From NCBI RefSeq assembly GCF_031624495.1, contig NZ_JAMQOP010000005.1, positions 124,001-188,000 of the forward strand: a stretch of 64,000 nt of DNA. The letters run 5' to 3'. This stretch comes from Halogeometricum sp. S1BR25-6. Lineage in GTDB: Archaea > Halobacteriota > Halobacteria > Halobacteriales > Haloferacaceae. Under the pieces are notes generated by a model, which was given only the letters and a program-made list of their open reading frames with translations, was not told the origin of the DNA and made no database searches. A program made the translations under genes and the position numbers. Of this stretch, positions 1-64,000 are shown in pieces (the stretch's first letter is position 1; every line of letters begins with the position of its first letter).

Positions 1-51
1 TGTCATCCAGTATCGGGCCGACACTGTCATCGGGGAAGTAGATTCAATCCG

Positions 52-462
52 TCACTCCGAGTACCGTGACACGAGAGAGTCCAGAAGGGAGTCAACTGTG
101 TCAAGCAGCTTTTCACGGATATCATTGACCAAGTCTGAACCGAAGTGGACGTCGTCGGAGTTGCCCCGTAACGCTCCGATGGTGAACTCGTGGAATTTCT
201 CCCGAATCCGTGAATCACTCATATGGCTCCAATACGCTTCATAGAACCTGAATAGCTCGAACAGAGCGTCAAATTCCATGAACGCGATCTGGATATCATC
301 CACTCCCTCCTGATCTGCGTTCGCTAAATTCTTGCGTATATTTTCGCTCACCCGCTCGAACTGAGCGTGCGTCATCACCTTCTCAAGGGCGTCCTGCGAC
401 TGGAGGTTCTCGAACTCCGCGTGTCGAAGCGGCCGGTCGGGCAGGATGTCTTTCAGCGCCAT
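52..462 (-). CDS. hypothetical protein, 136 aa
   Basis: A complete reading frame with an ATG start, highly acidic and predicted mostly helical, as expected for a soluble haloarchaeal protein. I recognise no domain and see no cysteine pairs, signal peptide or membrane segment. It lies 160 bases downstream of the ApeA-like HEPN gene on the same strand. It could be co-transcribed with that gene and be an accessory or antidote, but nothing in the sequence proves it. The ATG at 462 is the first in frame. Confidence 0.6.
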   Translation of the reverse strand: MALKDILPDRPLRHAEFENLQSQDALEKVMTHAQFERVSENIRKNLANADQEGVDDIQIAFMEFDALFELFRFYEAYWSHMSDSRIREKFHEFTIGALRGNSDDVHFGSDLVNDIREKLLDTVDSLLDSLVSRYSE

Positions 463-623
463 ATGTCGCGTTCGGGCGCGAGAGCCATAGTTAACACCCG
501 ATTTCAGAGTTCGACGGCGGCCATCGACTCGACGGGATTTGACTCGGTCGATTCTTTGGCTCTACGAACAACTGACCATATCACTACAATTCTCTGATAT
601 TTGCCAGCCAGAACTGGATTCCT

Positions 624-2021
624 TTACTTTATTTCGCGATCCCTGTATCGGTCCGACATCTGTTCTACGACATGGTTTTCTGGAATCCCCATCTCTGCTA
701 GTAAGCAGACCTCTACTAACTGTTGAAGCCCCCAGACAAGGTGAATTTGTTCCTTTCCGAGTACTGCTTTGCCCTTCTCATCATAGTGCGTGAGATAGTT
801 CCGAGTATCGACGACAGCCCTCTCTTTACCGATCAAATTCCAATGAAGTTCCCTGAGCGTGCCTTCGTGTTCACTGATTAGTTCACCTAAGCGCTTTCCC
901 AGCGAATACTCATTCGCATGTCTGAATGTTCCTTTTCTCAAATGCGTTGTGAAATCGTTCTTTAGGCCATATCTCTGGCCAAGTTGTCCGTTCAGGAAAG
1001 TGATCAGATCCTGGTAAACATCTTCATACTCCTGTTCACTTAGGTAGGTGCCACCTACAGACCGCCGATGATAGGTCTCAAGCGCCTGAGTGAGATTCAG
1101 GAGTTTGTTCTGCACATACATCGCTGAGTTGTCCTGTGTTGCGAAATAGAGGTGGAACACCGGTGTCAGAACTTCTGACTTTTCGAACCACGTTTTTAGG
1201 ATCTCCTCGAAGGAACTGTGAACATCGTCAAGGCGGAATAGAACATTATGCGCTCGCTCTCCATCTGATTGCTTAATATTGGGGCTAGGCTGGTAACTAA
1301 TCTCAACATCTTTTGATTCATATGGAATATCGACATTTCCGATAAGTTTCCAGATACCGACTGGTTGGGCAAGTGCAAAAGAGAGTAGATCCTGGAGGTT
1401 CTGAACGGTTCGCATATACTGGCTAAATGGGACTTGGTTTTTGCGTGGAGTGATTCTCCAGAATACCTCCACTGAGATCTGCCCCAAATCAACTTGCCCC
1501 ATGTTGGTCGTTGGCTTAGTAGCTATCTCGATCTCTATTCCGTTGATCCTTACTGAAGGTAGATCTGGTTGAGTGTATTCAACTCGTAGGATATCTCCAG
1601 GTTTACTTGCTGGAAAAGTAACGTCCGAAAGATTTGTTACTGGTCCAGAGAGATCCGCCCAGTCCGCCAGAAGGGGTTGGTAGACTTCCAAGTCATCAAA
1701 TGCAGGATTGTTGTTGATGAACGGATATCCCACGAACATTGACTGAGCATGGTACGTTTTTGTTTTCGCCCTCCCGAGGGATCCAGAAGTACTGGATATA
1801 TTCTTCCTACTACATTGGTGTAACCGAATGGGCTCCGCGTCCGTTGACATTCCGACAATCTGTCTTACTCGGTCAGGTGTTTTGTCAACGAACAGTTCAT
1901 CCCCTATGTTGAAGAGCTTGACAAGTACTCCATCTTCGGGAGTGAACTCGACTTTTCCGCCGCATTCTTCGCCTTCTTTCCCAGGGATCTGAAATTGTCC
2001 TTGAAGTATCTTGTCTTCCAT
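624..2021 (-). CDS. ApeA-like HEPN-domain protein, candidate anti-phage defence effector
   Basis: The 465-aa product has the layout of ApeA-type proteins. An N-terminal beta-rich region (about residues 1-290) opens with a short segment resembling ApeA N-terminal domain 1. A C-terminal helical HEPN domain follows (about 300-465). The HEPN catalytic signature R-x4-H is visible as RNYLTH at 407-412. HEPN proteins of this type are thought to be RNases, and ApeA was reported as a single-gene bacterial anti-phage system, so an abortive-infection role is inferred. The gene is intact, starts at ATG 2021 and is less GC-rich than its neighbours, which fits an acquired cassette. The neighbouring 136-aa gene may be a partner. 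Family assignment rests on motif recognition only. Confidence 0.72.
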   Translation of the reverse strand: MEDKILQGQFQIPGKEGEECGGKVEFTPEDGVLVKLFNIGDELFVDKTPDRVRQIVGMSTDAEPIRLHQCSRKNISSTSGSLGRAKTKTYHAQSMFVGYPFINNNPAFDDLEVYQPLLADWADLSGPVTNLSDVTFPASKPGDILRVEYTQPDLPSVRINGIEIEIATKPTTNMGQVDLGQISVEVFWRITPRKNQVPFSQYMRTVQNLQDLLSFALAQPVGIWKLIGNVDIPYESKDVEISYQPSPNIKQSDGERAHNVLFRLDDVHSSFEEILKTWFEKSEVLTPVFHLYFATQDNSAMYVQNKLLNLTQALETYHRRSVGGTYLSEQEYEDVYQDLITFLNGQLGQRYGLKNDFTTHLRKGTFRHANEYSLGKRLGELISEHEGTLRELHWNLIGKERAVVDTRNYLTHYDEKGKAVLGKEQIHLVWGLQQLVEVCLLAEMGIPENHVVEQMSDRYRDREIK

Positions 2022-2064
2022 GAATCGTCGGTAGACTATGATGTACCGTCAGTGAAAAAATTCC

Positions 2065-2357
2065 ATGGCTGACAGACAGTTTTCGGATAGAATATCTCAC
2101 CGGAGTTCCGCTATCGTTCTCGCGCACGAGTATGGGCATGTCGATGTGGAAGAAGTGTACGAAACGCTTCAAACTGGATTGACAGTGTACGATACATACA
2201 GCCGGCAGATCGCCTCATGGGTTCGAGACGAGACGTAGAGGTATACGCAGGAGTTGAGATTGCGGGCTCTGCTGAAACCCTCCGTCGCCGAGAGTTTGTT
2301 GAGGCCGTGCTGAATACAGAGCGCGTATCGGTCACTTGTTCTCGCTGTTACCGATAG
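2065..2357 (+). pseudogene. possible frameshifted small gene
   Basis: Two short overlapping frames follow one another: 2065-2238 (57 codons from ATG) and 2217-2357 (46 codons). The second contains FVEAVLNTERVS, which recurs as a decayed minus-strand copy near 60.66-60.70 kb. Between the copies most differences fall at third codon positions, so this frame is or was protein-coding. The two frames could be one gene broken by a frameshift near 2225, or two tiny overlapping genes. Function unknown. Confidence 0.35.
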
Positions 2358-2487
2358 AGTGTCTGATTAGCAGATGGCGGTGACAGGCCGATAGACAACC
2401 ATCTGATTCAACTACCGATACTGTTTTGCGACAGTCAAGATATTTTTACAAACAAGTGAGTCAAATGGGAAGAGGAGAACGTCAAAC

Positions 2488-2718
2488 ATGAGTCTTCAGC
2501 CGAAAACACTTCGGAGAATTGGTCTTGTAGTGGGGCTATGTGGGCTCCCCTTGTTTCTCATTGGTGTCGGTACTGCAGTTGATTATCTGTGTTGCCAATC
2601 TCACCCTGTTCCTGCCACGGTTGCGTTCTCGTTGAAAATCGAATTTACAGTGGCCGGTGTCGTTCTCATGCTCACTGGACTTGGACTCGTTTTGTTACCG
2701 CCACTACCGTCTTCGTGA
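2488..2718 (+). CDS. small two-helix membrane protein, 76 aa
   Basis: After a short basic N-terminus (KTLRR) come two hydrophobic segments, about residues 11-32 and 51-72, separated by a loop with a CC pair. This is the pattern of a small integral membrane protein with two transmembrane helices. ATG at 2488 follows a purine-rich GGAAGAGGAGA stretch that could act as a ribosome binding site. I recognise no family. It sits alone between the HEPN gene and the SWIM gene. Confidence 0.5.
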   Translation: MSLQPKTLRRIGLVVGLCGLPLFLIGVGTAVDYLCCQSHPVPATVAFSLKIEFTVAGVVLMLTGLGLVLLPPLPSS

Positions 2719-2876
2719 ATCATTCCGTTTGGTAGTATGACCACGAAACCACACGCTGAATACACTCTCTGTAGTCAGCACGCGACACTTGTCAGCTTCT
2801 GAGTATTTCAACAGAGATAGATTCGGGTACTGTAGTCGAAGTGCCCCACAAAGCATCAGCATCGGTATGAGTATAT

Positions 2877-2901
2877 CGGCGCTGTGAGCCGTGCAGCGCC
2901 G
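2877..2901 (+). repeat. hairpin upstream of SWIM gene (hairpin 1)
   Basis: CGGCGCTG (2877-2884) pairs with CAGCGCCG (2894-2901), an 8-bp perfect stem with a 9-base loop TGAGCCGTG. It lies 22 bases before the preferred ATG at 2924. It is the first of ten similar pre-start hairpins in the 2.9-10.1 kb cluster, and the only one not preceded by a T-rich stretch. Confidence 0.6.
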
Positions 2902-2923
2902 CGTACAAGCGCTGGACTCACCG

Positions 2924-3340
2924 ATGGATCAACTACTACCCGCAGATTTCGAGCCGACGAGTCGCGTGTTGAAACGAGCACAGTACGAAGCCTTCGCGTT
3001 CTCAGTTCTCGACGGTGACATCCGAGTTCGTAACGAGAGCCACGAGAACCCAGCAAACCACGAGTACCGCGTTAGCGTCGTCGACGGTATTCCAGCTACT
3101 TGTGAATGCCCCGCCGACGCTGCGTATGAAGGCCCGTGCAAACACCGAGTCGCTATCGCGATTCGGTCCCGGATTCTCGAGCTCGTGACGAAGGTGCAAG
3201 TCGTGGCAGACGGCGGAACCACGGCTAACGACCGATGCGAACCTGCTGAATCGGATCAGTGTGACTGCGATAAACTTGACGACGAATTTCCTTGCTGGAA
3301 CTGTGTTCGGACTGGTCGGAAGACGCTTCCTGAGAAGTAG
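2924..3340 (+). CDS. SWIM zinc-finger protein
   Basis: A 138-aa protein with the SWIM zinc-binding pattern CxC...CxH: C60, C62, C72 and H74. A second cysteine-rich tail (DQCDCD, CWNC) could bind another metal. SWIM domains bind DNA or protein and are often found on haloarchaeal plasmids next to replication and recombination genes, so a nucleic-acid role is inferred. An upstream GTG at 2891 is in frame but lies inside the hairpin at 2877-2901, so the ATG at 2924 is preferred. Confidence 0.75.
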   Translation: MDQLLPADFEPTSRVLKRAQYEAFAFSVLDGDIRVRNESHENPANHEYRVSVVDGIPATCECPADAAYEGPCKHRVAIAIRSRILELVTKVQVVADGGTTANDRCEPAESDQCDCDKLDDEFPCWNCVRTGRKTLPEK

Positions 3341-3417
3341 CCGACGTAGCGCTGTTCGATGTCTATTTTGTACAACTTGTCTTCCGCTGAATCAGCCAAT
3401 CAGTAGGGCTTGTGTAT

Positions 3418-3579
3418 TCAGAGAGAAACACTGTCTCCGTCCGATGGAATATGTTGCCGTCCGCAGTTTGAACACCGATAAACTGACCGCCAACCTCCGC
3501 CGGTCTCAAATCGCCTCACATAGGACTCAATTGCCCCACATTCAGGACACTTGGTGGGAAGAGTAGAAGCCCCGTTCAT
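3418..3579 (-). CDS. small zinc-ribbon protein, 53 aa
   Basis: Contains two CPxCG-like knuckles, CPECG and CSNCG, about 20 residues apart, the signature of the many small zinc-ribbon proteins of Halobacteria. ATG at 3579 is preferred to the TTG start at 3636 because the extension shows no conservation-like character. It is the only minus-strand gene in the 2.4-11 kb cluster, divergent from the TFB gene. Function unknown; regulatory or adaptor roles are typical guesses. Confidence 0.5.
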   Translation of the reverse strand: MNGASTLPTKCPECGAIESYVRRFETGGGWRSVYRCSNCGRQHIPSDGDSVSL

Positions 3580-3694
3580 TGGCTGTCTGTACGAATTGTA
3601 CTGGTAAGTAACCTTCCTGTACTGAGCGATCCCCAATCAAAATCTAACAGCAGCTGAGAAGCCCAACAGTGCTACACCAGTACGTCCGCGGTAG

Positions 3695-3723
3695 TTTTTC
3701 TGCCCCCTGAAGGGTGCGGGGTA
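3695..3723 (+). repeat. T-tract plus hairpin upstream of TFB (hairpin 2)
   Basis: TTTTT (3695-3699) is followed by TGCCCC (3701-3706) pairing with GGGGTA (3718-3723, one G-T pair) around the 11-base loop CTGAAGGGTGC. The TFB ATG is 26 bases downstream. The loop core AAGGGTGC recurs in the hairpins at 6063 and 10033. Confidence 0.6.
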
Positions 3724-3749
3724 CAGACAACGTGCCTCGCTGATGACCG

Positions 3750-4694
3750 ATGGCAACGAGAAACATCTACGAGAACGGTTTCGACGAAGACGTACCGACA
3801 GACAATCCGACAGCGTGCCCGGAGTGCAACGGGCGAGTCAGAACGAACTCAATAGAGACAGCATGTGAAGACTGCGGACTCGTAATTGAGGAGCAACGAA
3901 TCGACCACGGACCGGAGTGGCGGACGTTCGACGACGATGAGTCCTCCAGTAAACGAACAGGTGCTCCGCTCACCGTTGCACGTCACGATCGCGGTCTTTC
4001 GACCGAAATCGGACGCTGGCAAGACGCGGGTGGAACCCAGCTCTCAGCACGAAAGCGCCGACAGCTCGGCCGACTACGCCGAGAACAGCGCCGGGGGCGG
4101 TGGCGATCGAAAAGCGAGCGGAATCTCGCACACGGCTTGGGCGAAGTTCGTCGGATCGCAAGTGCGCTGGGGCTCTCAGAGACCGTTCGTGATCAGGCCT
4201 GCCAGCTCTTCAGAAGCGCCAAGCGCGAAGACCTCCTCAGGGGTCGGTCGATCGAAGCGATCGCCGCAGCGAGCGTGTACAGCGCGTGTCGGTGCAACAA
4301 CTCGAGAGTGACGCGGGACGAGGTCGCTGAACGAGCACAGGTCGAGCGAAGTAGAGTCGTGAACGCCTACAAGACGCTGAATACAGAGCTCGGACTGCCG
4401 GTCAACCCGGTTACACCGCAGTCGCTCATCCCGCGGCTCGGTTCGGAGCTGGCGGTCGAGGATGCTGTCCGGCGGCGAGCACTCGAACTCACAGAGCTGG
4501 CGCACGGTTCAGCCATCGCAAACGGGCGTCAGCCAGCAGGGGTTGCTGGGGCTTGTCTCTACATCGCCTCCCGAGAGAACGGGCAGAGGCTCAGACAAAC
4601 TGACATCGCGAAAGTGGCTGGAACGACTGCAGCGACGCTCCGTGCCCGACGGGATGAACTTTCTGCAATGATCGATTCAGAAGCCTCAGTGTAG
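3750..4694 (+). CDS. tfb: Transcription initiation factor IIB (TFB) paralogue
   Basis: A 314-aa TFB. An N-terminal zinc ribbon has C23, C26, C39 and C42. A B-reader/linker follows, with PEWRTF and the haloarchaeal-type RTGAPLT segment. Two cyclin-fold repeats then run over about residues 120-300. TFB bridges TBP-bound promoter DNA and RNA polymerase. Haloarchaea carry many TFB paralogues that direct different gene sets, and plasmid copies are common. This one heads a run of same-strand genes bearing a shared 5' hairpin, so it may serve that cluster (inference). A 41-bp palindrome lies 26 bases beyond its stop codon. Confidence 0.93.
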   Translation: MATRNIYENGFDEDVPTDNPTACPECNGRVRTNSIETACEDCGLVIEEQRIDHGPEWRTFDDDESSSKRTGAPLTVARHDRGLSTEIGRWQDAGGTQLSARKRRQLGRLRREQRRGRWRSKSERNLAHGLGEVRRIASALGLSETVRDQACQLFRSAKREDLLRGRSIEAIAAASVYSACRCNNSRVTRDEVAERAQVERSRVVNAYKTLNTELGLPVNPVTPQSLIPRLGSELAVEDAVRRRALELTELAHGSAIANGRQPAGVAGACLYIASRENGQRLRQTDIAKVAGTTAATLRARRDELSAMIDSEASV

Positions 4695-4720
4695 AGATCG
4701 GCATCAACAACGAATCATTC

Positions 4721-4761
4721 TTAACCAACATCATAGGGATATCCTATACGCTGTTGGTTAA
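4721..4761. repeat. 41-bp palindrome 1 (TTAACCAACA...TGTTGGTTAA)
   Basis: Perfect 10-bp arms TTAACCAACA (4721-4730) and TGTTGGTTAA (4752-4761) enclose a 21-base spacer. The spacer contains a nested palindrome, ATAGG-GATAT-CCTAT. The same arms at the same 41-bp outer length recur at 8478 and 11045. Confidence 0.75.
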
Positions 4762-4838
4762 ACTAGGCGTATCGGGCAAACAGGGATTACGAATCAAGGA
4801 GCAATTGAAATCAGTCTTCTACAGGATGTAGTGAGTTG

Positions 4839-4865
4839 TTTTTCTGGGGCTGAATGACTGAGCCC
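4839..4865 (+). repeat. T-tract plus hairpin (hairpin 3)
   Basis: A TTTTT run ending at 4843 precedes GGGCT (4847-4851), which pairs with AGCCC (4861-4865) around the loop GAATGACTG. The next start codon is at 4886, 20 bases downstream. Confidence 0.5.
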
Positions 4866-4885
4866 ACTCAGGGCTTCGTGATTCA

Positions 4886-5326
4886 ATGTCTGAGCATCCA
4901 TCATCAGATCCGTTTGAAGACTGTGAGCTACGTCCCGACGCGATTCTCGGTACACGCATTTTCGAGGATGTCCTCTTCACAGACGAGACAGAAACGCCCG
5001 TGAATGTGTTGACTGGCGAGACCCCTGAACATTCACGAGCGAGCGTCGACGAAGCTCGAGCCTTCGCCGCGGGCATCGACAGTGATACACCGCACATTGC
5101 GCTTCCGGCATCAGTTGAAGCACAAGTCGAAACAGCAAGTAAACCGTATACAGCTGCTGCTTTCTTCCACTTCAAAGCGACCGGGTCGCTCAAGCGACAT
5201 CGCGCATACCAAGCCGCCCACAACTCGGACACGTTCTCGGTTGAGTTCGAGGCCGATTACGAGAGCGGGGACTTGACGATTAGCGTCGAGGAGGAAGACC
5301 GCCAGTCGGAGTTCGAGAACGCATAG
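4886..5326 (+). CDS. hypothetical acidic protein, 146 aa
   Basis: A strongly acidic, soluble protein with no recognised domain, cysteine cluster or membrane segment. The middle part (about 80-125) has a mixed aromatic and basic stretch (AAFFHFKATGSLKRH) that may be a folded core. The C-terminus is rich in Glu and Asp. ATG at 4886 lies 20 bases after hairpin 3. It belongs to the same-strand cluster that runs from TFB to the ArdC-like gene. Not recognised. Confidence 0.6.
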   Translation: MSEHPSSDPFEDCELRPDAILGTRIFEDVLFTDETETPVNVLTGETPEHSRASVDEARAFAAGIDSDTPHIALPASVEAQVETASKPYTAAAFFHFKATGSLKRHRAYQAAHNSDTFSVEFEADYESGDLTISVEEEDRQSEFENA

Positions 5327-5344
5327 CCAGCATCGTCAGTACTA

Positions 5345-5375
5345 TTTTTTGAGCGCCGGCGATGGGTGCCGGCGC
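5345..5375 (+). repeat. T-tract plus hairpin (hairpin 4)
   Basis: TTTTTT (5345-5350) precedes GCGCCGGC (5353-5360), which pairs perfectly with GCCGGCGC (5368-5375) around the 7-base loop GATGGGT. The preferred start codon downstream is ATG 5428. Confidence 0.65.
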
Positions 5376-5427
5376 AAGCCGGGGCGAAAGAGAACACCCG
5401 GAGCGTTGGCGTAGCGAGGTATTTGAG

Positions 5428-5919
5428 ATGCACATGGTCATTTACGCGCTGGTAGAGGCATCGACACAAGATGACGCAGTGGCCACCGGAAGGACGGTGT
5501 TTAACCGACTGGTCGGTTCGGACCCGCATTCCTGCGCCGTATTTGATTACTATGTCACGTTTGACGAGGGAGGCACGACAGTCGCAGGCAAAGCGCAGTG
5601 GGGCGATCTTCCGACCGCGGTCCCTGTTGACTCCGACAAGGGCCAAGACTTGCTCGACCGTGGCTGGGAGGCGACGAAGCAGGAGTTCGAGCGCAATCTC
5701 GACCGAGTCAAGGAGGCCATCGACGAACTCTCCGACGAGGAGATTATGCGCGATGAGGACCTCGCCCGGCATGCGTTCCATCAGGTCGGCGCCTACGACG
5801 GGCCGTCGGTGTTCCTGTACAACGAGTACGCAAACGGCATTCGCCACCGCGGGCAGCTGGATCGGATGGTCGAGGAGAGCGAAGAGCTCTGGATCGTACC
5901 CGCAGACGTCCACTTCTGA
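5428..5919 (+). CDS. hypothetical protein, 163 aa
   Basis: The protein opens MHMVIYALVEAST and has a ferredoxin-like alternation of strands and helices, with several Trp and Tyr residues toward the C-terminus (YNEYANG, LWIVPADVHF). Reading could begin at 5362, but that extension runs through hairpin 4 and looks like read-through, so ATG 5428 (or ATG 5434) is preferred. I believe relatives are widespread on haloarchaeal plasmids in the same neighbourhood as DUF7389-type and DUF6610-type genes (recollection). Function unknown. Confidence 0.65.
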   Translation: MHMVIYALVEASTQDDAVATGRTVFNRLVGSDPHSCAVFDYYVTFDEGGTTVAGKAQWGDLPTAVPVDSDKGQDLLDRGWEATKQEFERNLDRVKEAIDELSDEEIMRDEDLARHAFHQVGAYDGPSVFLYNEYANGIRHRGQLDRMVEESEELWIVPADVHF

Positions 5920-6054
5920 CAGATGCCGCCAATCACCAATCGGACACAGGAGAGTCGCACACCGTCACTCGCGTACCGAGACACATCTGCGGGACAGTGA
6001 GATGGCCTGTTACAGGCTACACGATAACCACAGGACGGCGTCTGATAGAATCGT

Positions 6055-6083
6055 GTTTTTTACCCTCGGGAAGGGTGCGAGGG
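6055..6083 (+). repeat. T-tract plus hairpin (hairpin 5)
   Basis: TTTTTT ends at 6061. CCCTCG (6063-6068) pairs with CGAGGG (6078-6083) around GGAAGGGTG. ATG at 6111 lies 27 bases downstream. Confidence 0.6.
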
Positions 6084-6110
6084 CATTCCGATAGTCCTCG
6101 TGGAGAGAGC

Positions 6111-6392
6111 ATGTCTGATTCGAAGCAACCAGCCACTGACTCGTCAGAACCGGCAGTGAACGGAGATCAAACGGAGCGAACAGAGTACGTGGAGCGGAGT
6201 GATGTCGGCGTCTCGCTTAGTGTGAAACTCAAGCGTGGAAGCGGGACGCGAGATGAAGACCAGATCAAAGCGAAGGTGAAGGCAAAGACGCTCGAAGACG
6301 CCCGGCGAGACATGGACGCACTACGAGAGTACATCCACAACCTCGCCGAGGACGTTCGCCAAATCCAGCCAACAGACCCACACGAAGAGTAA
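6111..6392 (+). CDS. DUF7389-like small protein, 93 aa
   Basis: After a disordered acidic N-terminus comes a compact conserved-looking block (ERSDVGVSLSVKLKRGSG, then KVKAKTLEDARRDM and a helical tail). I recall this as the haloarchaeal DUF7389 family. The alternating strand and basic pattern suggests a small nucleic-acid-binding or structural protein, but no function is established. ATG 6111 is preferred over an upstream in-frame start at 5997, which would run through hairpin 5. GGAGAG just upstream may be a ribosome binding site. Confidence 0.7.
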   Translation: MSDSKQPATDSSEPAVNGDQTERTEYVERSDVGVSLSVKLKRGSGTRDEDQIKAKVKAKTLEDARRDMDALREYIHNLAEDVRQIQPTDPHEE

Positions 6393-6429
6393 TTCTTTTG
6401 AATGTTGCACAGAATTGTGTAATCATAGG

Positions 6430-7095
6430 ATGTACGAAGTATGTGGTGAGAAGGAACTCAAGGTCATCCTCGCGCTCGACCCAGGAGATTCCATCTCCGC
6501 CGTCGCGCGGAAAATCGACGAGAACCGGGAGACGATTCGGCGCGTCGTGAATCGTCTTGAGGAGGCGGGATACGTTGCGTGCGATAATGGCCTCCACCTC
6601 GTCGATCAAACGCTCCGAGACGCCGGTCTCAAGTTCCTGACGGCGGCAGCAGCCACCTCGCCACCATCGATTTCAGAAGCGTATGTCCTCCCGCAGTTTG
6701 CCGGCATGGACTACGCGTTCACTGCCATCGATGCGGTCTACGTCTGGACCCGCGGTGGCTACCAAGTCGCTCGCGACCCGACAGACTATCCGCTGTTCAT
6801 CGCTGTCCACGAGTCCGACCTCGACGCCTGGACGGCGTTCTTTGACCGATTCGGAATCCCGACTACAGAGGAGCGCCAGCCCGCTGACGACCTCGATGGC
6901 GCCATTCAGGTCGTTCTGGAACCACGGTCACAGATCGATACCGAGATAGTCGACGGACGGCCCGTCATCCCGCTTCAAGATACCGTGGCGTTCGCAAACG
7001 AGTATTACGCGACCTTCGAGTCGGCACTCGATATGCTTGGACGGATGTACGACGACGTCGACACTGACGCAGCCTACCGCATGGAGCCAGCCTGA
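6430..7095 (+). CDS. HTH protein, putative antitoxin or regulator of the adjacent nucleotidyltransferase
   Basis: A 221-aa protein whose first 65 residues form a winged helix-turn-helix (ISAVARKIDENRETIRRVV, then RLEEAGYV). It continues into an alpha/beta domain of unknown family. It ends one base before the start of a nucleotidyltransferase gene, a tight two-gene operon. HTH plus MNT-like nucleotidyltransferase pairs are known as toxin-antitoxin or AbiE-like modules, so an antitoxin role is inferred. The pair lacks the hairpin found before the other cluster genes, suggesting it was inserted as a module. ATG 6430 is chosen over TTG 6415. Confidence 0.65.
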   Translation: MYEVCGEKELKVILALDPGDSISAVARKIDENRETIRRVVNRLEEAGYVACDNGLHLVDQTLRDAGLKFLTAAAATSPPSISEAYVLPQFAGMDYAFTAIDAVYVWTRGGYQVARDPTDYPLFIAVHESDLDAWTAFFDRFGIPTTEERQPADDLDGAIQVVLEPRSQIDTEIVDGRPVIPLQDTVAFANEYYATFESALDMLGRMYDDVDTDAAYRMEPA

Positions 7096-7096
7096 A

Positions 7097-7792
7097 ATGA
7101 GCCAGGAAGACCGAAGCGAGGCACTCATCGAAGTGCTCGAAGAGTTGGAGCAGTCAGATATCGGATTCGTCCTCGTTGGAGGCTACGCAATCAGTCAGTT
7201 CGAGACGCGGTTCTCGACCGATCTTGACCTCGTCATCGCCCCAAACGACTACGATGAAGTCATTGCCTTTCTCGAAGCACGCGGCTTCGAACGACAGGCC
7301 GATCTCGAAGTTCCCCCAGAAGAGACCATCTATAATCGGGAGATCGAACTCTTTGAGCGTACTGAGGGGCTTCCTCACCCGGTCGGCGTAGACATTCTCG
7401 TGAACGGCCTCGGCTGTCGACAGACCGAAGTAGAGTGGTCGTTCAACTATCTGCGCAAGTATAGTTCCCCGACGACGATTTCAGGCGGGACTCGGTCAAC
7501 GACGGCACGAGCAGCCGACGGGGAAGTACTCGTCGCGGCTAAACTCCATAGTGGTCGGAAAACGGATCTCGCTGATGTCCTCGCTGCCATTCCGTCGATC
7601 GACCTTGACATGGTCGAGACGCATCTGCATCGCGGCGATGCTGATGCCCTTCGGGAACAGCTCAATAAGGCACAAGCGTTCATCGAAGAGGGCGGACTAG
7701 ATCACCGATTCAAGAGTATGTTCGGTCAGTCATCAGCCTCGGCGGAGGATATCGAGACGTTTCTCGAGTTTCTTAAGCGGCAACAGGAGTGA
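7097..7792 (+). CDS. nucleotidyltransferase, putative toxin (AbiEii/DUF6036-like)
   Basis: A 231-aa protein with a pol-beta-fold nucleotidyltransferase signature near the N-terminus: FVLVGGYAIS followed by STDLDLVI. The GG and the DxD carboxylates are the expected catalytic elements, with a further acidic position at VDILVN. Such proteins transfer nucleotides to tRNA or protein and act as toxins in AbiE and MNT-type systems (family knowledge). It begins one base after the HTH gene stops, so the two are translationally coupled. ATG 7097 is preferred to an upstream start inside the previous gene. Confidence 0.75.
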   Translation: MSQEDRSEALIEVLEELEQSDIGFVLVGGYAISQFETRFSTDLDLVIAPNDYDEVIAFLEARGFERQADLEVPPEETIYNREIELFERTEGLPHPVGVDILVNGLGCRQTEVEWSFNYLRKYSSPTTISGGTRSTTARAADGEVLVAAKLHSGRKTDLADVLAAIPSIDLDMVETHLHRGDADALREQLNKAQAFIEEGGLDHRFKSMFGQSSASAEDIETFLEFLKRQQE

Positions 7793-7884
7793 GATAGCGC
7801 TCACTGTGACAGCAACAACGGCAGTATCTGTGAGTGGCCGTCGTCGAAGTTGAGCTAGAAAGGGTGAGCAGGTACTGTTTGTCG

Positions 7885-7907
7885 TCGCCTTGAGAGCGCG
7901 GAGGCGA
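7885..7907 (+). repeat. hairpin (hairpin 6)
   Basis: TCGCCT (7885-7890) pairs with AGGCGA (7902-7907) around the 11-base loop TGAGAGCGCGG. TTTGTCG lies just upstream in place of a pure T-run. ATG 7908 follows immediately. Confidence 0.5.
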
Positions 7908-8075
7908 ATGCCAGTGAGTGACTCGTTAGATCAGTCTGTAGAATCGGGTAACATCAGAACAGCGTCTCGAACGACCGAACACGTACCTCATCATGCTGGG
8001 ATCGTGACGATCAACGACATAGAAACGCTTCGAGCGTATGTTGTCTACGAGAATGCGAACAGGGATGGGTTCTGA
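7908..8075 (+). CDS. hypothetical small protein, 55 aa
   Basis: A short acidic protein starting at ATG 7908 (GTG 7914 is an alternative), ending in a moderately hydrophobic segment (DIETLRAYVVYENANRDGF). No domain is recognised. It is supported mainly by its position: same strand, next to a hairpin of the type found before most cluster genes. It may be a real small gene or a remnant. Confidence 0.4.
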   Translation: MPVSDSLDQSVESGNIRTASRTTEHVPHHAGIVTINDIETLRAYVVYENANRDGF

Positions 8076-8145
8076 TACTCCGACGAATCGAACATCGGGC
8101 ACAAGAAATCCGCTCACAAGAGAGTGAGTCCGCTCGTAACCGTCG

Positions 8146-8176
8146 TTTTTCGGAGCCTCCAGTGGGTGGAGGCTCC
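8146..8176 (+). repeat. T-tract plus hairpin (hairpin 7), overlapping a ribosome binding site
   Basis: TTTTT (8146-8150) then a perfect 9-bp stem GGAGCCTCC (8152-8160) / GGAGGCTCC (8168-8176) with loop AGTGGGT. The 3' arm contains GGAGG, 9 bases before ATG 8182. A folded RNA hairpin would therefore hide the probable Shine-Dalgarno sequence. This is the cleanest member of the hairpin set. Confidence 0.7.
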
Positions 8177-8181
8177 ATCAG

Positions 8182-8481
8182 ATGAGCGACCGACCCAAGA
8201 TTGAGATTCAACGACAGACCGTGTTCGGAGACGATGGCCAACTCGAAGTAACCGAGACGAACATTGAAACGTCACTTGAGGACTTCGGCGCAGACGTCGA
8301 CCATCGTGATCGAGACTCGCGGCTTGATCGACCCGAAGCGAGTGAGTTCGGGGTCGATGACCGACCAGAAGTAACGCAGTCCTCATCAGGAGATCAGTCT
8401 ACGCTCTTCGCGGATACGGACGCCGACCAACAGACGCTCACTGGTGAGGAAGCAGCCATGCAGTGTCTCTTTGAGAGTTAA
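8182..8481 (+). CDS. hypothetical acidic protein, 99 aa
   Basis: A low-complexity, very acidic and probably disordered protein with a short ordered-looking start (PKIEIQRQTVFGDDGQLEV). No domain recognised. Its start sits 5 bases after hairpin 7, whose 3' arm supplies the likely ribosome binding site. Its stop codon TAA lies inside the first arm of palindrome 2. Confidence 0.55.
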   Translation: MSDRPKIEIQRQTVFGDDGQLEVTETNIETSLEDFGADVDHRDRDSRLDRPEASEFGVDDRPEVTQSSSGDQSTLFADTDADQQTLTGEEAAMQCLFES

Positions 8482-8518
8482 CCAACAGGTAGCTCTGTTT
8501 CCTACAGTCGTTGGTTAA
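8478..8518. repeat. 41-bp palindrome 2
   Basis: TTAACCAAC (8478-8486) and GTTGGTTAA (8510-8518) form 9-bp arms with the same outer length as palindrome 1. The first arm contains the TAA stop of the preceding gene. The spacer is different in sequence from palindromes 1 and 3. Confidence 0.75.
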
Positions 8519-8535
8519 GCTCAGAGGAGTTTGTC

Positions 8536-8561
8536 GTGCCCCTCGAAGCACTGCTGGGCAC
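8536..8561 (+). repeat. hairpin (hairpin 8)
   Basis: GTGCCC (8536-8541) pairs with GGGCAC (8556-8561) around a 14-base loop. TTTGTC lies just upstream. ATG 8585 is 23 bases downstream. Confidence 0.45.
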
Positions 8562-8584
8562 CGGAGCCTCGCAGGAGACCCCTC

Positions 8585-9595
8585 ATGGCCATTCACGACG
8601 AAACAAAACCAGTTAGCAACAGCTCTACACAGACATACACTGGCGCCCGTCAGGCAGCATACGTGGCGTTCCTTCATCGAGTTCCGTTTGCACTCGATGC
8701 ATTGTCCCTCGGCTTTCTTCCCGGCTTTCGCGAGGACTGTACGTATCAGCAGTCGCAGTTTGATACCCTCGAGTGTCCAGTTGGAATGCTCGACAACGAT
8801 TTTCGGAATCCCGACCTCGAACGGTACGTCGACCGGGCCCTCAAGTATGAACCCGACGTGGGAATCATCGGTGACGCCTACGACACTGCGGAAGCACAAT
8901 CGTACGTCGACACGATTCGAGACCTCCACGGGAGTCTGCCCGAGACGGAGTTCATCATCGTTCCGAAATGCCGTGCCGCCATCGAAGCGATTCCCGACGA
9001 TATCGTGCTTGGCTACTCACGAGGGTACGCAGAGACACTTGCTCACGAATTCTCCGATCCCGTCGATTGGCGGGGCCGTCGCGTCCACATCCTCGGTGGC
9101 AGCCCACCCAAACAACTCGAAGTCATAGAGCAACTCACCCAGCCAACGCTGACAGGTGATCCGCCAGCCGACATCGTCGGCCTCGACTGGAATGGTCTGC
9201 ATCGCGGCGCGCAGTTCGGCGAGTTCTGGACAACTGAGGGCTGGGACGATAGTGGTCGCGACGTTGATCATGTTACGGTCCGGAAGACGGTTCGACATAG
9301 CCTCAGCAGGCTCAAAGAATTCTGGCAGGCCCAGGGCGTCTGGCCCGACTCGACACCGCAAACAGATGTAGCCGAACTCAGCTATTCTGGGCCCACACCA
9401 AGCGATATCGAGAGCGCGGCGTGTTCCAAGTGCAGTACGAATGTGTGGACGACGGAGCGTGGTCCATACGTTACCGAATACGATACGGGTGATGTCTGTG
9501 GGTACTGCAGCTACGACTGCTACTTCTCACATCGGCACCAGAACAATCTCGAGGAAATTGCCGGCGAGCAGAGCGTCTACATCCCGTCTTCGTGA
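8585..9595 (+). CDS. DUF6610-like protein, 336 aa
   Basis: Resembles what I recall as the haloarchaeal DUF6610 family. The core (about 70-250) has TIM-barrel-like spacing of strand ends: VGIIGDAYD, EFIIVPKC, IVLGYSRGY, VHILGGSP and IVGLDWN. This pattern is reminiscent of tRNA-guanine transglycosylase-type barrels (inference). The C-terminal 60 residues carry four Cys in two CxxC pairs (CSKC, CGYC) plus another Cys, a likely zinc site. Such genes recur on haloarchaeal plasmids near ArdC-like genes. Catalytic function unproven. ATG 8585 follows hairpin 8. Confidence 0.65.
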   Translation: MAIHDETKPVSNSSTQTYTGARQAAYVAFLHRVPFALDALSLGFLPGFREDCTYQQSQFDTLECPVGMLDNDFRNPDLERYVDRALKYEPDVGIIGDAYDTAEAQSYVDTIRDLHGSLPETEFIIVPKCRAAIEAIPDDIVLGYSRGYAETLAHEFSDPVDWRGRRVHILGGSPPKQLEVIEQLTQPTLTGDPPADIVGLDWNGLHRGAQFGEFWTTEGWDDSGRDVDHVTVRKTVRHSLSRLKEFWQAQGVWPDSTPQTDVAELSYSGPTPSDIESAACSKCSTNVWTTERGPYVTEYDTGDVCGYCSYDCYFSHRHQNNLEEIAGEQSVYIPSS

Positions 9596-9607
9596 CGCCA
9601 TGTTCTG

Positions 9608-9633
9608 TTTTTCACGCCCCGAAGGATGAGGGC
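9608..9633 (+). repeat. T-tract plus weak hairpin (hairpin 9)
   Basis: TTTTT ends at 9612. GCCC (9616-9619) pairs with GGGC (9630-9633) around CGAAGGATGA. The stem is short, but the T-run, spacing and loop core GAAGGATG match the other members. Confidence 0.4.
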
Positions 9634-9664
9634 TCAAACGAGAGTCCTCAAAGCAGGTGATTTT

Positions 9665-10012
9665 GTGAGTCAACAACAGCGTCCGAACGATGTCTCGATC
9701 GATGCGATTCCAGTCGATATCGCGAACACCCAATCCGGTGAAGTCAAGTCCACTGATGTTCCCGACGAAATTCGGTCGATTACTCATGGACTCGCGAGTG
9801 AACAGCCACCAACGAATCCGCTAGTTGTACTGAAAGCGGCTCGGTGGTGGTACATCCACGGAAAGGGTGGAACCGACCCTGCGTTCCGGTGGGCCATCGA
9901 GTGGACACGGCACCTTGCGACAGACACGTCTAGCGACGTGAAACAGTTTGATGAATTTCTCACGTATCTCGTCGCGGTCGGCTTCGCTGATGAGAAAGCA
10001 GCCCTCCGGTGA
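9665..10012 (+). CDS. hypothetical protein, 115 aa
   Basis: A soluble protein with a helical, aromatic-rich second half (LKAARWWYIHGKGG, WAIEWTRHLA). No domain recognised. Reading may start at ATG 9626, but that start lies in the loop of hairpin 9, so GTG 9665 is preferred. It sits between the DUF6610-like and ArdC-like genes on the same strand, with 87 bases to the latter. Confidence 0.55.
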   Translation: MSQQQRPNDVSIDAIPVDIANTQSGEVKSTDVPDEIRSITHGLASEQPPTNPLVVLKAARWWYIHGKGGTDPAFRWAIEWTRHLATDTSSDVKQFDEFLTYLVAVGFADEKAALR

Positions 10013-10026
10013 CTGTCGGCGCGAGT

Positions 10027-10055
10027 TTGTTATGCGCCCCAAGGGGTGCGGCGCA
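10027..10055 (+). repeat. hairpin (hairpin 10)
   Basis: TGCGCC (10033-10038) pairs with GGCGCA (10050-10055) around the 11-base loop CCAAGGGGTGC. TTTGT lies upstream. ATG 10100 of the ArdC-like gene is 44 bases downstream. Confidence 0.55.
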
Positions 10056-10099
10056 ATCTGAACTGACGCAGTCGCCGTGAACTCGATTTGGTGAATTCA

Positions 10100-11044
10100 A
10101 TGGCTATGACTAGTGATTCATCGGTCTCGTTCGAGGAGACCGATACCCGACGCGACGAGATGCACAGTACTATCAAAGCGTGGATCGACGACCTCGTTGA
10201 CCACGTCAACGATGCACAAGCAAGTGAAGAATTCCAAGAGTGGCTAGATGTCCAGAGTCGGTTCCACGACTATTCGCACCGAAATACGCTGCTCATCAAA
10301 CGCCAGTGTCCCGAGGCAACGAAGGTCGCAGGCTACAACACCTGGCGGAACGAGTTTGATCGGCACGTCCAGGAAGGGGAAAGCGCGATCTGGATCTGGG
10401 CCCCGATCATCACCACGCGATGTCCCGAATGCGAAAATTCGCCTAGCTACCACGAGAAAATCGGGTGTGAGTACGAGGAGACACCATCCGAAGAGTGGTC
10501 GAAAGGCCTCGTTGGGTTCAAACCAGCACCAGTCTTCGACGTCTCCCAGACCGAAGGCGAGCCATTTTCCAAACTCGACACGGAAGCGACCGGGGACGCC
10601 GGCAATCTCGTCGGTCGACTGACCGACGCGGCGGATGAGCTCGGTGTGACGGGTCGGATCGTCGACGCTGACGACTGGGACCATGGCGGCGCGAAGGGCG
10701 TCTGCAAGCAACGAAATCTCCACGACCTCCAGCCAGTTGTCGAAGCGAAAGCCCGAGCAAATCAGGCAGATCTCGCTGTCACATTGATCCACGAGTACGC
10801 TCACGCACTGCTCCATTTCGATATCGAGGGCGAACTCGAACGGGCAAAACGCGAGGTCGAAGCTGAGGCCGTCGCGTACATCGTCGGTCGCTATCTCGGG
10901 CTCGACACAAGTGGATCTGCGTTCTATCTCGCTGCGTGGCAAGGCGACGACTCCGAGATGATTCAAGAGCGCCTCGGTCGTATCAGTTCCACCGCTCAGG
11001 AAATTATCGGCACAGTCATAGAGAGCCGCAAAGCGATTTTCTAG
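10100..11044 (+). CDS. ArdC-like antirestriction protein / zinc metalloprotease
   Basis: A 314-aa protein. The N-terminal half resembles the ArdC ssDNA-binding domain (HDYSHRNTLLI, then GYNTWR). It carries an inserted zinc-ribbon-like CPEC...C. The C-terminal half is an IrrE/ImmA-type metallopeptidase with HEYAHALLH and a downstream glutamate region EAEAVAYIV. ArdC proteins enter recipients with conjugating plasmids and protect incoming DNA from restriction, and archaeal relatives are common on haloarchaeal plasmids. A role in plasmid establishment is inferred. ATG 10100 is chosen over TTG 10088. Its TAG stop abuts palindrome 3. A 33/34-base match to codons near its N-terminus lies at 57.23-57.26 kb. 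Confidence 0.82.
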   Translation: MAMTSDSSVSFEETDTRRDEMHSTIKAWIDDLVDHVNDAQASEEFQEWLDVQSRFHDYSHRNTLLIKRQCPEATKVAGYNTWRNEFDRHVQEGESAIWIWAPIITTRCPECENSPSYHEKIGCEYEETPSEEWSKGLVGFKPAPVFDVSQTEGEPFSKLDTEATGDAGNLVGRLTDAADELGVTGRIVDADDWDHGGAKGVCKQRNLHDLQPVVEAKARANQADLAVTLIHEYAHALLHFDIEGELERAKREVEAEAVAYIVGRYLGLDTSGSAFYLAAWQGDDSEMIQERLGRISSTAQEIIGTVIESRKAIF

Positions 11045-11086
11045 TTAACCAACATCCGAAGAAACCGGTACTCTTTGTTGGTTAAC
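11044..11086. repeat. palindrome 3
   Basis: Perfect 11-bp arms GTTAACCAACA (11044-11054) and TGTTGGTTAAC (11076-11086). The core TTAACCAACA...TGTTGGTTAA spans 11045-11085, again 41 bp. It begins directly on the TAG stop of the ArdC-like gene and closes the cluster. Confidence 0.8.
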
Positions 11087-11178
11087 GGTCGCTGTGAGGA
11101 TGGTCTCTTCACGCAGATTTCGTCCTGAGATTACAGATAGACAGTGAACTTACCACCTCAACGGTCGCGTAATAGTAC

Positions 11179-11352
11179 ATGGACAAGGAGAATGAGACAG
11201 CATCAAGCGGAAAAAACATGGGGACAGGGATGGCGATTGGAATCCCGATCGGAGTCGCTATCGGTTCTGCGACTGATAATCTCGGACTCTGGATCGCGCT
11301 CGGGGTGGCACTTGGTGCTGCAATTGGAGCCGGATTGAGTAACCGGAAGTAG
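11179..11352 (+). CDS. glycine-zipper small membrane protein, 57 aa
   Basis: A short hydrophilic N-terminus is followed by two Gly/Ala-rich hydrophobic stretches (GMAIGIPIGVAIG and LGVALGAAIGAGL) with G-x3-G spacing, ending in NRK. This is the glycine-zipper pattern of small membrane proteins common in Halobacteria. ATG 11179 is the only sensible start. It stands alone between palindrome 3 and the Lrp gene. Function unknown. Confidence 0.6.
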   Translation: MDKENETASSGKNMGTGMAIGIPIGVAIGSATDNLGLWIALGVALGAAIGAGLSNRK

Positions 11353-11529
11353 AGACGTACGTTCTGATTGAGTAATGTGCTCTACTCCGTAGTCCTATAC
11401 GTTAGCTGACGTTGACTGCTATAGATGGGGCTTGACAACGCATATAATGGATTTTTGATGATTTCACCGAGGTTCGAACGGGAGTAATTGTACAAGCGTT
11501 AAGTTCCGGTGCGAAAACAACTAGAGGCT

Positions 11530-11994
11530 ATGGCATACGAAAATCTTGACAAACAGCTCATCAACGCGCTTATTGGGAATGGACGAGCGAGTCTGCGAAG
11601 TCTCTCTGAAGAGCTAGATGTCTCAGTGACGACGGTCTCGAATCACATTAGCGATCTCGAAGATGAGGGGGTAATTAGCGGGTATACGCCGATTCTGAAC
11701 TATGACGAGCTTGGGTACGAAGTGACCGCCGTGCTGCAGCTCAAAGTGGAGGGGCAAGCGCTCTCGGATGTGGTGACACGACTACAGGGACACAAACAGA
11801 TAACAACCGTCTACGAAACGACGGGTGAATTCGACATTATCGGTATTGGCTCATTTCGTGACACAGAGGACGTTAACCAGACAATCAAGCAGCTACTGAA
11901 CGATGCGACTGTCCGGCAGTCCTCAACTGCGATCATACTAAACAAACCAGTAGAGAATCAGCAATTCGAGCTTGACGTTGAGTCATCGAACTGA
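11530..11994 (+). CDS. Lrp/AsnC-family transcriptional regulator
   Basis: A 154-aa protein. The N-terminal HTH (about 1-55, RASLRSLSEELDVSVTTVSN) is followed by an AsnC ligand-binding/RAM domain (about 65-145) with the typical VYETTGEFDIIGIGSF strand. Such proteins bind DNA as octamers and respond to amino acids or act globally. ATG 11530 is preferred, with GTG 11509 an alternative. It stands alone upstream of the partition region, so its targets are not obvious. Confidence 0.88.
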   Translation: MAYENLDKQLINALIGNGRASLRSLSEELDVSVTTVSNHISDLEDEGVISGYTPILNYDELGYEVTAVLQLKVEGQALSDVVTRLQGHKQITTVYETTGEFDIIGIGSFRDTEDVNQTIKQLLNDATVRQSSTAIILNKPVENQQFELDVESSN

Positions 11995-12333
11995 GTATAT
12001 TGCCAGATTTTGCTGCACAGGTATAAACTATTGCTACGATACCCAATTCGAATTATATAGCAACGGAGAGCTTACCCAAAGAAGTCGCGTACTCGCTCAA
12101 CCGACCGCTGAATATTCCCGTACATCCGCTTATACACGCGAATGAGACCGACCATCGACTTCTCGTTCAAGTCCTCGATGAGAAAAATCATCGGGGAGCC
12201 CCCAGTACGGATCCGGTAAGTATTGAATTTGCTACCGGAGACCTGCTTACACGGGCAGGTCTTCAACGCCGTAGACGACGCTACTGACACCACTAAGTAA
12301 GACTTAGTCAACGCGAGGATGTGGCTTTGAGAC

Positions 12334-12795
12334 CTACTCAAGTTCCAGTTCTTCGCGCAGCTGATCGCTCTCTAACCCTGCTTTGAACACTGCATTGAAG
12401 AACTCTTTATTCTTTGTCAGTTCATCGCCGTGAACCCGGAAATACTCTGAGTCCAGATCCTTGAATGTCGCCACCATATCCCGGTAGATATCCTCGTACA
12501 GATAGACGTTCACGTTATGAAGGTCGCGGACAGCGAACCCTTTCCGCTCAGCATCAATACTCATTTGCCGTACTGTGTTCCCTTCTGCTGTATCTGACGT
12601 ATCCTCTTTGTCTGTGATATCTTCCGTATCTGCTTTTTCTTCAATATCTGATTCATCTTGAGTATCTTTTATATCGTATGCGTCTTCTGTATCTGATGTA
12701 TCTGAATTGTCTTCGGCTTCTGAGCTCGCACCCGTAGAACGCACCTCGCTCATATTCCACGTCTCCTGCTTCCGATCCTCTAAATCGTCACTCAT
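12334..12795 (-). CDS. partition partner of ParA (ParB-like/adaptor), 153 aa
   Basis: Its start overlaps the parA stop codon as TAATG, so translation is coupled and it is the expected second partition protein. The first 75 residues are a disordered acidic repeat of SDT/EDT/KDT units. The C-terminal 75 residues form a helical domain (NVNVYLYEDIYRDMVATF onward) resembling small haloarchaeal ParA partners. The repeat tract is encoded by DNA full of TATCTGA motifs, the same motif found upstream of parA. The partition site may therefore extend into this gene. It has no classical ParB N-terminal domain. Confidence 0.7.
   Translation of the reverse strand: MSDDLEDRKQETWNMSEVRSTGASSEAEDNSDTSDTEDAYDIKDTQDESDIEEKADTEDITDKEDTSDTAEGNTVRQMSIDAERKGFAVRDLHNVNVYLYEDIYRDMVATFKDLDSEYFRVHGDELTKNKEFFNAVFKAGLESDQLREELELE
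12588..12712. repeat. TATCTGA iterons inside the parA-partner gene
   Basis: On the plus strand this stretch contains many TATCTGA/TATCT/TGTCTG units about every 8-15 bases, for example TATCTGACGTATC and TATCTGATGTATCTGA. The same units occur at 13590-13690 upstream of parA. They translate as the acidic SDT/EDT repeat of the partner protein. Confidence 0.65.
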
Positions 12796-13589
12796 TACGC
12801 CTTCACCTCTTCAGCAGCTAACTCACGGGCAATACTCAGGTACGATTCACGGGCGTCATCCACCTTTGCCGGATCATCATGCTGGAAAATCGAGACACCG
12901 TTGTTCCACGCTCGACGAATCGCTACACGCTCTGGAATCTGGAACACTGGGTACGGAGCATCGTTGAAGAATTCCAGCATCTCCTTCGTATCGTTATTCG
13001 GCGTACCCTCGACCGAGTTCACTACGATACCTCGGACACGTATCTGATCTATCTGACCAGGGAAACTGGACTCTAAGTAGCTGATTTCCTCGTTCATTTT
13101 CTCAATCGCACGGATACTACGGCGAGTCGGTTCAACTGGAATCAGCAGATTTTCAGCTGCTAGCAAAGCGTTGTCGAGAATCTGCGAGAGATCAGGCGGA
13201 CAGTCGATAATGATGAAGTCGTAATCCGTGTCAAGCTCGTCTAAAGCGATCTTCAACCGCATCTCGCTGTTTGCCACTTGGGTTAGCAGCATATCTTTCA
13301 ATGCATCCATCGACTTGTTCGCTGGGATAATGTCAAACTCCTCGTGGTGCTGGATGATATCGTTGATTTCGCTGGTTCTCGACGGGTCCACCATCACCTG
13401 ATGCAGTGACGGAATTTTCTGACTGTACAAGTCACGGAACCCGACGCCTTCAGTTGCCGTGCCTTGTGGATCAGCGTCGACGAGCAGTACTTTGTGCCCT
13501 AACTCGTTCAACGCCCCGGACAAATTGATACTGGTCGTTGTCTTCCCCACGCCTCCAGCCTGATTGCTGATGGCCAATATCTGAGTCAT
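12795..13589 (-). CDS. parA: ParA-family partition ATPase
   Basis: A 264-aa Soj/ParA protein. The Walker A region reads NQAGGVGKTTT (K16). A switch/Walker A' region contains LLVDADPQGT, and Walker B contains FIIIDCPPDL. It drives segregation of the replicon by ATP-dependent DNA binding with the co-encoded partner. The signature lysine that normally opens the deviant Walker motif (KGGVGKT) is Ala here. It is the first gene of a two-gene operon coupled by TAATG. TATCTGA repeats just upstream (13590-13690) are likely the promoter/operator and centromere. Its closeness to the orc1/cdc6 gene fits a replication-partition module. Confidence 0.92.
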   Translation of the reverse strand: MTQILAISNQAGGVGKTTTSINLSGALNELGHKVLLVDADPQGTATEGVGFRDLYSQKIPSLHQVMVDPSRTSEINDIIQHHEEFDIIPANKSMDALKDMLLTQVANSEMRLKIALDELDTDYDFIIIDCPPDLSQILDNALLAAENLLIPVEPTRRSIRAIEKMNEEISYLESSFPGQIDQIRVRGIVVNSVEGTPNNDTKEMLEFFNDAPYPVFQIPERVAIRRAWNNGVSIFQHDDPAKVDDARESYLSIARELAAEEVKA

Positions 13590-13690
13590 GTGTCTTCTGT
13601 ATCTGACGTATCTTATTACGGTCGCATAAATGTATGTCAGACATCTACTGTACCAACTGTATCTGACCTATCTTCTGTATCTGATATAGG
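13590..13690. repeat. TATCTGA iterons upstream of parA (candidate centromere/operator)
   Basis: Several copies of TATCTGA or its shorter form TATCT, including TATCTGACGTATCTT and TATCTGACCTATCTT, occupy the parA upstream region. The parA promoter must lie here. Repeats at this position usually bind the partition adaptor for both autoregulation and segregation. Confidence 0.65.
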
Positions 13691-13886
13691 GAATGAGCTA
13701 TGTCTGAACCTTCCGAACGGCTGCGTCAAGATGGTTCTCGTAGATATACTTTAACAGAACCGCATCAGAATACGCATGAAATCTCGGGTTTCGTCCTAGA
13801 TACTGTATGTTGGGGGAGCATCCCGCCCACTCACTTAACCACCAAGTCCACACCAGTCCGATCCAATTAGGTTCCTCCAGAAAGGA

Positions 13887-13910
13887 AGGGAGACACCACC
13901 ATTTCCTGAG
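13887..13910. repeat. origin repeat downstream of orc1/cdc6 (ori1 family)
   Basis: GACACCACCATTTCCTGAG recurs upstream of the initiator gene at 15281-15301 (one base different) and, inverted, at about 15476-15496. Having the copies on both sides of the gene is typical of Orc1/Cdc6 recognition boxes. Confidence 0.6.
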
Positions 13911-13932
13911 AAATAAGTCAACCAAGGATCAG

Positions 13933-15159
13933 CTACGTTAGTCCTTCTCGGTCTGCCGCAGATTCTAACATCTCCGGGATATCCTCTAAACGACTGATCT
14001 CACTCAACACAGCCAGCACCGAACCTAAATCCACATTCAGCTCGTATTCATAGTAGCTACCGCCGTGGAATCCATCATTCCGTTCAGCAACTGTTAGAAA
14101 ACCATGCAGCGACAACTCGCTCAGATGATCGCGGATACGACGCTCACCAAGAGCATCAGCAGAAATACGGTCAGCATAGTTCTGGTACCGTTCGTAGATT
14201 TCTTGCGTCCGAACAGGAGCAACCTCCGTAATCTCGAAAGCCGAAACACTGCACAGCACCAGATGCCCCTGAGTCGTCAACTCCCGCATCCCATCCTCTA
14301 ACTGATCACGCTCTAACTCCTTCTGAGCGCTGCGAATATGCTTCTCCTCAACCGTCGAAGCCTCATTAGATCGAGCCAATTCCCCTGCCTTATGCAGAAG
14401 CCGAAGACCTTGACGAGCACTCCCAGAGTCTTGAGCAGAAAAAGCCGCCGCCAACGGAATCACCTCATCATTCAAGACCCCGTCGTGGAAAGCTTTCTCG
14501 GCTCTATCACCGAGGATCGACGTTAACTCATTCGCATCGTACGGCGGGAAATGGATTTCCTCTTCACATAATGTGTCCTTCACCTTCGGAGAGAGCTGGT
14601 CGCGAAACGTGAAGTCATTCGAGATACCGATGATACCGGGCCAGACATCGTCGACATAACCATTGCTCTCAGCGCGCGGCAGCTCATACAGGATATCATC
14701 GTTCCCTCCAATGTTGTCGATCTCGTCGAGGACGATTAAGACAGTTCCACCAAGTTCGTCCAGTTCATCGTAAAGCATGTTGAACACGTCCTGTTGCGGA
14801 TAGCCGGTGGTGGAGACACGGCTGTCCGGTCCTCGCAACTGGTTCAACAGGTTGACTGCGACCTGGTAGCTGCTGGAGATGTTGTTACAGGGTTGCTTGA
14901 TCACAGTCAAGTCAATACCGTATTCTCCGGCGTCTTCCTGCAGATGATCGAGCAAATAGTTTGTCGCAACCGTCTTCCCGACACCGGTTTTCCCGTAGAG
15001 AAAAATATTCTTAGGCGGTGCCCCGTTGATCACCGGTTGCAACGCATTCCGGTACTTTTTGAGTTCGTTATCTCGCTCTTGGATCTGCTCCGGTTGGTAG
15101 TTCTCACGTAAGGGATACTCGTCCGAGAAGATGTTCTCGTCCGGAGTAAACATCGCCAT
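13933..15159 (-). CDS. Orc1/Cdc6-type replication initiator (copy 1)
   Basis: A 408-aa AAA+ initiator with Walker A GKTGVGKT (56-63) and Walker B VLIVLDEID (140-148). Sensor motifs and a C-terminal winged helix follow (about 300-390). These proteins bind origin recognition boxes and open DNA for replication. It reads away from a repeat-containing, AT-rich region (15160-15561), which is the likely origin. An MFTPDE start context at the N-terminus is typical of plasmid-type haloarchaeal Orc proteins. The third initiator at 55.6 kb is a close relative lacking its N-terminus. Confidence 0.94.
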   Translation of the reverse strand: MAMFTPDENIFSDEYPLRENYQPEQIQERDNELKKYRNALQPVINGAPPKNIFLYGKTGVGKTVATNYLLDHLQEDAGEYGIDLTVIKQPCNNISSSYQVAVNLLNQLRGPDSRVSTTGYPQQDVFNMLYDELDELGGTVLIVLDEIDNIGGNDDILYELPRAESNGYVDDVWPGIIGISNDFTFRDQLSPKVKDTLCEEEIHFPPYDANELTSILGDRAEKAFHDGVLNDEVIPLAAAFSAQDSGSARQGLRLLHKAGELARSNEASTVEEKHIRSAQKELERDQLEDGMRELTTQGHLVLCSVSAFEITEVAPVRTQEIYERYQNYADRISADALGERRIRDHLSELSLHGFLTVAERNDGFHGGSYYEYELNVDLGSVLAVLSEISRLEDIPEMLESAADREGLT

Positions 15160-15189
15160 CTTAACTCATGGACACGTATCGACGTGTGA

Positions 15190-15505
15190 TAAAGACCGGG
15201 GGTTCCTGAGTGTCCGGAGCGTCCTCGGTTTCCTGAGACCGCCAGATTTTTATACTATATCCCGACTCAGCGGTCCCTGTCAGACACCACTATTTCCTGA
15301 GCCCTAGATCAAAAGGGGAGGCCAATCTAGGAACACGCAATACTATAACTCACAGAAAACTTTATCATAACTCACATACAACCATAGCCGCAAACCACCT
15401 AGGTAGAGCAGTTTGTTTATAGAGTTCTAGAAGTAAAACGTGGTTTTCAAGCGGTACAGCCGGTTTCGTGAGTGGGCTCGGGAAATGGTGGTGTCTCTCT
15501 GTACC
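15190..15505. other. replication origin 1 (ORB-like repeats and AT-rich segment)
   Basis: Upstream of orc copy 1 lie GGGGTTCCTGAG and GGTTTCCTGAG (about 15198-15237), the GACACCAC-type box at 15281-15301 and its inverted copy at about 15476-15496. Between them AT-rich stretches occur (TTTTTATACTATAT at 15247-15260 and the 15340-15380 region). Inverted boxes flanking an AT-rich unwinding region next to an initiator gene is the haloarchaeal origin layout. Confidence 0.65.
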
Positions 15506-15522
15506 TGGATCAACCGGTAGGC

Positions 15523-15555
15523 TTAACCAACAATCCGCCGTCGAGTTAACCAACA
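15523..15555 (+). repeat. direct pair of TTAACCAACA
   Basis: TTAACCAACA at 15523-15532 and again at 15546-15555, in the same orientation, 23 bases apart. This is the half-site of the 41-bp palindromes. The pair sits 7 bases before ATG 15562, an operator-like position. Confidence 0.65.
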
Positions 15556-15561
15556 GCGAGT

Positions 15562-15867
15562 ATGCAGGACGTACCTGACGACATCGAAGCCCGGCTTGAG
15601 GAACTGACTCCCCGGCAACTGGACCAGGTCTCACGACTAGCTGAGCGACTGGCTGAGGATCAACGACGTGAACAAAGGACCAGGGAGAAAGAAGAACGAA
15701 ACGATGAGGGACGGACGGATATTCGAGGAGACAACCTTCCGGACAGCGTCCCTGGTAAAGCAACTTTGACGAAGAAGAGAATCAACACCAATGAGTATTG
15801 GTACTGGCAGTGGCGGGACGGAGAGAAAATCCGCTCACAATACAAGGGACCTGTTGACAGCAGCTGA
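15562..15867 (+). CDS. small basic-tailed protein (DUF6788-like), 101 aa
   Basis: The N-terminal half is a charged coiled-coil-like helix (LEELTPRQLDQVSRLAERL). The C-terminal half is a compact block (GKATLTKKRIN, then YWYWQWRDGEKIRSQYKG) resembling the DUF6788 pattern as I recall it. A truncated relative (KATITIKEIN, YYYWQWREGNLIKSKYK) lies at 57.04 kb beside the other initiator genes, so the family seems tied to orc1/cdc6 loci. Binding of origin DNA or of Orc is a guess. ATG 15562 is preceded by two TTAACCAACA boxes. Confidence 0.65.
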   Translation: MQDVPDDIEARLEELTPRQLDQVSRLAERLAEDQRREQRTREKEERNDEGRTDIRGDNLPDSVPGKATLTKKRINTNEYWYWQWRDGEKIRSQYKGPVDSS

Positions 15868-16337
15868 CGAATCGCTGACTAATATTCTAAGAACCATTTG
15901 ATACTGGAGAATGGTTCAAATAACACCGACAGAGCGTCCCGTTACACACTCTTGTTTCAACTCTCCCGACTATCTATCGCTGTCCCATGCTTATGGAGTC
16001 CGTAGTAGCGCCGCTTTCCGACCCTACAGTAAGGCGCTACGTGGCCGATGCTCCGGTTTCAGTGTTGTCCGAGGGCTCTTAGTCCAACAGTCCGGCGACC
16101 TCTGAGGTCGTACGCGCGTACGTTGTAAAGTTCCCTTTCTGTAGAGGACAAGGACAGTCAGACCGACGCTGTGGTGTCGACCACGTGCGTTGGGAGACCA
16201 CCGACATCAGTTTACAACGAATAAACATTCACAGACGCATGCGCAAGCAGATTCGCCGCTGCCTGAGGTGTGATTCAGGATTCCTACTATCCCTCAAATG
16301 GAGATAGATTTACTATCCCCGAGTAGGGAATAGGAAT
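15868..16337. other. intergenic, 470 bases
   Basis: No convincing gene. It contains the perfect 14-bp palindrome CGTACGCGCGTACG (16109-16122) and, just before it, CGACC-TCTGA-GGTCG. These may be regulatory sites. The last 80 bases become AT-rich (GATAGATTTACTATCC) and probably hold the promoter of the gene at 16338. Confidence 0.4.
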
Positions 16338-17021
16338 ATGGATTCAAACCTCGCGGCATACGTCACGGATATCGCACCACGGAAGAAGCAGGTAGAGTGG
16401 AATCAGAAAGGCATTCACCGAGTACTCAAAAAGTGGTCACGAACCCACTCGGAATGGTATGAGGTGGTGACCTCAGAAGATAGCGGTGCAGGTGCTGCAG
16501 TCGGGTACAACATCTACCCGAATCAACAAGGGAAGTACGGATACGATACAGGCCACCACTTTACGCCTAATCTCGACCCCCAGTTCATAGAACGAGAAGA
16601 TAGTGAGGAATTGTGTGTATGGTTCTATAACGCATGGATGCGAGAAATAGTCGGTATCATCAGCGAGGAGCAAGAACGGTCACTGTTCTCTCCGAAAGAG
16701 TTCGCGACGTTACTCGCTCATCGGAGCCCGTACCAGAGTGAACAGCGTGCTGCTGACGCCCTCGCAGTTACAGTTGGGACATACCGGGGAAAAGTTGGGC
16801 GTGTGAAAGAGAAGATCGAGATAGCCGAGGCCACACTTGCTATTGACTCCGCTGTTGACCTTGATCGAGACAAATGGACTGATGTTTCCTACTCCGCCGC
16901 CCTCTCCGTCATCGACCGCGTTTCAGAAGACCGCCTTCCGATTGAAACAGTCCAACGCATCTCAATGTCTGGGATGACCCTTGACGATTTCCCCGTAGAT
17001 GAATTGATACGCAACGAATAA
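16338..17021 (+). CDS. hypothetical protein, 227 aa
   Basis: A soluble, fairly neutral protein with ATG at 16338 and no recognised motif. Residues 1-90 contain many Trp and Tyr (VEWNQKGIHRVL, HSEWYEVV). Residues 110-190 look helical (SPKEFATLLAHRSPYQSEQRA). Base composition is lower in GC than the downstream pseudogene block. An upstream ACTATCC...GGGAATAGG motif could be a dyad operator. Function unknown. Confidence 0.6.
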   Translation: MDSNLAAYVTDIAPRKKQVEWNQKGIHRVLKKWSRTHSEWYEVVTSEDSGAGAAVGYNIYPNQQGKYGYDTGHHFTPNLDPQFIEREDSEELCVWFYNAWMREIVGIISEEQERSLFSPKEFATLLAHRSPYQSEQRAADALAVTVGTYRGKVGRVKEKIEIAEATLAIDSAVDLDRDKWTDVSYSAALSVIDRVSEDRLPIETVQRISMSGMTLDDFPVDELIRNE

Positions 17022-17043
17022 ACGCAAGGTTGTGTTGTCGCTG

Positions 17044-17721
17044 CTACTCGCTCTGTTTGTGCTGCTGCACTCGCACAACGTTTTCCTCATACGCGCGGTC
17101 GGAGTCGAACAGCGGGTCATCGGGGAACGCGCCCTCCCCAGCCGGAGGTTCGACCCGCGGGATTTCAGCGGACGTGACGGTGTTGCGAACGGTGTCACGC
17201 CATTCGTTGAGTTCGTCGGCGTTCGCGAGCCCGCGAAGTTCCTCCAACACCGGACGGGCGTCCTCCAGCGCTTCGTCGTAACTGTTGGCCCACTCCAGTA
17301 GGGTGTCGAGTGCGTCCTCAAGGTCCGCACCGTTGACGGCGGCCCGGATGGCGTTCTCGACCTCTTCCTCCCACTGGTCGCGCGCCTCCTCGTTTTTCTC
17401 GTCCAGCAGGTCATCGACGTAGGGTTCGACGCCCTCGCGAACGATGCGTCTGAACTCGTGGGGCTGTGCTTCTAGGGCGTTCAGTTCGGTCGTTCCGACA
17501 CCGCGGCGTCGCTCCCAGTCGTTAACGAGCGTATTGTACGCCCGACCGCCGGTCCCCGTGTGCGCGGACTCCTCGATGACCGTGTAGTGTTACTGGTCGC
17601 GATAGCCGGACATCTCTCGCTGTGCGGTGACGTACAGGTGTCCCTGCCCTGCGGGTATCTCGTCGCCCGTGGCGGCGCACGTCTCCCGCTTCGGCGCTCC
17701 GCGCTTCGCGACGGTCTTGAC
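17044..17721 (-). pseudogene. hypothetical gene inactivated by a nonsense codon
   Basis: One long coding-like frame runs from about 17721 to 17044 and is interrupted by a single TAA at 17590-17592. Upstream of it the frame reads as protein (AKRGAPKRETCAATG, then QREMSGYRDQ). Downstream it continues for 181 codons with acidic haloarchaeal composition (ESAHTGTGGRAYN, WEEEVENAIRAAVNG). The expected start codon position is GTC after a GGAGG ribosome-binding-like sequence, so the start is also damaged. The product family is not recognised. The Cys-containing N-terminus suggests a metal site. Confidence 0.6.
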
Positions 17722-17758
17722 CTCCTATCCGCTATCGGCGTCGTGCTGCGGCGGTGTC

Positions 17759-18097
17759 TTACCGAGGTGCCACGGGTGGCTCATCGGCCCTCCCGGGCGT
17801 TGCGCCGTCCTCGACGCTGTCCCCGCCGCTGTCGGCGAGACGGCCGGAGAGACGGTCACCGAACGACTCGTCGTAGCGGAGCGCTTCCGCGAGGTCGTTC
17901 AGAGCCTCCCACTTCGTCTGGCCGGACCCCTCTTTCCCGGTGGCTTCGTCGGTCGCCACGACCCGCTCACCGCCGAGCGTGACGCGGATAGTATCTGATT
18001 CGGTGTCTTTCGGGTCTGAACCCGGGGATGCTGGCGTGGGCATCGGTACGGATGAGGGTACAGCGACGGCCCCATAAAACCACTTGTCTTTACTCAT
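17759..18097 (-). CDS. HicB-like antitoxin-type protein, 112 aa
   Basis: The middle part (about 38-78) reads IRVTLGGERVVATDEATG, then G-T-K-W-EAL-N-DLAEAL. This matches the partial RNase-H fold of HicB antitoxins, in which a strand pair is followed by a helix starting with T-x-x-EA. No HicA toxin gene is visible beside it; the downstream frame is a pseudogene. The Pro/Ser-rich N-terminus and Gly/Asp-rich C-terminus look unstructured. It may be an orphan. Confidence 0.5.
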   Translation of the reverse strand: MSKDKWFYGAVAVPSSVPMPTPASPGSDPKDTESDTIRVTLGGERVVATDEATGKEGSGQTKWEALNDLAEALRYDESFGDRLSGRLADSGGDSVEDGATPGRADEPPVAPR

Positions 18098-18412
18098 CTA
18101 CACGTAAGTGGGGCTCCACTCTTGCTCGTTATTACAGAGAACGCCTCTGCCTACCAAATATGGCATTTCTACGTCTCAAACCTACCCAGTAAACTACATA
18201 CTGCTATACTAATAGTGCGTGCTGGAAGTTGAGACTACACTGGGTTCAGCGAGGTTGTAATGCATGAATTGGTGCGATTCAGTCAACGGAAACTAGCTCA
18301 GATCTCACTCCAAGTGATAATTCTTGTCATACCTCCAATCGTAAGACGGTTTTTCGAGATATCCAACAGTGTAGCCACTCAGACGGCGCGCTGACCCAGG
18401 CAGAATGTCTTT
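18098..18412. other. intergenic, about 315 bases
   Basis: AT-richer than its surroundings. I see no gene and no clear repeat. It separates the HicB-like gene from a transposase remnant and probably includes the lost end of that insertion sequence. Confidence 0.3.
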
Positions 18413-18747
18413 CTATCGGATTCCAGTCTCCTTCTTCAGCAGCGTCAGTGTATTTTCTGCCGTCACCATCGGCGAGCGCTCGTACTCACCAGTCAACTCA
18501 ACCTGGACGAGCAAATCGACGGCTCGCCAGATCGAGTACACAGACACGCGAACGCGAAGTAGAAGAACCGCAACCCGAAATCCTTCGACGTCGTAGCCGT
18601 CATGAACCGTTTGATCGACCTGTAGCCACTTTCGATTTCCCACTGGTAGCCGTACTCCGTGAGGTGTCCACTTTCCCAATTCGTTATGAACACCGAATAC
18701 TGCCGGTGATCCGTGTGTTCGGAGTTTTCCTTTCGTCGATAGACCAA
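18413..18747 (-). pseudogene. ISH3-like transposase remnant (C-terminal, frameshifted)
   Basis: Two overlapping frames together give the C-terminal part of an ISH3/IS4-type DDE transposase. The first reads VFITNWESG, YQWEIESGYRSIKRF and FFYFAFACL. The second continues YSIWRAVDLLVQ and LTLLKKETGI. The Y-x2-R-x-x-IE-x-x-(F/Y)-K signature region is recognisable. A frameshift near 18560 and loss of the N-terminal two thirds make it non-functional. Confidence 0.75.
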
Positions 18748-18955
18748 CGTCGTGTTGTGCCACTCATTCTCTCCGAGATCGAGTTTCGATCAGTTTCCTA
18801 CTGATCCTTTCCCAGTAGAGACTTATATCGTTCAAGAGTGCTGCAACACTTCGGTTTTCGGCCTTCGCTATCGAACAGCATTGAGGAACGGTAGCGACAA
18901 GACTGATCCAATTACCGGGGTAATTGTTATTCGTGCCGAGCGAATATGCTGAAGT

Positions 18956-19197
18956 ATGAGCACCGGAGACGCCGAGACGACGGTGAACAAGAGCTACTCA
19001 GTCACGATCCCGGCGGACGTTCGAAAAAGCTCGACCTCGAGCCAGGCGACCGTCTCCGCTGGACAACCGACGATGAGGGGAGACCCGTCACCGAGATCGT
19101 TCGCGAGCGCTACGGCGCGTTCGACGACTTCGACCCCGTCGACGTGGGTGAAGAGACGAACGCCGTCGACCTCGTCGACGAACACGGGTCCGGGTAG
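18956..19197 (+). pseudogene. AbrB/MazE-family antitoxin, frameshifted
   Basis: From ATG 18956 the frame reads TTVNKSYSVTIPADVRK, a swapped-hairpin AbrB/SpoVT antitoxin start. It then shifts frame near 19025 and continues LDLEPGDRLRWTTDDEG and YGAFDDFDPVDVGEETNAV. The two halves make one standard haloarchaeal VapB-like antitoxin. A VapC-type PIN remnant follows directly, so this was a VapBC-type module. Confidence 0.75.
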
Positions 19198-19199
19198 GA

Positions 19200-19375
19200 T
19201 GGCGGACACTCGTCGACGCCAACATCATCGTTGGCTATGCGCTCAAGCGTGACCAGTTCCACGAGCAAGGAAGAGAGATCGTCCGGGCGATGGATCACGG
19301 TGATCTACCACTCGGCCAGGTCACGAACTACGTTCTCCCCGAGATTCTCCACCCAGTCGCGACCTCCGCGGACCG
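19200..19375 (+). pseudogene. VapC-type PIN-domain toxin remnant (N-terminal)
   Basis: Reads LVDANIIVGYALKRDQFHEQG, then IVRAMDHGDLPLGQVTNYVLPEILH, the first half of a PIN domain with its leading catalytic Asp. It stops being PIN-like at about 19375, where the frame runs into the tail of an IclR regulator. The second half of the catalytic centre is missing, so it is inactive. Confidence 0.7.
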
Positions 19376-19638
19376 AAAACACGGTGACCGACCGCGAGAC
19401 CCTCTTCGAGGAACTCGAAGAGGTCCGAGAGCGCGGTGTCAGTTTCGAGTGCGGAGAGTACAAGACCGGAATGCAGACCATCTCGTCCCCGATACTGGAC
19501 GACACCGGACAGGTTCTCGGCGGGTTGAGCGTGTTGGGCCCCGCACACCGGTTGAAAGAGCCGGAGGTAGAAGCGGAACTCCAGGACAAGTTGCTCTCCT
19601 CTGTGAACATCATCGAACTCAACTACAACGCTCGCTGA
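19376..19638 (+). pseudogene. IclR-family regulator, C-terminal fragment
   Basis: Encodes VTDRETLFEELEEVRERG, YKTGMQTISSPILDDTG and VLGGLSVLGPAHR, the effector-binding half of a haloarchaeal IclR regulator. There is no HTH. It is joined directly to the broken VapC, marking a deletion junction. It is similar in layout to the intact IclR gene at 20345, whose corresponding segment reads FTDGLRSIGMIV and GAMSVSGPSYR. Confidence 0.75.
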
Positions 19639-20344
19639 GGTGCTCTCTCTCGACTTCGATGAGCGGTCTTTGACAGCGACTGTCGATGTGTGACTCGGAT
19701 GTTTCCGTTGGTACCGGTTTCCGAAGGCTACTCCGAATATTGTTCTATAGTGTGGAACGGGTGTACTATCCAGGTTTTCGGCGTCGGTACCTAGACGTTA
19801 CAATACTAACTATGTAATCCAAGCGGCTGAATCAGAGCGTCGGAGACGTCAACGATACTGGGAGGTCGAAGTGGGTCCGCTGTTCCGTTCAAGTTCTGCA
19901 TCTCGGCCGTAAATCGCCATATCTTTACAATCATAGTATTGTATCTAAGATGCGGAAGAGAAACTGTTTGCCCTAGTTGTACGAGATACCGTTATCAAAA
20001 AGAGTCGGGCAAGAACTAATGAGGGGCATGCGGATATTTTGTGCTATCCACTAATATACGATCCGATCCTCAGTAAGGGAACTACAAGTATGCTACGATT
20101 TTGGAGTTTTCTATCGTGTCAAGAGCCTATCTCGGCCGACCGGAACCAACTAATGACCATCTCTAATGGTTAGAACGGCTATTTCGCATGCATGAACGAT
20201 TAGGTGTGTCGCCCACCGTGGATGGACGACTGAAGTGGCAATGAAGGGGTTGGCGCCTCCACCGGTAGTTATTATATTGGGGAGGGTTGGTTGGCGTTTC
20301 GATTTGAGAAACATTTAACATATGGGCGTGTGGTTTGTAATCGC
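19639..20344. other. intergenic, about 700 bases
   Basis: AT-rich with no supportable gene on either strand and no repeat that I can define. It forms the left border of the alcohol/aldehyde dehydrogenase module and contains the promoter of the IclR gene in its last part. Confidence 0.35.
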
Positions 20345-21151
20345 ATGGTGGGTAACACAGAGAGCCCGACGCTGAAAACGACTGTTCGATCGCTGGAGTT
20401 GGTTGACCGAATTCACGAGTGCGGTGGTGCAGGACTTCCACAGTTAGCCGAGGACTTGTCACTCGCGAAGAGTACAGTGTACAAACATGTTATGACTCTC
20501 CATGAATGCGGTTATTTGGTCAAAGAAGATGAGCAGTACCATGTCGGACCGAAGTTCCTCAATCTTGGTGAACACGCCCGAAGCCGGAAGTCGGGATACC
20601 AGTTCGCAGACGATGCAGTTAGAGAGTTAACGGAGGCGACCGATGAGGAAGCCGATTTCGTGATCGAGGACCACGGTCGTATCATTACAATCTCGGAATC
20701 GTACCACAAGTGGGTGAAGTATCCTGGTGAAGACGAGTCGGACCGCTACCGTGCACGAACAGGGACCTACTATCCGATGCACGCTACGGCCTCCGGGAAA
20801 GTGATCCTCGCCGAACTTCCCCAAGCCCGCGTCGAAGCGATACTTGACCAGTGGGGACTGTCGGCGAAAACGGATAGCACGATCACTGAGCGTCAGGACC
20901 TATTTGAGGAACTTGAGCGGATTGAGGACCAAGGATACGCTATCGATGACGAAGAGTTCACAGACGGATTGCGGAGTATTGGTATGATAGTAACTCAACC
21001 GAACGGCGCTCACATCGGAGCAATGAGTGTCTCGGGGCCAAGCTATCGGATGACAGATGGGGTCCTCACACAGGAAATCCTCCCAGCACTCGAGCAGATC
21101 GTCGAATCCTTCGAGGATCGGTTGGCAGATGGGCGCAGCGACGGTTCATAG
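20345..21151 (+). CDS. IclR-family transcriptional regulator
   Basis: A 268-aa protein. A winged HTH covers about 8-70 (LPQLAEDLSLAKSTVYKHV), followed by the IclR ligand-binding domain (about 80-260) with YYPMHATASGKVILAELP and GMIVTQPNG. IclR proteins regulate catabolic operons in response to small molecules. It lies directly upstream of an iron alcohol dehydrogenase, an aldehyde dehydrogenase and a BCCT transporter on the same strand, so it is the likely controller of that module. ATG 20345 is chosen over an upstream in-frame start at 20291 because the extension is not IclR-like. Confidence 0.9.
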   Translation: MVGNTESPTLKTTVRSLELVDRIHECGGAGLPQLAEDLSLAKSTVYKHVMTLHECGYLVKEDEQYHVGPKFLNLGEHARSRKSGYQFADDAVRELTEATDEEADFVIEDHGRIITISESYHKWVKYPGEDESDRYRARTGTYYPMHATASGKVILAELPQARVEAILDQWGLSAKTDSTITERQDLFEELERIEDQGYAIDDEEFTDGLRSIGMIVTQPNGAHIGAMSVSGPSYRMTDGVLTQEILPALEQIVESFEDRLADGRSDGS

Positions 21152-21530
21152 CGTCCGCACGGACTATACGATACGTTGAAGAGAGGGCATCGAAAATCGA
21201 TGTCGAGATCGAACTATGCCTTATCCTCAGAGACGGTCTTCATTCGTGACTTCGATCTGATTACCGTCAGTGCTTAGAGGGCATTCACATACTCGAAATG
21301 CATCCCGTTTACGTATTCGAAACGCATCAGACTCAAATCTAGTTCGCCGGCTACTCTTGACCGTTCGATTGCCACAAGTACGCCTCACAATCGGAGCGTC
21401 TTGGTTATCTCTCGAACGGACAGCGAAGCTGACTGCCTGGTTCGGATACCGGCTCCTTTGATCAGGAGGACTATCCGGAAACTCATGTAGCCAATCACAG
21501 AAAATTCACATTGTGATGACCAGGCATCAG

Positions 21531-21540
21531 TTTTATATGC
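21531..21540 (+). promoter_or_regulatory. TATA box of the alcohol dehydrogenase transcript
   Basis: TTTTATATGC lies 25-34 bases before ATG 21565, the normal archaeal TATA-to-start distance for a leaderless transcript beginning at a small upstream reading frame. The flanking CATTGTGATGACC could include a regulator site. Confidence 0.5.
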
Positions 21541-21564
21541 TGGAGTCCAGAACCTCTGCGTGGG

Positions 21565-21669
21565 ATGACAGAGAACGACTCCCATGGCGATCAGGGAATG
21601 TTCGTGTACAGCGCAGCTAGAGTCTCAACAAACACTTCCAGCAAAGAACGCGGTGGTGAGCGCCGATGA
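21565..21669 (+). CDS. short leader reading frame coupled to the alcohol dehydrogenase, 34 aa
   Basis: ATG 21565 opens a 34-codon hydrophilic frame (MTENDSHGDQG...) whose TGA overlaps the next ATG as ATGA at 21666-21669. The TATA box about 30 bases upstream places its ATG at or near the transcript 5' end. It may be a real small protein, a translational coupling device or a leader peptide. A similar arrangement precedes the BCCT gene. Confidence 0.4.
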   Translation: MTENDSHGDQGMFVYSAARVSTNTSSKERGGERR

Positions 21670-22865
21670 GTCTTGGAGAGTACACGTTTGATTTCCCAAT
21701 CAGGGTCGAATTCGGCACCGGAACTAGCGAGAATATCGGCTCAGTTGTTAATTCACAGGGATGGCGAAAGGCACTGATCGTCACGGACCAAGGAATCCTT
21801 GATGCCGGACTGGTCGACGGAATAAAAACGTCGCTCGCGGCTGAAGGTATTGAACACGTTACCTACGATGGGGTAGAACCAAATCCGACGGTCGGTATGG
21901 TTGATGAAGCGACCGAAATGCTGGAGAGCGAGGGATGTGATTTCATCGTCTCCGTCGGCGGTGGGAGTTCGATCGACGTCGGAAAGGGGGCCTCGCTGAT
22001 GGCAACCAATCCGGGCAAACTCGTCGATTACGAGGTTACGTCTGCCGAGGAGGTGATGGAAGAACCGATCGAGAACGATCCGCTTCCATTAGTCACGGTC
22101 CCGACGACCGCCGGAACGGGCAGTGAGGTCGACTACTGGGCAGTTATCACCGACGAGGAACGCGAGTTCAAGATGGCTCTCGGTCAGTCACCGTTGTACC
22201 CAAACGGACCGTATCTCGGTGCCGAGGTTTCGCTAGTCGACCCTGCCTTGACGGCTACGTTACCGCCGAGACAGACTGCTGCAACCGGCTTCGACGCTTT
22301 CTCTCACGCCCTCGAGAATCACGTGTCGTCTGCTTGTCCACCTATTGTCAAACCACTAACTAGAGATATTATGGGTCTCGTCTCAGACTATCTCCCGACA
22401 GCTTACGAGGACGGAGAGATGGAGGCGCGAGAACAGATGATGTTCGGCTCTCACCTCGCAGGTATCTGTGAGAACTTCGCCGGATTCGGTGCGATTCATT
22501 CGCTGGCCGAGACTACCGGTGGGATGTATCCCGAGATTCCGCACGGTGAAGCCATCGCCGCATACACGCCCGCTGTGATGCGGTACAATATCGAAGCTGT
22601 TCCCGGCCGATACGCAGAGGTTGCGGAGGCGATGGGTCTGGACGTGTCGGGACTGTCCGACGAGGAAGCTGCTCTGGAAGCAGTGGACGCTGTGGAGGAA
22701 CTCATTAATAGGGTTGACCTCCCTGCGAGCCTCCATGATCTCGGCGTCGCGGAAGAAGATCTCCCGGAAATCGCCGAAAAATCGCTGAATACGATCGAGA
22801 TCCATGACAATCCACGGGACGCAGACGCCGACGATCTCCTGAACGTCGCTCGTGATGCGTATTGA
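21666..22865 (+). CDS. iron-type (class III) alcohol dehydrogenase, GbsB-like
   Basis: A 399-aa protein. The NAD-binding half has SVGGGSSIDVGKG (about 97-109) and the PTTAGTGSEV loop. The metal-binding half has TGFDAFSHALE, GAIHSLAE and PHGEA, supplying the Asp and His iron ligands. The family oxidises alcohols to aldehydes with NAD. With the neighbouring aldehyde dehydrogenase and BCCT transporter it parallels Bacillus GbsB, the choline dehydrogenase of the choline-to-betaine route (inference). Substrate cannot be read from the sequence. Its ATG overlaps the stop of a short leader frame. Confidence 0.9.
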   Translation: MSLGEYTFDFPIRVEFGTGTSENIGSVVNSQGWRKALIVTDQGILDAGLVDGIKTSLAAEGIEHVTYDGVEPNPTVGMVDEATEMLESEGCDFIVSVGGGSSIDVGKGASLMATNPGKLVDYEVTSAEEVMEEPIENDPLPLVTVPTTAGTGSEVDYWAVITDEEREFKMALGQSPLYPNGPYLGAEVSLVDPALTATLPPRQTAATGFDAFSHALENHVSSACPPIVKPLTRDIMGLVSDYLPTAYEDGEMEAREQMMFGSHLAGICENFAGFGAIHSLAETTGGMYPEIPHGEAIAAYTPAVMRYNIEAVPGRYAEVAEAMGLDVSGLSDEEAALEAVDAVEELINRVDLPASLHDLGVAEEDLPEIAEKSLNTIEIHDNPRDADADDLLNVARDAY

Positions 22866-23103
22866 GTACCGCGAAGTACGGTTGCCCAAATAATCTGACC
22901 CCACTCCCGATCGGTTCGGCTGCCTACGCCCCTCATCGATAGACCCCACAATCCTCTTTCGAGTGAGATAGGAGTGCGTTCGACCGATCGACTCTATTTC
23001 TCGTTCTGGAGGCAAGTCATTCGAGCATTGTCAGCGAAAGAGCTTGAATAACTCAGCGGGTGGTAATTCCACCGCTCTATCTTGGCATCGACAGATCCGT
23101 CCG

Positions 23104-23112
23104 AAAATATAT
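23104..23112 (+). promoter_or_regulatory. TATA box of the aldehyde dehydrogenase gene
   Basis: AAAATATAT, centred about 34 bases before ATG 23142, fits a leaderless haloarchaeal promoter. The aldehyde dehydrogenase therefore probably has its own promoter besides any read-through from the alcohol dehydrogenase gene. Confidence 0.45.
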
Positions 23113-23141
23113 GGGGAACGGTAACAAACTGCTTTCTGTAA

Positions 23142-24656
23142 ATGGTGTCTGAGACCTTCGGTAGCCAGTTGCAGGAGAATCATGCAGAAGCAAGAGAGCG
23201 AGTTAGAGATATCAGCGAGTTCGATTCGTGGATAAACGGGGCCGGACATACAACCGACAAGACGATCGAAACGATTGACCCCGTTACCGCCGACCCGATT
23301 ACGACAGTCCCGCGTTGTAGCTTGACGGACATCGATACGGCAGTCGATGCTGCGTGGAGAGCGTTCGACGAAGAGTGGTCAGACACGACCCCCGCCGAAC
23401 GATCCCGACTGTTATCCGAGTGGATTGACGTACTCCGGGACCACATCGACGAACTGTCGCTGTTGGAGTGCATAGACACTGGAAAACCGATTTCCCAAGC
23501 ACGGGGGGAGGTCGAAGGTGCCATCGGAACGCTGGAACACTATGCGTCGACCTGCCGGAACCTAGATGGGAGACAGGTATCCACGTCCGAAGATCTGCAC
23601 CTCTACACGCGCAAGGAGCCATACGGAGTGGTCGGACAAATTACGCCGTGGAACTTCCCGATCTGGGCGGCAGCGTGGAAACTCGGACCTGCGCTCGGGA
23701 CGGGGAACACAACCGTGCTCAAGCCCTCGGCGAAGGCTCCACTGACGACGATCCGCATCGCAGAGCTATCTGAGGGTATCTTCCCGGACGGTGTTGTCAA
23801 CGTCGTGACCGGGACTGGATCAGACGTCGGCGGAGCGCTGACCGAGCATGACCGCGTCCGTAAACTCTCCTTTACCGGGAGCGTCGGCGTTGGACAACAA
23901 GTGATGAAGGCGGCCGCCGAAAACGTCGCCCCCGTCACATTGGAACTGGGTGGAAAATCCCCGTTCATAGTGTTCCCAGACGCTGATCTGGAGAAAGCGG
24001 TTACCGCCGTCGCGGACGGTATTTTCTATAGTACGGGGGAGATCTGTGATGGGTTCTCTCGAGCATTAGTTCACGAGAGCGTCCACGACGAGTTTGTCGA
24101 TCGGTTCGTCGAAAAGGCCGAGTCCTATACACTCGGGGATCCGCTCGATGAAGAGACAACGATGGGGCCACTAACTACCGAGTCCCAGTACGAGACGGTC
24201 ATGGAATACATCGAAGCGGGTAAGAGCGAGGGTGCGACGCTGTTGACAGGTGGCGGATCACCGGATGACGCTGATCTTCAGGATGGCTGGTTCATCGAGC
24301 CGACGGTGTTCGATGATGTTGAGAACGATATGCGTATCGCGCTGGAGGAGATTTTCGGTCCCGTTCAGACGATCAATACGTTTTCTAGCTACGACGAAGC
24401 CATCGAACTTGCGAACGACACCGAATTCGGTCTCGCAGCCGGTATCGCCACCGAGAAAACATCTCTGGTCCACAACGCGGCTGCGGACCTCGAAGCGGGG
24501 CTCGTGTACGTCAACGAGTACGGGCCGATTCTGCCACAAGCCCCGTACGGTGGGTTCAAAGCGTCGGGCATCGGGAAAGATCTAGGGACAGAGGTGCTAG
24601 ATCACTACCAGCAGACGAAATCTGTCTACGTCAATCTCGATGAACCGGAACTGTGA
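23142..24656 (+). CDS. NAD(P)-dependent aldehyde dehydrogenase, betaine-aldehyde-dehydrogenase-like (GbsA-like)
   Basis: A full-length 504-aa ALDH with the catalytic set intact: N171 in PWNFP, K194 in LKPSAKAP, E268 in LELGGKSP and C302 in GEICDGFSR. The enzyme oxidises aldehydes to acids. Its context, between an iron alcohol dehydrogenase and a BCCT-type betaine/choline transporter, makes betaine aldehyde a plausible substrate, giving glycine betaine, an osmoprotectant (inference). Other amino-aldehydes are possible. It lies 276 bases downstream of the alcohol dehydrogenase gene with its own TATA box. Confidence 0.88.
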   Translation: MVSETFGSQLQENHAEARERVRDISEFDSWINGAGHTTDKTIETIDPVTADPITTVPRCSLTDIDTAVDAAWRAFDEEWSDTTPAERSRLLSEWIDVLRDHIDELSLLECIDTGKPISQARGEVEGAIGTLEHYASTCRNLDGRQVSTSEDLHLYTRKEPYGVVGQITPWNFPIWAAAWKLGPALGTGNTTVLKPSAKAPLTTIRIAELSEGIFPDGVVNVVTGTGSDVGGALTEHDRVRKLSFTGSVGVGQQVMKAAAENVAPVTLELGGKSPFIVFPDADLEKAVTAVADGIFYSTGEICDGFSRALVHESVHDEFVDRFVEKAESYTLGDPLDEETTMGPLTTESQYETVMEYIEAGKSEGATLLTGGGSPDDADLQDGWFIEPTVFDDVENDMRIALEEIFGPVQTINTFSSYDEAIELANDTEFGLAAGIATEKTSLVHNAAADLEAGLVYVNEYGPILPQAPYGGFKASGIGKDLGTEVLDHYQQTKSVYVNLDEPEL

Positions 24657-24814
24657 GTGATACACCTCACGAGAGACCATCCCCTGACGTATCGTCGGGG
24701 AACCGCTACATACTCTGATGTAGCCAAGTATATCTCCTCTTTCACAGCTGCCCTTCCGGGGTATTTACTGGCTACTGGCTACGGTTCTGCTTCTTTCTCA
24801 TTGAACCTCCCCAA

Positions 24815-24822
24815 TCTATAAG
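24815..24822 (+). promoter_or_regulatory. candidate TATA box upstream of the BCCT gene
   Basis: TCTATAAG lies 43-50 bases before ATG 24865 of a short leader frame and about 105 bases before the transporter start. The promoter call is tentative. Confidence 0.35.
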
Positions 24823-24864
24823 TGTCAGCCTGTTTCAAGAGAAGGTGGGTTGGTAGTACATACC

Positions 24865-24930
24865 ATGACAGCAATCCTGAAACGCGAAGTGAGTACCAAG
24901 TTGGTTAGTTCTACGAACGGGGAACCATGA
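24865..24930 (+). CDS. short leader reading frame coupled to the BCCT gene, 21 aa
   Basis: ATG 24865 starts a 21-codon frame (MTAILKREVSTK...) that ends in TGA overlapping the transporter ATG as ATGA (24927-24930). It is like the 34-codon frame before the alcohol dehydrogenase. Both begin Met-Thr and both end on an ATGA overlap. Confidence 0.35.
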   Translation: MTAILKREVSTKLVSSTNGEP

Positions 24931-26534
24931 GATTCTGGCACATTTTCGGATTAGAACGTGCAGATAACGATGAGAAACTTCTGTTCTTCATGACAGGGGG
25001 ACTTCTGTTGGCGTTAGCGGTCGTTGGAATTGTGAATCCGCAGGGTCTCAACAGCACACTCAACGGGGCCTTCGGATGGGTACTCACTTACTTCGGCTGG
25101 TGGTTCATGCTGCTTGGATTCATATTACTCGCCTTCTCGACCTTCATGGTCTTCTCACGCTACGGCAATATTCGGATCGGTGGACAAGACGCTGAACCGG
25201 AATTCGACGTATTCTCGTGGCTCGCAATGGTGTTCACGGTCGGATATAGTGGTTCCATCATCATCTGGGGTGTCGGTGAGCCAATTTCGATCGTTACTAA
25301 TCCACCTCCACAGCCGCTTCCCGTTGGAGGGGTTTCGATTGAATCACTTGCGCTCGCATTCATGTTCATCCACGAGGTATTCCCAGGGCTCGCTATGTGG
25401 TATCCACCGTTTGCGTTAGCGTTTGGGTTGATAATCTATACGCGCGGGACGGACTCGTATAAGTTTAGTTCGATGCTGAAAGTATTCCTTGACGATGACC
25501 GGTATAAGCCTCTTTACTGGGCGGTCGATTTAGCTGCATTAGTCGCCATTATCGGCGGTGTCGCAGCAGCGATCGGTTTTTCTGCACAGGTATTTTCTGC
25601 GCTTGTCAATACCGTGTTCGGGCTTCCGCCAACGATGCTCACGTACGCCCTGTTCGGTGTTCTTGGCTTAGTCTTCCTCGGCGATGTCTGGTTGGGACTG
25701 CGAAAGGGAATTCGTAATGCGGCCCGGATTACGGTCGTTCTCATGCTGATTACGTTCGCACTTCTTCTCGTCGTCGGCCCCACTCTGTTTATAGCTAATA
25801 TCGGACTCGATGCCGGTGGCGTCTGGTTAGGTAATATATTCCGACTCTCCCTGTATACCGCACCGACGGCCGAATCTAACTGGGCACACCAATGGACGAG
25901 CTTCTGGTGGGCGTGGTGGGCCGCTTGGGGCCTGTTCGTCGGCAGTTTCGTTGCTCGCGTCTCGAAAGGACGGACTATCCGCGAGACGTTCGCTTGCCTC
26001 GTGGTCATTCCCGGCGTACTGCTCTGGCTGCAGCACTCTATCGTCGGTGGATGGGTACTTGCACCAGGATACATCGAGCCGGTCAGTAATGCACTGAGCA
26101 GCGGTGGTATCCCGAACGCACTCGCGATTGCGGTCACCCTGACACCGCTCGCCCCTGTCTTAGGAGCTTTACTCATGTTAGTGATCGCGGGATACGTCGT
26201 TACGTCGTTGGACTCGGCTGTGTACATTCTCTCCTCGATAACACTCGGTAACGAAGATCCCAATGCGCGAAACCGAGCATGGTGGGGTGTTCTACTCGCG
26301 TTCCTCGGCGTGATGACCTTAGAACTCCCAGTGTTCGATGCGATGCAAGCGTTTCCCACGGTACTTGCGCTTCCGTTCACCCTCTTTCTCTTGGCGATCG
26401 CGTACGCAAGCTACGTCGCAGCCCGCGATTACTACAAAGAAGAATTCGCGACAACGGAAGAGGATACGCTCATCACGAGTACAAAGACAGAGACCAATAG
26501 TCCGCTTTCACAGGGGCAAGACGACGATGACTAG
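24927..26534 (+). CDS. BCCT-family transporter (betaine/choline/carnitine)
   Basis: A 535-aa membrane protein with about 12 hydrophobic helices and the family signature around WWAWWAAWGLFVGSFVARVSKGRTIRE (about residues 327-353). A glycine-rich TM near GYSGSIIIWGVGEP also fits the family. BCCT transporters take up quaternary amines or related zwitterions with Na+ or H+. The C-terminal tail is acidic. Its gene follows the alcohol and aldehyde dehydrogenases, so it probably imports their precursor (choline) or the product betaine (inference). Confidence 0.92.
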   Translation: MRFWHIFGLERADNDEKLLFFMTGGLLLALAVVGIVNPQGLNSTLNGAFGWVLTYFGWWFMLLGFILLAFSTFMVFSRYGNIRIGGQDAEPEFDVFSWLAMVFTVGYSGSIIIWGVGEPISIVTNPPPQPLPVGGVSIESLALAFMFIHEVFPGLAMWYPPFALAFGLIIYTRGTDSYKFSSMLKVFLDDDRYKPLYWAVDLAALVAIIGGVAAAIGFSAQVFSALVNTVFGLPPTMLTYALFGVLGLVFLGDVWLGLRKGIRNAARITVVLMLITFALLLVVGPTLFIANIGLDAGGVWLGNIFRLSLYTAPTAESNWAHQWTSFWWAWWAAWGLFVGSFVARVSKGRTIRETFACLVVIPGVLLWLQHSIVGGWVLAPGYIEPVSNALSSGGIPNALAIAVTLTPLAPVLGALLMLVIAGYVVTSLDSAVYILSSITLGNEDPNARNRAWWGVLLAFLGVMTLELPVFDAMQAFPTVLALPFTLFLLAIAYASYVAARDYYKEEFATTEEDTLITSTKTETNSPLSQGQDDDD

Positions 26535-26738
26535 ACTGTTGCTCTGATTTGAGAAGAGAGCATAGTATTCGATGTGTCGAGACTGTCGACCTATTTGTTC
26601 ACATTGAGATATCCGATGGTCTATTCTGTATCGTTCGCCGGCTCAAGCGCCCAACGTTCGGAGTGAAACAGAATGAGGAATATTGTTATTTGGACACGAT
26701 CTAGTTAAGGTGCGAGCAGGTCGAAGAGCTAGTGCTTC

Positions 26739-27397
26739 ATGCCACTCTCAAACCTGCTCAAGCAGAGCGTAGACACGGCTACGCTTGAATGTTGGGAGCG
26801 TGAGCGGACGTCGCCGTCCGCCTTCACGCGACCGGTTGTTCGCTCAGAGAAACAGCTTCGATTCTCGCTGAATTAGGCGTTGAACGCTCTCATCAGGCAA
26901 TCTTCCAGTGAGTTCACCAACTGGCTGACAGCGTCTCGGACCCGCCTTCGGCATAGACGAAGCGGGTCGCTGTCGACGAAACCGCTGTCAAAATCCATGG
27001 CAAGTGGTCTTGGTTGTACACTGCAATAGACATCGACACAAAGTTACTTCTTGACGTACAGCTGTTCAAGCGACATGGAACTGACCCGGCGGCTGCGTTC
27101 CTTCACGGAGTCGTCAAGAAACACGATTGCGAAGACACGGTGTTTCTGGTTGATCAGTTCGGCTATCGGACTGCCCTCTCTCGATTAGGATTGAGCGGTC
27201 GGGTTGACTATGCAGATCGAAACCTGATTGAGAAATGGTTTCATACCCTCAAAATGCGAGTCAACCGCTTCTATAACTCGTGGGTGGGCAGTCGGCTAAG
27301 CGTCCGCCAGTGTCTTGCACTGTTCGTTCATTACCATAATGTTCAACGACCGCATCAAGCGCTTGGCGGACGAACACCAATCGAGGAGGTTATCTAG
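26739..27397 (+). pseudogene. IS6-family transposase, broken
   Basis: The N-terminal part starts at ATG 26739 (SNLLKQSVDTATLECWERE). The middle is in another frame (ILAELGVERSHQAIFQWVH), and an internal stop occurs near 26955. The last 127 codons (27014-27397) are intact and include FLVDQFGYRTALSRLGL, IEKWFHTLKMRV and HYHNVQRPHQALGG. These carry the second Asp and the Glu of the IS6-type DDE core. At least one frameshift and a nonsense change make it non-functional. It ends against the convergent regulator gene at 27408. Confidence 0.8.
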
Positions 27398-27407
27398 ACA
27401 GTCCCAC

Positions 27408-28403
27408 CTAGTCGGCTGGCGTTCGGTCGGTCGCGACCCCGGCGAATCCGCCGTCGATAGAGACGGTTAGTGTCTCGTCGTCTTTGGTCATAGTGACCAG
27501 CATTGAGAGGGGATCAAGCTCCGTCACAGTAATGGCGATGTCGCCGAGGTGGTGGAGGAGGTCCCGCGCCGGGATCGCGTCGACATCGACTCCGTGGTCG
27601 CGGTAGAACTCGGCGACTGCCGTCCGGTGACACAGCAACACTGCGAGCGGGAACTCCATCCATAACCCACACTGCGAACACGTCCAGACGACCGACGCGA
27701 TTCCCTCCTGGGGATCGTAGCGGGTGAGGTCGGCCAGTTCGGTTGCCGACAGTTCCTCGCGCAGATCGGTCGGGATGGCGTTCTCGTCGGTGACGAGCGT
27801 GAACGACCCCGCTCCGTAACACCGCGGACAGATATCGTGTGCCCCAAGTTCGAACTGCCCGCGACTTACCCGCTCGAACGCCGCGTGTATCTCCCGGTTA
27901 GTTCGACCGACCAGACCGCTCGGGTGAAACGGCGCCATCTCGTGTGTCCGGCCGCAGTCGGGACAGGTGACGAAAAACATCTGTTCCTCGTAGCGGAGCG
28001 ACAGTCCCGCGCTACAGGCGGGACAGACGCTGTCGATGGGAAACGGATCGACGTCCCCACTCCACGTCAGGTCCCCGGATCGGACGGCCCACACGACGTT
28101 CACGCCGGCGTTCGTTATGTCGTACCCCTCTGCGGTGTTCCTGACGAACTGGTCTTCGAGCTTCCGCAGGTGGTACCTGAACTGGCCGGGGTCTGCGACG
28201 CCGACGCGCTCCCGGAGTTCGCCGAACCGCAGCGGCCGATCCTGTGCGTCCCAGAGCACCAACAGGATTCTGAGTCGTGTCTCGCTGGCCAGACTGGCGA
28301 TGGCTGTCGCCACCGTCTCGGAGAACGACAGTCCAGAACCCTCTTTGGGAGCTCCGTCATCGATATCCTTCCCCGGGTTCTCATCTACACGATTCCGAGA
28401 CAT
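27408..28403 (-). CDS. winged-helix/zinc-ribbon regulator (DUF7351-like)
   Basis: A 331-aa protein. An ArsR-like winged helix covers about 20-100 (ASLASETRLRILLVLWDA, then FRYHLRKLEDQFV). A C-terminal domain has three CxxC-type pairs: CPAC...CPDC, CPRC and CSQC. I recall this architecture as DUF7351. Such proteins are probably transcription regulators with a structural zinc domain. A paralogue lies at 38894. ATG 28403 is preferred to GTG 28412. The gene end meets the IS6 remnant. Confidence 0.78.
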   Translation of the reverse strand: MSRNRVDENPGKDIDDGAPKEGSGLSFSETVATAIASLASETRLRILLVLWDAQDRPLRFGELRERVGVADPGQFRYHLRKLEDQFVRNTAEGYDITNAGVNVVWAVRSGDLTWSGDVDPFPIDSVCPACSAGLSLRYEEQMFFVTCPDCGRTHEMAPFHPSGLVGRTNREIHAAFERVSRGQFELGAHDICPRCYGAGSFTLVTDENAIPTDLREELSATELADLTRYDPQEGIASVVWTCSQCGLWMEFPLAVLLCHRTAVAEFYRDHGVDVDAIPARDLLHHLGDIAITVTELDPLSMLVTMTKDDETLTVSIDGGFAGVATDRTPAD

Positions 28404-28651
28404 GCGATACACACGCGCGATACGGACAAAGCGTTTCCTGCGCCCGGCCGAAAACGTCCGGTTGTACTCGGTCGGCTGGTCGGGTTGATGACCGATCTCC
28501 TCCGACTGACAGTCGTGGGCGTCTCCTCGCAGTTCTGTAAGCGCACTCGCGACCGATAGACACCGGTTGAGCGGACTGGATCGAGTTCAGGGTGCCGAGG
28601 GCCGCAGTACCAATCTGACAGCGATCCAGTCGTTCGGAGGCTGTCGACCGG

Positions 28652-30178
28652 TTGACATCCTCCCGCGCCTGAAGACGCGGGAATCCCACGGCACCGCACC
28701 GCTGGATTGGGATATTAGGGTTTGCAGTCTACCACCTCTGCCCGAGGTTGGAATCCACGGGAGAGGTCATGAAGGTAGACTCCGGGCTGTGCCAACCAGC
28801 CGGTACTCCTATCTCCACCCAAACTGGGTGCAGACTCGGAGTTACTTTCGTTGATGTCGAGACGGATGTTCTCCGCCCCGTTCACGTCAGCGTTGAACGC
28901 ATCATCGTGTTCCTCACACACGTACAGGCCGCGTTCGACACGCAGACTCTCATCCTTCGTACCGCACACGCAACACGTCTTGCTCGTGTTGCGTTCGGAC
29001 ACTTCTACGACTTCGACGCCCTCAATCTTCGCCTTGTACGTGAGTATCGACGTGAATCGGTCGAACGCCCAACCGTGCAAGTCGAGGTTGCCGTGCTTAC
29101 CCCAGTTCTTCGACGCACCGTTCTCGTCCTCGCGGACACCAGCGAGTTTCCCGATGTTGATTTGGCCAACTTCTTGCTCGACACACCGTTCTACGATGTG
29201 TTTAGCGAGGCTGTGGAAGAAGTGGGTTCGGCGCTCCGACCACTTCGCGTGCAGGCGGGTAGCTTCTTCACCGTTTGAGTCGTCGCACTTGGCGATTTCT
29301 TTCGGAAAGTAGTAGCCGTCCTGTTTCAAGCGGTTTCCGGGATACAGGTCGGCTTGCTCAGTGCTGTACGCGACCGCCGCGAAGTTGCAGATGCCGAGGT
29401 CAACACCTGCTGACTCGTTGCCGGGAGTGTCAGGAGTATCCACTTCGTGTTTGCAAACGAGGTGAAGTTCCCATCGCCCCTTCGCGTTGTCGTAGACGGC
29501 GCGAACCTGTTGCAGGTTTTCGACGGTGACGCCGGGACGCGTCTCGTATTCGGCAAGGATGTACTCCCACGCTCGTGGGTGCTCCTTGTGGTTCGAACCC
29601 TTCGAGAGCCGCACTCGACCGTTTTCGGTGTCGTGACGGATGCCTTTCTGTTTCCACGTCACCGTGCTACGCGGGTGTTCTTCGTGGACGCGGCGGCCTT
29701 GGTCGTCGTAGTAGTTTTTCTTGCGGTAGCCGGGCGGATTCGCACGAAAGTCGTTCTTGCGCTTTTGTTTCCATGAGTTGAAAGCTTCAGCGAGTTCCTC
29801 CAGAACGCGCTGACTGGACTGACTGTGCAGCCCCTTGTATTTTGGATGAGTCTTCAACTCACTTTTCAAGTCCGAATCGTCGGGAATCTCGCCTGTGTCG
29901 TCCCACTCTTGTCGAGAGTGGTAGTTCGCTACGTTCCAGAGTTTCGATGCGCTCCATCCGTGGTGGTCGAGCATCTCCTCTATCTGTGAGTGGTTGAGGA
30001 TTTTCGCTCGGTATGTACGGTGGATGTGCATCGTGGAACACTTCCATAACTGGTTATGGGAGATTGTATTGTAAGGATTGGGATTGAAGAAGAGAATATC
30101 CAGCCGGGCGTTTGTGCGATGGGTGGTGGAGTGTTGTCGGATTCATCCTGACCCTGAAGGGTCAGGTATTCTCCTTGC
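28652..30178 (-). mobile_element. IS200/IS605-type TnpB-only element 1
   Basis: Bounded by TTGACATCCTCCC plus hairpin CCCGCG/CGCGGG (28662-28681) at the right end and by ATTCATCC plus hairpin CCTGACCC-TGAA-GGGTCAGG (30147-30166), then TTCTCCTTGC (about 30178), at the left end. It carries tnpB and no tnpA. Both ends match element 2 (37008-38480), so the two are copies of one family. Confidence 0.75.
28715..30031 (-). CDS. tnpB: TnpB RNA-guided nuclease family protein (copy 1)
   Basis: A 438-aa intact OrfB/TnpB. An N-terminal HTH-like and wedge region precedes the RuvC core, with AGVDLGICN (D211) and NADVNGAENIR (D382). The zinc finger has C353 and C356, but the second half reads YVCEEH, with His where the second copy has Cys. 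In the RuvC-II position the motif is INIGKLAGVRE, with Gly294 where canonical TnpBs have Glu. TnpB proteins cut DNA guided by an RNA from the right end of their element. Activity here is uncertain unless the catalytic Glu has moved. Confidence 0.88.
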   Translation of the reverse strand: MHIHRTYRAKILNHSQIEEMLDHHGWSASKLWNVANYHSRQEWDDTGEIPDDSDLKSELKTHPKYKGLHSQSSQRVLEELAEAFNSWKQKRKNDFRANPPGYRKKNYYDDQGRRVHEEHPRSTVTWKQKGIRHDTENGRVRLSKGSNHKEHPRAWEYILAEYETRPGVTVENLQQVRAVYDNAKGRWELHLVCKHEVDTPDTPGNESAGVDLGICNFAAVAYSTEQADLYPGNRLKQDGYYFPKEIAKCDDSNGEEATRLHAKWSERRTHFFHSLAKHIVERCVEQEVGQINIGKLAGVREDENGASKNWGKHGNLDLHGWAFDRFTSILTYKAKIEGVEVVEVSERNTSKTCCVCGTKDESLRVERGLYVCEEHDDAFNADVNGAENIRLDINESNSESAPSLGGDRSTGWLAQPGVYLHDLSRGFQPRAEVVDCKP

Positions 30179-30416
30179 CCTCTATAACCCGTAGACCGAA
30201 CCTCTTACTGTCGATCCTATAGAAATATTATTCTAACTACATTTATCGCCCGACGCGACCTCTCCTGTAGTAGCGCCAGCGGGCCGATGCCGGTCGTTCC
30301 GGACTGCTGGGACGATCACTCTTCGGTCTCCGGAGCGCGGCGGTTATCCACGCCGAGTAGTGGACACGCTGGTCGGCCAGCGAACACGACCGCGCCCATT
30401 GGTCGCTCACACAACC

Positions 30417-31649
30417 ATGTCACCCACACCCAGTCAGATCCTGTCAGTCGCTTTCATCGTTGCCACGGTATTCGTCGTCCAGTTCGCGCCCGCGGGCGCA
30501 GCGCCTGCGCCGGTACAGTTGACCGCCGATCCCGCGCAGTTCGCAGGGAGCGTCGTTCCCGTGACTGCAGGAGCGAGTTCCCCGATCGATTCGTGTCGAA
30601 CGATCGCAGAGGAGGGTCGATACCACCTCGTCGCGGACCTCGTGAGCCACACCTACACCTGCTTGGACATCGAGGCAGATAACGTCGTTCTCGACGGCCG
30701 GGGCCACGCGTTGACCGTCGCCGAGAGCGCCCGGGCGTACGGCGCGGCCCTCGGTATGCCGACGCCCGACCAGTTCGGCGAGGCAGTCGTCGTCACCGGC
30801 GGCCGCTCGAACGTCACGATCGCGAACCTCTCGTTCGAGGGGTTCGATAGCGGCATCCGAACGACCGGCGGCGCCGACCTCTCGGTCATCAACGTCACCG
30901 GGACGAATGCTGTCACCGGCGTCGCTATCGATGACGTCTCTCGCGTCCGTGTGATGTCGACCACGATTGTTGACAGCGCCGGGGACGGTCTGGTGATCCG
31001 AAACGCGACCGACGTCACGATCGACGCCGTGACCGTCAACGCGAGTTGGATGGCCGGGATCGTCGTCGACGGGTCCGACCGCGTGTCCATCCAGGCGACG
31101 ACCGTCAGTCGAAACCACGGCGATGGGCTGTTCATCACCGGCAGCACCGACGTCGTCACTGCGGGGCTCGTTGCCTCCGAGAACGCCGTCGGCGTTCTGG
31201 TGATCGGTTCCGACGGGACTACCGTGACCACGAGCACGCTCGACCGGAACGCAATCGCTGGCATCGCGGTTCTGCGGGCCGACGGGGTGACCGTGGCCGA
31301 TAGCACCATCTCGAACACGGTCGGTGATCCCGGCGCTGTCGGCGTCGAACGCACGGCCGGGGTGCTGACCGTTGACGCTCGGAACACCACGCTCCGCGAC
31401 GTGCGAGTCTTCGGGAACTACGACTGGACGATCGTTGGGCTGGACTCCGCAAGCGTCGTCGTCGAGCGGGTCACCGCAGGTTCGACTGTCGTCTCGTTCG
31501 CCGCTACTGACGTCTCAATCGAGTTGCACTCCCTCGTCGACCGCCCCTGTTCGGCGTCGACCGCCGCGTCGGTCAGCACTGATATCGAGCGCCAGGCGAC
31601 TGCCAGCGACGGGGTCGCTCCCAAGGTCACAGTCACCTGTGTGCGGTGA
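30417..31649 (+). CDS. secreted parallel beta-helix repeat protein
   Basis: A 410-aa protein starting MSPTPSQILSVAFIVATVF, a Sec-type signal peptide with a likely cleavage after PAGAAPA. The rest is built of about 22-residue PbH1/NosD-type turns (NVTIANLSFEGFDSGI, DVTIDAVTVNASWMAGIVV, TVTTSTLDRNAIAGIAV), forming a right-handed beta-helix. Two Cys near residues 65-85 and two near the C-terminus may form disulphides. There is no C-terminal anchor. Such proteins are cell-surface or extracellular carbohydrate-interacting proteins. ATG 30417 is chosen because it starts the signal peptide. Confidence 0.8.
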   Translation: MSPTPSQILSVAFIVATVFVVQFAPAGAAPAPVQLTADPAQFAGSVVPVTAGASSPIDSCRTIAEEGRYHLVADLVSHTYTCLDIEADNVVLDGRGHALTVAESARAYGAALGMPTPDQFGEAVVVTGGRSNVTIANLSFEGFDSGIRTTGGADLSVINVTGTNAVTGVAIDDVSRVRVMSTTIVDSAGDGLVIRNATDVTIDAVTVNASWMAGIVVDGSDRVSIQATTVSRNHGDGLFITGSTDVVTAGLVASENAVGVLVIGSDGTTVTTSTLDRNAIAGIAVLRADGVTVADSTISNTVGDPGAVGVERTAGVLTVDARNTTLRDVRVFGNYDWTIVGLDSASVVVERVTAGSTVVSFAATDVSIELHSLVDRPCSASTAASVSTDIERQATASDGVAPKVTVTCVR

Positions 31650-31756
31650 TCAACGCGACCGCTACAGAGGCCCTATTCAGCGAGTTCTATTCCGAGGTCT
31701 GCTCTCCTCACCATAGCGTAGGTATATCTCCTCAGAGGGCGTCTATCTCCGTGGTA

Positions 31757-32170
31757 ATGGAAACGACGAAACCGACGACGAAGAGTAACGTCGAGACCGT
31801 TCAGGGATTGTATCAATCGTTCGCTGATGGGGACATCGACGCCGTCGTCGATACCTGGGCGCCGGACATTGAACTGATCGAATCCGAAGGACTGGTCGGG
31901 AGTGGGACCTTCCGCGGTGTGGACGAGATTCTAGAAAACGTCTTCTCTGGACTGGCGAACGACTGGAAGGACGTCTCGGTCGTCCCAGAACGATACATCG
32001 ACGGCGGTAAGTCGGTCGTCGCACTGATCGTATGGAGCGGTACGAACGTCAGGACCGGGAAGTCTACGAAGTTCCGCGGTGCGCATGTCTTCGACTTCGA
32101 GGACGGGAAGATCACCCGCTGGACGTCCTACGCTGACAGTGCGCTGTTCAACGAGGCGCACCGAGCGTAA
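31757..32170 (+). CDS. SnoaL-like (NTF2-fold) protein, 137 aa
   Basis: Typical SnoaL/DUF4440 pattern: VETVQGLYQSFADGDIDAVVDTWAPDIELIES opens the fold, then SGTFRGVDEIL..VF and a C-terminal HVFDFEDGKITRWTSYADS. These small cone-shaped proteins are isomerases, hydrolases or ligand carriers, and the specific role cannot be told. ATG 31757 is chosen over an earlier in-frame ATG at 31646 because the extension does not match the fold. It stands between the beta-helix gene and the convergent S-layer-domain gene. Confidence 0.82.
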   Translation: METTKPTTKSNVETVQGLYQSFADGDIDAVVDTWAPDIELIESEGLVGSGTFRGVDEILENVFSGLANDWKDVSVVPERYIDGGKSVVALIVWSGTNVRTGKSTKFRGAHVFDFEDGKITRWTSYADSALFNEAHRA

Positions 32171-32501
32171 TTTCTCGGTCTGTTATGGGACTGCGCTGGA
32201 GTGTTAGTCGTCGTTTCGGATCGCTGCGAGCGCGTCCGTCTCGAACGCGACTGCGTCTCGTCGATACGCGTCGTAAAGTGCCCATGCGTGTTCGGGCGCT
32301 TCGGCCGCGTCGATGTCTTCAGTACTGGCTGGTACTTTCTGCTCCCGACGCCGTTCTTATCGGCCGCCGCACTCGCACTCTTCGTTCAGATCCGCAGGGA
32401 GCCCCAGAAATCCTGGTTACGTACGCCTTGTCTCACCCGACGGCCGCAGGACCGCGCATCACGAGTCACGTTGGCCGACCAGTCCGCGCGGTCGGGTGTC
32501 G
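32171..32501. other. intergenic, 330 bases
   Basis: Convergent gap between the SnoaL-like gene and the S-layer-domain gene. Several frames are open but none looks coding in composition, and no terminator-like hairpin with T-run stands out. Confidence 0.3.
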
Positions 32502-34094
32502 CTATCGACGCCGATACCACCAATACCCGACGGTTGCGAGGAGCATCACGCCGAGGACGGCGATGACGACGAGCGAGACGACGTCGGTGGACTGTCCTTC
32601 CTCGGCGACGTCGACGCGCACGCGGTAGGTGTCGGTGACTTCAGTCGGGTCCTCCGCCGTCTCGGCGGTGACGTTCAGACGGACGGAGTGCGTGCTCGGC
32701 ACCGCGTCTTCGTCGACGGACAGCTCGAAGGCGACCGTGGCCGACTCGCCGGGCGCGAGCGAGGGCACGTACGCCTCGGGAGCGACGCTCGTGAACGGTT
32801 GGGTCGGCTCCAACGCGACGATGACGTTCTCTCGAGCTGTCTCACCGGTGTTGGTGACGACGACTTCGAGGCGGTTAGTGCTGTCCGGTGCGAACGTGGC
32901 GTTCCGCGCTTCCACGGCGAAGAGGTCCCGTTCCGGCCGGACTTGCCCGGTGACTCGAATCGGATCGCTCGTCGCCACCGATCCGGCGTCCGTCTCGTAC
33001 TCCACCGCCAGCGCGAACGGGCGCGCACCAGGCGTCGCGTCGTCGCTCACCGCGGCTGCGAACGCAACGTCGGACCGTTCACCGGGTTCGAGCGTCCCGA
33101 CGGCGACCGAATCGTCGACGAGTCGTACGTGTTCGGAGTCCGTCTGAAGCGTCACGACCGCGCCGCGGACCGGGTTGGGACCCTCGTTGACGACCGTTCC
33201 TCGCAGCGTTCCCGTCTCGCCGACGTACAGCGAGGCGTTCAGCGACTGAACCGAGAACGTCGTCGCCGGACGTGGGTCGATACCGACGCTCAGCGGCTGT
33301 GAGTTCCTCGGCTCACCGTCCGGATCGAGATAGGAGACGACGGCCTGCGCAGCGTAGTCCCGCGGCGTCCGGTTGTCGGCGACGGCGACGTCGTACGTGA
33401 CGGTTCGCGTCTCGCCGGCCTCCCACGACCCGACGTACCGCGCCGCCTCCCGCGCGCCATCGAACGTCACGGCTCCGTTCAGCGAGGACAGCGTCACCGC
33501 CGCGTCGTCTGCGGGCGCCGCCCCGGTGTTCGCCAGCGTCACGGAGACCGATCCGCTCTCGCCCACCTGCGCGTCCGTCGTCGCCTCCACCACGCGGAAC
33601 GAGGCGGCGTCCTCGATAACCACTGTGACGGCCAGTTCCCGCTCGACGGTGCGCTCGGTCGTCGCGCCGGTCACCTCCGCGATGGAACTCGTGTACGCGT
33701 ACTCGACAGTTACCGGCAGCGTGTACCGCCCCGGTTCGGCGTCCTCGTCGACCGAGACGTCGAATCCGACAGTCGCGCTCTGCCCGCCGGCGAGTCCCCC
33801 GACGAGCCTCGGGCCGGATTCGACGGTGAGCGGAGCGTCGTTCGCCTCGAGCGAGAGTTCGATGCCCCGCGCCGTTGTCACGCGCTCGTTGAGCGCCGGG
33901 TTCGTCGCGGACCCGAGATCCAAGTCGCCGCGGTTCGCGACGGTCAGTTCGAGCGTCCCGCTCTCGCCGACCGTCAGGTGATTCTCACCAAGGGCGACCA
34001 CGAGGTCCGGCGACCCACGGACCGCCCCGGCGGCGGATCCCGGAACGACGAGGAGCGAAACGAGGACGACGGCGAGGAGTTGCCGTCGGTTCAT
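32502..34094 (-). CDS. secreted S-layer-domain (COG1361-type) surface protein
   Basis: A 530-aa protein with a signal peptide (MNRRQLLAVVLVSLLVVPGSAAGA). Four or more CARDB/Ig-like beta-sandwich repeats follow, each with the phrase (V)GESGTL.L.V.N.G, for example about 42-60, 178-195, 295-310 and 405-425. One C-terminal transmembrane helix (VVSLVVIAVLGVMLLATVG) ends in a basic YRRR stop. It is probably anchored outside the cell. It is the last gene of an ABC transporter operon, coupled to it through a 30-codon frame by ATGA overlaps. Similar COG1361 proteins often pair with ABC permeases, suggesting an accessory export or envelope role. Confidence 0.82.
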   Translation of the reverse strand: MNRRQLLAVVLVSLLVVPGSAAGAVRGSPDLVVALGENHLTVGESGTLELTVANRGDLDLGSATNPALNERVTTARGIELSLEANDAPLTVESGPRLVGGLAGGQSATVGFDVSVDEDAEPGRYTLPVTVEYAYTSSIAEVTGATTERTVERELAVTVVIEDAASFRVVEATTDAQVGESGSVSVTLANTGAAPADDAAVTLSSLNGAVTFDGAREAARYVGSWEAGETRTVTYDVAVADNRTPRDYAAQAVVSYLDPDGEPRNSQPLSVGIDPRPATTFSVQSLNASLYVGETGTLRGTVVNEGPNPVRGAVVTLQTDSEHVRLVDDSVAVGTLEPGERSDVAFAAAVSDDATPGARPFALAVEYETDAGSVATSDPIRVTGQVRPERDLFAVEARNATFAPDSTNRLEVVVTNTGETARENVIVALEPTQPFTSVAPEAYVPSLAPGESATVAFELSVDEDAVPSTHSVRLNVTAETAEDPTEVTDTYRVRVDVAEEGQSTDVVSLVVIAVLGVMLLATVGYWWYRRR

Positions 34095-34183
34095 CGGCGA
34101 CCCTCCGCTCGGACTCGGCCGTCCGCGGTCGCCTCTTCAGAATCGGTCACGTGATTGTCAGCTGTGTTCGTCTCTGCTTTCAT
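34091..34183 (-). CDS. 30-aa peptide gene coupled on both sides
   Basis: A hydrophilic acidic 30-codon frame. Its ATG (34183) overlaps the permease stop as ATGA and its TGA overlaps the surface-protein ATG, also as ATGA (34091-34094). Two four-base overlaps strongly suggest it is translated, at least as a coupling device. It has no membrane segment or known motif and is too short to be assigned. Confidence 0.5.
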   Translation of the reverse strand: MKAETNTADNHVTDSEEATADGRVRAEGRR

Positions 34184-34965
34184 AGATCTCTCCGTTGGAA
34201 CTGAAACGCGCTGAGGACGACCAGCAGGGCCGCGGCTTCGAGGAGGATGACCGCGCCGGTCCAATCGTACGTCCCGTCGACGAGGATGGCCATCGGGTCG
34301 TAGTAGTGTGTTGGGCTGAACGTACCGAGCCACTCGTAGTCCGTCCCGGTGACGAACGATTCGACCATGAACAGCCCGAAAACGACGCCGAGCGCGCCGC
34401 GCTGGGCAACGCTGCCGCTGTTGGCGAACACCGAAAGGAGAAGTCCCAGACCTGCACAGACGAGGAGGTACGGGATCGAGAGGACGTGCGTCATCACGAC
34501 GTCGACGAACGACAGAGGATCATCGATGAGGATGCCACCGAGGCAGACGGCGGCCGCGACGACGACGTTCACGAGGAGAAGCGGCGCGAGTAGCGACGCG
34601 AATTTCCCGAGGAGAACTGAGACGCGGGAGACGGGGGTCGACAACAAGAGGTCCAATCGGCCGTCCTCGATATCCTCCGCGATGAGTGCGCCGGCGCTGT
34701 ACGCGAAGTACAGCCCTAGCAGCAGGACCCAGCCGAACTGGTACAGTTCGGCGGCGAACAACCCCTCAAGCGATCCCATTGCCTCGACACCGAACGCCGA
34801 CTGAAGCGCCGGCGGGAACGCCTCCGCGTACTGTTCGAAGTCGATCTCTTGGATCATGGACGGACCGATAGCGAAGAACAGTCCCGCGTACAGCGAGAGC
34901 CCTGCCGAGAGCGCCACCGCGCTCAGAAGCCGTCGTTCCGTCTCGTAGCGGACGATCTCACGCAT
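34180..34965 (-). CDS. ABC transporter permease (ABC-2 type)
   Basis: A 261-aa protein with six hydrophobic helices (about 18-38, 75-95, 115-140, 145-170, 185-205, 235-255). The short soluble loop IAEDIEDGRLDLLLSTPVSR is typical of ABC-2 permeases and couples to the ATPase. It forms the membrane half of an exporter with the ATPase at 34958, whose end it overlaps by 8 bases. Substrate unknown; ABC-2 systems export peptides, lipids, polysaccharides or drugs. Confidence 0.85.
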   Translation of the reverse strand: MREIVRYETERRLLSAVALSAGLSLYAGLFFAIGPSMIQEIDFEQYAEAFPPALQSAFGVEAMGSLEGLFAAELYQFGWVLLLGLYFAYSAGALIAEDIEDGRLDLLLSTPVSRVSVLLGKFASLLAPLLLVNVVVAAAVCLGGILIDDPLSFVDVVMTHVLSIPYLLVCAGLGLLLSVFANSGSVAQRGALGVVFGLFMVESFVTGTDYEWLGTFSPTHYYDPMAILVDGTYDWTGAVILLEAAALLVVLSAFQFQRRDL

Positions 34966-35911
34966 CGTTCTCGCTGCTCCCTCGGTGTGTCTGGGTCTCC
35001 CCGTAGAACCGCATGAACACCTCTTCGAGGGGAGCCTCCTCGATTTCGATATCCTGCACGTCGTACTCGCTCAGACGTGCGAGCAGGTCGTTGTACTCCC
35101 CCGTGTAGGTGAACGTAATCGTCGCTCCCGAATCGCTCCGACCCGAACTGACCGTTTCGGTTCGGTCGGCGCCGAAATTCAGGTCGTGAACGCCGGGAAC
35201 TGCGAATTCCTCGGGATCCACGCGCTCTGCAACGCGGACGCGGACGAACTTTCCGGACCGGCTGAGCAGCGTCTCGATGTCCTCCAGTTCGACGAGACGC
35301 CCCGCGCGGATTATGCCAACCCGCTCGCAGATCTTCTGGACCTCGCTCAGAATGTGCGAGGAGAAGAAGACGGTCTTCCCGCGTCGGTGTTCCTCCGCGA
35401 GGAACTCGATGAAGCGGTCCTGCTTCAGCGGGTCGAGTCCGCTCGTGGGCTCGTCCATGATGATCAACTCCGGGTCGTGCATGAACGCCAGCACGATGGC
35501 GAGCATCTGCTTGTTCCCGCGGGAGTAGCTGCCGATCTTCCGGTCGAGCGGGGGCGTGAACCGTTCGAGCAGTTCGTCGCTGCGTTCGTCCCCGCGGAGG
35601 TCGCCGTAGTAGCTCAGCATCCGCCGCCCGGTCGCGCCTTCGTCGAACACCGGTTCAGCTGGGAGATAGCCGATCTCGCGGCGGGCCTTCACTAACTCTC
35701 GTTCGTCGGTGATGTCTCGACCGAGGACGCGTGCGCTCCCGCCGGTCGGCGACTGAAATCCGAGCAGCGTCCGAATCGCCGTCGTCTTCCCGGCGCCGTT
35801 GGGGCCCAAAAAGCCGAACACCTCGCCGTCTTCGACGGTGAAGGACAGTGAGTCGATGCCCAGAACGTCCCCGTAGTCCTTCGTGAGCTCGTCGACTTCG
35901 ATGGCGCCCAT
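34958..35911 (-). CDS. ABC transporter ATP-binding protein
   Basis: A 317-aa ATPase with Walker A GPNGAGKT, a signature region SYSRGNKQML, Walker B LIIMDEPTSGLDP and switch His in SSHILSE. The C-terminal extension (about 220-317) resembles that of drug/peptide-type ABC-2 ATPases. It is the first gene of the operon ATPase, permease, 30-aa frame, S-layer-domain protein. ATG 35911 is preferred to an in-frame ATG at 35929. A second ABC-2 system lies at 40982-42771. Confidence 0.93.
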   Translation of the reverse strand: MGAIEVDELTKDYGDVLGIDSLSFTVEDGEVFGFLGPNGAGKTTAIRTLLGFQSPTGGSARVLGRDITDERELVKARREIGYLPAEPVFDEGATGRRMLSYYGDLRGDERSDELLERFTPPLDRKIGSYSRGNKQMLAIVLAFMHDPELIIMDEPTSGLDPLKQDRFIEFLAEEHRRGKTVFFSSHILSEVQKICERVGIIRAGRLVELEDIETLLSRSGKFVRVRVAERVDPEEFAVPGVHDLNFGADRTETVSSGRSDSGATITFTYTGEYNDLLARLSEYDVQDIEIEEAPLEEVFMRFYGETQTHRGSSENDA

Positions 35912-35929
35912 GGCTGCTCTTACCTTCAT

Positions 35930-36273
35930 AGCTAATTACGGGTTTTGGTTTCGCAGGTCACACTCTCGAGTAGGCGTTCGTGAGGCCGAGACGAGCGTTC
36001 ATCGCTGAGGACGAGGCCGAGTCGGCCGTCACTGTCCTTTGGGGGCCGTTTCGACGGCCTACCACGCGACGAATATCCCGAGTCTACGAGGTCAGCGATT
36101 CCGACCGCGTCGTACCTCTACACGATCCGCCGGCGCTCGTTCACCGACAACGTTGCAACTGAGCTTTGGGTTTCTGGAACAGCTACTAACTCGCGTGCTT
36201 CGGCGTCTATTCGCTCGCGTTCTATCGCACGATTTCCCAAACGCCTACCTGACTCGCGGCGGTCATCTCTTCC
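35930..36273. other. divergent intergenic region, about 340 bases
   Basis: Lies between the ABC operon (minus) and the first CPBP protease gene (plus), so it should hold both promoters. I see no clear TATA box on the plus strand. TAATTACG (about 35933-35940) is a weak candidate on the minus side. No gene found. Confidence 0.3.
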
Positions 36274-36987
36274 ATGTCGAACGTCGATACCCGTCGCTCT
36301 GGCCTCATTCGCCCGGTCGCGGAACTGGTGGGTCTCACTGTCGTCGCATTTCTCGTCTCGCTGGTCGCCGGCGTCGCATTCATCGTCCCGATGTTCGTGT
36401 TGGGATACGGAATCGAAACGACGGGGGTCCTCATCGGGTCCACGGCCGCAGGTCAAGTCGCGTTCCTCGGCGTCGGCTACGCCTACAGCAGGCTTCGCGA
36501 CATCTCGGTCAGTATCGCGCGTCCGTCAGGTCGACAGCTCCTCGTCGCGCTCGGCGGAACCGTGGCCGCGCTGGTGGTCGCGACTCTCCTATCGGTCCTG
36601 CTGACCGTTCTCGACCTGCTGCCACAGTCGGTTATCGGCGACATCGCCACGCGGAACCCGACGTTCCTACTCGGATTGGCCGCACTCTCGGTGGTTCTCG
36701 TTGCACCCGCTGAGGAGTGGCTCTTTCGCGGTGTCATTCAGGGTCGTCTCCGGCAGCGGGTCGGACCTACTCCCGCGATTGCGGGGTCGAGTCTCCTGTT
36801 CGGGTCGATGCACCTCGTGAATTATTCAGGTTCACTCCTTCCCGTCTTCGCCGGCGCATCGCTCATTGTCGTCGTCGGGTGTGTCTTCGGTGCGCTGTAC
36901 GAATACACCGACAACCTCGCAGTCCCCATCGTGACACACGCGACGTACAATGTGGTATTGCTGATTCTCTCCTACCTGTCGATCTAG
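36274..36987 (+). CDS. CPBP-family intramembrane metalloprotease (1 of 5)
   Basis: A 237-aa multi-pass protein with the CPBP/Abi motifs: APAEEWLFRG (the EE-x3-R motif, about 148-157), FGSMHLVN (His) and a last conserved THATYNVV. These are Rce1-like glutamate/histidine intramembrane proteases. In bacteria they process or give immunity to peptides, while the archaeal roles are unknown. It lies alone, followed 20 bases later by the right end of TnpB element 2. Confidence 0.85.
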   Translation: MSNVDTRRSGLIRPVAELVGLTVVAFLVSLVAGVAFIVPMFVLGYGIETTGVLIGSTAAGQVAFLGVGYAYSRLRDISVSIARPSGRQLLVALGGTVAALVVATLLSVLLTVLDLLPQSVIGDIATRNPTFLLGLAALSVVLVAPAEEWLFRGVIQGRLRQRVGPTPAIAGSSLLFGSMHLVNYSGSLLPVFAGASLIVVVGCVFGALYEYTDNLAVPIVTHATYNVVLLILSYLSI

Positions 36988-37007
36988 CGTAGTCAGACGC
37001 CGACCGT

Positions 37008-38480
37008 TTGACATCCTCCCCGCCCTGAAGGGCGAGGATTCCCGACCGCCGTTGGGATATTGTGGTTTACGACGTAGTCTGTTCTCGCGGTGCAAAGCAT
37101 CCGCTCTCTTTGTCGAACAGGTACGTCGATGGCTGTGCCAACCAGCCGTTACTCCTATCTCCCCCATCACAGGCGAGACTCGGAGATACTTTCTGTCGAA
37201 TATTCTCAGCACCATTCACGTCCGCATTCGCCACCGTCCCGCACTCATCACACACGTACAGACCGCGTTCAACGCGGTTCGACTTGCGCTTTCGACCACA
37301 ACACGAACATGACTTCGACGTATCGCGCTCAGACACCCGTTCAACCGTGATGCCTCCCATCTTGGCCTTGTATTCCAGCATCGAGGTGAAGCGGTCGAAT
37401 GCCCATGAGTGCAGGTCAAGGTTGCCGTGTTTGCCCCAGTTCTTCGACTCACCGTTTTCCTCGTCATTGCGGATACCGGAAAGGTCACCAATCACAATCG
37501 TTCCAACGCTCTCGTCCAAACACCGTTGGACAATGTGTTTTGAGAGTGTGTGGAAGTAGTGAGTGCGACGAGCCGACTTCTTCTGGTTCAACCGCGTAGC
37601 TTGTTCGGAGTCCGAATCGTCACAGCGAGCAATTCGCTTGCTGAAGTAGTAGTCGTCCTGCTTCAAGCAATTCAACGGGTAGAGCTCGCTGTGACCGTCT
37701 TTATAGGCGAGCGCGGCGAAGTTGTTGATACCGAGGTCAACACCCACGGTGTTCTTACCGGGGGCGTCAGAAATCTCGATTTCGACCTTGCACACGAAGT
37801 GCAACTCCCACTCGCCGCCAGTCCAGACGGCTCGAACCTGTTGGACGCTCTCCACGGTAGAGAGGTCAACGTCTGGGCGCGTCTGATACTTGCAGAGGAT
37901 GAAGTCCGACCAGTGTTCTTTGAGGTTGGAGCCTTTGGAGAGTCTGACTCTCTCGTATTTGGTGTCGAGTTTGAAGCCAGCGGCTTTGAACGTGACCGTC
38001 GAACGAGGGTGTTCGTCGTTGTGTTTGCGGTACTTCGGCGGGTTTGCTCTCGTGTCTCCGTTTCGTCGTTTGCCGTACCAGCCGTTGAACGCCTCAGCGA
38101 GTTCTTGAAGGACTCGCTGACTTGACTGAGAATGCAGGTCATCATAGCGTTCGTGCGACTTGAGGTAGGTGGTGAGTTCGTTGTGACCGGGAATATGGCC
38201 TATCTCTGTCCACACGCGGTCGCAGACCCACCTCCCGACATTCCAGAGTTTCGAGGCTGAGAACCCGAGCGAATCAAGGTCGCCGGCCACCTGTGACTGG
38301 TTCCGTATGGACGCAGTGTAGGTGCGGATGACGACCTGTTTCGCCATACGTAACCTATGTAGTCAAACTTACTTGAGAATATGGATTCGAGCATGGAATA
38401 TCCGGTCTTACCATTGGTAGTGGGCTGTGACGAATCGTGTCGGATTCATCCCCGCCCTAAAGGGCGGGGCTTTCTCCTTG
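37008..38480 (-). mobile_element. IS200/IS605-type TnpB-only element 2
   Basis: The right end TTGACATCCTCCC starts at 37008 with hairpin CGCCC-TGAA-GGGCG (37021-37034). The left end has ATTCATCC, hairpin CCCCGCCC-TAAA-GGGCGGGG (38449-38468) and CTTTCTCCTTGC ending about 38480. It carries tnpB only. It lies 20 bases beyond a CPBP gene without interrupting it. Confidence 0.75.
37067..38347 (-). CDS. tnpB: TnpB RNA-guided nuclease family protein (copy 2)
   Basis: 426 aa, clearly related to the copy at 28715. The RuvC-I motif is VGVDLGINN, the RuvC-III motif NADVNGAENIR, and the zinc finger is complete (CSCCG...CDECG). The RuvC-II region reads IVIGDLSGIRNDEENG, again with Gly where a canonical TnpB has Glu. 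The C-terminal 40 residues (SNGWLAQPSTYLFD) overlap the element right end, where the guide RNA scaffold is expected. Full length and intact. Confidence 0.9.
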   Translation of the reverse strand: MAKQVVIRTYTASIRNQSQVAGDLDSLGFSASKLWNVGRWVCDRVWTEIGHIPGHNELTTYLKSHERYDDLHSQSSQRVLQELAEAFNGWYGKRRNGDTRANPPKYRKHNDEHPRSTVTFKAAGFKLDTKYERVRLSKGSNLKEHWSDFILCKYQTRPDVDLSTVESVQQVRAVWTGGEWELHFVCKVEIEISDAPGKNTVGVDLGINNFAALAYKDGHSELYPLNCLKQDDYYFSKRIARCDDSDSEQATRLNQKKSARRTHYFHTLSKHIVQRCLDESVGTIVIGDLSGIRNDEENGESKNWGKHGNLDLHSWAFDRFTSMLEYKAKMGGITVERVSERDTSKSCSCCGRKRKSNRVERGLYVCDECGTVANADVNGAENIRQKVSPSLACDGGDRSNGWLAQPSTYLFDKESGCFAPREQTTS

Positions 38481-38893
38481 CACTTCCGTAAGCATCTCCT
38501 CGAAGAAGGTGTTTCTGTTTGTCCTGGATGGGAGACATCTTGATGGACCTACCGTCTGAGGAGACTAGAATCGCTGTGCTCCAGTCGGATGGCGTTCATT
38601 GCTAACTCGTTCACCTGCCGTCTCCGCCTCGGGAACGATGGATGGCTACTGACGACGATAGTCTACAAGCAAAAGGGGACTCAGATCGCACGAACTACCG
38701 CCAAGCGTGAATAGTGAGAGCGATAGTAAGCACTTCTAACAACAAAGAGAGAAGATCAACGTGGTTGAGTTACGATTGTAGCGACATACTTCGATCTCAG
38801 TCGACTCAATCCTGCGATACTCCCAGATTAACTGTAGAGACCCTAAACAGCTGTTGCAAACGTTCACGGCTTCCGGGACAGACTACGTAGATA
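38481..38893. other. intergenic, about 410 bases
   Basis: No gene seen. It carries the region outside the left end of TnpB element 2 and the promoter region of the regulator at 38894. No repeats noted. Confidence 0.3.
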
Positions 38894-39799
38894 ATGGACT
38901 CAGAGGAGCCTGCAACTGATATCGACGAAAGCGTTATCAAGAGCATCGAAGCCCTCGCCAATCAACAGCGGCTGGAGATTCTCGTCGCGTTGGCCGAGAG
39001 GAAATACGATGGTGAAGCGGAGACGTCCGCGATGTCTTTTACGCAACTGTACGACGTCGTGAGTTGCCAGAGCACGTCGCAGTTCTCTTATCACCTCAAA
39101 CAGCTTGTCGACAGATTCATCGTCGAAACTGAAGACGGATATCAGCTCACGTACGCCGGTGACAAAGTTCGTCGTGCCCTCTTTTCGGGGCTCTACGAGC
39201 CGTCTCACGTGTTCGATCCTGTGGCTGTCGAAGGGGCCTGCCCGAACTGTGGTGCGCGGGCACTTGATGCAGACTCAACCGAGGGTCGGTTCACTGTGGA
39301 GTGCCGAGAGTGCGTAACACCCATCGTCTCCGATCTCTTCCCACAGAGTATCGCTCAGGAACGATCTACGCAAGAAATCGTCGACAGTTTTGGCTACGGT
39401 ATCTGGGCGAAGTACCTCTTCGTACGAGGGGGCGTCTGTCCCGAATGCTATGGGCTGCTTGACACCACTATCCAGCAGTTAGAGCGTGAAGAACACTCCA
39501 TGGGAGTCTCGATTAACGAATGTCGCCGATGTTGGTTCACCGTCTACTTTCCTATCGACGTCATCGTTGCGTTCCACCCGGTAGTTATCGAAGCCTTCTG
39601 GCAACACGGTGTCTCCCTCCTGGATATCCCTCTCTGGGAGCTATTCGAGTACACGACGGCAGAAAACTGGAACACCACTGTGAGAGCAGAGGAGCCGTTC
39701 GCTGCTTCAGTCGAGGTCGTTCTTGATGAGACAGAGATTCGGTTAGCAGTCGATCATCAGCTCTCGGTTGAGGTTCTACAGAAGACCGAGCTTCGATAG
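38894..39799 (+). CDS. winged-helix/zinc-ribbon regulator (DUF7351-like), paralogue
   Basis: A 301-aa protein with the same architecture as the gene at 27408. An ArsR-like winged helix comes first (IEALANQQRLEILVALAER, then FSYHLKQLVDRFI). A C-terminal part has CPNC...CREC, CPEC and CRRC pairs, i.e. two zinc ribbons. It stands directly upstream of a CPBP - ABC ATPase - permease - CPBP run on the same strand and may regulate it (inference). ATG 38894 is the first in frame. Confidence 0.8.
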   Translation: MDSEEPATDIDESVIKSIEALANQQRLEILVALAERKYDGEAETSAMSFTQLYDVVSCQSTSQFSYHLKQLVDRFIVETEDGYQLTYAGDKVRRALFSGLYEPSHVFDPVAVEGACPNCGARALDADSTEGRFTVECRECVTPIVSDLFPQSIAQERSTQEIVDSFGYGIWAKYLFVRGGVCPECYGLLDTTIQQLEREEHSMGVSINECRRCWFTVYFPIDVIVAFHPVVIEAFWQHGVSLLDIPLWELFEYTTAENWNTTVRAEEPFAASVEVVLDETEIRLAVDHQLSVEVLQKTELR

Positions 39800-40047
39800 A
39801 GAGCAAGCGAGATCCCTCACCGACGAATCTGGGTGTGATTTCCACAGAGAGCAGTATTCTACAGCGAGTAACCAGCACGCGAGTGATGGACCGATGAGAA
39901 ACACAACTCTGTCAATGGATGTAGACTGAGAGTTGGAGTTGACACGCCTTCGACCCAATCTATCAACTTAAACGTGTTTGAGTAATCTGTTTGCCAAGTT
40001 GTAATTCATATGACAATATTTATCCGGTCTCCGGGGAAGAATCGGCT

Positions 40048-40923
40048 ATGCACTCGCTTCGCCACTCGTTGATTGATGAACATCCCGTCGCGGCGTTCTT
40101 CGTCGGGGCGTACGCGTATACGTGGATCATCTCTGCCCCCGCCGTATTCATGGAGCCGAGTTGGACCGCGGCAATTCTCATTTATATCGGGAGTTTTGGC
40201 CCTCCAATAAGTGCGGCAGTAGTGACATGGCTGCGGGGCGACGACGTCAGAGAGTGGGCGAGTCAAATTACGAAGTGGCGCGTGGGATGGAAATGGTGGT
40301 TCGTTGCTCTCGGCCTTCCACTCGTCGCGGCGGCGCTAATTGCGGTCGGTATCTTTGCAGTTCGAGGCCCCATCGATTTCGGACGGGCGCTCCCGTCACC
40401 GTTGCTCTTCGTGGGGTTGTTCCTCTTCACCCTCGTACTCAGCGGCGGCTTAAACGAGGAGCCTGGGTGGCGAGGATTCGCACAAGCTAGGCTCAACGAA
40501 CGGTACGGGGCGTTCAACGCGAGTCTCATTATCGGAGTCGTCTGGGCTGGCTGGCATCTCCCGTACTTTCTCGCACCAGTCACTCCACATTCGAGTTTCC
40601 CCCTGGTCAATCAGGTCGGGTGGGTCGGTGGAATCCTCACCCTGTCAGTCATCCTCGCGTGGGCGTACAACAGCACCGGGAGCGTCCTCATCGTGATGGT
40701 GCTCCACGCAATGGCCAACACGGCGGACGTGCTCATTCCACTCGTTCCCAACGAGATTCTCATCGACGGGGTGATCAACGAGCGTGCGGTCGGTATCGTG
40801 ACCGTCGTTCACTTAGTCGTATACGCCGCCATCGCTCTTGCCATCGTCGCGTACTACGGTCGTAAAGCCCTCGCTCGTGGTGCGATTCCCAAAACGGCCG
40901 ACGTTGGTGGTGGAAGCTCGTGA
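40048..40923 (+). CDS. CPBP-family intramembrane metalloprotease (2 of 5)
   Basis: A 291-aa polytopic protein with NEEPGWRGFAQ (EE-x3-R motif), the WHLPYF histidine and a C-terminal LHAMANTADV motif. The start ATG 40048 (MHSLRHSL) is chosen because upstream codons are not membrane-protein-like. The ABC ATPase gene begins 58 bases downstream, so the two are probably one operon with the permease. Confidence 0.88.
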   Translation: MHSLRHSLIDEHPVAAFFVGAYAYTWIISAPAVFMEPSWTAAILIYIGSFGPPISAAVVTWLRGDDVREWASQITKWRVGWKWWFVALGLPLVAAALIAVGIFAVRGPIDFGRALPSPLLFVGLFLFTLVLSGGLNEEPGWRGFAQARLNERYGAFNASLIIGVVWAGWHLPYFLAPVTPHSSFPLVNQVGWVGGILTLSVILAWAYNSTGSVLIVMVLHAMANTADVLIPLVPNEILIDGVINERAVGIVTVVHLVVYAAIALAIVAYYGRKALARGAIPKTADVGGGSS

Positions 40924-40981
40924 TCACGAATACAGCGGCAGAGCAGCGTCTCTCTGAGCGGTCGATGGAGGGACGATAGAG

Positions 40982-41902
40982 ATGGCTGCAATCGATATCG
41001 ATGGTCTGACTAAACAGTTCGGAGACGTCGTCGCCGTCAACGACCTTGACTTGCGCGTTGAGGAAGGAGAGATCTTCGGGTTCCTCGGCCCGAACGGCGC
41101 AGGGAAGTCCACGACGATCGACATTCTGCTCGACTTTGTCCGTCCGACAGCAGGTACCGTGACTGTTCTCGGCCACGACGCTCAGCGAGAGGGTGAAGCC
41201 GTGCGGCGGAAAACCGGCGTTCTCCCGGATGCCTACCACGTCTACGAACGGTTGACTGGCCGGCAACACCTGGAGTTCGTTTTGGAGATGAAAGGTTCGA
41301 GCGAGGACGCGAACGAGCTTCTTGAACGGGTTCGCATCGCCGACGCCGCTGACCGGAAAGCTGGCGGGTATTCGAAAGGGATGCGGCAGCGGCTAGTTCT
41401 CGCGATGGCGCTCGCTGGCGACCCCGACCTGCTCGTCCTCGACGAACCGTCTACCGGACTGGATCCGAACGGAGCCCGTGAAATGCGGGAGATCATCCAA
41501 GAAGAGAACGAACGCGGAACAACGGTGTTCTTCTCCAGTCACGTCATGGAGCAGGTCGAGGCGGTCTGTGACCGGGTGGCGATCATCAATCGCGGCCAGC
41601 TCGTCGCCGTCGATACTATCGATGGCCTTCGCGACGCGACCGAAACGGGCGAAGTCCTGTATATATACGTCTCTAAACTCGACGGAGCTACTATCGAGCG
41701 AGTCACCGAACTCGACGGTGTCGGGAGCGCTTCGATCGACGACGGTCGGCTTCGAGTCGTCGTCGATGATGCCTCGAAGTTTGCCGTTCTACAAGCTATC
41801 GACGCCCACGTAACGTCGATTCAGGACTTCTCGGTCGTCGAGTCCTCCCTCGAAGATCTGTTTGTCCGCTACACTGAGGACGAGCAGGAGGTCAGAGCAT
41901 GA
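40982..41902 (+). CDS. ABC transporter ATP-binding protein
   Basis: A 306-aa ATPase with Walker A GPNGAGKS, signature YSKGMRQRL, Walker B LLVLDEPSTGLDP and SSHVMEQ. Its TGA overlaps the permease ATG (ATGA at 41899-41902), so the subunits are translationally coupled. The C-terminal region resembles ABC-2-type export ATPases. Flanked by two CPBP protease genes on the same strand. Confidence 0.94.
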   Translation: MAAIDIDGLTKQFGDVVAVNDLDLRVEEGEIFGFLGPNGAGKSTTIDILLDFVRPTAGTVTVLGHDAQREGEAVRRKTGVLPDAYHVYERLTGRQHLEFVLEMKGSSEDANELLERVRIADAADRKAGGYSKGMRQRLVLAMALAGDPDLLVLDEPSTGLDPNGAREMREIIQEENERGTTVFFSSHVMEQVEAVCDRVAIINRGQLVAVDTIDGLRDATETGEVLYIYVSKLDGATIERVTELDGVGSASIDDGRLRVVVDDASKFAVLQAIDAHVTSIQDFSVVESSLEDLFVRYTEDEQEVRA

Positions 41903-42771
41903 CGTGGCTGGTAATTGCGAAGAAAGACTTCCGAGATGCCGTCCAGTCACGCGCGCTCTGGGCGCTCGTGGCAGTATTCGTCCTCTTATCGCTCGTTTCG
42001 ACGTACGCGTACGTCCAAGTTCCCGAGATGCTCGGTGAGTCGACGGGAGCGACGTTCGCCGGGCTCATCTTCTTCACAGTCGGCCTTACCGGCCTGTTCG
42101 TGCCTCTTGCGGCGATTGTGGTCTGTTACAAGTCCCTCGCCGGCGAGCGCGAACTCGGGAGTATCAAGCTGTTACTCTCGTTGCCGACCAACCGGCTGAA
42201 CGTTTTCACCGGAAAGGTCGCCGGACGAGCGGGCGTTCTCGTGTTCGGTCTCGGTATCGGTCTCCTTGTTGGATTAGGGTTCGGCTCCGTGCTGCTCGGG
42301 GCACTCAGCCCTGGCGTTACACTCGTATTCGCTCTCGTGACCCTCGGGTTCGCGGCGATCTACGCGGGGATCATGGTCGGACTCTCGGCCACGACGGGTT
42401 CGACTTCACGTGCGACCACACTCGCACTCGGATTCTTTGTCGTCTTCGAACTACTCTGGGATATCGTCCCGATGGCGCTCGTCTACGTCGTCAATGGCTT
42501 CAGTCTTCCATCCACAATGCCCGACTGGGTATTCCTCGTCAGTCAGGTTTCCCCGTCTTCGGCGTATCTCTCCACGGTCGTCGCTCTCCTGCCTGGGTTC
42601 GCAGAGACGGCCGGTGCAGCGCCCGCTCAGACGGGCGTTGGAGTCGAAGCGACTGCCGCCGAGCCGGACCCGTTCTTCCTGATTCCGGAGGTAGGGATCG
42701 TCGTTCTCGTCCTCTGGCTCGTCGTTCCGTTCCTCGTTGGGTATTACCGGTTCAGCGTCGCAGATCTGTAG
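41899..42771 (+). CDS. ABC transporter permease (ABC-2 type)
   Basis: A 290-aa polytopic protein. A first helix after VIAKKDFRDAVQSRALW is followed by the ABC-2 loop ERELGSIKLLLSLPTNRLN and about five further helices. It pairs with the ATPase immediately upstream through an ATGA overlap. Probably an exporter. Its substrate may relate to the flanking CPBP proteases (inference). Confidence 0.9.
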   Translation: MTWLVIAKKDFRDAVQSRALWALVAVFVLLSLVSTYAYVQVPEMLGESTGATFAGLIFFTVGLTGLFVPLAAIVVCYKSLAGERELGSIKLLLSLPTNRLNVFTGKVAGRAGVLVFGLGIGLLVGLGFGSVLLGALSPGVTLVFALVTLGFAAIYAGIMVGLSATTGSTSRATTLALGFFVVFELLWDIVPMALVYVVNGFSLPSTMPDWVFLVSQVSPSSAYLSTVVALLPGFAETAGAAPAQTGVGVEATAAEPDPFFLIPEVGIVVLVLWLVVPFLVGYYRFSVADL

Positions 42772-42882
42772 CGCCAACTACCGAAACACCACAAACCAAA
42801 CACGATGATGACAAACGAAAGTATGCAAATCGTTCGTCTTCCGAAGGAAACGGTTTCTCTCGACGGAGTCGTCTAAAGAACC

Positions 42883-43752
42883 ATGTCATCGATACTCAAG
42901 CAACGGATCAGCCAGTACCGAATTACGTCGTTCTTCGTACTGGCGTACGCGCTTTCGTGGACGCTCGATGCGATTCCGAAGCTCCTCGGAATGGACCCAT
43001 CTTGGAGTCGATGGTTCATCGAAGGCTTCCTGAGCCCGCTTTCACCGGGAGTCGCTGCTGCAATCGTCCTGTGGGCGAGCGGTGAGAGCGTTAGGAAGTG
43101 GCTCGGTGACGTCTTCACCTGGCGGGTTCATCCCAAATGGTACGCCGCTGCGATCCTGATCCCGTTCGCTATCACGTATGCGGCGGGAGTCGCCTCGTGG
43201 GCACTCGGTGGGCCGATCGACTGGGCGGCCTTCGATTTCGACCCGATCACGATCGTTATCGGAATCGTTCTTGGAACGTTTATCGGCGGTGGTCAAGAGG
43301 AGTTCGGGTGGCGAGGGTTCGCCCAGACCGAACTGCAAGAACGGTATGGCGGATTGTCTGCGGCTCTCATCGTCGGCGTATTCTGGGGGCTCTGGCACCT
43401 CCCCCAATTCATCCCTGGCGGATTCCGCGCCGACTGGCCGCTCGAACTTATCGTCGCCTATTTCGTGGGGATTATCGCGTTCTCCGTGCTCCTCGGGTGG
43501 GTGTTCAACGGATCGAACGGGAGCGTGCTGTTAGCCATGCTGATGCACGGAACCGACAACGCGACGACGGGACAGGTTCCGCTCGATCTGGACGTCGTCC
43601 TCGTCGGTGACGCTATCGACTGGAGTACGCTCGCCACGTTGAACGGATCGCACGCGATTATCACATGGGCGGTCGTACTGCTCGTCGTCGTCACGACCGG
43701 TGTCCACCTGTACGATTACCGAGTCAGTCCGGACTGGAACACGGAGTCGTAA
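42883..43752 (+). CDS. CPBP-family intramembrane metalloprotease (3 of 5)
   Basis: A 289-aa polytopic protein with GGGQEEFGWRGFAQ (EE-x3-R motif), LWHLPQF and LMHGTDNATT. It is very similar in layout to the protein at 40048, and the pair may come from duplication. It starts 111 bases after the permease stop, so it could be in the same transcription unit. Confidence 0.88.
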   Translation: MSSILKQRISQYRITSFFVLAYALSWTLDAIPKLLGMDPSWSRWFIEGFLSPLSPGVAAAIVLWASGESVRKWLGDVFTWRVHPKWYAAAILIPFAITYAAGVASWALGGPIDWAAFDFDPITIVIGIVLGTFIGGGQEEFGWRGFAQTELQERYGGLSAALIVGVFWGLWHLPQFIPGGFRADWPLELIVAYFVGIIAFSVLLGWVFNGSNGSVLLAMLMHGTDNATTGQVPLDLDVVLVGDAIDWSTLATLNGSHAIITWAVVLLVVVTTGVHLYDYRVSPDWNTES

Positions 43753-43825
43753 CCTAGCATCGGTCGGGAGAACAGTAGGGGACTACCACCGGAACCAGCC
43801 AACAGAGGGACACAATCTCCCATTA

Positions 43826-44311
43826 TCACGCGACCCGTGCTATCGCGACGGCTTCCCGATAGCACGAAACCGCCAGCAGCAGATACCCGCCGACCAAGAG
43901 CACCCACTCTCGGCGCGTCAGCGACCAGTCGCTGGGAGATCGTACGCGGTCGAACTCCTCTTTCAACCGAGGTCCAGATTTCTGATGCCACAGCATCACG
44001 CCCCGCGTCGCGACCACGATTGCAATGAACGCCGTGATCTCCATCGGGCCGCTCCGTTCAACGAGCACAGCCAGCGACGGCGCTATCCGTTCTCCTCCGA
44101 TGGCGAGCGATCCGGTCCCCCAGACCGCCCCGTACCATGGTGCTTGGACGACCTCGATGACGTATCCCATCGGTGTGTTCACCGACCGGAGCGTGTTCGC
44201 GCCGATAGCGATCAGGGAGACGCCGGCGTTCCACCCGAACAGCCACAGGAATTCCCGAGTGATACTCCCCGCGTACCGCGCGGTTACGCCCGGATTCCCA
44301 CCGCGTAACAA
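43826..44311 (-). CDS. membrane protein, possibly SpoIIM/DUF95-like, 5'-truncated?
   Basis: 161 aa with three or four hydrophobic helices (about 22-40, 64-80, 90-112, 140-158). ERSGPMEITAFIAIVVATRG resembles the C-terminal E-containing segment of SpoIIM/DUF95 proteins. The IS200/IS605-type MITE begins about 7 bases upstream of its first codon, so the original start may have been displaced. It is not clear whether it is expressed. Confidence 0.45.
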   Translation of the reverse strand: MLRGGNPGVTARYAGSITREFLWLFGWNAGVSLIAIGANTLRSVNTPMGYVIEVVQAPWYGAVWGTGSLAIGGERIAPSLAVLVERSGPMEITAFIAIVVATRGVMLWHQKSGPRLKEEFDRVRSPSDWSLTRREWVLLVGGYLLLAVSCYREAVAIARVA

Positions 44312-44317
44312 CCCTTG

Positions 44318-44630
44318 TCAGTTACCCACGACTAAAGTCGTGGGCTTGGATCTCGTCGGACCAGACGAGAGGGGCAATTTAATTGTTCGTGTTCCTCGTC
44401 CTCAAGCCGAGGGAGGGGGTTCCTGCCTCGTTTCGGAGTCGTCAGTCCCGAACTTCGAGGGTCGACTGACAGGCGGCCCCTTCCAAGAGAGAACCCCCCG
44501 TGGTCAGTAGGGGAGCAACGGTATTGACGCTCTTTTGCCCTCATGGAAGTGTTCTCACTTCGGACAGAGAACAACTTAATTGTATTGTCGGGCTTCCTCC
44601 CACGGCTACAGCCGTGGGCTTCCGCCCTTG
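44318..44630. mobile_element. IS200/IS605-type MITE
   Basis: About 310 bases bounded by hairpins CCCACGACT-AA-AGTCGTGGG (44325-44344) and CCCACGGC-TACA-GCCGTGGG (44599-44618), with GGGCTT next to both. No protein is encoded; inside are fragments such as CAATTTAATTGT and CAACTTAATTGT. The end hairpins differ in sequence from the two TnpB elements, so this is another family. It separates a truncated CPBP gene start from the 43826-44311 gene. Confidence 0.6.
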
Positions 44631-44633
44631 AAT

Positions 44634-44777
44634 CTATGTGAGCGTTGACCCGGCCCCGCTGATCGCCCACACGCTCCACAGCGACCACGAGATAGTGTAC
44701 GTGAGGGCGGTGTACCCGAGGAATGTCGCTCGGGGCGACCAGTCTGCGACAGCGATGGCGTATGATCGTGGCGGCAT
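44634..44777 (-). pseudogene. N-terminal fragment of a CPBP-like membrane protein
   Basis: 47 codons from ATG 44777 give RATFLGYTALTYTISWSLW and a second hydrophobic stretch, like the first helix of the CPBP proteins here. The frame ends in TAG (44634-44636) where the MITE begins. The catalytic region is absent downstream, so it looks like a gene interrupted by the MITE and then lost. Confidence 0.45.
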
Positions 44778-44875
44778 TCAGTCACACTCGATAGTTTGTG
44801 GCGCGACCTCCGCGCGCCGGGACTATAGTAGTGCATGGGCTCGGGCGCTCAGGTCATAGAGTGGTGTGTGCATGC

Positions 44876-45748
44876 TCAGGTTCCTCCCGAGATGGTGACG
44901 GGCTCGAACCGCTGAAGACCGAAGTACGTGTTCAGGACGGCGCCGAACCCGACGACTGCGACGACCAGTTGTGCGATCCCGCCGAGGTACGGTACGAATC
45001 CGAGGAGTTCGAGGACGAGCAGAAACGCAGCTATCCCGGCGAGCGTCGCGACTCCATCGCGCTCGATTGGAAGACGCGTCCCGATAAGGTACCCGAACAC
45101 GGCTTGGCCGTAGAGGATGATGAGAAATTCGGCGATGAGACCGACGATCGCGACCGGGAGCAAAATGAGGGTGAACGCCATATAGACGAAGAGTACGAGG
45201 AGGGTCGTTGCGCCGAGGCTGCCGACAACGGCGTTGACGAGAGCATGCTCGGTGATAGCCGCGCCGACGTTCTCGATGACGAGCGGGTGCCGTTCGACGA
45301 GCCACCACCCGAACGCACCGAGAACGAGGAACTGCAGGAGGAATCCTACGACCCGCTGAGCGGGCGAACTCGACCGAGTTGGCGGCTCAAATTGCGATAT
45401 CTGTCCGACCGAAGTATCGGAGCTGACCGTAGCAGACCCCGAATAGGTCTGGAACGTTCCGGTTACGGTCGCGCCGTCATTGACCGAGAGATTCCCGGCG
45501 AGGAGCGTCACGTCGCCGTCGACCGTCCCGTCGATGTCTGTGGTGCCACCGATCACGTAGACGTTGCCGTCGACGGTCGCGTTCTCGGGCACGGTGGTCG
45601 TTCCACCGGCGACCACGTGGACATCCGCGAGCGATTCGATGTCGTTGTCGCCCTGGAACGTCACCGACATCTCTTGGACGTCGCTGCCCCCAGCGGAGAT
45701 CATGAGGAGGACGACGATGAGGAGCGGGATAGCTTCCGTCGGACTCAT
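44876..45748 (-). CDS. bactofilin-like membrane protein
   Basis: 290 aa. After an N-terminal hydrophobic segment comes a beta-repeat region (about 40-110) with VVAGGTTTVPENATVDGNV, YVIGGTTDIDGTVDGDV and TLLAGNLSVNDGATVTG, the short stacked strands of a bactofilin/polymer-forming fold. Four or five transmembrane helices follow (about 130-275). Such proteins may form surface-associated scaffolds. Its ATG overlaps the MFS gene stop (ATGA), so it is the second gene of that operon. Confidence 0.72.
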   Translation of the reverse strand: MSPTEAIPLLIVVLLMISAGGSDVQEMSVTFQGDNDIESLADVHVVAGGTTTVPENATVDGNVYVIGGTTDIDGTVDGDVTLLAGNLSVNDGATVTGTFQTYSGSATVSSDTSVGQISQFEPPTRSSSPAQRVVGFLLQFLVLGAFGWWLVERHPLVIENVGAAITEHALVNAVVGSLGATTLLVLFVYMAFTLILLPVAIVGLIAEFLIILYGQAVFGYLIGTRLPIERDGVATLAGIAAFLLVLELLGFVPYLGGIAQLVVAVVGFGAVLNTYFGLQRFEPVTISGGT

Positions 45749-47052
45749 CCGCTCGCACCTCCGTTCTCGTAAGCGAGTTCGACCATTCGTTTAGCGTACA
45801 GCCCTACAGCGAGCCCGAACAAGAGGAGCAGAGAGAGCGCCTGCACCACGTTCAGGTGGGAGAGAAGCGTGAGGTCGACCGCTTGAAAGTACAACGCGAG
45901 CGCGGTGCTGGAGAACGTGGCGAGCCATCCGGCGACGCCGATTCCGATTGCGGAGTGGGTGCCGATCGTCTCGGGCGTCGAGAGGTCGGGCCAGAGTGCG
46001 AAGTTCAGCGTCGTGTAGAAGCTCACGGCAATCGCGTACAGAGCGGGATTCAAGGGGGAGGTCTCTTGACCGGCGATGGTCGGGAACAACGCTGCGAATC
46101 GGAGGTCGGACGTGTACATGACGTGTGTGAGCGCGAACAGTGCGAACGTCCACAGGAAGACGCGCGAAAGCGAGTAGTTCGCGTAGATGACGCCGGCCAT
46201 CACTGCACCGATGACGTGTGCAACGGCGATGAACAGCCGCGTCGAGAGATCGGGCGATTGCCAGGAACTCAGGAGGAGCGAGGGGGTGTCGATGATCCGG
46301 AGGAATCCGAGGCTGTCGATGAAGAACACACCGAACATCAAGACGACCGGGACGGCGAACGCGAGACTCCGCGTTTGAATCGGGTCCCCATAACAGAACC
46401 GCCCAGTGCCGTACGTCTCGTGTTGCGTCCCGAGAGTGTCGAGTATCGCTTCGAGGCGGTTGAAGCTGGTGAACGAGAGGACGCCGAGCACGAGGAGGCC
46501 CGGTGCCATCGCGGCGACCATTAACTGGCTGAAGACGTCGACAGACCAAGAGAGCGGAATCGCGTTTGCCAGAAAGTACGCAATCGCCGTGATCCCCGCG
46601 GCGACGTACCCGCGGTCCGGCACGGGAACGAGGTCAATTGCGAGCGAGAACGAGACGGGAAATCCGACGCCGAGCCCTATCGATGCGAGGATGATCCACC
46701 CCCCGAACACGGGAACGGTTCGAATCATGGGGGCGACGAGTGTGAGCGCGAACTGGACGCAGACGACGCCAAATAGGAGTCGGAGCTTCGTTCGGAGGTT
46801 CGTGCTCCACCCGCGTCGGTCCATCGTTGTTCCCGTCGCGACTGCGACGACGAGCGTCACGAGCGCCAGCGCCGCCATCCACATCGAGACGGCAGTCTCG
46901 GACATCCCAACGAGGCGCGTGCCGAGGTCGATGAGCCCCAACTGCACGAACGTGATGTTGTAGTAGTACCCGGCGACCATCAGCGCGACGAAGAGACCGT
47001 ACCCGGCCACTGTCATCCACCGACGCTCCCGAACGTGCGTGCTCAACTCCAT
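45745..47052 (-). CDS. MFS transporter
   Basis: A 435-aa protein with about 12 hydrophobic helices and an MFS-type cytoplasmic loop between helices 2 and 3 (TGTTMDRRGWS). The substrate cannot be told from sequence. It is translationally coupled to the downstream bactofilin-like gene through ATGA. ATG 47052 is the first start. Confidence 0.75.
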   Translation of the reverse strand: MELSTHVRERRWMTVAGYGLFVALMVAGYYYNITFVQLGLIDLGTRLVGMSETAVSMWMAALALVTLVVAVATGTTMDRRGWSTNLRTKLRLLFGVVCVQFALTLVAPMIRTVPVFGGWIILASIGLGVGFPVSFSLAIDLVPVPDRGYVAAGITAIAYFLANAIPLSWSVDVFSQLMVAAMAPGLLVLGVLSFTSFNRLEAILDTLGTQHETYGTGRFCYGDPIQTRSLAFAVPVVLMFGVFFIDSLGFLRIIDTPSLLLSSWQSPDLSTRLFIAVAHVIGAVMAGVIYANYSLSRVFLWTFALFALTHVMYTSDLRFAALFPTIAGQETSPLNPALYAIAVSFYTTLNFALWPDLSTPETIGTHSAIGIGVAGWLATFSSTALALYFQAVDLTLLSHLNVVQALSLLLLFGLAVGLYAKRMVELAYENGGASG

Positions 47053-47374
47053 TTAAGTCGTCTCGGCTGTTCGTGAACGCGAACGACCATTAAACGCGGT
47101 GTTGTAAGCAGTTGAACCCACCGTCATCGCGTTGCTTCGGTATACAATCACCGCCGCCGGCTTGAACGCTCTTCCGCTGTCAGCCCCTCCTCAACAGCTT
47201 CGACGAAACCACACTGAGAATCCGCTCGTATCAACGATCGTAGTATCATGCCCAACGATAGTACCCGACAGTGCCCGGACGACCGGACACTAATTGTCGT
47301 TGATCGAAACGGCATACGAGGTCAATATACCGCCTTGTGGTGTGAGCGATCTCAGTACTCCTCGCTTAGTCTGT
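47053..47374. other. intergenic, about 320 bases
   Basis: No gene seen. It should contain the MFS operon promoter. TATACAATC (about 47142-47150) is AT-rich but is placed on the wrong strand for certainty. Confidence 0.3.
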
Positions 47375-48232
47375 TCATAGTTCAGTTCCGGCATGCGTCT
47401 GGGTTCTGGACGACCTGCGGGTGATTGCGCGAATGAATCGAATCGTGAGTCCGAGACCGATGAGACTCAGGACGCCAAACAGCACGATCTGAGGGAGAGG
47501 GACGGATTGACCGCTCTGGAGCATGAATGCGATCATGGCGAGCACCGCGAGACCGAGGGTAGTGCCTTTCACGAGGAGGACGGCGGTGAAAACGTAACCC
47601 CACGCTCGCCGCTTCCAGAGGAAGACCGCCGAAAGGGCGAACGACGGGACGACGATACCGAGGTCCAGTGATTGGATAACCGGTACAGGAAGCGTCGTTT
47701 CGGCGATACTGGGGGGTCTCGTTCCGGCGAGACTCGCCGGGCCAACCTCTGCGAGCCACATCAGCGCTACGAGTACGGCGACAAACGCTTGGAAAGCGAC
47801 GTATCCACGGATGGGATGACCGTCAAGTGCTTCCTTCAGGTCTGTCGGGTCGATACGAGCGACCCCACCGATGAGCGTGAACAACGTCAGTGCGAACAGT
47901 GCGACGTAGACGAGGTAAAGCTCGTTGAACGCCGTGAGCAACGCGTACGAGGCGTACGTGTAGAGGAGGTAGCCGGTGACACCGAGCCAGACGATGTAGC
48001 CGCGGATCGACCCCCGATATGCGTAATAGAGGGCGCCGGCGAGTACGGGAACGGCGGCGATGAGCGTCAGCAGATCCTGCCCGTACAACTGCGGGAGGAG
48101 GACTTCGGCGTCCCGGTAGAACTCCGGAACGAACAGCCCGACGACCGTCGCGAGAACCGTGAGAAGGAGGGTAATCGTCGACAAAACCAGGTACGGCCGA
48201 GTGAGGCGTCGAGGTGATCGCACCGCGGTCAT
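47375..48232 (-). CDS. polytopic membrane protein, unknown family
   Basis: A 285-aa protein with eight hydrophobic segments, basic start (SPRRLTRPY) and basic end (RRSSRTQTH). I do not recognise the family; it resembles small haloarchaeal membrane proteins with several Tyr in the middle helices (YLLYTYASYALL). Its ATG overlaps the stop of the flavodoxin gene (ATGA at 48229-48232), so they form an operon. Confidence 0.65.
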   Translation of the reverse strand: MTAVRSPRRLTRPYLVLSTITLLLTVLATVVGLFVPEFYRDAEVLLPQLYGQDLLTLIAAVPVLAGALYYAYRGSIRGYIVWLGVTGYLLYTYASYALLTAFNELYLVYVALFALTLFTLIGGVARIDPTDLKEALDGHPIRGYVAFQAFVAVLVALMWLAEVGPASLAGTRPPSIAETTLPVPVIQSLDLGIVVPSFALSAVFLWKRRAWGYVFTAVLLVKGTTLGLAVLAMIAFMLQSGQSVPLPQIVLFGVLSLIGLGLTIRFIRAITRRSSRTQTHAGTEL

Positions 48233-48810
48233 TCCGGCGAGTCCTCCGGAGGGTCCGGCACGACGCCGAGACGGCCTTCGACAAACGAGGCGACATCCGC
48301 TGCGAACGCATCGACCGCGTCCCAGTCCGTGAACTCAATGTCGCCCGTCGGGTTCCGATCCTCGGCGAGGAGGTCCTTCGCGATTCGCTTCATCATGAGG
48401 CGTTTGAGGAACCCGTACTCGGAGAACCGAAGCGCGCCACCGAACTGTCCGATTCGATCCGGATGCCACCCGGTCTCAGTGAGGAACGACTCAACGTACC
48501 CTGCGGCTTCTTCGCGTTTCTCCTCGTTCGCCGAGGAGAGCGAAATCTGGAAGAACGCGGTCGGCATCTCGGACAGGGCCTCGCGATTGTCGGTGACGAA
48601 GTCACGAACCTCGTCTTGGTGTTTACCCACGTGGATCGACGCACCCACGATGACGGCGTCGTACCCTTCCAAAGTGAACGATTCTGGTCGGTCGCGCACG
48701 TCAAGAACGCTCGCCTCGTGGCCGTGCTCTCCGATAGTCGCGGCGATCCGATCTGCGATCTTCGCCGTTTGGCCTTCTCCCGTCGCGTAGGTTACCAGAA
48801 AGGAACTCAT
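48229..48810 (-). CDS. flavodoxin-domain protein (HemG-like)
   Basis: A 193-aa protein. The FMN-binding first loop reads LVTYATGEGQTAKIA, then VIVGASIHVGKHQDEVRDFV and FFQISLSS, matching the menaquinone-dependent protoporphyrinogen oxidase/flavodoxin family. In this genome it may be a general flavodoxin reductase partner rather than a haem enzyme. ATG 48810 is chosen because a longer frame upstream has no flavodoxin features. It is coupled to a membrane protein gene downstream. Confidence 0.8.
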   Translation of the reverse strand: MSSFLVTYATGEGQTAKIADRIAATIGEHGHEASVLDVRDRPESFTLEGYDAVIVGASIHVGKHQDEVRDFVTDNREALSEMPTAFFQISLSSANEEKREEAAGYVESFLTETGWHPDRIGQFGGALRFSEYGFLKRLMMKRIAKDLLAEDRNPTGDIEFTDWDAVDAFAADVASFVEGRLGVVPDPPEDSPE

Positions 48811-49297
48811 CTGTTCTCTAACCTCAGCAAGGACGTTCAGCACGGTACTCAATAAAGACTGGTCGGACCCAATCCCGTTCGAGTCGTGGCGTGCTGGAGG
48901 TATCGGGTGGCACGGAAAACACCGTGTTCGCAATCGGCGCTCAGGCGGGAAAGCACTCGTCATCAACCGTCCGGATTTCGTCGTACCGGACATCGCTCAG
49001 CCGCAGAGAAGCGATGCGAACGATTTTGTGACCCTCGTTCGACGTCTCCAAGCGAGGGCCATGTCTCGAATGCCTGCTTCGATTCCGTCCCTTGCATGTT
49101 CGATGCTGACAGCGGGCCGTACGTCTCTCAGACCGAACCCGGACAGTTACACGACCGCGACCATCCGGAACGCGACGGTTCACAGAGGGACCGCCGCTGA
49201 CGGATACATCGGGGTTGGACGCGGAAACTACCCCTGGCCGGAGCGCTAACAGCGATGGTATCTCACCACGCACTGTCGGGAGCTATCGACCGCCACC
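48811..49297. other. degenerate region
   Basis: Nothing intact. GC content stays high and short open frames occur on both strands, suggesting decayed coding sequence. The right part grades into an alpha/beta hydrolase tail. Confidence 0.3.
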
Positions 49298-49426
49298 CCA
49301 GTCATCGTCCGCGACGCCGGTCACACCGTCAACCTCGAACGACCAGCGGCCTACACCGACATCGTCCGCGAGTTCGTTACAACACTGTGTCAAGACGACG
49401 ACGGTTTGTTTCGCGAAGTGTTCTGA
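49298..49426 (+). pseudogene. alpha/beta hydrolase, C-terminal fragment
   Basis: The frame ending at TGA 49424-49426 reads TPVIVRDAGHTVNLERPAA, then YTDIVREFV, the catalytic His (in AGHTVN) and terminal helix of an alpha/beta hydrolase. No nucleophile region survives upstream. Confidence 0.6.
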
Positions 49427-49510
49427 AGCGCCAATCCGACGGTTAACAATTCCCGTACCCGTTCGAGACTGACCGCCGCGAATTATGACCTCTGGCGACG
49501 ATCGTCTTGT

Positions 49511-50518
49511 ATGCCATCAGCAGACCTTACGCGGTCGGTCTGGCAGGTCGAGGCCGACGACTTCCCGTCGGACGGCACTATCGAAGACCAGGCAACGTTC
49601 TTGCTCCGGTACGCCATCCTGGCCCCGTCGAGTCACAACTCGCAACCGTGGTCGTTCCGCGTGACTGGAAACGCGATCAGCATTACTGCCGACGAGTCCC
49701 GCTGGCTCGACGCTGCCGACCCGGACAAGCGGGAGCTTTACATCAGCGTCGGCTGCGCTGTCGAGAACTGCTGTATCGCTGCCGAGCATTTTGGCTTCGA
49801 CCCGCAGGTCGAGTACCACGATCCCGAATCCGCCGACCTCGCCGTTACCCTGATGCTGGGGGAACGCGACCTCAAAGACCCGAGGCCAGCTGAGCTGTTC
49901 GACGCGCTTACGACCCGTGTCACGAGCCACGAAGTGTTCGAGGACCGCCCCCTCGCAGCGGACACCCAAGAGCGACTGTCGAGCGTCGTTCGAGAGGCTG
50001 GCGTCACCCTTCACCTCGTCGGAGACCCAGACACACGGGACGCAATCGGCGAATTGCAGGCTGACGCCGACCGACGCCAGATGAACGACCCCGAGTATCG
50101 GAAGGAACTGGGACACTGGATCGGCCTCGGTGCACTCGGCAGTTCTTGGCTCGCGGCCCGTATTGGCCAAACTGTCATCACTCACCTCGACATCGGCGAC
50201 CGGGAAGCGGCAAAGAACTCGAAACTGATCCAGAGCGCGCCGGTGGTGGCCGTCCTGACGACGGCCGCTGACGACCCGCCCGCTCAGGTCAGGACTGGGC
50301 TAGCCTTCGAGCGGGTAGGGCTGCTTGCCAGCACCGAAGGCGTTGCCGTCCATCCGATGAGTCAGACGCTTGAGCGGTCCGAGACTCGGGAACGACTCAG
50401 GCGCCTCCTCCCGGATGGAGCAGGTCGTCCACAGCACCTCTTCCGACTGGGACACACCGATGAAGAGACCAATCACACCCCTCGCTGGCCGCTCGAGACG
50501 TTTCTCTCCGAGGCGTGA
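49511..50518 (+). CDS. Acg-type nitroreductase-family protein
   Basis: A 335-aa protein with LAPSSHNSQPWSFRV near the N-terminus (about 37-51), the FMN-binding start of the nitroreductase fold. The long two-domain form is typical of the Acg subfamily, which in mycobacteria is dormancy-linked and may sequester FMN rather than reduce nitro compounds. The C-terminal part has GLLASTEGVAVHPMSQ, matching the second nitroreductase half. It stands alone and convergent with a CPBP gene. Confidence 0.85.
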   Translation: MPSADLTRSVWQVEADDFPSDGTIEDQATFLLRYAILAPSSHNSQPWSFRVTGNAISITADESRWLDAADPDKRELYISVGCAVENCCIAAEHFGFDPQVEYHDPESADLAVTLMLGERDLKDPRPAELFDALTTRVTSHEVFEDRPLAADTQERLSSVVREAGVTLHLVGDPDTRDAIGELQADADRRQMNDPEYRKELGHWIGLGALGSSWLAARIGQTVITHLDIGDREAAKNSKLIQSAPVVAVLTTAADDPPAQVRTGLAFERVGLLASTEGVAVHPMSQTLERSETRERLRRLLPDGAGRPQHLFRLGHTDEETNHTPRWPLETFLSEA

Positions 50519-50557
50519 GACGTGGGTGAAGAAGTAGGAGGGCAAAGACGGATACTG

Positions 50558-51448
50558 TCACTCACGATTGTCTATCCGGGATGGCGTCATGCCTTCCTCA
50601 GCAGCGTGGTTTCCCGGCGCAGGTGTCGTGTAGTCCAGTCCACCCTCCGGAAGCGGGTTCGGGGATAGCCGGTCAGTATCGTACCGCCAAACCAGAATTG
50701 CCACGACCGTCCAGACGACGGCGAGCAGCGCGACCTGTGATGCCACCTCGCCGCCGATGACGCCGCCAGCGGTCGTCACCGAGACGGCATTCGAGAGCGT
50801 GTGGAAGACGACGGCGACGAGCACGCGACCGCCGGCCGCGTTGTAGAGCCACGTCGTAATGATGCTGATTCCGACGACCGCGGCGGCGTACAGCGCGAAG
50901 GGCGTTCCCGCTTGCGAACTCCCGGGCATCAGGAACAGCGGAACGTGCCAGAGCGCCCAGATGACACCGATGACGATGCTCGCCTGGAACGCACCGATCC
51001 GCCGCTGGAGGACCGGCAGGGCGAGACCGCGCCAGCCCGGTTCCTCTAGGCCCCCCCTGATGAGTGTCGCGAACGCGACTGCCGGGATTGCCGCTGCTGG
51101 CAGGACGCCGGCACGGTCGAACCCGCCACCGGCCCCGACGAACACAACGAGCGCACCGACGTAGAGTACCACTGGCATCAGCACCGCGGCGACCCAGACG
51201 CGCGGAGGTGCCCCTATGTCGATGAGGTTCCTGAACCACGAGCGACTGTCCCCACCAGCAGCAGCGACGACGATAGCTGCGAGGAAGGGACCGAACCCCC
51301 CGAGCAAGATGAGTGGCGTCACGAACGACGAGCGCCCGGCCCGAAGGTCGACAGCGACGATCCCCCACGGTATCCACGTCAGAGCAAACGTGAGAAGAAC
51401 AAACGTAGCGAAGCGATAGCGGCGGACGAAAAAGCGTAGAGACTTCAT
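50558..51448 (-). CDS. CPBP-family intramembrane metalloprotease (4 of 5)
   Basis: A 296-aa polytopic protein with RGGLEEPGWRGLALP (EE-x3-R), WALWHVPLF and FHTLSNAVSV. It could also start at ATG 51484; the shorter MKSLRFF start is preferred because it begins close to the first helix. Similar in motif and length to the proteins at 40048 and 42883. The C-terminal 40 residues are hydrophilic. Confidence 0.88.
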   Translation of the reverse strand: MKSLRFFVRRYRFATFVLLTFALTWIPWGIVAVDLRAGRSSFVTPLILLGGFGPFLAAIVVAAAGGDSRSWFRNLIDIGAPPRVWVAAVLMPVVLYVGALVVFVGAGGGFDRAGVLPAAAIPAVAFATLIRGGLEEPGWRGLALPVLQRRIGAFQASIVIGVIWALWHVPLFLMPGSSQAGTPFALYAAAVVGISIITTWLYNAAGGRVLVAVVFHTLSNAVSVTTAGGVIGGEVASQVALLAVVWTVVAILVWRYDTDRLSPNPLPEGGLDYTTPAPGNHAAEEGMTPSRIDNRE

Positions 51449-51754
51449 AGCCAGATCACAGGGGTCTGTTCGAACCGGAATCATATAATGTCAGATGGCT
51501 GCTCTCGCTAGACAGGAACGAGATTCCGGAGTCTTTCTCGGCGGTTCTCCAGAGAAATTCGCGAGGCGGTGTACGCCGAGAACGACTGAGAAGTACGACG
51601 AGAATCGCGAGTGTCGTTAGGCCGACCCTTCCAGCAACGGCTGTCTTGGAACGAGAGCGGTTGTAGTTTGTCCAATTCGAGAGCGTCGATCTAGACCAGT
51701 TTCGAGCCGGTGAAATCCGAGTGCCCTCGCATCAGAACTCCGTAGAGCGCTCTC

Positions 51755-52624
51755 TCAGACCACCGCGACTTGGACGAGCGAGAGCGCGACGAGGGGGACG
51801 TGAAAAGAGGCGTGAGCCACCATCGCGGCCTCGAGGCTCCGTCGCCAGTAGAGCCATCCAAAGAGGATTCCTGCGACCGTGTTCAGGAGAACCGTCCGCG
51901 CGATCAGTGCTGGGGTGAGATCGACCGATTGAGCGAGTGCGGGGAGGTGACCTAAGCCGAATAGGATGGCGGAGACCAGGATTGCAACCCACATGACAAC
52001 CGGTCGTGGGCCGTCAATCCGACGGCCGGTGGCGCGCCACCCGACGAACGCGAGCACGGACATGAGTCCAAACCGGAGCATGAGTTCTTCGGTGATCCCT
52101 CCATAGAGAAATCGAACGGGCGCGTACGCGATGACATCCAAAACGGTCGGTCTGGTTGCTCCGATCACGGACTGTGGCAGGTCCTGTGCGACGAACGGAG
52201 CCATCACTGCGTCGAGGGCGACGACCAAGACTCCCCCGAGGATGCCGATTCCGACGGCGAGTCTGACCTCCCCACGGAGGCGGCGCCAGATGCCGTCGCC
52301 AGTTCCAGCCCGACCGATGACGTACGACTGCAGTCCTACTCGGGGCGCCGCGTACGCACCGAGCAGACATGCGACGACGAGGAGCAGCAGCGGATTAACA
52401 GCTGAGAGGAGGGCGAGAAGCGGAAGCGACAGTCCAGCGGGGACGGCGGTCAGCGGTGTCGTGAGGTAGATGTAGCCGACGAGCGCTACGATTCCGGGTA
52501 CGCCTAGCAGCAAGGCTAGACCGAACCGCTGGACGAACGAGGTCCCGTTCTCGGGGGAGGACATGGACGGGTCGACTCCCGATGCCGAGAAAGAGGTTGT
52601 GGAACTGCCTCCTTCCGTTGTCAT
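51755..52624 (-). CDS. CPBP-family intramembrane metalloprotease (5 of 5)
   Basis: A 289-aa protein with a disordered Ser-rich N-terminus, then eight helices. The motifs are GGITEELMLRFG (EE-x3-R), FGLGHLPAL and HASFHVPLV, so it is a more distant CPBP member. ATG 52624 overlaps the stop of an upstream truncated gene as ATGA, supporting this start. A longer frame upstream crosses a TnpB end fragment and is rejected. Confidence 0.85.
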   Translation of the reverse strand: MTTEGGSSTTSFSASGVDPSMSSPENGTSFVQRFGLALLLGVPGIVALVGYIYLTTPLTAVPAGLSLPLLALLSAVNPLLLLVVACLLGAYAAPRVGLQSYVIGRAGTGDGIWRRLRGEVRLAVGIGILGGVLVVALDAVMAPFVAQDLPQSVIGATRPTVLDVIAYAPVRFLYGGITEELMLRFGLMSVLAFVGWRATGRRIDGPRPVVMWVAILVSAILFGLGHLPALAQSVDLTPALIARTVLLNTVAGILFGWLYWRRSLEAAMVAHASFHVPLVALSLVQVAVV

Positions 52625-52735
52625 TTCCCCTCTAATCGTTGGCCGGGGGTTGGCGTAGTTGCTGCATCTGCCTCGGCCTCGTACCCGAGTTGACCGCCCG
52701 TGGCGACGAGCAGCACGGCCACAACCACCCAGGTG
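52621..52735 (-). pseudogene. C-terminal fragment of a membrane protein
   Basis: 37 codons reading VTWVVVAVLLVATGGQLG, then EADAATTPTPGQ, ending in TGA overlapped with the start of the CPBP gene at 52624. The 5' part has been replaced by a TnpB-element end at about 52735. It was the first gene of a two-gene operon. Confidence 0.5.
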
Positions 52736-52790
52736 ACATCCTCCCCGCCGTTCACGGCGGGGCTTCCCGTACCGCAGTTGGGATATTTGC
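52733..52790 (-). mobile_element. solo right end of a TnpB-type element
   Basis: TGACATCCTCC at 52734-52744 is followed by hairpin CCCCGCCG-TTCA-CGGCGGGG (52743-52762) and TTGGGATAT, matching the right ends at 28652 and 37008. No tnpB remains, so it is a solo end left by decay or recombination. Confidence 0.65.
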
Positions 52791-52796
52791 TGGTCT

Positions 52797-52925
52797 ATGA
52801 CACGATTTATCGAGTACGTGGCCGTCAACGACGAGAAATTCTCGTGGGACCGCGTCGTCCTCGCCCACAAAGAGGTCGGAGCCTCCGATATCTCGTACTA
52901 CGAGACCCAGATCGTCAGTTGTTGA
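52797..52925 (+). pseudogene. short coding-like fragment, 42 codons
   Basis: ATG 52797 opens a frame with haloarchaeal protein character (VAVNDEKFSWDRVVLAH, then SDISYYETQ). It directly follows the solo TnpB end. Whether it is a small gene or a truncated one is unclear. No family recognised. Confidence 0.3.
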
Positions 52926-53028
52926 GAGTGTGTTGTTACCACTCGTCTGAGGTCGGATCAAGATGCGATAGAAAACCGCTGAGATTCGGGAAAGCGAACT
53001 TGGCTGTCTTCATCGAGGTTGACGAGAA

Positions 53029-53070
53029 TTAACCAACACTACGGAAAAAAATAAGCAGCCTGTTGGTTAC
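53029..53070. repeat. palindrome 4 (TTAACCAACA...TGTTGGTTA)
   Basis: TTAACCAACA (53029-53038) and TGTTGGTTA (53061-53069) form the same half-sites, with a 22-base spacer. As at 8478, a TAA in the first arm closes a preceding frame (...AVFIEVDEN). It borders the left side of origin 2. Confidence 0.65.
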
Positions 53071-53115
53071 GGTGGAATCTGATTATAGGGGTGAGAGGAC
53101 AGTTTGAGCCGCGAT

Positions 53116-54194
53116 CCACACACCCCTCGTCCAGAGTGAAAACCAACTAGGGATGTGGGGCAAGCTCCACAAGAAATGGAGGTTCACCCGAAGGGGAGCT
53201 AAATAGAATAGTCGGAAGACGACCTAAGATGCAGAGACACGGAAAGAATAGCACAGCAATCACGACCAGCGGTTTGAAATCGCCTGGACGAATACCATCT
53301 TCGTCCTTCTTTTTGTACTGAATGCACTTGGCGAATAGTTCAGAACATGTAGTAATAAATCCTGTGCAAAATATGCCAAAATTGATGAATTTAGGAACTT
53401 GGCGCTTCTGTGCGGATCGGCTTACGGGACTATCTCTCTATACCTCGTGATTTCGGTGTTATCTCCCCGACTTGTCCAGTGGTTTCTCTCTGTTAGTCCG
53501 CGATACTCTCAATGCGTTTCACTCTGGACGAGGGGTGTGTGGGGTTCCGTTCTATCATCTGTGTATTGTGAGTAATTAGAATAACAATCGATATTCTGGC
53601 GAGTTCGCAGCCAAAGAGATACCCTTAGAGAAGGTGAACCAACTGAATTCCGCCTGCCCAGAACCGTCAGCTCGGAATCGGAATTTTAATTCCGTCAGAT
53701 CCGATTCCAACTTGCTTTTGCTGGTGATCTCGCCAGTTCTATAGGGACTCTTCTGCTTTCGTTATTCACTCTTGACTAGGGGTGCTAACTAACTCTCGTC
53801 AACGTCTCTCAATGTTTCAGACGGGATCTCAGTCGTCCCAATGTTTTCACTCTTGACGAGGGGTGTCTGCCGTACGTCAGACATCCCTTTTATATCATGT
53901 AACGTAGACACAACTGATTACTAGGTTCAGGATTACACTCGGGACGAGGGGTGGGGCCTCGACCATTCACTTTGCTCACTGGATGATGCGCTATTCACTC
54001 TTGACGGGGGGTGTGGCAAACCCGTCCGATCTCGACGTTTTCACTCTGGATTAGGGGTGCTGAGTTGAGCTGTTGACCGTCATCCAGAATGCGATTTCAT
54101 TCGGGACTGACCCGGCCCCCTGTGAGATCTATACGGTAGAGATAACACATCAGGAGACGACTATAGCCCGATTTACACTCTGGTCGGGGTAGCC
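53116..54194. other. replication origin 2 (ORB array)
   Basis: Boxes of the type CACTCTTGACGAGGGGTG occur in direct orientation at 53517-53542, 53765-53785, 53845-53866, 53933-53956, 53993-54016, 54038-54060 and, more degenerate, 54094-54118 and 54172-54194. One inverted copy at 53116-53141 is the exact reverse complement of 53517-53542 over 26 bases. The 375 bases between these two are AT-rich. The last box sits 40 bases before the initiator start, suggesting autoregulation. G-rich boxes around an AT-rich segment next to orc1/cdc6 is the standard haloarchaeal origin. Confidence 0.85.
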
Positions 54195-54233
54195 AAATCA
54201 TTAAGTGGGTTCCTTGCGCGATGTCTAATATTG

Positions 54234-55511
54234 ATGGCTGAGGAACCGTCCCAACTCTCTGACTTCGACGGACAATATGAGGACCCCGCCGATGATCCTC
54301 TGTTTAATTTTGATGAAGACGACCCCAACCGAGTCAATATTTTCGCCCGGAAGGAACTGCTGAAAGTAGGCCACGTTCCTGAAAGTGGACGTATCGTCGG
54401 CCGAGATGGTGAGATTAAGGCTGTTGCTGCTGAACTGAGACCGATCGTTCGTGGCGATCCACCTAACAATGTGATTATTTACGGAAAAACAGGGACGGGG
54501 AAATCACTGGTTGCTCGCCACGTTACCGAACGAGCCCGCCGAGCTGCGGAGTCGAACGGTGTCTCTGTCGGTACGGTTTACGTCGACTGCGCGCAGCACA
54601 ATACGCAGACGCGTGTTGCTAGGACAGTAACGCGTTCACTCAACGAGACGGACAAAACTGACTTCGATATTCCGCGCGCAGGAATTGGGAGTGGTGAATA
54701 CTACGATTATCTTTGGGAGATTCTGGATACTGCCTACGAGTCAGTTATCATCATTCTTGACGAAGTAGATCGACTCGATAACGATGATATACTCATGCAG
54801 TTATCGCGTGCTCGCGAATCGGGGAAAGCGGACTGCCACTTGGGGGTCATTGCAGTCAGCAACAAGATAGAGTACCGAAACCAGCTGAACGAGCGTGTCA
54901 AGTCCAGCCTTCGCGAAGAGGAGTTCGTCTTCCAACCCTATGATGCGAACCAACTGCGCGAAATTATGAAGCACCGTCGAGACGCGTTCCACGATGGCGT
55001 CCTCTCCGATGATGTGATTCCGCTAACGGCGGCATTAGCCGCTCAGGAACATGGTGACGCGAGGAAAGCCATCGAGATTCTCCGTCACGCTGGCGAACTT
55101 GCCGAGCGAGAAAACGTCGATACGGTTCTTGAGGAGCACGTTCGCGATGCCCAGGAGTGGGCTGAAATCGATCGGTTCGAGGAACTGCTACGAGGGTCCA
55201 CGACCCAGGTCAAATTCATTCTCTATTCTCTCGCACTACTCACTGAAGACAATCCGAACGAGGATGGGTTTTCGACCAACCGGATTTACGAACGCTATCA
55301 GGCGACGACAGAGAAAGTAGATGCGAAGACCCTCAGCGAGCACCGTGTCTATGAACTGTTAAAAGAGCAGGCATTCCTCGGTGTCGTTGAATCAACCCGA
55401 ACTGGCGGTGGTCGGGGTGAAGGCAGTTATTTGGAGCATCGACTGGTTCAGGATACCGGGATTGTGCTGAAATCTGTGCTTCGAGACAGCCGGCTAGAAG
55501 ACTTAGCATAG
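54234..55511 (+). CDS. Orc1/Cdc6-type replication initiator (copy 2)
   Basis: A 425-aa AAA+ initiator with Walker A GKTGTGKS (84-91), Walker B IIILDEVDRLD and a C-terminal winged helix (about 320-415). The arginine-containing sensor-2 region is seen in HGDARKAIEILRHAGE. It is of a different subgroup from copies 1 and 3 (longer N-terminus, NIFARKELLKVGHVPE). The gene lies immediately downstream of the ORB array, with one more inverted box after its stop (55532). ATG 54234 is preferred to TTG 54231. Confidence 0.95.
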   Translation: MAEEPSQLSDFDGQYEDPADDPLFNFDEDDPNRVNIFARKELLKVGHVPESGRIVGRDGEIKAVAAELRPIVRGDPPNNVIIYGKTGTGKSLVARHVTERARRAAESNGVSVGTVYVDCAQHNTQTRVARTVTRSLNETDKTDFDIPRAGIGSGEYYDYLWEILDTAYESVIIILDEVDRLDNDDILMQLSRARESGKADCHLGVIAVSNKIEYRNQLNERVKSSLREEEFVFQPYDANQLREIMKHRRDAFHDGVLSDDVIPLTAALAAQEHGDARKAIEILRHAGELAERENVDTVLEEHVRDAQEWAEIDRFEELLRGSTTQVKFILYSLALLTEDNPNEDGFSTNRIYERYQATTEKVDAKTLSEHRVYELLKEQAFLGVVESTRTGGGRGEGSYLEHRLVQDTGIVLKSVLRDSRLEDLA

Positions 55512-55531
55512 GTCTCGGCTCAACCCCTTCT

Positions 55532-55553
55532 CCCACCCCTAGTCACGAGTGTA
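55532..55553. repeat. inverted ORB downstream of orc copy 2
   Basis: CACCCCTAGTCACGAGTG, read on the minus strand, gives CACTCGTGACTAGGGGTG, a box of the origin-2 family. It brackets the initiator gene together with the upstream array. Confidence 0.6.
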
Positions 55554-55628
55554 TCCCTCGATACGTTGAATATGTGAGATTGGTATCTCCCCTTCTCGTT
55601 CACTAGTTTGAATCAACTTGACCCTTAA

Positions 55629-56765
55629 TTGAAGGTCATCTTATCATCTTCCCGCCACTGCCGCTTTCTCTATGGCGTTACCGGCGTCGGAAAGACAGCT
55701 GCGACCCACGATCTGCTAGAGGAACTGCAGGAATCCGCCGAAGAGTACGACGACGTCGATCTCAACGTTATCGAACTCAACTGTACCGGCTGCACCACGT
55801 CCTATCAGGTAGCGGTCAACCTCGCGAATGAGATCCGCTCTCCTTCTCATCCTCTCACTACGGTTTCGTCGATGCGAGAACCCATGAGCGAAACCGGGTA
55901 TCAACAAAAACGCATCTTCAACGAACTCTACCACGACCTTGAGTCGATTGGTGGGACTATTCTCGTGGTTCTGGACGAAATCGATAACATCGGCTCAGAT
56001 GACGATATTCTGTACGAGCTTCCACGAGCACGCTCACAATTGGATCTCGATGTGAAAATCGGTGTGGTCGGCATCTCGAACGACTTCAAGTTCCGAGAAA
56101 ACCTCTCTCCGAAAGTCAAGGACACTTTCTGCGAAGAGGAGATCTTGTTTCCTCCGTACGACGCGAATGAACTGCAGAATATTCTCAACCAACGAGCCGA
56201 TATCGCGCTCTACGATGATGTCCTTGAGACCGATGTAATCCCGTTGTGCGCAGCATTCTCTGCACAGGACTCAGGGTCTGCTCGGCAGGCGCTACGATTA
56301 CTCCGAAAAGCAGCTGATATCGCCGAGAACGATTCGATAGCGGGTGGAGAGGCGAAAATCACCGAAGATCACGTCCGGGAGGCCAAACATCAGATCCAAC
56401 GACAACAGGTCGTCGAAGGAATGCATTCGCTGACCCGACAAGGGCAGTATGTGTTGCTGACTGTCTGCCAGCTAGCAGCAGAGGGGGAAACACCCGAACG
56501 AACGAAACTAATCTATGAGCGGTATCAAGCAGTTCTTCGAAATCACGGCAGTGAACCGCTGAAACGCAGGCGGGTACACGATCACTTGTCGGATTTGAGC
56601 CTCCACGGGATCCTACGGTTGGTCGATTCATCGAGTGGACGCGGGAACTACAACGAGTACGAGCTTGATGTCTCTCTGTCGTCGGCCCTCGACGCACTCG
56701 AGAGCGAACTCGGAGACCTCAACGATATTCGTGAAACTGCCAAGCGGCATCGGGTTCTGGAGTGA
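55629..56765 (+). pseudogene. Orc1/Cdc6-type initiator, N-terminally truncated (copy 3)
   Basis: 378 codons that align with copy 1 over its full length except the first about 50 residues. The frame opens directly at FLYGVTGVGKT (Walker A) with Walker B ILVVLDEID intact and a full winged helix. The part that normally precedes Walker A is missing, and the only start is TTG 55629 with non-homologous residues. The AAA+ core may still bind ATP, but the protein is probably non-functional. Upstream DNA (55512-55628) shows no missing exon, so the 5' end was replaced. Confidence 0.7.
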
Positions 56766-56970
56766 CTAAACACCGGCAACACCAGTACTGCCAATACCCT
56801 CTCCGGTGTTGCCAGTAACCACGCCACCGTCAGTGCCAGTTTCTCCAGTACCCTCTCCACTGTTGCCAGTAATCTCTAAATGACTTCTATGCGACTTGAT
56901 TCTCAGTTACCCTTGTTGCCAGTAATATCCAACGTGCTACTGTACTCCGTTTTTACTGGCAATAGTGGTG
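56766..56970. repeat. iteron cluster TGTTGCCAGTAA
   Basis: TGTTGCCAGTAA occurs at 56807-56818, 56861-56872 and 56914-56925, and inverted as TTACTGGCAATA at 56953-56964. A 26-base unit containing TACCCTCTCC plus this core repeats with a 54-base period (56793-56818 and 56847-56872). This is the right size and place for the recognition sites of orc copy 3, or a partition site. Confidence 0.65.
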
Positions 56971-57043
56971 TGTCTGACAGAACATCAAAAAGTTGAGTAA
57001 AGATTAATCCATTATCGGCGATCCGCTCCCGATATGAATTATA

Positions 57044-57240
57044 TCACCAGGAAGAATATATTGAACTCTTATATTTTGACTTGATAAGATTTCCCTCACG
57101 CCACTGCCAGTAGTAGTAGCGATTGTCGTTAATTTCTTTTATTGTGATCGTCGCCTTTGCAGGGACGCCATCCGGAAGATCATCGAGTCGTTCTTCGACC
57201 TCGTCTCTATTCGACTCTTCTTTGAGGCGATCCACGCTTC
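57044..57240 (-). pseudogene. DUF6788-like protein, 5'-truncated
   Basis: The C-terminal block KATITIKEIN and YYYWQWREGNLIKSKYK is a clear relative of the intact protein at 15562. The N-terminal coiled-coil part is cut short. Upstream codons come from a stretch that matches the ArdC-like gene in another frame. Thus the start has been replaced by recombination at about 57228-57264. Confidence 0.6.
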
Positions 57241-57264
57241 GATAGTACTGTGCATCTCGTCGTC
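57228..57264 (-). repeat. ArdC-derived 34-base scar
   Basis: Read on the minus strand, this stretch matches 33 of 34 bases near the N-terminal end of the ArdC-like gene (about 10154-10187), encoding DEMHSTIEAWI against DEMHSTIKAWI. It sits exactly between the DUF6788-like remnant and the TrkA-C gene. Confidence 0.7.
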
Positions 57265-57789
57265 GGGACGGCGGATATCGACAAAAGAGAGCGCCTCGCA
57301 AAACAGATTGCCGAGGTACCCGGCGTCGTCAACGTCCGGCAATTCATGTGCGGAACCGGAAATATCCACGTGACGACCGTGGGCGAAGACGCACAGGAAC
57401 TCTCCCGAGTTACTCGTGACGTATCCGAGATAGATCTCGAAGTCGAGGACGAACACCTCCTCCAACACGAAGAACATCGCCCTTACCACGCCTTCGGACC
57501 GGAAGGACGGCGCGAAGGTCAGTCAATCACCGACTTCATGTCGCTCTCCGGCGGGGGAGAGGTGGTGGAAGTGAGCGTCGCGCCCGGAGCGAAGATAGAC
57601 GGGATGACGCTCAGAGAAGCAAACGAACGCGGACTCATCGCCTCGGAGGTACTCGTCGTCTCTGTGGAACGCGACGAGAGGGTCCTCACACCGAAGGGAA
57701 ACACCGAAATCCGCGCTGACGACCTCGTGACACTCTTCGCACGCGGCGGTCTATTGGAGGCGGCGGTCGGCGCATTCAGCGGCGATTAA
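57250..57789 (+). pseudogene. TrkA-C (RCK_C) domain protein, N-terminally truncated
   Basis: 179 codons from GTG 57250. The first half (HLVVGTADIDKRERLAKQI, then GVVNVRQFMCGTGNIHV) is the RAM-like part of a haloarchaeal Lrp-type regulator. The second half (VVEVSVAPGAKIDGMTLRE, then VVSVERDERVLTPKGNT) is a TrkA-C ligand-binding domain. The expected N-terminal HTH is missing at the recombination scar. It probably regulated the adjacent K+/amino-acid transport genes. It may still be translated as a truncated protein. Confidence 0.7.
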
Positions 57790-57998
57790 GCACTCTCGTA
57801 TTTGCTCGCTTTGTAGAGTATGTACCCGACGAAGACGGTGAGATAGCCTGCAGCGATTGCCATTGTAACTTGCGTTCGATCGACGAGGGCGAGGACGCAG
57901 AGAAGAAGTGGCCCTGTGAGTAGCAATCCGTCGAACACGTAGTCGTCGGCACCCGATTCGAAGACCGGACCGAGAATCGGCAGGTCTTCGACGCTCAT
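57786..57998 (-). CDS. small membrane protein, 70 aa
   Basis: [16 protein letters not shown] leads into two hydrophobic helices (about 24-42 and 46-62) and ends ASKYESA. Its ATG overlaps the stop of the fused transporter gene (57995-57998). In haloarchaea a small membrane protein often follows trkH, so it could be an accessory subunit (inference). ATG 57998 is chosen over upstream starts. Confidence 0.6.
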
Positions 57999-58996
57999 CT
58001 GTAAGCACCTCCTCGCTCGAAGAGCGCTCTCAGGAGGACGAGGACGGGAATGATCTCCAGCCGTCCGATCCACATGTTGAATAGGAACATCACCTTCGCC
58101 GCCGTCGGCATCGACGGTCCGGTGATACCGGAGGATAGCCCTACGTTCCCTTGTGCGGAGGCGACTTCGAACACAACGTTCTCCAGAGTGAACTCTCCCG
58201 TCGGGAGGACGGTAAGGAGAACGAAGATACCGACGGTGAGGAAGACAACCCAGAGGAACGCGATGATGGCCGCCTCCTTGAACTCGCGGGTCGCCTCCGA
58301 TTCTGAGAGGTTCCGGTCGTTAATGTTGAAGTACCGGACCGCTGCGTCTGGATAGAATGCGTCGCTAATTCTGAAGGCAGTCCCCTTCACCAGCGTCAAC
58401 GCCCGGATGAGTTTGATACCGCCGACGGTGGACCCGGCGGCCGCACCGACGACCATGCCGAGCGAGACGGTCAACTGCGCCTCCGGCGACCATCTTGTTC
58501 CGAGCGACCCGGCTGTCTGGAACCCCGTACACGATGCGGCCGAGACGAACTGGAAAAGACCGTACCGGACCGCCTCGAACAGCGATTCGTACGTTCCGTT
58601 AAATAATAGTATCGCCACCAACAGGAGGGTTCCGAGTCCGAAGTATCCGAACACCCACCGCGTCTGCAAGTCCGTATAGAGGTTCTTCAAGTCCCCTCGG
58701 AGCATCAGGTAGTGGACCGGGAACGCGATACTCCCGAAGAACGGGCCGAGTGCTCGGTTCACGTAGTAGTAGGACCCGCCCGCCTTCGGCATCCCCGTGG
58801 CGAGTTCAGACAACGAAAGCGCCGCAAGTAACGAGACAAGACCGCCGATAGCGAACGACACCATACTCGCGGGTCCGGCGTTCTTTGCAGCGATACTCGG
58901 CAACACGAAGATGCCCGCACCGATCATCGTTCCCAATCCGATGATGTAGGCTTCGAGGAAGCCGAGGTCCCGGGCGAGTTCCTGTTCCCCACTCAT
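57995..58996 (-). CDS. in-frame fusion of an APC permease start with a TrkH end
   Basis: 333 aa. Residues 1-91 read as the start of an APC amino-acid permease ([38 protein letters not shown]). From about residue 92 the protein becomes the C-terminal 240 residues of a TrkH K+ translocating subunit ([50 protein letters not shown]). The TrkH selectivity-filter loops 3 and 4 (SCTGFQT and NVGLSSG) remain, while loops 1 and 2 are lost. A deletion joining two neighbouring genes within GSIA(F) explains it. Whether it makes a working protein is doubtful. Confidence 0.8.
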
Positions 58997-59433
58997 TCGC
59001 CCTCACCTCGTCGAGGAAGCGCGACGACCGGACGGTCTGACTTCGTCGTGAGTTTGTGCTCAACGTCACCGCTGAGGCGGCGGGCGAGAATCCCGCTACC
59101 ACGTGGGACGAACACGATGGACGTCGCGTCTATCTCCTTCGCGACGTCAAGTATTGACTCGGCGATGTCAGTTCCGAACGCGATGCGGGTTTCGATGTCG
59201 AAGCCTTCTGCTTCGAGTGTCGGCACGATAGACTGGAACACTTTTTCGGCGTACTCCCGTCACTGTTCGACCGACGCTTTGTCGGGTGCGCCGCCCGCCT
59301 TCTCGATGACGCTGAGTACCGTGACCGTCTCCGAATCCCCCTGAAGATACGTTATCGCGGCGTTCGCAGTCGTTTCAGCGTCGTCCTCTGACGCGACCGG
59401 TACGAGTGGTCGTGCGAAGATGTCCTCGGTCAT
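58993..59433 (-). pseudogene. universal stress protein with an internal nonsense codon
   Basis: From ATG 59433 the frame reads as a UspA domain (FARPLVPVASEDDAETTANAA, then VTVLSVIEKAGG) and is stopped by TGA at 59260-59262 after ASVEQ. The frame continues without shift (REYAEKVFQSIVPTLEAEG, IDATSIVFVPRGSG) to the ATP-binding end and overlaps the fusion gene ATG. It is one substitution away from intact. The downstream 82 codons could start at GTG 59238. Confidence 0.8.
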
Positions 59434-59638
59434 TGTGTTCGGACCCGGCGAGAGATTTTATTCGCCCTGTGACGCAGGAGAAGTCCCTCGACAGCACCAC
59501 CTTATCCTTGGGTCGATATCCCCCTCTTCGTCTTCTCCATGTGGGAGCGGTTTGTGCGAACCGGAATATATCCTTCTACTACTTCTCACTCCCCCAGTAA
59601 ACGTGGGATTTTATCCACATGCAAAAGTACAGGTCGAT

Positions 59639-60478
59639 ATGGAACATAGCCCGCCGGACGAACACGACTGCGTCGCCGTCGCGACAGACGGTGACGGCAT
59701 CGGTCGTCCCGGCGTTCTCTGTCTCCTGAGCCGCGATAAGCTATCACAGCAGATGGAACTTCGAATAGCTGCAGGGATTGCAGACGGCGGTGCACTCGTC
59801 GTTTCAGGAGTCGATAGCGAGGAAATCGTGCGGTGGGCACACTCGGAATCGCTCTTGGCGAACGTCGAAGTCGACTCGGTCGAACGTCCGGAGTCTCTGA
59901 CGGAAGGGTGGCTTACGTCAGTAGTAGACGAACGAGATCTCTCTACGATTGTTGACGCCCGGAGGAATCGCTCTCGCTTCTCGGAATCAGGGAGTATTGA
60001 GGTCGAAGCCGACTGTACTGTCGTCACGGTCGAAATTGTCGAGAGAATCAACTCCGTATCGTCGTTACTTGTACCCGTCACCGCTGGCCCTCACGTAGAT
60101 GCGGTTCTCGACGTATCGAGGGCACTCGCAGAAGCGACCGACTCGTGGCTCGATTTATTCACTGCTGTCGAAGATGACGAAAATCTGCCGAGCGAGGTAG
60201 AGACACTACTGTCTCACTGCAGAGAACGCCTTGGGACATTCGAGGACTACGACGAGTGGGTGTACGAGGCACCCGATCCAGCCGAGGCTATCATTGAACA
60301 GTCTCAGTACTACGATGTTACGGTTCTCGGCGCTACACAGAAGGGGAAAATCCGAAAGTACATTTCCGGGTCGACAGCGGGCGTGGTCCGTAATTCCGCA
60401 CAGAATGTCGTTCTCACCGTTAAGGCGAGCGATGTGACGGAGTCACGTTTAGAACAGTGGTTCGGAGAAGGGACTTAG
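59639..60478 (+). CDS. universal-stress-type protein, 279 aa
   Basis: The C-terminal part (about 150-265) shows the Usp pattern: VPVTAGPHVDAVLDVSRALAEA opens the fold, and VTVLGATQKGKIRKYISGSTAG is the nucleotide-binding loop. The N-terminal 140 residues (VVSGVDSEEIVRWAHSES) look like a divergent soluble domain found after some haloarchaeal cation/amino-acid permeases. It is divergent from the broken Usp gene, with the promoter in the 59434-59638 gap. ATG 59639 is preferred because the earlier frame covers the promoter region. Confidence 0.75.
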   Translation: MEHSPPDEHDCVAVATDGDGIGRPGVLCLLSRDKLSQQMELRIAAGIADGGALVVSGVDSEEIVRWAHSESLLANVEVDSVERPESLTEGWLTSVVDERDLSTIVDARRNRSRFSESGSIEVEADCTVVTVEIVERINSVSSLLVPVTAGPHVDAVLDVSRALAEATDSWLDLFTAVEDDENLPSEVETLLSHCRERLGTFEDYDEWVYEAPDPAEAIIEQSQYYDVTVLGATQKGKIRKYISGSTAGVVRNSAQNVVLTVKASDVTESRLEQWFGEGT

Positions 60479-60480
60479 AA

Positions 60481-60799
60481 TCACCATCTACTCATTAAAG
60501 TACGGAACTACGAAAGCGACATTTCACGTCTATTCGGATACCGATTCTATCACAGCGCGTAGTCACGCAGATTCAATTACGAGGTATGCCGAGATAAGTA
60601 GTGACCCAGTGCTGAGCAATTCGATTAGCCCACATTGAATCTGAGCCCATGGCCGAGACGCGCTCTGTGTTCAGCACGGCCTCGACGAACTGTCATCGGT
60701 AGAGAGTTTCAATAGGGCCACCGTGAGGGGTGTCCGCCGTTCAATGGTCGGCGTACCACCGTGACAGGGAATTTATCCCACCTCTTGAACCATCAGTGT
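60481..60799. other. intergenic with a small gene remnant
   Basis: On the minus strand at about 60660-60700 there is a remnant encoding FVEAVLNTERVSA, matching the frame at 2217-2357 with mainly third-position differences. It is preceded by a stop codon. The rest shows no gene. Confidence 0.45.
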
Positions 60800-60967
60800 A
60801 TGGGAGATGACCTGAACCTGAGCCGGGCATTTGGCAAGTGCATAGTGTATCTCTTCACCTCACTGCTCGTCGCCATCGTCATTGTGTTCTTCCTCGGAGA
60901 TTTCTCAAAAACTATTCTTTCTAGCGGTGCCTGTACAGGAGTATTGTCAGGCTACCTGCTCCTCTAA
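60800..60967 (+). CDS. small membrane protein, 55 aa
   Basis: MGDDLNLSRAFGK followed by hydrophobic stretches (CIVYLFTSLLVAIVIVFFLG and TGVLSGYLLL), with two Cys. ATG 60800 is chosen over an earlier in-frame start at 60761. No family recognised; it could also be a remnant. Confidence 0.4.
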   Translation: MGDDLNLSRAFGKCIVYLFTSLLVAIVIVFFLGDFSKTILSSGACTGVLSGYLLL

Positions 60968-60997
60968 CGTGTCTCGATGTGACCGGATAGTCGTACA

Positions 60998-61441
60998 GTG
61001 ACGCTCGCCGACCGCATCGGTCGCCGTCCTCCGGTCGTCGCAGGGATGTTTCTCACTGGTGCGAGTGTTTTCGGGATAATACTCGTCGAAGGGTGCCTCC
61101 GTGGGCCGTGCTCTCGGGTGTGTCTGGTCTCGGGGATGGCGTTACTGTACCCGAATCTGATGATACTTCCAGTCGACGCGGCACATCCAATGTGGCGTGC
61201 GACTGGCATGGGCGTCTACCGGATGTGGCGTGACTCCAGGTACGGCGTTGGTGCAATCCGGATCGGGCTCTCAATGGAGTTCGTGAACGCCGAAGCCGCA
61301 TTCTACATGACTGCAATCCTCATGTTCGTCTCTGGAACGATCGTGTATCTCTGGATGGAAGAGACGCATCCCGACTTCGGGACACACGACCCGCCTGCTC
61401 CTGCGACGGAGCAACCGGACAAGACGGTTCCGCACGACTAG
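60998..61441 (+). pseudogene. MFS transporter, C-terminal fragment
   Basis: Opens at the conserved cytoplasmic loop LADRIGRRPPVVAGM and continues through about four helices (GMALLYPNLMILPVDAA, GVYRMWRDSRYGVGAI, YMTAILMFVSGTIVYLW) to a hydrophilic tail. This is the last third of an MFS permease; the N-terminal part is absent upstream. Non-functional. Confidence 0.72.
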
Positions 61442-61475
61442 TTCTACCGCTACAAGTCAACACGACTTCCTTTAA

Positions 61476-61679
61476 TTACGGGTCGTTCTTTCTATCGCCC
61501 GGATTATTGATAACCTCGGAGTAATTGGTACTGATAGCTTCTAATCCCCAGTATACGATACCGGCGATCCCACCGAAGGCAAACAAGTAGATGACAACCC
61601 GAAGTAGGTATTCGAGAAATGTGATATCTTGGACGACGCCACCGTGTAAAACGACGACGGAGAGTGAGTTTATCGGTGC
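61476..61679 (-). pseudogene. fragment with one membrane segment
   Basis: The frame ending at 61476 reads LHGGVVQDITFLEYLLRVVIYLFAFGGIAGIVYWG, then a hydrophilic tail. It has no clear start codon. It may be the 3' end of a small membrane protein gene cut at about 61680. Confidence 0.3.
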
Positions 61680-61702
61680 CTCGGCTGGGATGCGGACCAC
61701 AG

Positions 61703-62200
61703 CTACGTCGTGTTCAAGCCACGATAGACCATGACGACGCCGATCACGAAGACGACCGTCGCCAGATAGATCGGGCCAAGATGAGTCACCCAATCGTGGG
61801 TGAACGCATCTGCCGTGTAGTGCATCGGGAGCGCGAGCGCGAGGCCGACGACGGCGGCGACAACCGTGGTCGCCCACGCCCACCGAAGCCGCTGACGCAC
61901 ACCGTACCACGACAGGGCTGTGATCGCGATCCCCGTCGAGATGATGAACGCGGCAGTGGCAATATGGAGGTGACTGATGTAGTACGCCACCGTCGGATTC
62001 AGGTCGGCTTTCGTCATTCCGTCGAGCGTACTGACCCCGAGTTCGAATCCGTTCCCCACAAAGTTCAACACGAGGAATACGACCCCGTAGCCGATGAATG
62101 CGACGCCCGCGAGCGTCATCAGCAGTGACCCATTCCGGAGCGATGCCTCAAGTTCGGTCTGTTCTTGCCGTTCGTCTGCGATGGTTTGTTCGGTTGCCAT
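61703..62200 (-). CDS. four-helix membrane protein, 165 aa
   Basis: After a charged N-terminus come four hydrophobic segments (about 27-48, 73-97, 108-125 and 141-160). Conserved-looking His residues occur (YYISHLHIATAAF, HYTADAF, DWVTHLG), reminiscent of small haem or copper membrane proteins, but no family is recognised. It lies 6 bases after the methyltransferase stop and is probably co-transcribed with it. Confidence 0.65.
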   Translation of the reverse strand: MATEQTIADERQEQTELEASLRNGSLLMTLAGVAFIGYGVVFLVLNFVGNGFELGVSTLDGMTKADLNPTVAYYISHLHIATAAFIISTGIAITALSWYGVRQRLRWAWATTVVAAVVGLALALPMHYTADAFTHDWVTHLGPIYLATVVFVIGVVMVYRGLNTT

Positions 62201-62205
62201 AGTAA

Positions 62206-62973
62206 TTACGTGTGGGCGCCGAGCGAGATGCTCTTCACGCCGTACTTCTGGCAGGCATTTGCCGCCTGCTCCGAGATGAACTCGTACTGGGTGTTGTCTC
62301 GGACGTCATCCACCTCGAATCCGATTTCTTCGATGAGTGCCGTATAGCGGTCGACCTGTTCGGCACCGCCGATGCAGGCCGCCCAGAGGTCCTCGTTGTT
62401 CTTGATGCTCTCGGGCATCAGTTTCTCGCTGATGATGTCCGAGATGGCGAGCCGCCCTCCAACGGTGAGGACGCGATTCGCCTCCGTGAACACCCGCCGT
62501 TTGTCCGGCGTGAGGTTGATGACTCCGTTCGAGAGAACGACGTCGAACGTCCCGTCATCGAAGGGGACGTCCTCAATGTATCCCTGTTCGAAGGAGACGT
62601 TCTCCATCCCCGCTTCGTCGCGCAGCTGTCGCGCCTTCGCGAGCTGCTCATCGGTCATGTCCAATCCAGTCACGCTCCCGGTGTCGCCGACGTGTAACGC
62701 CGCGATGAAGACGTCCGTACCCGACCCGCTGCCGAGGTCAAGGACGTCGTCCCTCTCTTCGAGGGCGGCGAAATCGAAGTGGTATCCGACGCCGGCGAAT
62801 GACTCCAGTGCTTCCTCGGGGATCGTATCGAGATCTTGGTCTCGGTAGCCAAGCCGTTCCGCTAGGGGACGGCCCATCTCGAAGTGATACTCCTCAGTCG
62901 GCTCCTCCGCGACATCCCGATAGATGCTTTCAACGGCCCGTTCGAGGCGGTCGACGTCGAGTGATTCTGACAT
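62206..62973 (-). CDS. ArsM-like SAM-dependent methyltransferase
   Basis: A 255-aa protein. SAM motif I VLDLGSGSGTD is at 77-87, followed by motifs TGLDMT and VVLSNGVINLTPDK. This is closest to arsenite methyltransferases: C200 in WAACIGGA and C241 in NACQKYG correspond to two ArsM cysteines. The usual SNCVIN motif reads SNGVIN here, and the third cysteine seems to be lacking. Arsenic methylation is therefore possible but uncertain. It is clustered with an OsmC protein and a DUF1059 protein upstream on the same strand. Confidence 0.75.
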   Translation of the reverse strand: MSESLDVDRLERAVESIYRDVAEEPTEEYHFEMGRPLAERLGYRDQDLDTIPEEALESFAGVGYHFDFAALEERDDVLDLGSGSGTDVFIAALHVGDTGSVTGLDMTDEQLAKARQLRDEAGMENVSFEQGYIEDVPFDDGTFDVVLSNGVINLTPDKRRVFTEANRVLTVGGRLAISDIISEKLMPESIKNNEDLWAACIGGAEQVDRYTALIEEIGFEVDDVRDNTQYEFISEQAANACQKYGVKSISLGAHT

Positions 62974-62988
62974 ATGTCGTCACCTCGA

Positions 62989-63594
62989 TTAGTCGTCGGC
63001 CGTTACTTCGGCCGGGGTGTTCACCGTGAGCTGGACGTCTTGGTTAAGCGAGACGAGCGTGTAGACGGGCGCTCGCCGCGCCCACTCGTCGACTTGGTCC
63101 TTATCGAGGTTCGGGCTCTCGATTTCGACTTCAACGGTCAGGTTCTCGAAGACGGCGTCGGCATCTCCGAGATCCTTGAGGCTGAAGAGAACGCGCGGGT
63201 CGAACTCGGTTCGGACGTCGGTCTGGAGATACTCGATGTCGACGCCGCTCGCGACGGCGTTGATGGTGATGCCGACGTTGATACACGAGGCCAGCGCAGA
63301 GAGCGCTGCCTCAACCGGTTCCAGCCGGTCGGTTCCACCGACCCAGCCGCCCGCGTCCAACACTTCCTTCCACGCGCCGTAGGGAATGGTGTACTCCCGG
63401 GTTTCGCGTGCAATCGTCTCGCCGCCGAGTGTGTAGCTGTCTACCTTCGCGAGGCTGTGCGCGCACGTCCCTTCGTAGGTGGACCGGGCACCGAGCCCGA
63501 GCTGTACCTCGTCGGGATTGTCGGCAGCGTACTCGGCGAATCCTTCGAGTTTTTCGAGGTCCACTCCGTGGGAGACCTGCTGGTCAGCCGCCAT
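62989..63594 (-). CDS. OsmC/Ohr-family peroxidase-like protein
   Basis: A 201-aa protein with the two OsmC cysteines: C44 (GTCAHS) and C104 (ALASCINVG), and the core helix VEAALSALASCIN. OsmC proteins reduce organic hydroperoxides through a Cys pair. It is placed between a DUF1059 gene (3 bases upstream) and the methyltransferase (15 bases downstream), suggesting a thiol or oxidative stress operon. Confidence 0.85.
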   Translation of the reverse strand: MAADQQVSHGVDLEKLEGFAEYAADNPDEVQLGLGARSTYEGTCAHSLAKVDSYTLGGETIARETREYTIPYGAWKEVLDAGGWVGGTDRLEPVEAALSALASCINVGITINAVASGVDIEYLQTDVRTEFDPRVLFSLKDLGDADAVFENLTVEVEIESPNLDKDQVDEWARRAPVYTLVSLNQDVQLTVNTPAEVTADD

Positions 63595-63596
63595 CG

Positions 63597-63770
63597 TTAT
63601 ACGACCTGCAGATGTTCGGAGCGGAGTTCGTCGTCAGTGTAGCCTTTCCCGTGCACTTCGTTCATGTGGGCCTTAGCTAGTTCAATCGCTTCCGTTTCGT
63701 TCTCTGACTGGATGATGAACCGGCAATCGGCCGCTGCTGTTTCGCAGTCAAGTTTGTGTGCTTGTGCCAT
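63597..63770 (-). CDS. DUF1059 small protein, 57 aa
   Basis: Matches the short DUF1059 family: AHKLDCETAAADCRFIIQS with two Cys near the start, then ELAKAHMNEVHG. Such proteins often sit next to OsmC or stress genes, and their function is unknown. It is the first gene of the OsmC - methyltransferase operon and stops three bases before the OsmC start. ATG 63770. Confidence 0.8.
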   Translation of the reverse strand: MAQAHKLDCETAAADCRFIIQSENETEAIELAKAHMNEVHGKGYTDDELRSEHLQVV

Positions 63771-64000
63771 GGTAGTTCAGTTGCCTTTCGGCGGGAAACG
63801 GTACGACGTCAAAGGTTAGGTAGCTAACTCGTGACACGCCGGCGGCTGTTGACGCCCGTGCAGACGCTGGAAGGTGGTCACCAGCTGCACGTTGCATCCG
63901 ACAAAATCGCTCTATCATCACTATCGACGAAATTCGGGAGGAACAAAACGGGTTAGACACATGACACGTCAGTGTCGTGTGTTTATCTCAAACAATACTG
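63771..64000. other. upstream region at window end
   Basis: No supportable gene. It should hold the promoter of the DUF1059-OsmC-methyltransferase operon; TTAGGTAGCTAACT (63815-63828) is a small dyad within it. Confidence 0.3.

Follow-up and report, generated by a model that had tools for sequence, protein, structure and literature searches.

The window, the 64-kb stretch of DNA analysed here, is part of contig C5 (353 kb), a replicon in the nine-contig, 4.5-Mb genome of a haloarchaeon, and probably carries a ParA-type partition operon whose iteron centromere/operator array lies around the promoter and also inside the gene of the centromere-binding partner. At the level of the sequence, it is well supported that one DNA tract is used both as a site and as code. 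The centromere role of the array is probable and is drawn from the partition literature; from this, we infer binding of the partner to the iterons, repression, partition and incompatibility.

Repeat tracts in the par operon

The features of the locus are listed below with their position in the window; all lie on the reverse strand.

12334 to 12795, reverse: partner gene (153 aa) whose first codon overlaps the stop codon of parA; matches phrog_26668
12337 to 12549, reverse: conserved C-terminal domain of the partner (extended strand-like segment, long helix, helix)
12582 to 12723, reverse: intragenic 9-bp iteron tract coding for the S/E-D-T tail, which is disordered in the AF2 model
12724 to 12795, reverse: conserved N-terminal head of the partner, approximately residues 1-24; relatives open with similar short, Arg-containing heads
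12795 to 13589, reverse: parA, Walker-type ATPase (264 aa) with no extra N-terminal DNA-binding domain
13041 to 13056, reverse: tandem iteron pair GTCAGATAGATCAGATAC inside parA
13591 to 13614, reverse: upstream iteron cluster between the promoter-like element and the parA start
13625 to 13642, reverse: promoter-like element, GTCTGAC followed by TTTATG
13660 to 13684, reverse: second upstream iteron cluster, beyond the promoter-like element as seen from parA, with three units in 9-bp steps
13933 to 15159, reverse: orc1/cdc6 replication initiator gene adjoining the par operon, context outside the iteron system

ParA matches AAA_31 (E=2e-44) and ParA/Soj proteins in the PDB, and carries a deviant Walker A motif (NQAGGVGKTT). 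Its ATPase domain begins at residue 3, which makes it a short ParA without N-terminal HTH domain, as in type Ib systems. The repeat unit, TCAGATACN on the gene strand, reads TATCTGA on the forward strand and is spaced at 9 bp. In the 64 kb, TATCTGA occurs 13 times compared to 4.8 expected, a count reached in none of 100 shuffles. The initial annotation had proposed that the TATCTGA units upstream of parA recur in the partner gene, and this was confirmed, since 10 of the 13 copies fall within 12591-13684 and the units of each cluster are spaced by 9 bp or multiples of it. The tail array is looser than the upstream one, with four exact TATCTGA copies and variants for the other units. On the reverse strand, the AGATA core is found in the partner gene at 12591, 12618, 12627, 12645, 12663, 12690 and 12699, all steps being multiples of 9, and upstream of parA at 13600/13609 and 13660/13669/13678. 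Of 21 tandem TATCTN4TATCT pairs in the whole 4.5-Mb genome, six fall in the 1.1-kb locus, and the rest of contig C5 has none. A further TATCTGA copy covers codons 2-4 of parA (13578-13584). The tandem pair within parA, which could be a further site or a protein constraint, is intact in the same place in a Salinigranum relative (L021), degenerate in L035 (parA offset 533-550 in L021 and L035) and absent from L022, L030 and L128.

The GTCTGAC element, with a TTTATG or TTATA-like box a few nucleotides on, precedes parA in 14 of the 30 divergent loci and in 49 of the 109 related loci, against an expectation from coding DNA of 0.012 per 150 nt. Judged by sequence, it appears to be a family-wide, promoter-like element that is kept regardless of the local iteron motif. 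In the window, the 9-bp iterons flank this conserved element on both sides, which is the upstream-repeat arrangement of type Ib loci.

Family and architecture of the partner protein

A profile search with the C-terminal domain of the partner detected parA-partner relatives in 184 of 392 Halobacteriales genomes. This profile was needed, as a single-protein search and a viral-contig search returned few or no relatives. Each of the 50 members tested matched phrog_26668, which comes from a library of bacterial and archaeal viruses and has no known function, and the PhiCh1 provirus carries a member. Relatives are present on 65 plasmids among the matches listed in the search with the L011 protein. 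From the 109 usable parA-partner loci retrieved, we selected 30 representatives with ParA identity below 75%. The downstream gene overlapping parA is present in nearly all relatives, and nearly all partners are built alike, with a short conserved head followed by a hydrophilic, low-complexity tail some tens of residues long and then the conserved C-terminal domain.

In the AF2 model of the window's partner, pLDDT is below 50 across most of residues 19-88, and the C-terminal domain, with a strand-like segment and two main helices, reaches a mean pLDDT of 86. We presume that it is the DNA-binding dimerisation domain, and the model is compatible with a ribbon-helix-helix dimer but does not prove it. 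The partner had no Pfam match, ribbon-helix-helix families included, sequence searches of NCBIfam and the PDB for such a fold were not decisive either, an hhalign comparison was weak (P=0.014), and fold searches with two AF2 models gave no clear match in the PDB. The head may stimulate ParA. We also considered the tail as an untranslated spacer before a later start. This was rejected, since the head is conserved and the frame is open in the loci; in addition, L011, L045, L105 and L110 lack any start codon within 15 codons of the beginning of the C-terminal domain.

The tail repeat and the upstream repeat diverge together

Among divergent loci, the repeats vary widely (TCAGATACN, TCAAAGACN, TCTAAGACN, CGAACGAAA, CCCGNTAAA, ATCAAYGAC and AGGAANNNA). 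The 9-nt tail units of the following loci were compared with the DNA upstream of the respective parA.

TCAGATACN: window, Salinigranum, Natronomonas
TCAAAGANN: Halorubrum, PhiCh1, L005
TCTAAGACN: L017
AGGAANNNA: Haladaptatus, L003
CGAACGAAA-like: L011 group, Haloferax lucentense
GAAACGTTA: L107
CCCGNTAAA: L101
ATCAAYGAC: L110
CACAGAACN: Halobacterium salinarum pHSAL2

For each listed unit, the noncoding DNA upstream of its own parA holds the same word in either orientation; the orientation of the array is fixed inside the gene and free upstream. The encoded peptide changes with the word. In the window, the partner frame reads the unit as TCA GAT ACN, i.e. SDT, so that the acidic SDT/EDT repeat of the initial annotation is correct for this locus, but it is specific to this clade and is replaced elsewhere by SKT, SET, NDI, DKQ or EET-like repeats.

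Across the 30 representatives, 4.3% of the tail 8-mers also occur upstream of parA in own pairs versus 0.9% in swapped pairs, an excess not seen for the C-terminal domain, parA or downstream DNA. An ungapped, mismatch-tolerant comparison gave 15.5 for own and 10.4 for swapped pairs (null sd 0.40; p=5e-5, the floor of 20,000 permutations), with controls near the null. The upstream iterons of L045 and L050 share the reading frame of parA and could code for an N-terminal extension (MTETTETAETIE... and MSQTTETGETIET..., respectively), so that both arrays may be coding in these loci. For this reason, the upstream tests were repeated using only the DNA that precedes every possible parA start, which gave 13.3 for own pairs compared to 10.3 for swapped pairs and 11.0 for recoded tails (sd 0.28). 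This DNA matches itself at lag 9 with 0.316 versus 0.256 when shuffled (sd 0.007) and, of the lags 4 to 19, repeats at 9 and 18 only. In the window, there is no parA start further upstream and the matching upstream tract is noncoding. No individually significant match was obtained for 15 of the 30 representatives; in some of them, the match may have been lost, the arrays may lie further upstream or the starts may be miscalled.

The tail appears to be conserved as a DNA word

In order to separate the DNA word from the peptide, each tail was recoded 1000 times, keeping the peptide and drawing codons from the usage of the locus itself. Synonymous recoding lowered the mean match from 15.47 to 11.63 (sd 0.30; maximum 12.67), and none of the 1000 recodings reached the observed value. 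For individual loci, 15 of 30 gave p<=0.05 without correction, and the pooled test is therefore the more reliable guide. At two loci, a single word occurs in two frames of one gene and yields unrelated peptides: ATCAAYGAC in L110, giving NDI and STT, and CACAGAAC in Halobacterium salinarum pHSAL2, giving SQND and ATER.

Third positions point in the same direction in the L011 cluster of 36 loci. The probability that conserved residues use the same codon is 0.77 in the tail and 0.59-0.61 elsewhere, third-position identity in the tail is 0.70 versus 0.55-0.61 despite lower amino-acid identity, and in several tail columns the amino acid varies (GAA, AAA, GGA, GTA) while the third base is constantly A. 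In the small clade of the window itself, no such effect was visible (tail 0.47; C-terminal domain and parA 0.47-0.49). Outside the L011 cluster, position-wise conservation is uninformative because the tails align poorly. The suggestion of the initial annotation that one tract acts as a site and as code is thus backed by the co-divergence, the loss upon recoding, the two-frame words in two loci and the third positions in the 36-locus cluster.

Co-resident loci in the home genome

In the home genome, operons of this kind are present on four contigs (C5, C7, C6 and C4), and a fifth match is weaker. The tails on C5, C7 and C6 score 20, 17 and 19, respectively, against their own upstream tracts and 9-12 against one another. 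On C4, the own match is weak, and the tail reaches a score of 17 with the upstream tract of C6. The repeats are clearly distinct in three of the four contigs. Apart from C4, this divergence would be the pattern expected of centromeres that need to be discriminated, and arrays would be expected to diverge among replicons if plasmids residing together must not have a common centromere.

Proposed mechanism and alternative explanations

A type Ib-like system is suggested by the small ParA, the translational coupling, the flexible N-terminal region of the partner and the direct repeats that surround the promoter. In the mechanism that we propose, the C-terminal domain of the partner would probably bind the iterons and repress the operon, and the N-terminal head would probably couple the bound DNA to ParA. 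The disordered linker between them would accept almost any hydrophilic sequence and, therefore, the DNA coding for it could hold extra binding sites; it would be the least harmful place in the protein for an array. The intragenic array would add sites in the same operon, through which the DNA might be bridged or looped across parA. Read in any frame that avoids stops, the repeat would yield the linker peptide (SDT, SKT, SET, NDI etc.) largely as a by-product, and the preference of halophiles for acidic, hydrophilic residues would make the SDT, SET and SKT frames acceptable. Whether the centromere motif dictates the disordered linker, new plasmid specificities rewriting the linker peptide as a by-product, is in our estimate an evenly balanced question.

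Alternatively, the intragenic array could be a regulatory operator that acts with the promoter array in autorepression by looping or as a roadblock, outside any centromere. The upstream iterons do flank a conserved promoter-like element, and type Ib sites double as operators (PMC5016525). Operator and centromere roles usually coincide, however, and the divergence between co-resident replicons better suits an incompatibility determinant, even if an operator could diverge as well; we regard a purely regulatory role as rather unlikely. Still less likely is a neutral turnover of 9-bp minisatellites copied by recombination between the two tracts, with a tail that tolerates everything. This would agree with a disordered, variable tail, imperfect arrays and unit numbers that differ between relatives, but many loci co-diverge across 800 bp of parA without comparable excess in parA, the C-terminal domain or downstream DNA, third codon positions are retained in 36 loci at the synonymous divergence of ParA, and the noncoding DNA keeps the 9-bp spacing. 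Recent copying between the tracts could yield part of the match without selection; copying and selection for binding can act jointly and are not fully separable here.

The repeats could also be replication-origin iterons for the neighbouring Orc1/Cdc6, whose gene lies approximately 340 bp upstream of parA in the window and is also found near the Haloferax lucentense locus. We consider this improbable, as arrays are present at L022, L024/PhiCh1 and L025, whose annotated stretches list no close orc gene. Tails rich in S, D, E and T are common in halophiles. Selection for an acidic peptide of this kind, combined with codon bias and a merely incidental resemblance of the DNA, would account for these tails and for the recurrence of same-reading tails within clades, but it is the explanation that we disfavour most, since recoding with the locus's own usage abolishes the match, the matching upstream tract is noncoding and other frames of the same word give other peptides.

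Relation to known partition systems

A partition operon with iterons around the promoter and in the partner gene, the reading that we prefer, is most readily compared with type Ib systems, where a partner bound to the iterons represses the operon and interacts with ParA, and short upstream repeats serve as centromere and operator (PMC5016525). The haloarchaeal loci share with ParF/ParG of TP228, delta/omega of pSM19035 and ParA/ParB of pCXC100 the small ParA, a partner with a flexible N-terminus and a compact C-terminus (predicted in the haloarchaeal case), and the upstream repeats; the centromere of pCXC100 consists of direct repeats only (PMC5016525). The described type Ib centromeres lie upstream, whereas here a matched array is also present in the coding sequence of the partner and spells its linker. 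Searches of Pfam and the PDB did not link the partner by sequence to ParG, omega or the ParB of pCXC100.

The nearest precedents are the origin of phage lambda in the O gene and intragenic SegB or parS sites. In lambda, the binding repeats of a protein lie inside its own gene (PMC5043065), but they serve replication instead of partition and form one array rather than a family with many motifs. In archaeal SegAB, the SegB sites are mostly intragenic, including sites within segAB of Sulfolobus acidocaldarius (PMC12284271); they are 13-bp palindromes of the TCTAGA type with a conserved motif, scattered over the chromosome, whereas the repeats described here are short direct 9-mers that cluster at the locus and whose motif varies by replicon. 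A putative parS in parA of Mycobacterium bovis BCG places a centromere site in par coding sequence (PMC2346475), but as a single conserved 16-bp palindrome and not as an iteron array that shapes a protein repeat. The arrangement was not described in the literature searched, i.e. open-licence papers with incomplete coverage. A matched array inside the partner's own gene would be the new aspect of this type Ib-like partition variant.

Archaeal plasmid centromeres are almost unknown, and a 2016 review names them as an open question (PMC5120986). The pairing of tail and upstream repeats offers a sequence rule for locating them and predicts compatibility among haloarchaeal replicons. It also provides a clear natural case in which the function of a DNA site appears to shape the disordered region of a protein.

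Additional observations

In Halobacterium salinarum pHSAL2 (L153, 1990-2030), the extreme 3' end of the partner gene carries a further copy of the upstream motif CACAGAACG, read in a different frame. The contig of the window carries a second, weaker parA-partner pair (L140, C5:338943-339134). Downstream of the partner gene in the window, an AsnC/Lrp-type regulator gene is located at 11509-11994 on the forward strand, and an Lrp gene is also found near the par locus of Halorubrum BOL3-1.
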